The notes under the pieces are model-generated. The model did not search any database, was not told where the DNA came from, and was given only the letters and a program-made list of their open reading frames with translations. A DNA stretch of 33,953 nucleotides from an uncultured archaeon (lineage in GTDB: Archaea; Halobacteriota; Methanosarcinia; Methanosarcinales; Methanoperedenaceae): assembly GCA_902386135.1 (NCBI GenBank), contig CABMIB010000079.1, forward strand, positions 1 through 33,953. Direction: 5' to 3'. The stretch's first letter is position 1. Every line of letters begins with the position of its first letter. Positions 1-33,953 of the stretch are shown in pieces. The translations under genes were made by a program, and so were the position numbers.

Positions 1-184
1 TATTTGTAAAACCTTTATCAAGGTTTTCAATAATTTCATCTGATACTGATAAAAGAACGTTATTCCGACCAGATAAATAAAATGAAAATGCAATCAATGG
101 ATCTCGTGTTAATATCTCTTCTTCGGTTGGATTTACTAGACATTTTATCCGTTTATCCTTTTTTCTAGTTTTATCCGTGCCCAT
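1..184 (-). CDS. Unknown protein, cut by window edge
   Basis: Reading leftwards from an ATG at 184, 61 codons are open up to the edge of the window. The visible part starts MGTDKTRKKDKRIKCLVNP, a lysine/arginine-rich head, followed by a mixed hydrophobic/acidic stretch. I do not recognise the family. Its start overlaps the last 14 bases of the gene upstream (171-401), the arrangement expected of two genes translated from one message. The C-terminus lies outside the window. Confidence 0.45.
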   Translation of the reverse strand, partial: MGTDKTRKKDKRIKCLVNPTEEEILTRDPLIAFSFYLSGRNNVLLSVSDEIIENLDKGFTN

Positions 185-401
185 TTTTAATGCCTCGATC
201 TTTGTACTGGTTTAAGATATTCTTAAGGATACACATACTCTTATCGTTTTCAGTCACAAACCCCTGACTTAAGGCATAGTCCTGTTGATAGCGTTTTTGT
301 CTATAAGTCTTTCCTAATAATCCTCGAATTGAAAGAAAGCGACCATTTTCTACTATACTTGGCAATAAAACTTTCGAAATATTACAAATTATCTCTCTCA
401 T
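171..401 (-). CDS. Small unknown protein, 76 aa
   Basis: A 76-residue basic protein with no membrane segment, signal peptide or recognisable motif. It contains many Lys, Arg, Gln and Asn. Its end overlaps the start of the next gene leftwards by 14 bases, which suggests an operon and is the main reason to believe it. Just upstream of the ATG the coding strand carries a weak purine-rich stretch rather than a clear Shine-Dalgarno. It could also be a fragment of a longer broken gene. I cannot assign a function. Confidence 0.4.
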   Translation of the reverse strand: MREIICNISKVLLPSIVENGRFLSIRGLLGKTYRQKRYQQDYALSQGFVTENDKSMCILKNILNQYKDRGIKNGHG

Positions 402-621
402 AAAGAGTCCATCTCAAGGAAGGTTATACTACCGTTCAATTATCGCCATATTCACAATTCGGGCATAATGCGATACATTAATCCTCCCGAAAGCAGAAGA
501 ATATATCCGGCGCACTTGGAGCCTGCCCGCCCTGATAAAACCTATGCGTATGCGCCTCTTGTTTCCCTGCGCCCTCGCAGAAACATATAGCCTCCCGCAT
601 AACATCTGATAATCATATATA

Positions 622-692
622 AACCACAGAGTTCACAGAGGACACAGAGCAAAAAACCACAACTCTCTGTGCTCTCTGTGTCCTCCGTGGTT
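622..692. repeat. Inverted repeat of 'cacagag' type
   Basis: The left arm, accacagag-ttcacagaggacacagag (622-649), is answered by a right arm containing ctctgtgctctctgtgtcctccgtggt (665-691). Both arms are made of a short iterated CACAGAG unit. The same sequence type recurs at 18654-18742 and, in a diverged form, at 20562-20629. Such dispersed palindromic repeats occur in intergenic DNA of many archaea and bacteria. The transcript would fold into a long hairpin. Confidence 0.7.
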
Positions 693-750
693 GATTAGCT
701 TTGTTCAGGATTAATGTCCGGCAACCGCCTAGGGGCTTCAGGAGACTCAA

Positions 751-825
751 TCACCGCAGAGGACGCAAAGATCGCAAAGTACAGCAACAATATTCTTTGC
801 GTCCTTTGCGCTCTTTGCGATGAGA
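751..825. repeat. Inverted repeat of 'gcaaag' type
   Basis: The left arm (751-779, containing cgcagaggacgcaaagatcg) pairs with the right arm (795-825, containing ctttgcgtcctttgcgctct). The unit is GCAAAG/CTTTGC, which differs from the CACAGAG unit of its neighbour 60 bp away but follows the same plan of iterated heptamer-like words in two opposed arms. Confidence 0.65.
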
Positions 826-904
826 TTCTCTACAGTGAGATTACCCCGATGGGTTATCGGACAGCAGCATTAGTTTTGCATTAAAACACTATACTTTCAG
901 GCGC

Positions 905-1483
905 TTATTTCACTGTGACCAAACCCTTTTCCGCATTCTCCACAGAACCGTTACTTGTATTCGTCATATTATTTGTAATCTTCGTTAATCTCTCCACACA
1001 GTTGGATTGTGTGAGATTATATCGATGCTCAAATTCTGATATATTATTCATTCCTTCAAGAGTGACAGCTATATAATCCATCCAATATTTTGCATGTGTT
1101 TGAATACTCGCATTTTTATTCTCGTCTTGCAATTTATAAACGCAGTATCTATCGAGGCTGCTGCTTCCAAAATTGAATCCTGCAGACGGTGAATTTCCAT
1201 AAGCTGCAATTTTATAAGCTATAATTTTTATGGCCGTTGTATTTTCTGTCTCTGGTGGCTGCCCCTGTGCCGGTAAGTTTGATGCTGCTGGCTGTGTTGT
1301 TGCTACCGCTGTTGAGCCTGGGATGACCCTACCATCTGATACACCAGATTGTGCTGTTGCAGTGTCCATGGAATTCAGGCCCTGATTCTGGCTAACATGA
1401 GGCTGCGCAACTACATACACCACAACTATCAGGAGCAATACAATTATTGCTCCAATAACTATTCTTGAATTTTTACCTAACAT
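905..1483 (-). CDS. Membrane-anchored extracellular protein
   Basis: About 192 residues. One N-terminal hydrophobic segment (roughly residues 8-28, rich in I, V and L) is followed by a Ser/Thr/Ala/Pro/Gln-rich linker (about 35-85) and a compact C-terminal domain with two cysteines. Seven N-x-S/T sequons lie after the membrane segment, which fits N-glycosylation outside the cell as in archaeal surface proteins. I chose the ATG at 1483. A GTG two codons upstream (1489) is in frame, but it abuts the ribosome-binding stretch GGGGTGA, which is properly spaced only from the ATG. The family is not recognised. Confidence 0.7.
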   Translation of the reverse strand: MLGKNSRIVIGAIIVLLLIVVVYVVAQPHVSQNQGLNSMDTATAQSGVSDGRVIPGSTAVATTQPAASNLPAQGQPPETENTTAIKIIAYKIAAYGNSPSAGFNFGSSSLDRYCVYKLQDENKNASIQTHAKYWMDYIAVTLEGMNNISEFEHRYNLTQSNCVERLTKITNNMTNTSNGSVENAEKGLVTVK

Positions 1484-1858
1484 TTCCACTCACCCCTAAT
1501 ATATACTGAAAAAAGTTATACTTATAAGTGATGAGTGTAAATTTTTTAATCTTCGGTGGCCGGGAGATTTACGGGGTAAGGATAAAATGAGATGGAGCGC
1601 AGATTCCACAGAGAACAAGGCGGCTTGAGAGCTGTATGAAGGTTGTGTGAAGTAAAAGCTTCAGAGAAACATGGGCGTGTGAAATTTGTACATCCCCTTT
1701 ATTTCTACTGGAATTATATATATTTGTATAATATACATTTAGATAATGTACATTATTACTTATATTATCTGAACATCTGACAGAACCCGACTGTATAAAA
1801 TTAGCATTTGTAATCTTTCCCCGAATAATATTTAACAAAAGCGCGTGAATTAACCATC
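1484..1858. other. Divergent intergenic region and thrC promoter
   Basis: There is no credible gene in these 375 bases between two divergent genes. The stretch 1705-1770 is very AT-rich with TATA-like words. Close to thrC, an A/T-rich box at about 1826-1834 (aatatttaa) lies roughly 28 bases before the thrC ATG and no Shine-Dalgarno follows it. This spacing would give a nearly leaderless thrC transcript. That is inference from spacing. Confidence 0.4.
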
Positions 1859-2998
1859 ATGGTCTATGTTACCAGTTTCAGGTGTTTTCGCTGCGGGAGA
1901 ATACATAAACCCCATGAGATAGAGAGGCTCCCTATCCCCAGGTGCGAATGCGGCGGAGCCCTTGATGCGGAATATGATTACAGGGCTATACAGAAGGTCA
2001 TACTTCGCGATGATTTTATGCGCGCAAAGCCCACGCACTGGAAATACTGGGCGTTCATGCCTGTAAAAGACCTGTCCAGGATTATAACAATGGGAGAAGG
2101 CGGCACTCCCCTGCTTGAGAACAAAAGGCTCGGGGAAAACGGGCGTTTGCTCATAAAATACGAAGCAGCAAACCCGACAGGTTCTTTCAAGGACAGGGGC
2201 TCTTCCCTTGAGATTACAAAAGCGCTTGAGTTCAGGAAACACAGGGTCGCGCTGGCTTCGACAGGCAACATGGGCGCATCTGTGGCAGCATATGCAGCTT
2301 ATGCCGGGCTTGAGTGCAGGGTTTTCATCCCTGATATAGCCGGAAAAGAAAAGATCACGCAGATAAAAGCATATGGCGCAGAAACGGTTGCTGTGGAAGG
2401 GGATTACTCGGTTGCAATAAAGCAGGCTGAAGAATATGTTATTTCCAATAGCGACTCGTTCCTGACAGGGGATTACCCCTGGCGCAGCGAGGGAACTAAA
2501 ACGGTAGGTTTTGAGGTCGCCGACCAGTTGTACTGGCATGTTCCAGATTATGTTGTTGTGCCTGTGGGGAACGGCACGCTTATATGGAGCATCTATGAGG
2601 CTTTCAGGGAGCTTGCGCTTGTGGGGATAACGGACAGGGTGCCCCGTATAATAGGTGTGCAGGTCGAGGCATGCGCTCCCGTGGTCCATGCATGGGAGAA
2701 TAAGCTTGATGAGATAATCCCTGTCCGCGATCCAAAGACTGTAGCAACGGCTATAGCGTGCGGAGACCCGATAGATGGTCTTGCGGCGCTTCGGGCGATC
2801 CGGGATTCGGATGGCTTTGCATTGCGGGTTTCTGACGAGGAGGCGCTTGCTGCGCGGGATAAGCTTGCAAGGAACGGGATTTTTGTGGAGCCAAGCGGCG
2901 CGGTGGCTTATGCGGGCGTGGTGAAAAAGGGGTTATCCGGTACTGTTGTGGCACTTGCTACGGGGCACGGGTTGAAGGATATGTACGGGCTGGGATGA
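1859..2998 (+). CDS. thrC: Threonine synthase (thrC family, PLP enzyme)
   Basis: A 379-residue fold-type II PLP enzyme expected to convert O-phosphohomoserine to threonine in the cytosol. The N-terminus carries a short zinc-ribbon-like pair (CFRCG near residue 10 and CECGG near residue 31), usual in archaeal ThrC. The PLP lysine sits in NPTGSFKDRG (about residue 105-114). Glycine-rich phosphate-binding segments follow (STGNMGASVAAY; VPVGNGTL). The end is ATGHGLKDMYGLG. Methanogens also have a cysteate synthase derived from this family for coenzyme M synthesis. I prefer threonine synthase but cannot exclude the paralogue. The last 45 bases recur, with 4 mismatches, at 10638-10682, on the far side of the tubulin-like island. 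Confidence 0.88.
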   Translation: MVYVTSFRCFRCGRIHKPHEIERLPIPRCECGGALDAEYDYRAIQKVILRDDFMRAKPTHWKYWAFMPVKDLSRIITMGEGGTPLLENKRLGENGRLLIKYEAANPTGSFKDRGSSLEITKALEFRKHRVALASTGNMGASVAAYAAYAGLECRVFIPDIAGKEKITQIKAYGAETVAVEGDYSVAIKQAEEYVISNSDSFLTGDYPWRSEGTKTVGFEVADQLYWHVPDYVVVPVGNGTLIWSIYEAFRELALVGITDRVPRIIGVQVEACAPVVHAWENKLDEIIPVRDPKTVATAIACGDPIDGLAALRAIRDSDGFALRVSDEEALAARDKLARNGIFVEPSGAVAYAGVVKKGLSGTVVALATGHGLKDMYGLG

Positions 2999-3128
2999 TT
3001 TCTCTTACAGCCCGGAATGCCTATCAGAGTCTTCAGTAGTGTAAGCTGCCGGAGAAAGACATCGCTAACAAAGTAAAAAAGCGTAATTACAGACGATATC
3101 TATATAAGTTGAGAAGAGTGATGTCAAC

Positions 3129-3140
3129 ATATTTATATCG
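3129..3140 (+). promoter_or_regulatory. TATA-like box before the island genes
   Basis: The AT-rich word atatttatatcg lies about 30 bases before the ribosome-binding site (ggaggt at about 3162) of the first small gene. It is the best candidate promoter for the collinear genes 3174-10618. The assignment rests on sequence and spacing only. Confidence 0.4.
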
Positions 3141-3173
3141 CCTTATTACATACATAGCATTGGAGGTTAGTGT

Positions 3174-3365
3174 ATGCCGTGTATACTCAGATTCATGTGG
3201 ATTCCGGGGAGTACATCAAAACTTCTGGGACTCTGGAAAGGATTCAAATATCCTCAAGAAGCGAAATTGACAGGCAGACTCCTGATAGGCAGACACATCT
3301 CCGCAGCAATATCTGATGCTCCAAACGAAGAAGCACCGGAAGTAATGGAAAAAATGGAGATCTAA
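3174..3365 (+). CDS. Small protein, possible DUF3303-like
   Basis: 63 residues behind a strong ribosome-binding site (ttggaggt, 6-7 bases before the ATG). The start, MPCILRFMWIPGSTSKLLGLW, and the middle (GRLLIGRHISAAISDAPNEEA) resemble the small ferredoxin-like alpha/beta proteins of the DUF3303 type. Those are normally about 80-90 residues, so this one would lack its last strand. The resemblance is from memory and weak. Its TAA stop overlaps the ATG of the next gene (TAATG), implying translational coupling to the island's first secreted protein. Confidence 0.5.
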   Translation: MPCILRFMWIPGSTSKLLGLWKGFKYPQEAKLTGRLLIGRHISAAISDAPNEEAPEVMEKMEI

Positions 3366-4144
3366 TGAAAATAAATCATTTCAATTTAATAATTAATAAA
3401 AAAATCATTTTATTGGCATTATTTATTTTCTTCATAAGTAATTCTTCTGCTGCGACTGTTGAGCTTACTTCCGGAACTTTGCCTTCCAGCCTCCGTGAAG
3501 GAGATCAAATAAATCTAACCGTCGAAATTAAAGAACTTCAAAATAACAATTTGCTAACTATAGATACGAGTTTAATTCCGGCAGGGGATAAACCTTTGTA
3601 TGATTTTGGCGAATTAAATGCATTTATAAATGAAAACAGGTACCAGCAAAAAATAACATTGAACTTGTCTTCATTAAACAGACAATTTATCTATGTGACT
3701 ATTTCTGGTAAAGCTCCTGACGCCGGGAATAATATTAAATGTGGTGATAGCGGTCTTATTATTACTAAATTTGATAATACAAAATTAAAATTCTATGAAA
3801 TCCATGCAGATGACAAATTAACAGGGATCGAATCTTTTGACCTTATAATTTTAAAAAAGGAAAATTTTGAAAATTCTTTACAGCAAATCAGCTGGTCTCA
3901 ACTTGATGATTTGAAAAAAGAAACCAGGAATTTGTTTGACCTTGGATTGGTGAACGATGCGCAAATTCTGGCCAATGATATGAAAAATATCCAGTTACCG
4001 AATAATCTTTTATTGTTCGGTTTTATAGAGATAAAAAATAATACGTGGCTTAATATCATTTTTTTAATATCGATATTGATATGTTTTATAATTGGTTATT
4101 TGCTGGGATCGAGAAAGCAATATTCTGATGATAATGAAGACTAG
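3365..4144 (+). CDS. Secreted type I membrane protein of the island
   Basis: 259 residues with a signal peptide (basic start, then a hydrophobic run ILLALFIFFISNSSAA, cleavage near residue 30). A beta-rich ectodomain follows, with a possible helical region at about 165-215, then one C-terminal membrane helix (about 228-247) and a short charged cytoplasmic tail (SRKQYSDDNED). Several sequons are present. No family is recognised. It is coupled to the upstream small gene (TAATG) and ends 17 bases before the tubulin-like gene. Its topology, outside domain and tiny inside tail, suggests an exterior sensor or anchor for the cytosolic partner. That role is inference. Confidence 0.75.
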   Translation: MKINHFNLIINKKIILLALFIFFISNSSAATVELTSGTLPSSLREGDQINLTVEIKELQNNNLLTIDTSLIPAGDKPLYDFGELNAFINENRYQQKITLNLSSLNRQFIYVTISGKAPDAGNNIKCGDSGLIITKFDNTKLKFYEIHADDKLTGIESFDLIILKKENFENSLQQISWSQLDDLKKETRNLFDLGLVNDAQILANDMKNIQLPNNLLLFGFIEIKNNTWLNIIFLISILICFIIGYLLGSRKQYSDDNED

Positions 4145-4161
4145 AAAGGAAGGTGGAAATA

Positions 4162-7100
4162 ATGCCGGAAATACAAAATATGAGCTTTCCTAGATACATA
4201 TTTGCAATAGGTGGAGCTGGAAAAGATCTTATATATACAACATTAGAGAAAGAGTGGATCCTCAGGGAGATAATAAAGCCAAAATTTACAGCCACAACAG
4301 TTGAGGTTAGGATTATAGATACGGCAATCGATGAAGAAAATAATGATCTGGAGAGGATCCAAAAAATAAATAAGAGCATCGATAAAATAGGAGACGAATA
4401 TAGATCCGATCCGAATTCTGCAAATAAAAATATTGGCAGAATAAACATATCTTACTCTTTATTAACAAAAGAGATGACTTTACAAAGCCCATATGATCTT
4501 ATTGGCATTGAACAAAATGTTAAAAAAGCTACCGGGGCGTCGATATGGTGGATAAATGACCCCCAGCTTGGAGATGACTGGTATAAGAAGGTCATCAATC
4601 GCGAGAATTTTAAAGAATTGAATTTCTCTAAAGGTGTTTATAGAAAAAGAGCGATCGGCAAAGCTATTTATTATAAAGCTTTAAGTCAGGGACTATTTGA
4701 TCTTGATTTACCTCTAACTGCCCAGGTAGATATCATAGTAGGTCTGGGGGGAGGGACTGGAAGTGGTATGGCTTTCGATTTAGCTACTAAGCTGAAAACC
4801 ATTCAACCGACGGCAGATATAACTCTTTTTGGTATTTTATCTACACTGGATGAGAGTCCGGATGAAAAAGCAAATAATTTTGCAATGATCAGTGAACTGG
4901 AGCACGGTTATTTGAACAAAGATACTCCTTTTAAGAATGTAGTTCTTATACCTATGGAGGTAACCAGGTATCCGGGAAAAGAGAAAGCATCAGATGAACA
5001 CGAAAGATTATTAAGAGAGTTCGATGAAACAATTCCATATATTTTTGTTGCATGGTACAACAACCCCGGGCAATTATTCTTCTCTAATTTACCTGAGTAT
5101 GCACCATTTGTAATAGCAACATCACAGATCGTGAGATATAATGTAGAATCAATTAAAAAACTTAAAGATAGAGTTATTGAAAGTCTCCAGGATAAAGACA
5201 TTTCTTTGAAAAATGAAGAAGAAATGTATACTAATATTAAAAAATTTATTTCGGATTTTTCTGTTTTCCAGGCAGGATCAAAGAATAGAGAGACAGGGGA
5301 GACCAGAGAGACAGGTGATGAGACAGGGGTCAGCGAACCGGGGGTCAGCGGTATAGGATTGATAAGAAAGATCGGGCTTCCCGACGAAGATAAATCATTT
5401 ATTAAAGAAAGATTATCAAGATTCAATCTTGTTTTAGAACCTGACGAGAAATCTGTCAGCGCTGCGAATTTCTTCAAAGACCTTGATTATAATTCAATAA
5501 TACACCTTAAAAAAGCTGCAGACGACGGAATTAAAGGAACTGAAAGCGATGATATTGAAAAACAAATTACAAGTATTAAATCAGAGACAGATACGATTTC
5601 TATCGAAGATAAAAGTTTTAGAGATGATGTAGATTCAACATTGTATAAAATTCTGAAAAAAGATATCGAAATTATTGAAATTATGAAAAATGTGCTAAAT
5701 ATGGCCAATAATTTCCCTGAGGATATTGTTAAAGATACTCTGAAGGTAATGATCAAGGCAGATGAGTATAGATTGGGAAGACAGCTTAATAAAATCAGGG
5801 ATGAAATAGATGGTTTAAATGGGAAAAAGAGATCTTTGGACGGAACAATTAGATCTGTACAGGATGAGATAAAGAATTACAAAGATAAAGTGGGAAACGA
5901 GCTGGATAAAAAAAGAAGAATATGGCAACAAAATGAAATTAAAAATATTGCACTTCTTGATCTATTAGACGACAACATTTCTCCAATAAGTAACGATTTC
6001 GCACTTCTTAAAGACAACCTTGTAGAATTTATTAATAACATAAATTCCCGCGGTTCAATAAGAGATATTGATAATGAATCTGTCAGGAACATAGAAAGTA
6101 TTGCAGATAAAATATATCAAAAACTTGATAACATCGGGATATATTTTGAGGATAAAAACGTTATTTTAAGAAGCCTGGCAAATGCAAAAGAATTAAAAAA
6201 GGCACAGATAGAGTTTAAGAAAGGGATACCAGCTCTGGACAAGATGATTGGAATTGTTACAGAGACAGGACGGATCAAAAGAAATAAAGAATTAAGAAAA
6301 AAGATAGATCTTAAGATCGCAGAATTAAACAACGATAAAGTGTTCGGGGTCAAGACTGTTGGCAAAACCAATACTATAGATCGTGTTTATGATTTTGATG
6401 TTAAACAAATAATCAATCAAAATAAAGATGATATCACATCAAAGATAATAAACAGGACCAGAGAAACATTTCCCAATGCTGATTCATTATTATTCGAAAA
6501 TTTAATAATAACATTGAAAGATCCTGTAAAACGCAGAGAAATAAATATTGATGATATAATAAAATCGAATTTAGGTTATGATATGGATATAACTAAATTA
6601 CAAAATGACTTGCAAAATTATTCTGTTGAGCAGGATCAAATCGTGAAAAAGGCAGAGATGATCAATAATCTGGAAAAATTACTAAAGAATAATACTCCTG
6701 TTCTTAGAAGACATTCTGAACATATGAAAAAATATTATGATAATATGGTAAATATAGGAAAAGATGTACAAGCCATGAGCAAGGCTGAGAAAGATGTTAT
6801 CAGATATATTATGGATATCCAGCCTACAAATATATTCAGGGCTACCGTTACAGGTGCTAATATAAATAACATTCTGGAAGATAAAAGCGAAGCTCTTGTC
6901 TTAGAACAAAATTTACAGGATGGTATCGAAAGGGAAATAGATAACAGGTATAACATCTTAGTAAGAAGAGTTATAGAATCCAAAGATAACACGAAAAGAT
7001 GGGATAAGACAAAGTTAATGAATCTTTTTGTAACTCTTGCTAATGTATCTCCATCGGATATAGATTCAAAGGTTGCAATAACAAATTCATTCAGTATAGA

Positions 7101-7431
7101 TAAAGAAAATTATTCCGAATGGAAATGTCCCTGGGGAGATAAATGGGGAGTGGGTATGATTTTATTCGTGGCAGGAGTCCCGTTTGATAATATTCGCAAT
7201 ATAATAGATCCAAGGGCGGGCTACTATCAATATTATAATGCTGTAGAAAAAAACGGAGCGGCATTCTTCCATCATTCATATTTGCTTGATAAAGGAAAAT
7301 TTATAAGAAGAAAGAGGATATTTAATATTGAAGAAGAAAGTGATAAACAATTATTATTCCAGAATGATAAAGATATTAAATCTTTATATTCTCAGAATTA
7401 TGAAGAGATAGACATTAAAACTTGTTTATGA
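4162..7431 (+). CDS. Large tubulin/FtsZ-superfamily protein
   Basis: 1089 residues, cytosolic, no membrane segment. The tubulin signature GGGTGSG is at residues 196-202, preceded by beta-strand VDIIVGL. An N-terminal nucleotide-binding loop candidate FAIGGAGKD lies at 14-22. This plan, with a long segment between the first loop and the glycine signature, matches the 'tubulin-like' (Tubulin_2) class of large prokaryotic proteins rather than FtsZ, CetZ or TubZ. Residues of about 540-600 and several later stretches are Lys/Glu/Ile-rich and probably coiled coil. The C-terminal 110 residues (CPWGDKWGVGMILFVAG onward) form a separate folded domain. A short iterated Glu-Thr-Gly tract lies near residue 375-395. 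The ATG at 4162 is preferred because ggaaggtgg is well spaced from it; an in-frame GTG at 4153 lies inside that site. Polymerisation and nucleotide preference are unknown. Confidence 0.85.
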   Translation: MPEIQNMSFPRYIFAIGGAGKDLIYTTLEKEWILREIIKPKFTATTVEVRIIDTAIDEENNDLERIQKINKSIDKIGDEYRSDPNSANKNIGRINISYSLLTKEMTLQSPYDLIGIEQNVKKATGASIWWINDPQLGDDWYKKVINRENFKELNFSKGVYRKRAIGKAIYYKALSQGLFDLDLPLTAQVDIIVGLGGGTGSGMAFDLATKLKTIQPTADITLFGILSTLDESPDEKANNFAMISELEHGYLNKDTPFKNVVLIPMEVTRYPGKEKASDEHERLLREFDETIPYIFVAWYNNPGQLFFSNLPEYAPFVIATSQIVRYNVESIKKLKDRVIESLQDKDISLKNEEEMYTNIKKFISDFSVFQAGSKNRETGETRETGDETGVSEPGVSGIGLIRKIGLPDEDKSFIKERLSRFNLVLEPDEKSVSAANFFKDLDYNSIIHLKKAADDGIKGTESDDIEKQITSIKSETDTISIEDKSFRDDVDSTLYKILKKDIEIIEIMKNVLNMANNFPEDIVKDTLKVMIKADEYRLGRQLNKIRDEIDGLNGKKRSLDGTIRSVQDEIKNYKDKVGNELDKKRRIWQQNEIKNIALLDLLDDNISPISNDFALLKDNLVEFINNINSRGSIRDIDNESVRNIESIADKIYQKLDNIGIYFEDKNVILRSLANAKELKKAQIEFKKGIPALDKMIGIVTETGRIKRNKELRKKIDLKIAELNNDKVFGVKTVGKTNTIDRVYDFDVKQIINQNKDDITSKIINRTRETFPNADSLLFENLIITLKDPVKRREINIDDIIKSNLGYDMDITKLQNDLQNYSVEQDQIVKKAEMINNLEKLLKNNTPVLRRHSEHMKKYYDNMVNIGKDVQAMSKAEKDVIRYIMDIQPTNIFRATVTGANINNILEDKSEALVLEQNLQDGIEREIDNRYNILVRRVIESKDNTKRWDKTKLMNLFVTLANVSPSDIDSKVAITNSFSIDKENYSEWKCPWGDKWGVGMILFVAGVPFDNIRNIIDPRAGYYQYYNAVEKNGAAFFHHSYLLDKGKFIRRKRIFNIEEESDKQLLFQNDKDIKSLYSQNYEEIDIKTCL

Positions 7432-7468
7432 AAAAATGAACAAAGATGCAAGAGATGTTCATTTTTTC
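7430..7468 (+). terminator. Perfect 13-bp hairpin after tubulin-like gene
   Basis: gaaaaaatgaaca (7430-7442) pairs perfectly with tgttcattttttc (7456-7468) across a 13-base loop. The second arm supplies a run of six T on the coding strand. It begins at the stop codon of the tubulin-like gene and sits in the 84-bp gap before the GTPase gene. It could terminate or attenuate transcription, so that the downstream genes are made in smaller amounts. Confidence 0.6.
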
Positions 7469-7515
7469 AATTAAAAGATTTAAAAAATAAGAATGGGGGC
7501 CGCAGTAACGACAAT

Positions 7516-8694
7516 GTGGGGAATCATTTATATTTTATGAAAATCGGGATAGATAAAGATTATGTCAAATTTTTTATCATTTTCGGTATAGTAACGATAT
7601 TGACGCCATTTTTAATGGATATCATTGTAAGATCATGGAAAACCGATCTGATGAAACAACTTGCCGGTGGAATTAAGTCCATTGACCCTTCCGGAACATC
7701 AATTCTTTTCAGTATTGCTATAGGATTTTATATTGGTTCGATTTTTTTACTATATTTAGATAGATATAAGAGAGTACAGGCTATATTATTGTCAATAGGA
7801 TTATTTTCAATAACCAGTTACATCTCTAAACTTTTTATTATAAATTTTAATTTAATATTCATTATTTTAGGAATTTTTATTGGAGGCTTATCAGGCAACC
7901 GTTTTAAATTCGTATATAGAAAAGAAATAAAACAGGCAGCCGCTAATATTAGTATTATCTCGGTAACCTACGTTGTTATTTCTTATATTATATTCTATTT
8001 ATCAACCGCTGATAGTGGTAATTTCATTAAGGACTCTATCGTGGTATTAATATTCTCATATTTTTTCGGGGAAGTAATGAATTATAAGTCGAAAGGCTCA
8101 AAGATCTTTGTATTAGGTCCTGCTCAATCGGGTAAAACTCTCTTTATTGCCGGTTGTTATATGAGAGCTTTGGAAATTGCAAAAGGTCCTGTTAAACCAA
8201 GCCCGGATCTTTTAGAATTGATCGACCAGATGCATAAAGAAGAAATAATATGGCCAAGACGTACACAGGAGATCAGTAAATATCAATTTATTTATTATGT
8301 TGGAAGTTTATTTCCAAAAGAAATGATGTTAAGGACTTTAGATTATCCCGGGCCGTTTATAGAGAGAATATATAAATATATGTATATTAAAAAGAACCCC
8401 AAAAAGGGTGAGAAAGATAAAAAATATGAAGAAGAAGAAGTAAAATATGAGATGGTTGCAAAAGAAATTACAAACTCAGACAAATTGATATTTATCATAG
8501 ACGGTGCTAAATATCCAAATTTTGCAGACATGGGGATAACTCAATATGTAAAGATATTGGGTAAATTGCAAGAAAATGGAAGAAATGTTAAACCGTATAT
8601 TGTAATAACGAAAAGCGATTTCTTTACCAGAGAATATCCAAATTATGAAAATGATTATAAAGGATTTAAAGAATTTATAGAAAGCAGGATCTAA
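7516..8694 (+). CDS. Six-helix membrane P-loop GTPase, truncated by TAA
   Basis: The N-terminal 190 residues hold about six hydrophobic helices. A cytosolic P-loop domain follows: Walker A GPAQSGKT at 201-208, a switch-like LDYPG at about 274-278 (DxxG), and a TKSD guanine-specificity motif (TKxD) at about 373-376. This reads as a TRAFAC-type GTPase tethered to the membrane, next to a tubulin-like protein. The frame stops at a TAA (8692-8694) but stays open and protein-like for another 66 codons, so the real gene is longer or broken. The GTG at 7516 is a weak start. An ATG at 7537 is an alternative, overlapping the end of an 8-codon reading frame (7514-7540). Confidence 0.75.
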   Translation: MGNHLYFMKIGIDKDYVKFFIIFGIVTILTPFLMDIIVRSWKTDLMKQLAGGIKSIDPSGTSILFSIAIGFYIGSIFLLYLDRYKRVQAILLSIGLFSITSYISKLFIINFNLIFIILGIFIGGLSGNRFKFVYRKEIKQAAANISIISVTYVVISYIIFYLSTADSGNFIKDSIVVLIFSYFFGEVMNYKSKGSKIFVLGPAQSGKTLFIAGCYMRALEIAKGPVKPSPDLLELIDQMHKEEIIWPRRTQEISKYQFIYYVGSLFPKEMMLRTLDYPGPFIERIYKYMYIKKNPKKGEKDKKYEEEEVKYEMVAKEITNSDKLIFIIDGAKYPNFADMGITQYVKILGKLQENGRNVKPYIVITKSDFFTREYPNYENDYKGFKEFIESRI

Positions 8695-8895
8695 AATAGT
8701 ATCTTTATTAAAGAGTTGTTGAATGAAGCATCTGCATCTATTTATCCTGTTTTTTATTATACAAAAAAAATTAATGGGGAAGGAAATGAAAATTATATAC
8801 CGCTAAGGGATGAAAATAAAAACGTGTATACTTATGGATTTGATAAATTCATGGATGATTTAATTGAACAAAATACAAGCATGGTCTGGCATTAG
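8695..8895 (+). pseudogene. C-terminal part of the GTPase, after in-frame stop
   Basis: Immediately after the TAA at 8692-8694, the same frame continues for 66 codons to a TAG at 8893-8895. It encodes a typical GTPase tail: NSIFIKELLNEASASIYPVF, then YYTKK, IPLRDENKNVYTYGFDKFM and a short acidic end. Strand, frame, composition and lysine/asparagine-rich usage match the upstream part. No ribosome-binding site and start codon suggest separate translation. The simplest reading is one ancestral gene of 458 sense codons broken by a single nonsense change such as CAA to TAA, or a sequencing error. Confidence 0.7.
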
Positions 8896-8960
8896 GAAGA
8901 ATGCAGGGAGATGAAGATCGGGGATTATGAAGAATGAGCATAAGGAAGTGAATTTTATAT

Positions 8961-9929
8961 ATGGAAATGAAAATATATGAAGATCAAACAGGGTTAATAT
9001 TTCCACATCACACAGAAAAAAATGAAAAGGCGGTAACATTTTTTAACAAAGGTGTCGATCTTTATATAGATAAAAAAGATGAAAGGATAATAATTTATTG
9101 TTTTGTACTCGCTCACAAATATTTAGCAAGAGACCAGGGGTACTACATAGTTTCAGATAACTCAGGTATAATATATTCAATATTTAATGAATTTAAAAAA
9201 AATGCTACTAAATTGCTGCATGATTTAGAATTACAGCCTCGCCACGGTGATATGGATAATGCGATATTTGATAATCTTGATAAATTTGATTTAAAAGATT
9301 ATTCTTATGCTGGAAATGTCTATAAAGATATTGATATAATTTCTGATATTATTTATAAAGAACCTGACCTGTATTTAGATTATAGAGGCAGTGATATTGC
9401 TGGGATTTTAACATTTTGTTACCAGTTATTAAAAACAAAAAATGTGAAAATAGCTGTATCATCAGAAGAAATTAAATTATGTAATATTAATATATTAAGA
9501 AACAAAAAATCCCGGGAACCTTTGGCTCCTTCCAGTACCACAATCCAGATTTTAGATAATTATAGAAGGATGCAAACAGAAAAAAAATTAGACATAAAAA
9601 GAAATGAAGAGATAGAGCGTGGTAAAAATGAATTAATTGAAGGGTTTGATTTAATAAAAGATGGAATAAGAATATTTAAAAATCTGGGGCACGATCCAAC
9701 AGACGTTATTATAGATGAAATGAATAAAGTTACTGGAATAAATATAAATTCTAAAACCGTAAAAAAAGAAAATAATTCAACAGACGACGATGAAAATAAG
9801 GGAATAATTGGCCATATTATTCTTGTTGCCATTTTTGGTATGATCATGGTTATATTAGGTATAATTATTGGAATATATCTTATAAAACATTATGGAGTAA
9901 ATGTAGAAAATTTGACAATATATAAATAG
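8961..9929 (+). CDS. Tail-anchored cytosolic protein of the island
   Basis: 322 residues, with no signal peptide. The N-terminal 180 residues look globular and alpha/beta (conserved-looking patches FFNKGVDLY, YCFVLAHKYLARDQGYYIVS, YLDYRGSDIAGIL). A charged helical stretch (about 200-240) and an acidic linker follow, then one hydrophobic helix at about 283-310 (GHIILVAIFGMIMVILGIII). This predicts a cytosolic domain held at the membrane by its C-terminal end. It is not recognised. It lies downstream of the GTPase on the same strand and shares its AT-rich composition and membrane location. It may bridge the GTPase and the tubulin-like protein (inference). A ggaag-tga stretch sits 12 bases before the ATG. 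Confidence 0.75.
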   Translation: MEMKIYEDQTGLIFPHHTEKNEKAVTFFNKGVDLYIDKKDERIIIYCFVLAHKYLARDQGYYIVSDNSGIIYSIFNEFKKNATKLLHDLELQPRHGDMDNAIFDNLDKFDLKDYSYAGNVYKDIDIISDIIYKEPDLYLDYRGSDIAGILTFCYQLLKTKNVKIAVSSEEIKLCNINILRNKKSREPLAPSSTTIQILDNYRRMQTEKKLDIKRNEEIERGKNELIEGFDLIKDGIRIFKNLGHDPTDVIIDEMNKVTGININSKTVKKENNSTDDDENKGIIGHIILVAIFGMIMVILGIIIGIYLIKHYGVNVENLTIYK

Positions 9930-9991
9930 CTGAAGATAAAAAGGAATCAGACAGGCAATAAAATAAATGAATAAACCAGATACATTAAGAT

Positions 9992-10618
9992 ATGATAAAT
10001 AAATCCGCCAGAATCATCATGATACTTTTAATTATTTTATCTTGTATTGAAATTAAAATTGTGGCTGCTGATAATATACCTGTAATATATATATCATATA
10101 TAGATCCGGATATAGGATTTTATAAAATTACTGATATAACGACGCACAATCCGGCTAAATATGTAAGTGGTACATTGACCATTAATCAAGGTGATACAGT
10201 TGAATGGGAAAATGATGCTGATAAACAATTTACCATGACGGTGGTCAGTGATCAAAAATTATTTCCAGATGTGAGTCTGGTATCTATAGGTGACAACTTC
10301 AGTTATACCTTCAATCAGGCTGAAGTATATACATTCTATATCAAAGAAAGGCATACGGCACGTCAAACTATTATAGTCCTGCCTGTTAATGGCTATAATA
10401 CGCCTGTACCTACCGCTATTATAACTTCCGCTCCTGTTGCAACTCCTGCTCCTACTTATAATCCGTCTACCACTGCCAGGATAGCAAACAATGGATCAAG
10501 TAATGAAACTAATGGAAAGACAAATTCTTTATCCTTTTCATTGACAGGAATAATGAGTATAATAGTTGGTATATCATCAATATTTATAACATATAGAATA
10601 GGAAGGGATAAAAAATAA
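9992..10618 (+). CDS. Secreted, anchored cupredoxin-like protein
   Basis: 208 residues: signal peptide (residues 1-26), a cupredoxin-like beta domain (about 45-130: GTLTINQGDTVEWENDADKQ, DNFSYTFNQAEVYTFYI, then RHTARQTIIV), a Pro/Thr/Ala-rich linker (132-165) and a C-terminal membrane helix (about 183-203) with a basic tail. A copper plastocyanin has a His after the 'W-x-N' strand and a Cys-x2-His-x4-Met-like loop. Here the first His and the Cys are missing and only one His (ERH) remains, so copper binding is doubtful. It is probably a structural or ligand-binding exterior part of the island's system. It is the last gene before the thrC remnant. Confidence 0.75.
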   Translation: MINKSARIIMILLIILSCIEIKIVAADNIPVIYISYIDPDIGFYKITDITTHNPAKYVSGTLTINQGDTVEWENDADKQFTMTVVSDQKLFPDVSLVSIGDNFSYTFNQAEVYTFYIKERHTARQTIIVLPVNGYNTPVPTAIITSAPVATPAPTYNPSTTARIANNGSSNETNGKTNSLSFSLTGIMSIIVGISSIFITYRIGRDKK

Positions 10619-10621
10619 AAA

Positions 10622-10681
10622 GCAGACGCTACCGCTATTGCTACGGGGCATGGGTTGAAGGATATGTAGGGGCTGGCTTGA
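10622..10681 (+). pseudogene. thrC: Remnant of thrC 3' end
   Basis: The frame reads ADATAIATGHGLKDM, then TAG, then GLA and TGA. The intact thrC at 1859-2998 ends ATGHGLKDMYGLG with TGA at the same place. At DNA level 10638-10682 matches 2955-2999 with 41 of 45 bases identical. The Tyr codon TAC has become TAG. The two copies flank the AT-rich island exactly, as a direct repeat 7683 bp apart. This is either a displaced attachment-site copy from integration at the end of thrC, or the stump of an older thrC. Confidence 0.85.
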
Positions 10682-10697
10682 TATCTCCGCATCGGCA

Positions 10698-10712
10698 CTA
10701 TATATTTATAAC
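10698..10712 (+). promoter_or_regulatory. TATA box of the PAPS-reductase-like gene
   Basis: ctatatatttataac is centred about 28 bases before the ATG at 10733. No Shine-Dalgarno precedes that ATG, so the transcript is probably leaderless or nearly so, which is common in archaea. Confidence 0.6.
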
Positions 10713-10732
10713 ATCAATGCCGATGAGTAACC

Positions 10733-12610
10733 ATGACCCACTACCTCGGCGAACTCCTGTTATACTGGTGCCCATCCTGCAACCTCCCCGTGCTCGGTAA
10801 GACCTGCGCCTGCGGAGCCAATACAAAAAAAATAGACATAACCCCGCCGGGCGATGTAAGACCAGCCTTCCAGTACGACATCGACCTTATCAACAGGACG
10901 ACAGAGAAGCAGTTCGGCATTAAGCTTATCCCCGAAGGCAGGCTCGTGATGCTGAACAAGGCGCCGTATGAAGACAGGATGGACGAAGTTATATTTGACG
11001 GTGCAGTTATGGGTTCGCTGCGCTTTGAACTTGAGAAAATGGGCTGGGTGTTCATCCCGAGGCTTGAGGGGGCAAGGCGTTTAGTCGGCGGGAGAAAATG
11101 GATAGTCGTAGATAAAGGGGCTGTTGATTTTATCATAAAAGGAGCCTCGGTGCTCGCGCCCGGAGTTAATGAAGCAGAAGCGAGCATCGTCGAAGATGAT
11201 GAGGTCATCGTCCTGACGCCGCAAAGAGAAGTTATTGCTACAGGCAGGGCGCGTATGAGCGCGGAACGGATGCTCACGCACGAAAAGGGCATGGCTGTAA
11301 AAACCCGCTGGAACGGCAAGCCCCAGGTTTTGGAGCAAACAAATGCCGGAGAGAAAAGAACCTGGGATGAAGCTGTAATCGCAAACATGCAAATATTGAA
11401 AAAACTTGAAGAAAAAGCGCATAGGTTCATAAAAAATGTCGTGGAAACAACAGGCAAGCCCGTGACCATATCCTACTCCGGGGGAAAAGACAGTCTTGCT
11501 ACCCTGCTTCTTGTCCGCGATGCTGTGTCGGGGTTCGATATCCTGTTCGCCGATACCGGCCTTGAATTCCAGGAGACGCTGGATAATGTAAAACAAGTAG
11601 CAGAAGAACTTGGTTTGCCTTTGAAGTCCCATTCTTCGGGCGATTCATTCTGGCAGTCCATAGACAATTTCGGGCCGCCCACCGTAGAAGCAAGATGGTG
11701 CTGCAAAGTCTGCAAGCTCGGGGCTATAACCCAGCTCATCGAAGGCAATTACGAAGACGGCTGTCTCACATTCATAGGGCAGCGGAAATACGAAAGCGAG
11801 ATAAGGGCTAACAGCGAACACATATGGAGGAATCCCTGGGTAGGCAACCAGATAGGAGCAACCCCTATCCAGAACTGGACTGCCCTGCATGTGTGGCTTT
11901 ACCTCTTCTGGAAAAATGCAAAATACAATCCACTTTATGAGGAGGGTTTTGACAGGATAGGTTGCTGGCTTTGTCCCTCGGCAAGCATGGCGGATTTTTC
12001 ACGCCTGAGAGAGATACACCCGGAGTTAAATGAAAAGCTTGAAAAATATCTTATCGGATATGCCTCACGCAACGGATTACCTGAACAATGGGTAACATAT
12101 GGTTTCTGGCGTTGGCAGGTGCTTCCGAAATCTATCAGGATGCTTGCTGAAAAGATGGGTATTGATATCGCCCCGAAATACGCTAAAAAGCCTGTCAATT
12201 TTGCCATGACTGCCGGATATAGACCTTGCAAAGCAGGAGGAGTAACAGCAGAAGGAAGCTTTGGTGCTCCGCTTGCCCTCTCCCTGATCGAAGATACGGG
12301 TTTGATGGGCGTAATAGGCAGCACAAATTCTATTGATGGTGTTATCCTGGCACAACGCGGGGATGAGACCGTGCATGTTTATGCAAGCGGGACTGTTGTC
12401 GCAAGAGGAGGGGATGAGGAAAATGCCAGGAGATTGATCGAACTTGCAGAAAAGACCATACGGCGCGCCCTTTCATGTACCGGATGCGGGGTATGCATGG
12501 GACAGTGTGCATCGCATGCGATCAGTGTTAATGGTACGGCAAGGGTCAATGAGAAGTGCACACGTTGCGGAAAATGCACCCGGGCATGTCCTGTGGTAAA
12601 GTTCGGGTAG
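10733..12610 (+). CDS. PAPS-reductase-family protein with ferredoxin domain
   Basis: 625 residues in four parts. (1) An N-terminal zinc ribbon (CPSC and CACG, residues 14-30). (2) A PUA-like RNA/ligand-binding segment (about 80-185: GRKWIVVDKGAVDFIIKGAS, then a GRARMSA end). (3) An adenosine-phosphosulfate reductase-type PP-loop domain (SGGKDS at 249-254) with cysteines EARWCCKVC and GCWLCP that could hold a cluster. (4) A two-cluster ferredoxin at the C-terminus (Cys 582/585/588/592 and 609/612/615/619). The family is widespread in methanogens and usually annotated as phosphoadenosine phosphosulfate reductase. The true substrate is not established from sequence; reductive sulfur transfer or RNA thiolation are possible because of the PUA-like and PP-loop parts. 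It probably followed thrC directly before the island arrived. Confidence 0.85.
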   Translation: MTHYLGELLLYWCPSCNLPVLGKTCACGANTKKIDITPPGDVRPAFQYDIDLINRTTEKQFGIKLIPEGRLVMLNKAPYEDRMDEVIFDGAVMGSLRFELEKMGWVFIPRLEGARRLVGGRKWIVVDKGAVDFIIKGASVLAPGVNEAEASIVEDDEVIVLTPQREVIATGRARMSAERMLTHEKGMAVKTRWNGKPQVLEQTNAGEKRTWDEAVIANMQILKKLEEKAHRFIKNVVETTGKPVTISYSGGKDSLATLLLVRDAVSGFDILFADTGLEFQETLDNVKQVAEELGLPLKSHSSGDSFWQSIDNFGPPTVEARWCCKVCKLGAITQLIEGNYEDGCLTFIGQRKYESEIRANSEHIWRNPWVGNQIGATPIQNWTALHVWLYLFWKNAKYNPLYEEGFDRIGCWLCPSASMADFSRLREIHPELNEKLEKYLIGYASRNGLPEQWVTYGFWRWQVLPKSIRMLAEKMGIDIAPKYAKKPVNFAMTAGYRPCKAGGVTAEGSFGAPLALSLIEDTGLMGVIGSTNSIDGVILAQRGDETVHVYASGTVVARGGDEENARRLIELAEKTIRRALSCTGCGVCMGQCASHAISVNGTARVNEKCTRCGKCTRACPVVKFG

Positions 12611-12629
12611 ACACTCGATCTTAGAGGTT

Positions 12630-12875
12630 TTGAGTTTACCGGGTTTCGGGTGGTTATTTTTGTCGGGCGCTTTGCTTCTTGTCGCAGCAGCTCTAATCCT
12701 TTGGCTGTATGGTTATGTGGAGAAAGGTATATCTCATGAAGACCTCCTGGTGAAATCACCATGCGTCACCAACCAAAGATTTATCAAAATATTTTTACAA
12801 ATACTATCGAAGAGCCACCTGAGCCTTTGGCGCATAGCTCTAAGTACATTTTGGACATTCAGGGACTTCCGTTAA
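12630..12875 (+). CDS. Possible small membrane protein
   Basis: From a TTG at 12630, the first 30 codons encode a strong membrane helix (WLFLSGALLLVAAALILWLY) followed by a charged stretch. The remaining 45 codons look less protein-like and run into the 3' end of the convergent winged-helix gene. A purine-rich tagagg precedes the TTG closely. It may be a genuine short membrane protein downstream of the PAPS-reductase-like gene, a shifted or truncated remnant of one, or chance. Confidence 0.25.
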   Translation: MSLPGFGWLFLSGALLLVAAALILWLYGYVEKGISHEDLLVKSPCVTNQRFIKIFLQILSKSHLSLWRIALSTFWTFRDFR

Positions 12876-13275
12876 GCCGTATGAGGTTCTCTCTACCTCG
12901 TCTGATTTTTACAATCTTTCCATCTTTATGCATACGACTTAAAACAATGCTTATCGCAGATTTAGAAAGACCGGCTGCGTTAACGATATCTGATTGAAAT
13001 GCCGCCCCACCAGCATCGGAAAGCAATTTTTCGATTTCATCCTCATAACTCCCCACTCCATCAAGAAATGCAGGCAAAAACACAACTTCACGGTTCACTT
13101 CACGTTCACGCTTCAATGCAGTATTTCTTGATTGAGGATTAGTTGCGAGGTCGATTATAAGATTGTTCGCATAGCTAACCACATTTTGTGTGTCTCTCGA
13201 TAGCTTTTCTACCATTTGCGATAAATTTCTTAATCTGTCAGATAAGGGCTCTATTGATTCTAAACATTGCTCCAT
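12859..13275 (-). CDS. Winged-helix transcriptional regulator
   Basis: 138 residues. The N-terminal half is a long helix (about 1-45, possibly coiled coil for dimerisation). The C-terminal half (about 75-135) is a winged helix: EDEIEKLLSDAGGAAFQSDI, recognition-helix region LSKSAISIVLSRMHKDGKI and a basic wing (VKIRRGRENLIRL). The type resembles archaeal membrane- or cytosol-located wHTH regulators of Methanosarcinales. The ATG follows gaggtgat with good spacing. It is transcribed divergently from the tetraheme cytochrome c, with 166 bases between, and may control that gene (inference). Confidence 0.75.
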   Translation of the reverse strand: MEQCLESIEPLSDRLRNLSQMVEKLSRDTQNVVSYANNLIIDLATNPQSRNTALKREREVNREVVFLPAFLDGVGSYEDEIEKLLSDAGGAAFQSDIVNAAGLSKSAISIVLSRMHKDGKIVKIRRGRENLIRLNGSP

Positions 13276-13398
13276 TCACATCACCTCAAAAGCCATACAA
13301 TGTTATGTATTATAATAGTTTCGTAGGAAAAAAATATAAAGAGTTGGAAATTATTCAGGCAGTTTGTATGAACTTATAATTCGTCAAGTCATCGTCAC

Positions 13399-13408
13399 GT
13401 ATATATTA
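13399..13408 (+). promoter_or_regulatory. TATA box of the tetraheme cytochrome gene
   Basis: gtatatatta lies about 37 bases before the ATG at 13442, so transcription should start some 10-14 bases before the ATG. No Shine-Dalgarno is visible in the short leader. Confidence 0.5.
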
Positions 13409-13441
13409 ACCTACCAAGATAGACTCTATGTAGAATAAAAA

Positions 13442-13888
13442 ATGCAACAGCACTTGAAAAAAGCGTTCATATTGTTATTCATGGCGATAGTAGGCTTCAT
13501 AATTGTTAGGTCTTTAATTGTTCCTGAATCCTTTGGACAATATGGATGGTATAGAGGAAATGCGGTTAATGAAATTAAGAGTTTTAATGTGAATAATGCA
13601 AATTCTACTGAGTGTATAGATTGTCATCAAAACGTTTATTCGATATGGGCAAATGGGAGTCATAATGCAGTAAATTGCGATGATTGTCATGGTTCAACAG
13701 AGGGTCATGTCGATAATAATAGGATAATTCCGCAACCAGCGAATGATTCAAAAGAATTTTGTGGTTTGTGTCATTTTCGAAGTGTAGCCAGACCCAAGGA
13801 TTTCCCGCAGATTGACCCAAATTCTGGACACGGCGAAGACCTGAAATGTACGTATTGTCACAATCCTCATAAGCCCTGGTTCGTGTGA
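13442..13888 (+). CDS. Membrane-anchored tetraheme cytochrome c
   Basis: 148 residues. One N-terminal membrane helix (about 8-26) is followed by an exterior domain with four c-type heme motifs: CIDCH, CDDCH, CGLCH and CTYCH. Extra histidines (GSHNAVN, SGHGED, NPHKPW) can serve as distal heme ligands. The arrangement recalls cytochrome c3/NapC-NrfH-like or NrfB-like small electron carriers. Multiheme cytochromes are abundant in anaerobic methane-oxidising archaea, where they carry electrons out of the membrane. No maturation gene is nearby. It is divergent from a winged-helix regulator (12859-13275). Confidence 0.88.
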   Translation: MQQHLKKAFILLFMAIVGFIIVRSLIVPESFGQYGWYRGNAVNEIKSFNVNNANSTECIDCHQNVYSIWANGSHNAVNCDDCHGSTEGHVDNNRIIPQPANDSKEFCGLCHFRSVARPKDFPQIDPNSGHGEDLKCTYCHNPHKPWFV

Positions 13889-14129
13889 GGAAATAATTAC
13901 TAAATTTGATTGAACAGAGCAAAACAGATAAAGGTTGTCTGGCTCAACCCGAAGCCACTCTCAGATGACCCTCAGATACGCTCAGAAGCTCAAGACATCG
14001 CACTTCAAGTCGTCTCAGTTCTTTTAGAAGATTGTTAAGAAACAAGCTAAATTCGCAAGCTTCCAGCGCCTTTTTTGTAAAAACTTAAGTAAGCAAATGA
14101 CGTATATTTAACGGGAATGAAAGGTTTTT
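13889..14129. other. Intergenic, possible gene remnant
   Basis: No confident gene. A reading frame of 42 codons from a TTG (13910-14038; ends QVVSVLLEDC) looks somewhat protein-like but lacks a ribosome-binding site. The 21 bases at 13938-13958 recur in inverted orientation at 16173-16193 with a single mismatch. Confidence 0.4.
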
Positions 14130-14356
14130 ATGAAAGAAATTGATGTGGCAGAGATGTTGGAAATCGGAGATAAGGTAAACTTCATACACAGCACGAACAT
14201 TGGAGGAGAAAAATTGGAGGAGAAAAGAAAATCCTGCAAGGAAAAATAAACAAGATATTCGAAAACAATTGCGTCCTCATCGAGATCATTAATCACAATT
14301 CACGAAAAAGCTACAATGGGACGCTCTGCAACCGTAATATAGCGGATACAGTCTAA
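14130..14356 (+). pseudogene. Small gene frameshifted by 14-bp tandem duplication
   Basis: From the ATG at 14130 (aaagg 6 bases upstream) the frame reads MKEIDVAEMLEIGDKVNFIH and ends early at a TAA at about 14248. A second frame carries on with GKINKIFENNCVLIEIINHN to a TAA at 14354-14356. The 14 bases at 14199-14212 are perfectly repeated at 14213-14226. Removing one copy joins both halves into a single open frame of about 70 codons through ...STNIGGEKKILQG.... So a tandem duplication broke the gene. No family is recognised; the product would be a small, probably beta-rich cytosolic protein. Confidence 0.7.
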
Positions 14357-14416
14357 AATGCTAAAAACTCTTGAAGTTTGAGCTTCTGGAGACTCTTGAT
14401 TTGATTGATTGAGAAG

Positions 14417-14566
14417 ATGTTGCAAGATAAAAAACATTGCAAGAAATGCGGGAGAAGATTGTACTCAAGCTTATCTCAACAGGAAGGATTGTGCGCTTTC
14501 TATAATAGAAGATCTACTGCAAAAAGCAAGCATAAAAGCGTAAAAACTTTAGTGATAGCCAAATAA
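14417..14566 (+). CDS. Tiny zinc-ribbon-like protein, 49 aa
   Basis: The frame opens at an ATG (14417) and encodes MLQDKKHCKKCGRRLYSSLS, then QQEGLCAFYNRRS and a basic tail. CKKCGRRLYS plus a third Cys in EGLC suggests half of a treble-clef or ribbon zinc site; the usual fourth Cys is replaced by Phe/Tyr in LCAFY. There is only a weak ribosome-binding stretch. It may be a real small protein or a slightly damaged member of the small zinc-finger set found in this region. Confidence 0.4.
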   Translation: MLQDKKHCKKCGRRLYSSLSQQEGLCAFYNRRSTAKSKHKSVKTLVIAK

Positions 14567-14577
14567 ATTACAAATCT

Positions 14578-14946
14578 CTATTGTTTAGGAGATAACAACC
14601 CGTACCAGTAATATGCCAAAATAGCTAACAAAATCATCGAGACTGATAATAATGACAAGTAAAATATTGACATAAGATGCTCAAATCGAGCAAGATATAA
14701 TGGGTATCCATAAATAACAAAAAATTCTAAAAAAGTATGGATAGCTACTAAAACAATCAAAATGAAGATGAGTATAAAATTTCTATGCAGGAATTGCTTG
14801 GTTATAAATGCTTTCGCTCTGAGAACATCATTGGGTGTACGAGTCCATAAAATCCATGCCCTGATGACGAAATATATCCCAATAATCGCAAATAAGATAG
14901 CTACTCCAGTAAAAATTGCTATTGCTTCTTGTTCCATATCCATCAA
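14578..14946 (-). CDS. Small integral membrane protein
   Basis: 122 residues, almost entirely hydrophobic. It has about four membrane helices (roughly 8-30, 52-72, 74-92 and 96-116) with a short basic loop (TRTPNDVLRAKAFITKQFLH) after the first. There are no Cys pairs. Family unknown. The ATG at 14940 (second Met of MMDME) is close behind and either could be used. It stands alone on the minus strand among degraded genes but is itself intact, so it is probably functional. Confidence 0.6.
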   Translation of the reverse strand: MMDMEQEAIAIFTGVAILFAIIGIYFVIRAWILWTRTPNDVLRAKAFITKQFLHRNFILIFILIVLVAIHTFLEFFVIYGYPLYLARFEHLMSIFYLSLLSVSMILLAILAYYWYGLLSPKQ

Positions 14947-15048
14947 ATTAACCTACGCCCTGAACATAAGTTTATTTCTATGACGGCTTAAAGATGACGC
15001 TAACAAAATAATTTAAGAGGCAATAATGCTCTTAGTTTGCAAGACGTT

Positions 15049-15146
15049 TTGAAGAAAAAATGATATGAGAGTAATCCCAACTAAGGTTTGGGAATACTTT
15101 GGGAAAATCGTTTTATCTATCGCTCTTAATATGTTCATGTAAGAAA
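15049..15146 (+). repeat. 98-bp direct repeat, copy 1 (promoter-bearing)
   Basis: Matches 15677-15775 over its full length with only a few differences. It holds a small dyad (tcccaa-ctaaggt-ttggga), the sequence ttttatctatcgctcttaat, which looks like a TATA region, and atgttcat. It ends just before the ATG of the wHTH gene at 15154, so this copy probably is that gene's promoter and operator. Confidence 0.8.
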
Positions 15147-15153
15147 TGGGGTT

Positions 15154-15600
15154 ATGCTAAATTCCAAAGTATACTTTATGACTGATAGATTAGTAGTAGG
15201 TATTTCACTCAAGATAGGGGAAGGAATTATAAATCAGAATAAGAATAACATAACTATCGACCCAGATACAAGTAAATTTATAGTTGCCAGTGCAAGCCCG
15301 GGCACTGTCCTGATATACCAGAAAAATAGGGAGAATGCAGGGATGAGGAAAGAAAGAAGCAGGTGGGAAATAATCGAAGACATGCTGGCAGTGTTAACGG
15401 AAGAGAAATCAGTAAAGAAGACACGGATTATGCAAAGGGCATGTCTTAACTGGAAAGATTTACAGAAATATTTTGATTTCTTAGTGGAAGAGAATTTTAT
15501 AGCTGAAAGCAACAACCCAGGAACGGGAAGCTATGCGATTACGGAAAAAGGAAGGGAGCTATTGAAGAGACTGAAAAGCGTGAGAGAGATGCTGAGCTAA
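15154..15600 (+). CDS. Winged-helix regulator (HTH_45-like)
   Basis: 148 residues. The C-terminal 85 residues match the small archaeal winged-helix family known for KKTxIM...L followed by YxITEKGRELLKR: here RWEIIEDMLAVLTEEK, VKKTRIMQRACLNWKDLQKY, and GSYAITEKGRELLKRLKSV. Family members usually start near the internal ATG at 15343. The extra 63 N-terminal residues (with TIDPDTSKFIVASASPG) may be a true extension or a mis-start. The gene sits between two 98-bp direct repeats, the first of which supplies a promoter. Autoregulation through the dyad is plausible. Confidence 0.7.
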   Translation: MLNSKVYFMTDRLVVGISLKIGEGIINQNKNNITIDPDTSKFIVASASPGTVLIYQKNRENAGMRKERSRWEIIEDMLAVLTEEKSVKKTRIMQRACLNWKDLQKYFDFLVEENFIAESNNPGTGSYAITEKGRELLKRLKSVREMLS

Positions 15601-15997
15601 GATTTAAGTTGCAAAAATTTAAGTCCAGTGCATGTTATCCTCAGCATCTCATCTTCTTTATCAAGGAGTGCTGTTCTTGAAGAAAATATGATATGAGAGT
15701 AATCCCAACTAAGGTTTGGGAATACTTTGGGAAAATCGTTTTATATATCGCTCTTAATATGTTCATCTAAAGAAAGCTTTGTGGGCAGGAAGTTGGGTTG
15801 AGTCTGATTTTGGATAACTAGCACTGCCCACGAGTAAATAAACATCTTTACTTGATTAAAAGTTTATGATTATTTGGCATGTGCTAACGCATATGCTTTT
15901 ATTCGGTAATTGTTTTTTTGTGTTAATAGCATTTAAATAGGTTCTAATCAAGTTCACGTTAATCTAACGGATAAACACTCAAACCGGAGGATTATTA
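15601..15997. other. Intergenic with repeat copy and long-range hairpin
   Basis: No gene. It contains repeat copy 2, then an 8-bp inverted repeat (gtgggcag 15781-15788, ctgcccac 15824-15831) and an AT-rich stretch up to the ribosome-binding site at 15985-15990 of the pseudogene that follows. Confidence 0.4.
15677..15775 (+). repeat. 98-bp direct repeat, copy 2
   Basis: Second copy of 15049-15146, 628 bp downstream, with an even better TATA word (ttttatatatcg instead of ttttatctatcg). No intact gene follows it directly. A short inverted repeat (15781-15831) and degraded DNA come next, so the gene it once served seems to be lost. Confidence 0.8.
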
Positions 15998-16270
15998 ATG
16001 GAATACTAGCGAATTTCCGGCTCTAAAGACATGCTTACTTTTAATTTCACATGCCCTTTCTGTCATAAAAAATAAACAGTAGAGCAGGTATGGAACCATG
16101 AAAAAACGATGAACTTTTGCAGGTATATCTTTAGTTATGACCCGGTTGATGCGCCAACCGCCTACGCCCGTGGTGGCTTCGGGTTAAGCCAGATATGGAA
16201 ACAATACTCTTTTGATGGGCTAAGGGAGCCAGTTGCTATTAATTTAAGTCTGTTGTTTCAATATTTCTAA
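15998..16270 (+). pseudogene. Zinc-finger-like gene with two in-frame stops
   Basis: A good ribosome-binding site (ccggagg) precedes the ATG at 15998, but the fourth codon is TAG (16007) and codon 26 is TAA (16073). Read through, one frame of 90 codons encodes MEY*RISGSKDM, LTFNFTCPFCHKK*TVEQVW, NHEKTMNFCRYIF and TAYARGGFGLSQIWKQYSF, ending at TAA 16268. CPFC and later Cys/His hint at a zinc-binding module. Both stops could come from CAG and CAA by one transition. The family is unknown. Confidence 0.6.
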
Positions 16271-16361
16271 TTCAACCGTCAGCTTTATAAATGACAAAAC
16301 ATATCTGAAGTCGGGTAATTCTATCATAAAAAACGATAGAGTAATCTGAAGGTGGTATAAA

Positions 16362-16502
16362 ACGAAAATCAGTAAGAAAACTAAGAGCTGTGGCTATCCC
16401 CGGACTTTTATCTGTACTTTCTGCAAACAAGAATTTGAATCGATAGATTCTGTATTTGACCATATAAGCGAAATGCACTCCTTAACCCAGAAAAATATCT
16501 AA
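16362..16502 (+). pseudogene. C2H2 zinc-finger mini-protein, ATG replaced by ACG
   Basis: The frame encodes a basic head (KISKKTKSCGYPRTF) and one classical C2H2 finger, FICTFCKQEFESIDSVFDHI with SEMH following: Cys-x2-Cys-x12-His-x4-His. It ends at TAA (16500-16502). A clear Shine-Dalgarno (gaaggtgg, 16348-16355) lies where the start should be, but the codon 6-7 bases later is ACG (16362-16364), not ATG. No ATG, GTG or TTG lies in frame upstream before a TGA at 16347. Either the start codon was lost by one T-to-C change, or ACG is used weakly. The 46-residue product would be a small nucleic-acid or protein binder. Confidence 0.55.
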
Positions 16503-16536
16503 CATTCAAAATGACCATAGAAGGATAAACGAGGGG

Positions 16537-16855
16537 ATGAAATATAGGGTAGGTAAAAAGAGCGACTACTTACCCTATATCCAAGTTCAGAAATACTGAA
16601 TCGCCATACGCTATTAATTGATATCGTTATTCGTCATTGGGGGGTATTCTACCTTCCCGAATAAATCCATATTAGTCGAGAAGATTAAAGAAAAAACTAA
16701 GGTGTGCGGTGTACATAACAATACTTGCAAGTGGGAATCTGGTGATGACATATGGCTTTATCTTACGTTTCAGAATCCAAGATGAATTGAATTCTGCTTA
16801 TGAACAGCTCAAGGAAAAATTAAGTTCTTTCACATTGAGAAAATTTTTCAATTGA
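16537..16855 (+). pseudogene. Degraded gene with two stops and a frameshift
   Basis: From the ATG at 16537 the frame reads MKYRVGKKSDYLPYIQVQKY, then TGA (16597), IAIRY, TAA (16615), then a long protein-like stretch (VIGGYSTFPNKSILVEKIKE, TKVCGVHNNTCKWESG, DIWLYLTFQNP) to TGA 16783. A +1 frame continues with DELNSAYEQLKEKLSSFTLR to TGA 16853. The three lesions make this a pseudogene of about 105 codons. No family is recognised. The start codon region also forms the left arm of a strong hairpin. Confidence 0.55.
16542..16580. repeat. 14-bp inverted repeat
   Basis: atatagggtaggta (16542-16555) pairs with tacttaccctatat (16567-16580) with one mismatch and an 11-base loop. It lies within the first codons of the pseudogene at 16537. 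It may be a terminator-like structure or an operator-like dyad. Confidence 0.55.
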
Positions 16856-16904
16856 GCCGTAAGATGGGGATATGCGTTTATAGCTTCCTGTAAGTTAAAA
16901 AAGC

Positions 16905-18050
16905 CTAAAGTTTCTCAATAAACGCCTTAATCCGGGCAAGCGCCTCTATTAACTCCTCGTGCGATGTCGCGTAAGAACACCGCAGGTACCCTTCACCGCA
17001 GTCCCCGAACACACTGCCGGGCACGACAGCCACTTTCTGCTCTTTCAGGAGCCTTCCTGCGAACTCCTCTGAGGTCAACCCAGTGCTCCTGATGCTCGGG
17101 AATGCGTAGAATGCGCCTTCAGGCTCAAAGCAATCAAGCCCCATTTTATTAAGGCCGCTCACAACAAGGCGGCGCCTGCGGTCATACTCCCTGACCATCT
17201 TCTGCATCTCGCCGTCGCCGTTCTTTAACGCCTCTATGGCGCCCATTTGCGCTGTAATCGGTGCGCAGAGCATGGAATACTGGTGTATCTTTGTCATCGC
17301 GCCTATAAGCTCTTCGCTCCCTGCGGCATAGCCCAGGCGCAGACCTGTCATGGCGTGCGATTTGGAGAAACCGTTCAACACAATGGTTCTGTCCCTCATT
17401 CTGGGAAGCGACGAGAAGCAGGTGTGAGTGCCGTTATACGTCAATTTACCATACACTTCGTCCGAGATTACCACAAGGTCGTTCTCATTGACAACATCCG
17501 CGATCTCCTCAAGGTCGCCTTTTCTCATGACCGCGCCTGTGGGGTTATTGGGATAGCTCAGGACAAGTGCTTTCGTTTTCTTTGTGATGCTCTTCTCGAT
17601 CTGCTCGGCTGTCACCCTGAACGCGTTCTCCTGGTCTGTGGATACAGGAACAGGTTCCCCGCCTGCTAAATATACGCTGGGCTTATATGAGACATAGCAC
17701 GGCTCGGGAACTATTACCTCATCTCCCGGATCTATTATTGCCCTGAACGCGATGTCTGCGGCTTCGCTGACGCCTGTGGTAACAAGGATCTCATTCCTTG
17801 GATTATAATCGACATTGTAATCTCTTCCGAAGCATTTTGAGATCAATTCCCTCAATTCAAGAAGGCCAAAATTTGATGTGTATGAAGTGTATCCTTTTTC
17901 AAGCGAATATATGCACGCTTCCCGGATATGCCACGGCGTAACGAAATCCGGCTCCCCGACACCGAGTGATATTACATCGTCCATCTCCTGGACAAGATCA
18001 AAGAATTTCCTTATACCTGAGGGAGGGATACTTTTTACCCTTGCTGCCAC
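16905..18050 (-). CDS. PLP-dependent class I aminotransferase
   Basis: A fold-type I aminotransferase of about 381 residues, of the aspartate/aromatic/alanine type. Seen: an N-terminal substrate segment (PPSGIRKFFDL, then ISLGVGEPDF), SYPNNPTG (near 170), SDEVYGKL, and the PLP lysine in NGFSKSHAMTGLRLGY (about residue 230); a C-terminal Arg in YLRCSYA binds the carboxylate. The substrate cannot be fixed from sequence. I start at the GTG at 18050. The frame is open further upstream, but that would overlap the Lrp gene by 50 bases, and relatives begin just before 'RVKSIPPSGIRKFFD'. With the Lrp-type gene upstream it forms a two-gene operon, suggesting amino-acid-responsive control. Confidence 0.85.
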   Translation of the reverse strand: MAARVKSIPPSGIRKFFDLVQEMDDVISLGVGEPDFVTPWHIREACIYSLEKGYTSYTSNFGLLELRELISKCFGRDYNVDYNPRNEILVTTGVSEAADIAFRAIIDPGDEVIVPEPCYVSYKPSVYLAGGEPVPVSTDQENAFRVTAEQIEKSITKKTKALVLSYPNNPTGAVMRKGDLEEIADVVNENDLVVISDEVYGKLTYNGTHTCFSSLPRMRDRTIVLNGFSKSHAMTGLRLGYAAGSEELIGAMTKIHQYSMLCAPITAQMGAIEALKNGDGEMQKMVREYDRRRRLVVSGLNKMGLDCFEPEGAFYAFPSIRSTGLTSEEFAGRLLKEQKVAVVPGSVFGDCGEGYLRCSYATSHEELIEALARIKAFIEKL

Positions 18051-18069
18051 GAATTTTCCCGGCGTGCAA

Positions 18070-18555
18070 TCACGGGGATACAGCAAGGCGTTCGGAACGT
18101 TCTTTCTCAAACAAAACATCTCCGTCTTCTTTGTATGTTCTCAGCACGAAATGCGTAACCGTGCCCTGCACCTGTTCAAGTGTGGCTATCTTTTCAGCCA
18201 CAAAAAAAGCCACGTCTTTCATGGACTTCCCGCGCACTGTGAGGGAGAGATCGTGATCACCTGAAATAAGCCTGACCGACCTTACCTCGGGGAACTTGGC
18301 GATACGCTCGGCGATGGCATCGTACCCTGTCCTCTCGCGCAGGGCGACCTTTAGCTCGATGATGGCGTACACGTATTCCTCGCCTGCCTTTTCCCAGTCG
18401 ATAACGGTCTTGTATTTCCGTATGATACCTTTTTTCTCCATCTCTTTTATCTTTGAGGCTGCCTCTTTTTCCGTGATTCCAACCATTGTTCCGATCTCTT
18501 TGGGTCCGATTCTCGGATCGCTCTCCAGTATCTCGAGTATTTCTTTCATGGTCAT
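18070..18555 (-). CDS. Lrp/AsnC-family regulator
   Basis: 161 residues. An N-terminal helix-turn-helix (about 5-50: ILEILESDPRIGPKEIGTMV, ITEKEAASKIKEMEKKGII) is joined to a RAM/AsnC ligand-binding domain (about 65-150: YAIIELKV, VRSVRLISGDHDLSLTVRGK, VTHFVLRTYKEDG). Proteins of this class form octamers or dimers that sense amino acids. The stop is 20 bases before the GTG start of the aminotransferase, so both are probably one transcript. Two ATGs (18555, 18549) are usable. Confidence 0.88.
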   Translation of the reverse strand: MTMKEILEILESDPRIGPKEIGTMVGITEKEAASKIKEMEKKGIIRKYKTVIDWEKAGEEYVYAIIELKVALRERTGYDAIAERIAKFPEVRSVRLISGDHDLSLTVRGKSMKDVAFFVAEKIATLEQVQGTVTHFVLRTYKEDGDVLFEKERSERLAVSP

Positions 18556-18653
18556 GCCTCGCCGCTCTTTATGCTTTATGGGTTAATAGGCTTTTGGGAA
18601 AATAGAGACTTTTTAATTTCTTTTGAATAAATGAGTCACATCCAGGATAATCA

Positions 18654-18742
18654 ACCACAGAGGACACAGAGAGCACAGAGAATTGTTGCGTTTCTCTGTG
18701 TCCTCTGTGCTCTCTGTGGTTTTTCACTCTGTGGTTTTTCAC
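18654..18742. repeat. Inverted repeat of 'cacagag' type
   Basis: The left arm accacagaggacacagagag (18654 on) pairs with ctctgtgtcctctgtgctct...gtggt (18693-18720) round a loop of about 14 bases. A further ctctgtggtttttcac follows, so the last unit is doubled. It is the same element as 622-692, nearly base for base in the arms. The surrounding 18556-18841 holds no gene. Confidence 0.75.
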
Positions 18743-18841
18743 TACCGCGTTTTTCATACATCTATAACCCAAAAGCAGGTGTGGTAGAAACATATATCAA
18801 TTGAAACTGACGGTAGCAAGTCTGTGGACATTTCAACTACT

Positions 18842-18967
18842 CTAACAACTTCCACCGTCTATATTACCTTCCCATCCAATATCTCTTTCAAGTTTAGATA
18901 GGTCTGGTCTTTTATTTTTCTTATCTTTACTTTCTTTACCTTCCTCTTTCGTTTCATCTTCAATCAT
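18842..18967 (-). CDS. Tiny charged protein, 41 aa, C-terminal GGSC
   Basis: A very strong ribosome-binding site (aaaaggaggtga) lies 5-6 bases before the ATG at 18967, which is better than that of most genes here. The product is highly charged: MIEDETKEEGKESKDKKNKR, then PDLSKLERDIGWEGNIDGGSC-type end. A disordered charged head, a short helix and a glycine-rich Cys tail are all that can be seen. It lies downstream of, and on the same strand as, the Cys-rich duplicated protein (gap 170 bases). The GG near the end invites comparison with small protein modifiers, but there is no homology I can defend. Confidence 0.6.
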   Translation of the reverse strand: MIEDETKEEGKESKDKKNKRPDLSKLERDIGWEGNIDGGSC

Positions 18968-19137
18968 TGTATTCACCTCCTTTTTTGGTGTACAGGGAAC
19001 TACAAACGTAGTTTTGTATTCTACGGATATAAAAATATAATGTGGTATGAAATGCCTATTAGAGGATATATGAATATTCTTTCTTGGTACTGTAAAGTCT
19101 TCGGTTGACAAATACGTTAAAATCAGATATATTAACC

Positions 19138-19704
19138 TTAAAGGCACATCAGAGGGCACAACCTTCCTAATTCGGAACATTCGTCTTTGGCAGGTTTTTC
19201 ACAATTAAGGCAGTCTTTAGCTTCGATAAACTCTGCATGAGATACATAATCTTTACCGTAATTAGCAAAATGATATTCATCTTCTGGGTCGTCACATAAA
19301 ACCCCTTCACCTATCTCTAATCCTACCTCGTATAATGCCGTTCTAAACCCATCTATAAATCCTTTGATATGTTCTTTATTTGTTTCATCGAATTCGTCGG
19401 AATCTTCTTCTGAATACAGAGGACAGAAAAGCCCTATTTGAGAAAAACATTCCTCTTTGCCATGTTCTTTGCAATTAAGACAGTCTTTAGTTTCGATAAA
19501 CTCTGCATGAGATGTGTAATCGTCTCCATAGTCTGCCAAAGCATATCCTTCCACTGGTTCGTCGCATAAGTCTCCTCCAACTATCTCTAATACTACTTTA
19601 AATCCATCAACATATCCCCTAAGGTATTCTTTACTTGTTTTTGCACTCTCCCTCTTTAGCTTTCTGAAGGCACCAATCTCGTTATGTGTCGATGTAGAAC
19701 TCAT
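19138..19704 (-). CDS. Cys-rich protein with internal duplication
   Basis: 188 residues made of two repeats of about 75 (roughly 24-100 and 109-188). Each has the order: Y/HxxGF/YxDGF helix, LCDxP, then the block HAEFIE(T/A)KDCLNC, a further Cys in EC, and a CPL end. So each repeat has five cysteines in the same places, enough for a zinc or iron-sulfur site. At DNA level the copies still share long runs (19211-19240 and 19479-19508), so the duplication is fairly recent or under conversion. No membrane segment. Family not recognised. The ATG has aagagga upstream. It is divergent from the NYN-domain gene with a shared 113-base promoter region. Confidence 0.7.
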   Translation of the reverse strand: MSSTSTHNEIGAFRKLKRESAKTSKEYLRGYVDGFKVVLEIVGGDLCDEPVEGYALADYGDDYTSHAEFIETKDCLNCKEHGKEECFSQIGLFCPLYSEEDSDEFDETNKEHIKGFIDGFRTALYEVGLEIGEGVLCDDPEDEYHFANYGKDYVSHAEFIEAKDCLNCEKPAKDECSELGRLCPLMCL

Positions 19705-19783
19705 AAAATCCTCTTATTTTTAATCATATATTCCTTTATTTCTGCTAAGTAGCGGTATCTCCCTCAGTCTAATGCAGGAGACC

Positions 19784-19798
19784 TATATATATTTATAT
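19784..19798 (+). promoter_or_regulatory. TATA box of the NYN gene
   Basis: tatatatatttatat is centred about 28-30 bases before the GTG/ATG at 19818-19823. No Shine-Dalgarno lies between, so the message is probably leaderless. Confidence 0.6.
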
Positions 19799-19820
19799 GC
19801 AAATTAACATTTAGCCAGTG

Positions 19821-20402
19821 ATGATAATAAGCTCGGGTGGTTCTTCAATTTCATACCGCTCGTTTATGATATTTATAGACGGTGGTTACCTAAGAAAGGG
19901 AATAAAGGAAAAATTTGGTCACGACAAAATAGACTTTAACGGACTACCATGGATTCTTGCAAATAAAGCAAGATGGGGCACAATCCAAATGGAGCTTAGA
20001 AGGGTCTATTATTATGATGCAATAACCGATTATAAAGAAGACCAAGAAAAACATAAAGAATTAGAACCTTATTTCGAGAATATCCAGAAAATTGATAATT
20101 ATGAAGTTAAACTTGGAAGACTTATAAAAACAAATAAAGAGAACGGGTATCGCCAAAAAGGGGTTGATGTTCTTTTAGCAATAGATATGATTAGTAAAGC
20201 CCATTTAGACCATTATGATATTGCGCTCCTTTTAGCAGGAGATGATGATTATTTAGATATGGTAAAATCAATAAAAGATTTTACTGGAAAAAGGGTTTAT
20301 GGAGCTTATTTTGAGCATAACGCTTCAAAGAGATTAGTCGCATCGTTAGATATGCGTATTCCTCTCACAGAGGATATTATTAACCAAATCGTCCAAAAGT
20401 GA
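19821..20402 (+). CDS. NYN-domain (PIN-like) RNase family protein
   Basis: About 193 residues covering one NYN/LabA-DUF88 domain of the PIN-like nuclease superfamily. The acidic metal-binding positions are visible: FIDGGYLRKG (first Asp), RQKGVDVLLAIDMI (middle Asp pair) and LLLAGDDDYLDMVKSI (GDxDY). Relatives cleave or process RNA, or act in RNA-targeting defence. Start: GTG 19818 or ATG 19821 fit a leaderless message; an ATG at 19866 (just before IFIDGG) is a shorter alternative. It is divergent from the Cys-rich duplicated gene. Confidence 0.85.
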   Translation: MIISSGGSSISYRSFMIFIDGGYLRKGIKEKFGHDKIDFNGLPWILANKARWGTIQMELRRVYYYDAITDYKEDQEKHKELEPYFENIQKIDNYEVKLGRLIKTNKENGYRQKGVDVLLAIDMISKAHLDHYDIALLLAGDDDYLDMVKSIKDFTGKRVYGAYFEHNASKRLVASLDMRIPLTEDIINQIVQK

Positions 20403-20561
20403 TTTGACATTTATGCTAATGTTCTCGGCCATTATCTGTGTGTGTCCAAAATTGAAAAATACCGATTATTACTCCTTATTAATATGCACCATGATCTCTT
20501 GATGGATGGGAAAGGGAGGCTAAAATACTGAATTTTTTGCCATTGATGCTCATTGAGACTG

Positions 20562-20629
20562 TCTCCGTGCCTCTGCGTCTCGGTGGCTTCAGATTAAAAT
20601 TTGCCACTGAGACACAGAGAACACGGAGA
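20562..20629. repeat. Diverged 'cacagag' inverted repeat
   Basis: tctccgtgcctctgcgtctcggtggc (20562-20587) opposes gccactgagacacagagaac...gaga (20603-20629). It is an imperfect palindrome, clearly related in plan to 622-692 and 18654-18742. A third right-arm-like piece (tcctctgcgtctctgcgtct ccgtggct) stands at 20692-20721. Confidence 0.6.
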
Positions 20630-20691
20630 TTTTTTATATCGGATTTTTGCATGAAAACGTGGCGTTGAATCCTGAAATATTCCATTATTTT

Positions 20692-20721
20692 TTCCTCTGC
20701 GTCTCTGCGTCTCCGTGGCTC
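20692..20721. repeat. Single arm of the palindromic repeat
   Basis: tcctctgcgtctctgcgtct followed by ccgtggct. It matches one arm of 20562-20629. Its partner arm is absent, so it may be a decayed element. Confidence 0.5.
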
Positions 20722-20764
20722 AATTATAATAAAGCTCTTAAGTTTCTGTAATTTACGAATAATT

Positions 20765-20796
20765 AGCCGCAGATGAACACAGATAAACGCAGATGG
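20765..20796. repeat. Iterated 'cagat(g/a)aacac' repeat
   Basis: agccgcagatgaacacagat followed by aaacgcagatgg. It is a short word iterated in one orientation, again typical of these dispersed intergenic repeats. Confidence 0.45.
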
Positions 20797-20810
20797 CTGT
20801 TGTTCATCTT

Positions 20811-20876
20811 GACAGGATAACAGGATTAACAGGATTAAAATATAAAATTTATCCTGTCAATCCTGTTAATCCTGTC
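20811..20876. repeat. Long hairpin of 'caggatt' repeats
   Basis: The left arm (20811-20836), gacaggataacaggattaac then aggatt, pairs with the right arm (20851-20876), atcctgtcaatcctgttaat then cctgtc. The stem is about 26 bp with few mismatches and the loop about 14 bases. Each arm is itself three iterations of AACAGGATT. This word type is found in intergenic DNA of many prokaryotes. Confidence 0.7.
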
Positions 20877-20956
20877 TGAATAAGAGGAATTGATGGATGG
20901 ACTCCTCCGAGGCAAAACCTACATATACTATAACGATTTATTATGCACTACCTTAA

Positions 20957-20984
20957 GTGTTACGAATTTACAATTTCGTAATAC
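20957..20984 (+). promoter_or_regulatory. NikR-like operator before cbiM
   Basis: GTGTTAC-N14-GTAATAC: the 10-base arms gtgttacgaa and ttcgtaatac are inverted repeats with one mismatch, spaced by 8. This agrees with the NikR consensus recalled for Desulfovibrio-type genomes, GTGTTAC-N13/14-GTAACAC. Its right edge overlaps a TATA-like ctatata (20984-20990), so a bound repressor would block the promoter. This points to nickel as the metal carried by the downstream transporter. Confidence 0.6.
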
Positions 20985-21040
20985 TATATAGGTACATAAT
21001 TAAAATTTAATAATAAATTTTAACGTAGGAGGTATTAAAT

Positions 21041-21955
21041 TTGCATATTCCGGATGCGTACATCCCGCTGGGACAGGCGGCGGTTTACTGGATTATAGCT
21101 GCGATTTTTATCGCGCGCTCGATAAAATGGGCGCGCAGCGATTTGGACGAGAACATGATACCGCTCTTTGGAGTGCTTGCGGCAGGCATGTTCGTGCTTA
21201 TGACCATAAATATACCAATACCGATGTCGCCTGTAAGCTGGCACATGGTCGGCGCGGCGCTCACTGCAATAATATTCGCAAGTCCCTGGGCAGCGGTCCT
21301 GCTGATGACGCTTGTCCTGGCGGTGCAGTCCCTTTATGGCGACGGCGGGATAACCGTCATGGGGGCTAATATAATAAATATGGGAATAATCGGCGGGTTC
21401 TCCGGATACTACAGCTATATTGCATTATCCAGGCTGTCACTAACGCGCTCAAAAGCTATGTTCGCAGGCGCATGGATCAGCATGATTTTACCGGCCATCG
21501 CGCTCTCATTTGAGATGTGGTTTGCAGGCACCTTCCCGCTGAAGCAGGGAGTGTTTCTCATGAGCCTGTTCCAGGGCGCTGCGGGGATAGGGGAAGGGAT
21601 TATAACCGTCATAGTATTTGGTGCCATAAGCAAAGCGCGGCCTGATATTGTTGCAGAGGACGCTCACAAGAAAGTCAGTACGGCAAAGGTGGCTGCTTTT
21701 AGTATAATCGCATTAGCAGGGCTTGCTCTGGCAGCGCCGTTCCTTGCATCAAGCAATCCGGACGGACTCCAGCACACTGCCAGCACGGTTATAGGAAACG
21801 GAATAAACAGTGCTGTATCGCCAATAACGCCCCTGTTCCCGAATTATGCCATACCGGGTATGGGTATGTCCGGAAAGATGGCGGCTATCGTTATCGGATT
21901 TGCGGTTGTACTGGTGATATGGCTGGGCATTTCAAAAATAATTAAAAAGGGATAA
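21041..21955 (+). CDS. cbiM: Nickel/cobalt ECF transporter, substrate-binding CbiM/NikM with fused N-like tail
   Basis: 304 residues, about seven membrane helices. The start TTG-CAT gives MHIPDAYIPLG; in this family the N-terminal amine, His2 and an internal His (here in VSWHMVGAALTAI, about residue 67) bind the metal. The C-terminal 80 residues (SNPDGLQHTAS, ending in a last helix) are a PDGLE/CbiN-NikN-like part fused to CbiM. The TTG start is supported by taggaggt 7-8 bases upstream. A perfect 9-bp dyad (taaaattta/taaatttta, 21001-21022) lies in the leader. First gene of cbiM-cbiO-cbiQ, behind the NikR-like operator. Confidence 0.9.
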   Translation: MHIPDAYIPLGQAAVYWIIAAIFIARSIKWARSDLDENMIPLFGVLAAGMFVLMTINIPIPMSPVSWHMVGAALTAIIFASPWAAVLLMTLVLAVQSLYGDGGITVMGANIINMGIIGGFSGYYSYIALSRLSLTRSKAMFAGAWISMILPAIALSFEMWFAGTFPLKQGVFLMSLFQGAAGIGEGIITVIVFGAISKARPDIVAEDAHKKVSTAKVAAFSIIALAGLALAAPFLASSNPDGLQHTASTVIGNGINSAVSPITPLFPNYAIPGMGMSGKMAAIVIGFAVVLVIWLGISKIIKKG

Positions 21956-21959
21956 CAGC

Positions 21960-22784
21960 ATGTATATTATTGAAACACGGGCTCTTACCCATGTCTACCG
22001 GGGAAAGATAAAGGCGCTGGATAGTATCAACTTCACAGCAAAACCCGGAGAACGCATCGCTCTTATAGGAGCTAACGGCGCAGGTAAATCCACGCTTTTC
22101 AAGCATTTCAACGGGATACTTAAACCGACGAGCGGCGATATCCTGATAAAAGGCGAGCCCATAAGCAAGAAAAGCATACTCGATGTCAGGAAAACGGTGG
22201 GCGTGGTATTCCAGGACCCTGATGACCAGATATTTGCCCCCACGGTCAAACAGGACGTGGCTTTCGGGCCCATGAACCTGGGCCTGAGCGAGGAGGTTAT
22301 CGAAAAGCGTGTGCGTGAGGCGCTTGAGACCGTGCGCCTGACCGGATTTGAGGAGAGAGCGCCGCATCACCTGAGTACGGGTGAGAAAAAGAAGGTCGCT
22401 ATCGCAGGCATACTTGCGATGCAGCCCGAGGTGCTTGTATTGGATGAGCCGACAGCAGGGCTTGACCCCGGCGGCGCGGTACGGCTTATCCGGCTGATAA
22501 ATCAGATGAACAGGTATCTTGGGATTACCACGATAGTAGCCACGCATGAAGTGGACATCGTGCCGCTGCTTGCCGACAGGGTGTGCATCATGTCGTCCGG
22601 CAGGATAATAGGCGACGGCACGCCGCAGGAGATATTTTCAACAGATGAACTGATAAAGAAAACCCATTTGCGTCTCCCCATAGTGGCGCAGCTCATGGAA
22701 ATGCTGCAGGATGAGGGCATACCTTTGAACGTCAAATTCACGCTTGAAGAAGCAAGGGACGAATTGCTTCGGGTCGTGAAATAG
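21960..22784 (+). CDS. cbiO: ECF transporter ATPase CbiO/NikO
   Basis: 274-residue ABC ATPase that powers nickel/cobalt uptake. It has Walker A GANGAGKST (about 37-45), Q-loop in VVFQDPDDQIFAPTV, signature LSTGEKKKVAIAG, Walker B VLVLDEPTAGLD and switch His in VATHEVD. The FQDPDDQ version of the Q-loop is typical of ECF ATPases. It starts 4 bases after the cbiM stop and ends 1 base before cbiQ, so the operon is tightly coupled. Confidence 0.92.
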   Translation: MYIIETRALTHVYRGKIKALDSINFTAKPGERIALIGANGAGKSTLFKHFNGILKPTSGDILIKGEPISKKSILDVRKTVGVVFQDPDDQIFAPTVKQDVAFGPMNLGLSEEVIEKRVREALETVRLTGFEERAPHHLSTGEKKKVAIAGILAMQPEVLVLDEPTAGLDPGGAVRLIRLINQMNRYLGITTIVATHEVDIVPLLADRVCIMSSGRIIGDGTPQEIFSTDELIKKTHLRLPIVAQLMEMLQDEGIPLNVKFTLEEARDELLRVVK

Positions 22785-22785
22785 G

Positions 22786-23601
22786 ATGCATGCGACACTC
22801 ACGGAACTTGAGCGTGAAGCCTACAGGAAATCCCCGGTCCACAGGATGGACGGCAGGATAAAAATAATTATGACCCTGCTGCTCATCGTGTACGCGGTGG
22901 CTCTCCCCCGCATGGAAGTCCTCGATTTCCCCAGACTTTTGCTCCTTGAAGCCTATCTTGCGGTGCTCATGCTGCTTGCGAGGCTTGAGTTCTCCTACCT
23001 TACATTCCGGTTCGCGATAGCCCTCCCGTTCGGTTTCAGCATTGCTTTTCTCCAGCCTTTCATTAAACAGCCGTTCATCTCTGACTTTACAGTGCTGTAC
23101 AGGCTACCGTTCGGACTTGAAGTGACAGGCGAAGGCCTGCTATTTGGCACGCTTATCTTCGCTAAATTCCTTGTTTGTATAACCGCTGTAATACTTCTCT
23201 CATCCACCACATCGCTGAGCGAACTTGTCTCCTCGGCCCGGCGTCTGGGCATGCCAAGAGAGCTTGCTCTTCTCTTTACCATGATGGTGCGCTATCTCTT
23301 TGTCTTCTGGATAATGCTTGGCAGGATAAGGACTGCGCAGAAGACGCGGGGCTTTGATCTCTGGAATAAAAAAGTGCCGCGGCGATGGACTCTTCAGCAG
23401 GTGGGCTATACGATAAGCTCGCTGTTCATCCGCTCATACGAACAGGGTGAGCGTACATACCAGAGTATGCTCTGCCGGGGTTACAATGCGGATGCGCAGG
23501 TGTACGTGGGCAAAAAAAAAATGGGTGTTTCCGATATACTGGTTCTTGCACTGGCACTGGGGGTTATAATCGCGGCACAGTTCGGACTTAAGTTTTTATA
23601 G
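22786..23601 (+). CDS. cbiQ: ECF transporter transmembrane protein CbiQ/NikQ
   Basis: 271 residues with five or so membrane helices and the coupling region typical of ECF T-components (RTAQKTRGFDLW near residue 185, and YEQGERTYQSMLCRGY near 220, with the RG motifs that contact the ATPases). It couples ATP hydrolysis by CbiO to the metal-binding CbiM. The ATG lies 1 base after the cbiO stop. A second Met (MHAT...) is the same start. Confidence 0.9.
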   Translation: MHATLTELEREAYRKSPVHRMDGRIKIIMTLLLIVYAVALPRMEVLDFPRLLLLEAYLAVLMLLARLEFSYLTFRFAIALPFGFSIAFLQPFIKQPFISDFTVLYRLPFGLEVTGEGLLFGTLIFAKFLVCITAVILLSSTTSLSELVSSARRLGMPRELALLFTMMVRYLFVFWIMLGRIRTAQKTRGFDLWNKKVPRRWTLQQVGYTISSLFIRSYEQGERTYQSMLCRGYNADAQVYVGKKKMGVSDILVLALALGVIIAAQFGLKFL

Positions 23602-23652
23602 CCATGAGTATAATTTAACTATGTTTGAACTATCGTACTAAGGAGGTAGGTT

Positions 23653-23859
23653 ATGCCGGATAGAAAATACGTAATAGAATCAAGAAGGTATGTTGGAGAA
23701 GACGGAAGAACGACATTTGATAGCTGGGTCACGAACGCCAACGTCATAGAAATAAAACATGCCGAGCAGTATTTAGTGTTCTACCCGCTTGAGGGAGAAC
23801 ACGCGGGAAAGAAACACTACATACCGTTCTCGAACATCCACGTCGTCAGGGAGATGTAA
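23653..23859 (+). CDS. Small conserved-looking protein, 68 aa
   Basis: A consensus ribosome-binding site (taaggaggt) stands 6-7 bases before the ATG. The product, MPDRKYVIESRRYVGEDGRT followed by a beta-rich rest (WVTNANVIEIKHAEQYLVFY, HYIPFSNIHVVREM), looks like a small all-beta domain. No signal or membrane segment. It lies 51 bases after cbiQ and may be a separate unit. Not recognised. Confidence 0.65.
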   Translation: MPDRKYVIESRRYVGEDGRTTFDSWVTNANVIEIKHAEQYLVFYPLEGEHAGKKHYIPFSNIHVVREM

Positions 23860-23901
23860 TTAACGCACATCTGAAGGCCGAACTTGTCGCTGGAATTTCA
23901 A

Positions 23902-24306
23902 TTAAAATTCGGTATCATCCAGGAATTTCTTGAATGACTCCAGTTCGGTCCTGCTTTTGGATATTTCATTTTTTATCTCGGTTGTGATCTGAGCGAACAA
24001 CTGCCTGAGCTTCTCTTTTTCCATCCGCTTCGGGACCTGTATCTCAAAAAGATAGTCCTTGGAACCCACTTTTACCGAGTCGACAAGGATTTCCTTGTAT
24101 TTGAACAATACATTGCGGACTATCTGCCTGACATCCTCGCCCTTAAATGCGTGGTCGGATATTTTATATTCGGATTCTGCTTCTGAGTATCTACAGGTCA
24201 CATTTACCGGGAACACCTGCAGTGTATAGTTCATCTCGTCCATATGCGTCATTTTTGCTTTGAGCTTAAGCTCTGTTTCAGGTTTTTTTATTTCTTCCTC
24301 AGTCAT
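23902..24306 (-). CDS. Small alpha/beta protein next to ilvE
   Basis: 134 residues. The head is acidic/basic (MTEEEIKKPETELKLKAKMT), the middle beta-rich (TLQVFPVNVTCRYSEAESEY), and the C-terminal 40 residues a charged helix, possibly coiled coil. Family not recognised. The ATG at 24306 follows ggaggt. An in-frame ATG at 24324 overlaps the ilvE stop (ATGA), but it would put the Shine-Dalgarno inside the gene, so I prefer the later one. It is the second gene of the ilvE operon. Confidence 0.7.
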   Translation of the reverse strand: MTEEEIKKPETELKLKAKMTHMDEMNYTLQVFPVNVTCRYSEAESEYKISDHAFKGEDVRQIVRNVLFKYKEILVDSVKVGSKDYLFEIQVPKRMEKEKLRQLFAQITTEIKNEISKSRTELESFKKFLDDTEF

Positions 24307-24320
24307 TTTTAAACCTCCGT

Positions 24321-25199
24321 TCATATTATAGGCGTGCCTTCGGTCCTTGTCAGTTCCTTGAAGGCAGCCATAAGCTTCTTAGTGATCTTACCCGGTATCC
24401 CGTCAGCTATCAAGCGCCCGTCGATCTTGGTGATGGGGGCGATCTCGGCTGCGGTGCCGGTAACAAAAACCTCATCCGCGCTATAAAGGTCAAAGAAACC
24501 TAAATTCGTCTCCACTACCTCTATACCCTCCCTGACAGCCAGTTCTATAGATGCTGCCCTTGTTATCCCGCGAAGGTTATTGAGCGTGGGCGGGGTGATG
24601 ATCCTGCCGTCCTTTATAATAAATATATTATCCCCCGAACCTTCTGAAACATTACCGTGTGTATCGAATATGATCGCCTCGTCGCCGCCTTTTACGTTCG
24701 CTTCGATCTTAGCCAGGATGTTGTTCAGGTAATTCAATGACTTGATGTTGGGGGGCATGGCATCGGACGCGTTCCTCCTTATACCTACTGTAATCGCTGT
24801 AAGACCTTTTTCATATAGATCGCCGTACATTGCGCCCCATTCCTGTGTAATTATGAACACGTTAGGTTCCGGGCATTTCCTCGGGTCAAGTCCCAGGTCG
24901 CCATCCCCACGTGTAACGATGGGGCGTATATAGGCATCTTTCAGCTTGTTTTTCTTTAATGTCTCAATGATGGCTTTTTTCATCTCTCCTTTTGAAAGGG
25001 GGATCTTGAGGTCGATCGCCCTGGCGGAATCGTACATCCTGTTAAGGTGCTCATCGAGCCTGAATACCCTGCCGTTGTAGGCTCTGATACCCTCAAAAAC
25101 ACCATCACCATATAAAAAACCATGGTCATAAACAGACGTCCTCGCCTCGCTTTTTGGCACAAATTTTCCGTTGAAATAAATTAACAGTTCCATAGGCAT
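24321..25199 (-). CDS. ilvE: Branched-chain amino-acid aminotransferase
   Basis: 292 residues, fold-type IV PLP enzyme for the last step of Ile, Leu and Val synthesis. Seen: [20 protein letters not shown] and [15 protein letters not shown] at the start, an Arg-rich [17 protein letters not shown], the PLP lysine in [14 protein letters not shown] (about 155), and the phosphate-binding SEGSGDNIF and TVTGTAAEI-like segments. The frame is open for 65 codons further upstream, but relatives start at M-x-L-I-Y-x-N-G. The ATG at 25199 (gagg 6 bases upstream) or 25193 is the real start. It overlaps the ATG of the next gene's frame (ATGA). Confidence 0.9.
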
Positions 25200-25425
25200 C
25201 CCAGCCTCATAAGGAAAACAAGAGATATATGCGTTTTGATTGCCATGATCGGACATGCCCGTCGAAGTTCCCTTTATCGGAGTATCACATGTATATAATA
25301 TATATTGGCTTTGTCGGAAAGTATAATCAGTTTTTTTCATATACATACGAAAAATATAAATTTCCGCCTGGGGGGCTCGGTTTTGATTATACAACTTTTC
25401 TTTTTAACATTATATTAAAACGTAA

Positions 25426-25439
25426 GATTTATATTTAAT
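25426..25439 (+). promoter_or_regulatory. TATA box of the winged-helix gene
   Basis: gatttatatttaat sits 30-43 bases before the ATG of 25469; ggtga at about 25458 is the ribosome-binding site. The remaining 25200-25425 is an AT-rich, gene-free promoter gap. Confidence 0.5.
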
Positions 25440-25468
25440 GAATACATTTACCAATAGGGTGAAATATT

Positions 25469-25843
25469 ATGAAAAGTCTGTCAGTAAACGTACTCGATAA
25501 AGCCGATGAAGAATTCGCCGACACGCTAATGGAACTTGGATTAAAAAGAAACGTAGCAAAAGTGCTCACCTATCTGAAAAACGTGAAAGAAGTGACTTCC
25601 AGGGACCTTGAAATGGGTTCGGACCTGAGACAACCTGAGGTCAGTATCGCTATGCGCGAGCTGGAAGAGCTTGGCTGGATCGCGGAGAGGGAGGAGAAAA
25701 AACCGGGAAAAGGACGCCCGTATAAGATTTATCAGCTTAAGACGAGTATCGATGCTATCATTGAGTATCTTGAGACACAGAAGAAAAAAGAGTCTCTGGC
25801 AATGATGGCAAGTATAAAACGCCTGAAAGAATTAAGTAAATAA
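25469..25843 (+). CDS. Winged-helix regulator
   Basis: 124 residues. The domain LGLKRNVAKVLTYLKNVKEV, TSRDLEMGSDLRQPEVSIAM, RELEELGWIAEREEKKPGKG-RPYKIYQL is a textbook wHTH of the TrmB/MarR-like kind, with a C-terminal helix (EYLETQKKKESL...RLKELSK) probably for dimerisation. Similar stand-alone regulators are common in Methanosarcinales and haloarchaea. It is convergent with ribB (stop-to-stop gap 72 bases). Target unknown. Confidence 0.82.
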   Translation: MKSLSVNVLDKADEEFADTLMELGLKRNVAKVLTYLKNVKEVTSRDLEMGSDLRQPEVSIAMRELEELGWIAEREEKKPGKGRPYKIYQLKTSIDAIIEYLETQKKKESLAMMASIKRLKELSK

Positions 25844-25915
25844 TCTGCCTGTATAAGGGAGAGTGGGGAGCAGATGTATTATGAAGCCCGATAAAAGATG
25901 GGATAAACTGTTTTA

Positions 25916-26602
25916 TTAACCCGGAAGAGCTTCCAGGATATTTTTACCTTCTATGAACGGCATATTATTGTGAATAGAATACTTCTTCGCATCCTCTTTG
26001 GAGAGGGCCTTCCCTGTCCTGTCATCAAGCATCTCGCACACTACCATTGAGGGGCATATGCCTGCCATCAATGCCAGTTGTACCGAGAGCTCGGTCTGCC
26101 CGCGCCGCTCATCGAGAAGACGCGATGCTGCGCGAAGCAGTGCGACATGACCTGGTGACCTGAAGTCCCTGCCGAAGTCAATTTTTTCCCCGTTCAAAAC
26201 CTTCTCTACGGTCTCGCCTATCTTATTGATGGTAAGAGCCCTGTCGTTATCCGTTATGCCTGTAAAAGTACCCCTGTGGTTCACCCAGAGCGAGAACGAG
26301 GAGCGCGAATCGTAAGGGATATCGCCTTTCTTTTCAACAAGCGTGCGCAGAGACCTGTGACCATTCAAAGAGACGCTGCGCAGCACGTCGGATATGAACG
26401 GCAGCCCCAGCTTTTGCGCAGCCGTTGCATGGATTGCAACGCATATAAGCCCGCCGCCGTCATGCCGCATGCGCGCCACGTCTGCCGGGGTCACGCTCTG
26501 CGCCGGCATTACAAGGTCTGTTTCGCCTTCCCTGTCATCATCATCAAATAGAAGTACCATATTGCCATTGCGTACTGCTTCGATTGCTTTCAAAAGACTC
26601 AT
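25916..26602 (-). CDS. ribB: 3,4-dihydroxy-2-butanone 4-phosphate synthase
   Basis: 228 residues. The enzyme makes the four-carbon precursor of riboflavin from ribulose 5-phosphate. Signature pieces: DDDDREGETDLVMPAQ (residues 20-35, the acidic metal-binding loop), MRHDGGGLICVAI, HRGTFTGITDNDRALTI, and FRSPGHVALLRA with the catalytic His. No GTP-cyclohydrolase II domain is fused, as in other archaea. Its ATG overlaps the stop of ribK (ATGA), so both are translated together. Confidence 0.92.
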   Translation of the reverse strand: MSLLKAIEAVRNGNMVLLFDDDDREGETDLVMPAQSVTPADVARMRHDGGGLICVAIHATAAQKLGLPFISDVLRSVSLNGHRSLRTLVEKKGDIPYDSRSSFSLWVNHRGTFTGITDNDRALTINKIGETVEKVLNGEKIDFGRDFRSPGHVALLRAASRLLDERRGQTELSVQLALMAGICPSMVVCEMLDDRTGKALSKEDAKKYSIHNNMPFIEGKNILEALPG

Positions 26603-27246
26603 TTTATAACCTCCACTTCGACATTGCTCCCGTCGCTGATATCCAGGTGTTTTCTCAGGTTCACAGGAGCTATTATCTCGATTATGTCCTCAGGATAATG
26701 GGTGCGCTCAGGGACGATTACCGCTCCCCGGACATCGGCAATCCTGATACCGAAACATGAACCGCTCCCGAAAGTCCTGTTCTCGCTTGTGAACCCGGAA
26801 ATCCTGATGCCTGTGCTTATCCCTTTTCGTATCTCGATGCTCGGGGCATCAAGTTTTATATTCAATGTACCCGGGTACGGATCAAATCCGAGCTTTTCGA
26901 TGAACTGTGTTCTGTATTCATCAAGAGAGATGTAATACTGCCCTTCTCCCAATCCCGTGATGACCTTTCCGCTTAAGAACTTTTTACTTCCGTTGCCTGA
27001 AAATATCTCCCGGTAATCGTTCAGTTCCTTTTGCAGCGCAGCTATGCCGCCGCTTGTTATGGTGACAAGCTGCCCGTCGTGCAATATCTGCCTTGAGATG
27101 AGATTTTCATCCTCAAGGCTTTTAAGCTTGCGAGCCGCTGTCTGCGGGCTTGAATCTATATGGGATGCAAATTCCACAGATGATAATTCCACAGGCTTTT
27201 TATGCGCGCCCAGAAGCGCAAGTTTCTTCAGGGATAATATGTCCAT
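26599..27246 (-). CDS. ribK: CTP-dependent riboflavin kinase with wHTH (RbkR)
   Basis: 215 residues: an N-terminal winged helix (about 15-60: ELSSVEFASHIDSSPQTAAR, KLKSLEDENLISRQ) and the archaeal CTP-dependent riboflavin kinase domain (about 90-215: GKVITGLGEGQYYISLDEY, FDPYPGTLNIKL, PERTHYPEDIIEIIAPVNLR). The kinase makes FMN. This fused form, RbkR, is known as a regulator of archaeal riboflavin genes. TGA overlaps the ribB ATG. Upstream (27255-27298) three TGGGA words recur about every 12-20 bases and could be an operator (weak). Confidence 0.9.
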   Translation of the reverse strand: MDILSLKKLALLGAHKKPVELSSVEFASHIDSSPQTAARKLKSLEDENLISRQILHDGQLVTITSGGIAALQKELNDYREIFSGNGSKKFLSGKVITGLGEGQYYISLDEYRTQFIEKLGFDPYPGTLNIKLDAPSIEIRKGISTGIRISGFTSENRTFGSGSCFGIRIADVRGAVIVPERTHYPEDIIEIIAPVNLRKHLDISDGSNVEVEVIK

Positions 27247-27304
27247 AAGCTTCTCATTTTTGGGATGCTACTCAATTATGGGAATTAATGTGGGATAAAG
27301 GTTT

Positions 27305-28111
27305 TCATCCTGCCGCTGGATACGACCCCAGTATCTTAAGCATCGCGACCTTGCTCTTCACCCTGTCAAGGGCACAGCTTATCATCTTATTCTCAATATG
27401 TCCCCGGAGGTCGATATAAAAGAGGTAATCTCCGAGTACTTTCTTCGTGGGGCGGGACTCAATCCTGGTTAGGTCTATGCCCTTACTGGCAAATTCCCCC
27501 AGGACCTCATAAAGCGCGCCTGGTCTGTTCTTTTCAAGATATACGATTATCGAGGTCTTATCGTTGCCTGTAGGATGCGGCGTATTCTTCCCTATTACGA
27601 TGAACCGCGTATAATTCTCATTGATATCCTGTATGTTCTCGGCCAGGACACCCAGTCCGTATCTTTGTCCTGACTCTTTGGAGGCGATAGCTGCGATGTC
27701 CTTTGATTCCGAAGCCAGCTTTGCTGCCAGTGATGTGCTCAGGGCTGAGCGCACCTCCGCATCCTTAAAGTTCTTCTTGATGAACTTCCTGCACTGGGAT
27801 AACCCCTGGGGATGGGACATGATGATTTTTATATCCCGCCCGCTGCCTTTTGAAAGGAGATAATGGTTTATCTGGACTATAACCTCGCCGACTATCTTTA
27901 ACTGGTGTTCCATAAGGAGATCAAGCGTGAGCGCAATAGACCCTTCCAGTGAATTCTCTACAGGTACGACGCTGTAATCCACTTCCCCCCTCAAAAGAGC
28001 ATCCACTGCTTCCATGATATCTTCGCAGTACAGCAGTTCCGCAGTACCATTCCACTGTTTTGCGGCTTTTTCAGAGTATGAACCCTCCGGCCCTAAGATT
28101 CCGATTATCAT
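27305..28111 (-). CDS. pheA: Prephenate dehydratase
   Basis: 268 residues. It converts prephenate to phenylpyruvate for phenylalanine. Seen: the start IIGILGPEGSYSEKAAKQW, VPVENSLEGSIALTLDLL, the catalytic NYTRFIVIG, and an ACT regulatory domain (about 185-268: TSIIVYLEKNRPGALYEVLG, ESRPTKKVLGDYLFYIDL). The ACT domain binds Phe for feedback control. No chorismate-mutase part is fused. It is 58 bases upstream of ribK on the same strand, so aromatic and flavin genes may share a message. Confidence 0.92.
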   Translation of the reverse strand: MIIGILGPEGSYSEKAAKQWNGTAELLYCEDIMEAVDALLRGEVDYSVVPVENSLEGSIALTLDLLMEHQLKIVGEVIVQINHYLLSKGSGRDIKIIMSHPQGLSQCRKFIKKNFKDAEVRSALSTSLAAKLASESKDIAAIASKESGQRYGLGVLAENIQDINENYTRFIVIGKNTPHPTGNDKTSIIVYLEKNRPGALYEVLGEFASKGIDLTRIESRPTKKVLGDYLFYIDLRGHIENKMISCALDRVKSKVAMLKILGSYPAAG

Positions 28112-28184
28112 CCGCTCTATATATTGAAGAACAGAAGAAATAGTTTGTTGCGTTTAAATTACCCGGCCATTTCATGGAAACTAT

Positions 28185-28838
28185 TTAAGAGACCATCAAC
28201 TTACATTTTACTGTCCAGTAGTTGGTATATCCGGCGGCTCCCTCCATCCACCATTGCATGCTTTCTACGGTATTATTATTATTACTTAGTTCCTCAAGGT
28301 GCCCGCCTATTTTGCGATCAACAGCAGAAAGGAATTTTTCGACTACACTTTCAGTACCAAAAGATACGGGCGTGCATCTGAACCCAAGTTCTTTAAATGC
28401 CTCCGGATCCCAGTTTTCACCGTTCACGAACACTTTTGGCAGTGTTCCTGAGCATAGCTTTGCAAGATGCCTGAGAAAAACGGAAGTCGTACCCCTGTTT
28501 TTTAAGCGGGATACATAGACTGCCATAACCATATCACCGTTAAGGTCAACTGCAGCCCATATCCAGGTCTTCTCACCGCCAATAATGGTTTCTCTTGCAT
28601 CAATAGCGATGCACTCTCTTTTCTTAACCATCTGCTGGTCAATAAAAAGCCTGTGACCTTTTACATAACAGTCTCTCTCATATACATATCTTTTAATCCC
28701 TTCGATCCTGTTAACTACCTTATTCACCAGCCTCTCCTCTGTCCCGGCAAGTAAATAATGAGGGGTGGAAGTATAATTACCTCCCAAATTGATATCCCCA
28801 GTCCTGTGCATATTATTTTTTCGGATATCTTCGGTCAT
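28185..28838 (-). CDS. IS6-like transposase relative, catalytic Asp replaced
   Basis: 217 residues with an RNase H-like DDE core of IS6/IS240 type: IAIDARETIIGGEKTWIWAA, VDLNGDMVMAVYVSRLKNRG, VFVNGENWDPEAFKELGF and ESVVEKFLSAVDRKIGGHLE. In the family the second acidic residue sits in 'VDG' after the beta strand; here it is VNG, so the Asp is Asn. The first Asp (AID) and last Glu (VVEKF) seem kept. No terminal inverted repeats were found at the ends, and the N-terminal zinc/HTH part is short. It may be a dead or domesticated element. The ATG at 28838 is favoured by aggtgag; a GTG at 28847 lies inside it. Confidence 0.7.
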   Translation of the reverse strand: MTEDIRKNNMHRTGDINLGGNYTSTPHYLLAGTEERLVNKVVNRIEGIKRYVYERDCYVKGHRLFIDQQMVKKRECIAIDARETIIGGEKTWIWAAVDLNGDMVMAVYVSRLKNRGTTSVFLRHLAKLCSGTLPKVFVNGENWDPEAFKELGFRCTPVSFGTESVVEKFLSAVDRKIGGHLEELSNNNNTVESMQWWMEGAAGYTNYWTVKCKLMVS

Positions 28839-29033
28839 TTTTCTCACCTGGAAATTAATCTTTCAAGCAGTAATTGGGTACACAAGAGGATATTGCGAGT
28901 TACTACTATTGTTAGCAAAACAGGGAAAAAGTGGGAATAGAGCAGGAAAACTCTCAACAGTTAAAAAAATCTGAGCATGAAAAGCTATTAAAATCAGTAT
29001 AATTATAATGGTGATGAGGTTATAGGGCAGTAT

Positions 29034-30500
29034 ATGATACTCAGGAAAAATATCTCTTTAACTGAGGATTATCTAAAGAAGCTTGAGCCGCTAATGAAAA
29101 AGCATAATGGAAATCTCAGTGCGGTCATACGTGAGATGATAGACCTCGCCGACGCGGCATTCGCTGATCCTGATTCTGTCAAAAGGCTTATTTCGGGTTT
29201 AAAAAAGGAGCAGAACCTGACATCATCCACCCTCATCTGGGCGCTTAAAAATCTTGCAGGCAGGCTCCCTGATGAGGAAACGGTCCATAACATAATCGGC
29301 AGCGAAGTATCATCAATCTCGTCCCTTGAAAAGCGCCTGAATGAAATGGGCAGTGAAATTTACTGGGATTGCTCGGTTAAAAGCAGCTCTGATAATGATA
29401 TAAAGCCTAATAATGCTACTTTTATCATAACCGGGAAGAACATGGATTTGAATACATATATGGCTGCTGTAATAGCCGTATTTGCCTCCAAAAAATACAA
29501 TCTTGGCGTAACAAAGGTAAAAAGCGTGAATAACTTAATTGAAATGGATATGACGGCAGGAGAGGAGGAATTGAGCCGTAAAAGCCTGACCGTGCATTTC
29601 GGTCATCTCGAAGAGGCTTTCTCAGAGCTTTATAAAAAACCGGATTTCTGGACCATAATAATAAGCCTGTATATAAAAATGAATTACGACATGGTGGTCA
29701 TATCCAGGCAGTTCTTTGAAGAGACCCTTGCCGGGAAAACCTCACCCAAATCCACCATATGCGTCGAAAGATTTTGCGACAGCCCTGTAAATCGAATCCC
29801 TTCGGATGAGCTCTTAAAAAAAATAGCTGTTCTCTACCCGCGCATGGGTATAATTAAAAATATCGATATAAACAAAGATTCGTTGATAATACATCATGGT
29901 TTAAGCGAACCCGAGGCTATCAAGAAACTGACGGATATGTTCGCGGAACTGCTGAACTTGAACGGGCGTACATACGGTGCCACAATAAGTGAAAACCTGA
30001 TTGTTCTGAAGCTCCAGCCCGAAGTTGGCAAGATACTGACAAGGATGATAGAAGACCTGAAACCCAGGGATTCACCAATTGTAGACTATCGTACGGATTT
30101 ACTGAAAATGCTGGATATGTTAAGAAATGTGCCCTCGGATGAGGAATTCATAAAGACTTTCGGCAGCAAGTTCGGCAAAAAGATGATACAGAATTATGAG
30201 AAAAACAAAAAGATAGATAAGTGGGATGCAGGCACGTTCCTGAAATACCTGCAGGAGGCTGGCGCCATCATAGGGCAGGATTCAAAGTGGGGAAGCGTGA
30301 GTGAAAACGTCATTCGCGGCGAAATTAATGCAAGTAACCTTATAAAAAGCAATGGCGATAACGGCACCACCAACGGCATGTTTATAAATGGTATCTTTAG
30401 CGGCTGGGTATCGCATGCTTTCGGTGACCCCTCAAAAATGGTTTATAAAAACCAGATGACAGGTGAAAATACCCCGCTTGAGGTTTATATCGCAATATAG
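29034..30500 (+). CDS. RHH-domain protein of a two-component operon
   Basis: 488 residues. The first 45 form a ribbon-helix-helix-like fold (RKNISLTEDYLKKLEPLMKK, LSAVIREMIDLADAAF), as in CopG-type DNA-binding proteins. The rest contains three or four mixed alpha/beta segments with no motif I recognise; the end (NGIFSGWVSHAFGDPSKMVY) may be a small beta domain. It lies 9 bases before a histidine kinase and two genes before a response regulator on the same strand, so it may be an output or accessory regulator of that pair. The weak leader has 'agggcag' before the ATG. Confidence 0.7.
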   Translation: MILRKNISLTEDYLKKLEPLMKKHNGNLSAVIREMIDLADAAFADPDSVKRLISGLKKEQNLTSSTLIWALKNLAGRLPDEETVHNIIGSEVSSISSLEKRLNEMGSEIYWDCSVKSSSDNDIKPNNATFIITGKNMDLNTYMAAVIAVFASKKYNLGVTKVKSVNNLIEMDMTAGEEELSRKSLTVHFGHLEEAFSELYKKPDFWTIIISLYIKMNYDMVVISRQFFEETLAGKTSPKSTICVERFCDSPVNRIPSDELLKKIAVLYPRMGIIKNIDINKDSLIIHHGLSEPEAIKKLTDMFAELLNLNGRTYGATISENLIVLKLQPEVGKILTRMIEDLKPRDSPIVDYRTDLLKMLDMLRNVPSDEEFIKTFGSKFGKKMIQNYEKNKKIDKWDAGTFLKYLQEAGAIIGQDSKWGSVSENVIRGEINASNLIKSNGDNGTTNGMFINGIFSGWVSHAFGDPSKMVYKNQMTGENTPLEVYIAI

Positions 30501-30509
30501 GGGGATCAA

Positions 30510-32186
30510 ATGACTGAATTAAACCATGATAGCGACAAGAATACAATCGCACTGCCGCCTGCCGTCAGGGATGTAACAGAACGTAAGCGGGCGGAGGAAG
30601 CGCTACAGCAGTCTGAAGAAATATACCGCATGTTAATCGACAATATGCAGGACGGCGTCTTTATCATCCAGGATGGCAAAATACAATTTGTCAATGAGGC
30701 TTTTGCAAGAACGGCTGGCTATACGGTTGAAGAAACCCTTGGCAGGGATTTCATCGATTTTATTGCTCCTGAGGATAAGGAAAGGGTCATAGATAAATAT
30801 TCCCGGAGGCTGGATGGTGAAAATGTCCCCAAGGAATATGAATTCAACATACTGCATAAAGACGGGGCAAGAATCATCGTAAATGTGAACGTGGGGCTTA
30901 TAACTTACCGCGGCAGGATGGCAAGCATGGGGACGATAAGGGATATCACAGAGCGTAAGCAGGCTGAGGAAGCATTATCATGGCAGGTTGAGATCAACGC
31001 GGCGATGGTAGAGCTGTCCGGTACGCTACTGTCCCCGGCTACGGTTGAAGATATTTCCGCTCTTGTACTTGACCATGCCAAAGCCCTGACGAACAGCCCC
31101 TATGGTTACGTCGGGTACATTGATCCGAAGACCGGCTATCTTGTCTGCCCGACCATGAGCCGGGATATGATGGATATCTGTAAGGTAACAGATAAAAATA
31201 ATATACTTAAGGAATTTCGAGGGCTGTTCGGATGGGTGATCACTAACCGCAAACCTATTCTTACAAATGACCCGGCGAATGATCCCAGGTCAACGGGAAC
31301 CCCGCCCGGGCATATAGCGATACATCGTTTTCTATCTGCGCCTGCGATGCTCAAGAGAAAACTGGTGGGCGAGCTTTCCGTACCAAGTTCGGTCGGCAAC
31401 AAAATACATGTCATGCGGTACTATGATAAAGGAGACCTGGTAGGGCAGATCGCATTAGCTAATTCAAATAGGGACTATACCGAGCGTGACCTCGCGCTGG
31501 TAGAGCGCCTGGCAGACATCTATGCAATCGCAATCAATCGATACTGGGTTGAAGAGCAAATCAAGGAATCCCTTACAGAAAAGGAAGTGTTGTTAAAGGA
31601 AATCCACCACAGGGTCAAGAACAACATGCAGATAATCTCAAGCCTGCTCAGGCTCCAGTCAAGAGATGTAACTGAGAAAAAATATATCGATATGTTTACC
31701 GACAGCCAGAACCGGATAACGTCGATGGCTCTTATCCATGAGAAACTTTACCAGTCCAAAGGGCTGGCAAAGATCGATTTCGATGATTATATCAGGGATC
31801 TTGCGAACGGTCTCTTCCAGTCGTACGGGGCTAATAGCAACATTGGGCTAAAAATCGATGTCAGGGATGTTTCGCTCGGTATCGATTCTGCCATACCGTG
31901 CGGGCTGGTTGTCAATGAACTGGTTACAAATTCCCTGAAACATGCGTTCCCGGATGGCAGGAGAGGTGAGGTACTGATATCGCTTCACCCAACCCCCGGA
32001 AACATGATAGAACTAATAATACGCGATAACGGTGTCAGCATCCCGGAAGATATAGATATCAGGAAAACAGAATCACTGGGCTTGCACCTGGTTACGATAC
32101 TGGTGGAAAACCAGCTTCACGGCGAGATCAATCTTGACAGGAGTAAGGGGACCGAATTCCTGGTCAAATTCAAAGATGTGAAATAA
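30510..32186 (+). CDS. Sensor histidine kinase (PAS-GAF-HisKA_2-HATPase)
   Basis: 558 residues, no membrane segment. It starts with a bare PAS tail (VRDVTERKRAEEALQQSEE), then a PAS domain (about 40-150), a GAF domain (about 165-345), the HisKA_2 phosphoacceptor EIHHRVKNNMQIISSLLRLQ (His366 or His367), and a HATPase (VVNELVTNSLKHAF, IIRDNGVSIPED, SLGLHLV). This is the common methanogen soluble-kinase type. The GAF has an apparent insert of about 28 residues between FLSAPAM and DLVGQIALAN. The initial PAS tail suggests loss of an earlier PAS domain. Stop and next start overlap by one base (TAATG). Confidence 0.9.
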   Translation: MTELNHDSDKNTIALPPAVRDVTERKRAEEALQQSEEIYRMLIDNMQDGVFIIQDGKIQFVNEAFARTAGYTVEETLGRDFIDFIAPEDKERVIDKYSRRLDGENVPKEYEFNILHKDGARIIVNVNVGLITYRGRMASMGTIRDITERKQAEEALSWQVEINAAMVELSGTLLSPATVEDISALVLDHAKALTNSPYGYVGYIDPKTGYLVCPTMSRDMMDICKVTDKNNILKEFRGLFGWVITNRKPILTNDPANDPRSTGTPPGHIAIHRFLSAPAMLKRKLVGELSVPSSVGNKIHVMRYYDKGDLVGQIALANSNRDYTERDLALVERLADIYAIAINRYWVEEQIKESLTEKEVLLKEIHHRVKNNMQIISSLLRLQSRDVTEKKYIDMFTDSQNRITSMALIHEKLYQSKGLAKIDFDDYIRDLANGLFQSYGANSNIGLKIDVRDVSLGIDSAIPCGLVVNELVTNSLKHAFPDGRRGEVLISLHPTPGNMIELIIRDNGVSIPEDIDIRKTESLGLHLVTILVENQLHGEINLDRSKGTEFLVKFKDVK

Positions 32187-33295
32187 TGACAGGAATACAG
32201 ATACTGGTTGTTGAAGATGAGATTATAGTTGCAGAAGATATACGGAGAAGTTTGCAGAATATGGGGTACAACGTCCCCGTAACAGCATCAAAGGGCGAGG
32301 ATGCCATTAGAATAGCGGGTGAAAATAATCCCGATTTAGTGCTGATGGATATTGTAATAGAGGGTAAAATGGACGGGATCCAGACCGCTGAACAGATACG
32401 TTTGCGCTATAATATTCCTGTTGTTTACCTTACTGCATATTCGGATATAAAAACGCTTGAGAGGGCGAAAATTACAGAGCCGTTCGGCTATATTATCAAA
32501 CCCTTCAAGGAGAGGGAACTGAACATCAATATCGAGATCGCTCTCTATAAGCACAGGATGGAGAAGAAATTAAGGGAGAGCAAGGAATGGTTTACCACCA
32601 CTCTGAAAAGCATCAGTGATGCGGTTATTGCTACTGATTCAAGCGGCTGTGTGAAGTTCATGAACCCTGTGGCTCAGTCCATGACAGGCTGGGCACTGGA
32701 GGAAGCGTATGGAAAGCCGCTGAAAGATATATTCAATATTATGACTGAAAAGACCCGAAGAAAGGTCAAGGCAGGCGGCGAAGACACAGACATTACGGTA
32801 AACCTGACCGTATTGATAAACAGGCATAAAAATAAAATACCGATAGAGGTTGGCAGCGACCCTATCAGGGATGATAAAGAGAACATTATCGGCATAGTTA
32901 CTGTCTTTCGCGATATTACGGAGCGTAAAAAAACCGAGGATAAGGTAGTAGGACTCAAGGATTTCTATGAATGTGTTCTGGAGAGCATTGTTACTGGTGT
33001 CTGGGTGACAGATAAGGATGATGTCATCCGTTATGCCAACAAGGGCATGGGGTCAGTAGTTCCGCAAAATGTTGTCGGGATCAATATTCTATCGGAGTTC
33101 CCGGAATTTCTCAGGCCTTATTATTTGAAGGCCAGGGAAACATTACAGCCGTTCTATTATGAAGCTGTTCCTTTCGGGGCTGATGGACAAACTAATTATT
33201 ATTCCGGATGGTTGATCCCGCGCATCAAAGACGGGAGTTTTAATGGTATGATATGCACGGTTGAGAGCATACCGAGATATGAGCTGGCGGAGTGA
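32186..33295 (+). CDS. Response regulator, REC-PAS-PAS
   Basis: 369 residues. The receiver domain (1-120) has the acidic pair Glu10/Asp11, phospho-acceptor Asp55 (LVLMDIV), Thr83 and Lys105. Two PAS domains follow (about 130-250, SISDAVIATDSSGCVKFMNP; and 260-369). There is no DNA-binding or kinase domain, so the output is probably by protein contact. It overlaps the kinase gene (TAATG), marking a cognate pair. It is the last gene of the three-gene operon. Confidence 0.9.
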   Translation: MTGIQILVVEDEIIVAEDIRRSLQNMGYNVPVTASKGEDAIRIAGENNPDLVLMDIVIEGKMDGIQTAEQIRLRYNIPVVYLTAYSDIKTLERAKITEPFGYIIKPFKERELNINIEIALYKHRMEKKLRESKEWFTTTLKSISDAVIATDSSGCVKFMNPVAQSMTGWALEEAYGKPLKDIFNIMTEKTRRKVKAGGEDTDITVNLTVLINRHKNKIPIEVGSDPIRDDKENIIGIVTVFRDITERKKTEDKVVGLKDFYECVLESIVTGVWVTDKDDVIRYANKGMGSVVPQNVVGINILSEFPEFLRPYYLKARETLQPFYYEAVPFGADGQTNYYSGWLIPRIKDGSFNGMICTVESIPRYELAE

Positions 33296-33788
33296 GGCGG
33301 GAGGGTTGGTTGGGCTGTAAAATAAAACAGTGAGACTGCGGCACGGGTGCAAAGAGAGAAGATAATACAGCGAATTCAATACTAACCTCATGACGAGCAT
33401 TGAAACACTGTATGTTCCACACATACCGCCTCTTATCCCTAATTCAAGAGGCACACCCATTAAAACAAGGATCAGTTAACTCTGGAGTTTATCAAACTCT
33501 TTATCAGCGGATTGAGCAACCGATCATTCCATTATTTGGTTTTATAAGTACTGATTATACTCAACAGAAGGATGCCGAAGAGCAAAATAGTGTGGCAGGG
33601 CTTCAATCGTGATACCAAATGCGATTGTGGTGTTTAACTCAGCCTTGTTCCCCCTTATATTTTTTAGAAGTCAGATACATTTAACGGTTACGTTCACCCA
33701 ATCTACGACCTGAGGCTTTCTTAACCCTTTCGAATATCTATCCAGAGACCTTCAACTTAAGGATTTATCTTATAAGAGATCATACTCT
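33296..33788. other. Downstream region, no confident gene
   Basis: About 490 bases with only short frames (for example 33384-33473, 29 codons starting MTSIETLYVPHIPPLIPNSR, and a 70-codon frame ending at 33612). Composition and lack of ribosome-binding sites argue against genes. The frames could be remnants disturbed by the neighbouring insertion element. Confidence 0.35.
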
Positions 33789-33953
33789 ATGAAATTAAAG
33801 ATAAAGTCGGTGAATATTTCATAGAATATGAATTTAGTAAAACAAGTAGTAAGATGGTTAGAAGATAGAAAAATCTTTTCCCGTAAGAGAAAAAGCAACA
33901 AGCAGAGAGCATTAGGGATGCTTCTTTATCATGCAGGCTTGAGTTATGAGAAA
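33789..33953 (+). pseudogene. Start of a transposase gene, cut by window edge
   Basis: From the ATG at 33828 the frame reads MNLVKQVVRWLEDRKIFSRK and then KQRALGMLLYHAGLSYEK, running off the window. 'LGMLLYHAGLSYEK' is the N-terminal helix-turn-helix of an IS6-like or related transposase. The same frame is open upstream to an ATG at 33789 except for one TAG at 33822. The true start is probably 33828. Whether the rest of the gene is intact cannot be seen. Confidence 0.5.

Follow-up and report, generated by a model that had tools for sequence, protein, structure and literature searches.

A giant tubulin-like protein and a membrane GTPase encoded with membrane-anchored partners on a mobile cassette of a methane-oxidising archaeon

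We analysed a window of 33,953 nucleotides (contig CABMIB010000079.1, positions 1 to 33,953) from a methane-oxidising archaeon of the Methanoperedenaceae, the genome of which is labelled G000 and consists of 10 contigs. A five-gene island, with genes named A to E, is located between two other genes and is framed by a direct repeat:

1859-2998: threonine-synthase-like gene, left flank of the island
2955-3004, + strand: left copy of a 50-bp direct repeat, at the 3' end of the threonine-synthase-like gene
3365-4144, + strand: gene A, exterior type I protein
4162-7431, + strand: gene B, tubulin-like protein of 1089 residues
7516-8694, + strand: gene C, membrane GTPase
8692-8694, + strand: in-frame TAA inside gene C
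8695-8895, + strand: continuation of the gene C frame beyond the TAA
8961-9929, + strand: gene D, single-pass membrane protein
9992-10618, + strand: gene E, cupredoxin-like exterior protein
10638-10687, + strand: right copy of the 50-bp direct repeat, at the island's right edge
10733-12610: PAPS-reductase-like gene, right flank of the island

All five genes are under purifying selection in comparison with their orthologues in the related genome G007 (dN/dS 0.08-0.32), and ratios this low throughout indicate that the ORF structure did not arise by chance. The earlier note on this DNA had counted six collinear genes, five of which stand where it placed them. The sixth candidate, a 63-residue ORF at 3174-3364, has no relative in any of the fetched loci and was dropped.

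Gene B starts at the ATG at position 4162 and carries the tubulin signature GGGTGSG at about residues 196-202. The protein matches Pfam Tubulin_2 (PF13809) with 30 bits, above the cut-off of 27, and Pfam Tubulin with 21.6 bits, which bears out its earlier description as a large tubulin homologue. The T1 and GGGTGSG loops are invariant among its relatives in an alignment of 35 sequences. The structural model (mean pLDDT 85) has an N-terminal α/β tubulin-like GTPase domain, long coiled-coil helices at residues 535-629 and 806-873, and then a conserved C-terminal domain. With this model as query, CetZ2 was the best match in the PDB, and all 50 of the 50 matches listed are tubulin-superfamily structures. 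RecA and coiled-coil chains among the structure-database matches were set aside as P-loop or coiled-coil cross-matches rather than relatives. From the sequence comparisons and the model, we assign B to the FtsZl1 (Tubulin_2) family, with a predicted tubulin fold in its N-terminal domain. The fold of this domain is shared with CetZ, FtsZ and tubulin proper, but B is three times longer, has a large coiled-coil part and is partnered by a membrane GTPase. Besides the Tubulin_2 gene, the G000 genome contains ten ordinary tubulin/FtsZ-family genes (PF00091), which is many for a single archaeon.

Hydropathy analysis of gene C predicts five or six membrane helices, where six had been proposed, followed by a cytoplasmic G domain. 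The Walker A, DxxG and TKxD motifs previously read in this domain are present as GPAQSGKT, DYPG and TKSD, and the patterns GPxxSGKT, DYxG and TKxD (G1, G3 and G4) are invariant or nearly so across 28 relatives of gene C. The similarity to DO-GTPase2 is weak, with 21 bits for the protein in the window, 22.7 for its counterpart in G002 and 27.1 for that at locus L046 (cut-off 27). The ORF halts at the TAA, an interruption of a conserved frame that had been overlooked, and the same frame stays open to 8895. The G002 and G007 orthologues have a serine in place of the stop codon. The residues past the TAA align with the C-terminal end of gene C in G002, G007 and G005. Relatives run on for about 60 residues beyond this position, with a proline there that is invariant in 28 of them, and the segment is as constrained as the remainder of the gene (dN/dS 0.09). 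Because the part after the stop is conserved, the TAA is either very recent or an assembly error. A genuine TAA would cut C off ahead of its conserved C-terminal strand. As gene C carries a stop codon, the copy of the cassette in this genome may be decaying. The sister copy in G002 has frameshifts in A and D, which makes decay of the copies at the shared insertion site possible.

Gene D encodes a single-pass protein with a cytoplasmic α/β domain. In its model (mean pLDDT 81), the first 110 residues have the order β-β-α-β-β-β-α-α, followed by more α/β elements, a long helix and the single membrane helix, which is located at residues 280-311 near the C terminus. Longin domains are built in the order strand-strand-helix, three strands and two helices. 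We therefore suggest that D may have a fold of longin/roadblock order, like that of GTPase regulators, a model-based proposal that is new here. The order of strands and helices in the first 110 residues is shared with longin/roadblock regulators (MglB, SRX, Lst4 and folliculin), and D resembles them also in being encoded next to a GTPase. It differs from them in the absence of a sequence match (Pfam gave none to longin/roadblock) and of a significant structural match: the best E value in the structure search, 0.02, is not significant, and within the top ranks of that search folliculin, Lst4 longin and KICSTOR-GATOR1 entries recur. The D proteins are very unlike between lineages. The two subtypes can nevertheless be aligned jointly and have a common opening motif, with an hhalign E value of 5.6e-6 across 180 columns. 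Judged from these alignments, the N-terminal domain of D is one family across the archaea. D had been described as tail-anchored, and it does have one helix near the C terminus, but relatives have exterior domains beyond this helix, so that the tail-anchored state is local to the copy in the window. The possibility that D is a diverged GAP1 was rejected: comparisons by hhalign and by HMM were negative, and Pfam found no GAP1 match in 28 relatives.

Genes A and E encode the exterior proteins. Gene A has a signal peptide, an exterior domain of about 200 residues, one C-terminal membrane helix and a short acidic cytoplasmic tail, in agreement with its earlier description as a type I membrane protein. 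A search by sequence found no solved structure for it. Gene E has a signal peptide, a cupredoxin-like exterior domain, a Pro/Thr-rich linker and a C-terminal membrane helix. Its match to a copper-binding-protein profile (18.3 bits) is below the cut-off of 21.2, and the mature domain is free of cysteine in all four orthologues, which excludes a type 1 copper site. A functional copper protein was rejected as a reading of E, as the type 1 ligands His-Cys-His(-Met) are missing. The description of E as a cupredoxin-like anchored protein holds for the signal peptide, the helix and the sub-threshold match, but not for a type 1 copper site, and the absence of copper ligands, as read from the sequences, is a new finding. 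Among the loci examined, gene E was found only in the four Methanoperedens copies. In other lineages its place is taken by exterior proteins with PEGA repeats or carboxypeptidase-regulatory-like domains, one of the replacements has a kinase-like domain, and the sequences of the PEGA-type group cluster with Methanogenium in the tree.

The genes of the cassette are tightly linked. Full-length B is found in 28 of the 123 genomes of the order; 27 of these also have A, which is absent from all of the other 95 (Fisher p = 2.5e-26, a value that is overstated because genomes are treated as independent). The adjacency of A and B, seen in all 27 genomes that have both, does not depend on that assumption. 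In 47 archaeal loci selected by B alone, B is followed by C in 44 and by D in 33, and A precedes B in 29. A is present in nearly all Methanosarcinales and Methanomicrobiales copies examined and missing from most haloarchaeal ones. The order A-B-C-D-E is kept in the Methanoperedens relatives G002, G007 and G005, and distant Methanosarcina copies have the same gene order. Copies of B without the usual neighbours are those at L054 and L072 and the second copy at L061. The last of these loci (L061:5770-17360, in G263) contains two tubulin-like genes of the family, the second without a GTPase of its own. These observations strongly support the view that A, B, C and D are one unit, and with it the earlier proposal that the genes form one membrane-spanning system. 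Free variation of the neighbours was the behaviour that the earlier note had set against a system; A, B, C and D hold together, and variation between lineages is confined to E, the outermost gene. The same note took the exterior members to be unusual, which they are not, given how widely A is conserved and that PEGA, carboxypeptidase-regulatory-like and other repeats occur elsewhere.

A second, more diverged type of locus is present in G020 (L043:6656-11885). It encodes an 862-residue Tubulin_2-like protein, a membrane GTPase that matches C with 131 bits and a 343-residue protein that opens with a D-like motif; a 1510-residue exterior protein is encoded nearby. A partial match to B in G006 (C31:42504-42914) is related to this second type.

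The cassette in the window is a horizontally acquired, mobile copy. The G+C content is about 30% across the five-gene stretch versus 43-50% immediately outside, and the two copies of the 50-bp repeat (90% identity, E 2e-11) are probably an insertion scar. In the island-free genomes G012, G016 and G031 the two flanking genes are side by side, which dates the insertion of the island to the common ancestor of G000 and G002. With the copies in G002, G007 and G005, the A-E cassette occupies three chromosomal sites in Methanoperedens, flanked mostly by housekeeping genes. Any match is found in 5 of the 34 genomes of the family, and the full cassette in four. Relatives of B are located on four plasmids, from Methanohalobium, Haloplanus, Halorubrum and a Natrialbaceae archaeon. 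In a tree of B, built with a quick method and with long branches, the copies from Methanoperedens cluster with those of haloarchaea and of plasmids, apart from the main Methanosarcina/Methanomicrobiales branch. No integrase was seen within the island, and carriage by viruses was rejected because viral contigs and phage records gave no match. Tubulin_2 proteins have been reported in the Borg elements of Methanoperedens (PMC9879509). In G002, additional genes for a ZIP-like transporter and an FAD oxidoreductase with a Rieske-like end lie on the right-hand side of the island (L040:8638-10968). They have no counterpart in the window, so that either the site gained DNA more than once or the window lost them. 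Elsewhere in the window, a 103-bp direct repeat with 95% identity is found at 15046-15146 and 15673-15775.

The general type of system has been known since 2010, when the FtsZl1 family was defined in a study that covered members from Methanosarcina acetivorans and Halorhabdus (Makarova and Koonin, 2010; PMC2875224). FtsZl1 proteins and B have in common an N-terminal FtsZ-like domain with GGGTGSG, a long coiled coil, a mostly helical C-terminal part and a length of about 1050-1100 residues, and in archaea both are encoded in operons with a diverged membrane GTPase and lineage-specific membrane proteins. The hallmark neighbours in the 2010 study are a vWA protein and a protein kinase, and unnamed archaeal partner families, A1 and A2, were also described (PMC2875224). 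The copy in the window has neither a vWA protein nor a protein kinase beside it (no match to vWA, a feature of most family operons, was found among the window's genes), and the cupredoxin-like protein E is an addition to the systems as described. On the Halorubrum plasmid p117, Hsp70 and vWA genes near the tubulin-like gene (L122:14-3101) recall bacterial systems of both published types.

The second published type, in which a GTPase and a tubulin form a conflict system, has GAP1 as its defining component (Kaur et al., 2020; PMC7159879). The DO-GTPase/GAP1-N2/tubulin systems share with the cassette the adjoining GTPase and tubulin-like genes, membrane-spanning partners, variable exterior domains, and a partner downstream of the GTPase with a C-terminal membrane helix. 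In contrast to them, the cassette lacks GAP1, an FNIII-repeat protein and a recognised effector (Pfam detected neither FNIII repeats nor effector domains among the window's genes), and its match to DO-GTPase2 is only weak. Of 386 archaeal genomes, 3 gave a GAP1-N2 match, two of them over the cut-off, and the genome of the window gave none. PADLOC gave no match for the window's own proteins or for the C protein of G002, and a single marginal one (E 0.0016) in the GTPase of a relative.

We consider it somewhat more probable than its negation that the cassette encodes a cytoskeletal scaffold, attached to the membrane and under the control of GTP, which links the envelope to the membrane's inner face. 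B would be cytoplasmic and, by analogy with other proteins of the tubulin superfamily, would probably form GTP-dependent filaments or patches, with its coiled-coil arms as spacers. C, embedded in the membrane, would be the switch GTPase by which B is recruited or released, and D would regulate C from its own membrane anchor through a longin-like domain. The exterior domains of A and E would sense or hold a component of the envelope, E being exchangeable. Assembly of B under the membrane could then lead to bending of the membrane or positioning of surface structures, with membrane remodelling or surface organisation as the putative output. The GTPases of archaeal FtsZl1 operons are membrane-associated, and membrane remodelling was proposed for the family (PMC2875224). 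The T6-H7 elements needed for known filaments could not be placed in FtsZl1, and a reviewer of that study doubted that filaments form (PMC2875224). We found no experiments on archaeal FtsZl1 systems in the literature, in a search that covered few subscription journals and may have missed recent work. The more specific idea that a longin-like single-pass protein works together with the membrane GTPase to govern a very large tubulin homologue beneath the archaeal membrane, and that the set travels on mobile cassettes whose exterior sensors can be swapped, is tentative, and we regard it as unlikely to hold in full.

Alternatively, the cassette could be a platform on which surface proteins are assembled or exported, with the GTPase and D as a docking receptor in the manner of SR-alpha/SR-beta, B organising the sites, and A and E as export substrates or chaperones. 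The adjoining membrane GTPase and longin-like single-pass partner recall the pairing of the SRX domain with SR-beta, the exterior proteins are variable and cargo-like, and S-layer and pilin-like genes lie beside the Methanohalobium copy. A reviewer of the 2010 paper likewise preferred transport or signalling (PMC2875224). However, the cassette encodes neither a channel nor an export ATPase, A is conserved as a partner and does not vary as cargo would, and the fold match of D is not significant, and we find this alternative doubtful.

A role in anti-virus or inter-organism conflict, comparable to that of the published GTPase-centred systems (Kaur et al., 2020), appears less probable still. Here the exterior and membrane parts would sense attack, the GTPase would set a threshold and tubulin assembly would be the effector. 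The patchy spread (any match in 5 of 34 family genomes, full-length B in 28 of 123 order genomes), the island-like insertion with low G+C, the plasmid copies, the weak DO-GTPase2 similarity of C and the proximity of Hsp70 and vWA genes to the copy on a Halorubrum plasmid would all fit such a role. Against it, GAP1-N2 is so rare in archaea and missing from this genome, D is unrelated to GAP1, effector domains and PADLOC matches are missing save the marginal one, the Methanoperedens copies sit mostly among housekeeping genes, and the system is retained by many Methanosarcina and Methanomicrobiales. The link to Tubulin_2/TRAFAC conflict systems drawn in the earlier note was thus a fair lead (PMC7159879), but the immune role attached to it is not borne out; overall its observations were partly confirmed and its interpretation partly supported. 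Least probable is that the copy in the window is a decaying passenger without present function, its neighbours kept together mainly through joint transfer: the stop codon in C, the frameshifts in G002 and the absence of the cassette from most Methanoperedens point that way, but dN/dS is low for all genes including C after the stop, the breaks could stem from indel or single-base errors of metagenome assembly, and the order is the same in distant Methanosarcina copies.

FtsZl1 is the most diverged branch of the tubulin superfamily. With an A-B-C-D core in near-perfect linkage and culturable relatives in Methanosarcina, Methanogenium and Haloferax, the membrane-remodelling prediction of 2010 can now be tested directly. 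If D regulates C in the manner of longin proteins, archaea would combine a tubulin homologue with a GTPase/longin switch, and the system would be a tubulin-based counterpart, in prokaryotes, of the GTPase/longin switches of eukaryotic membrane trafficking. Such a pairing, if true, would bear on the origin of eukaryotic membrane control.
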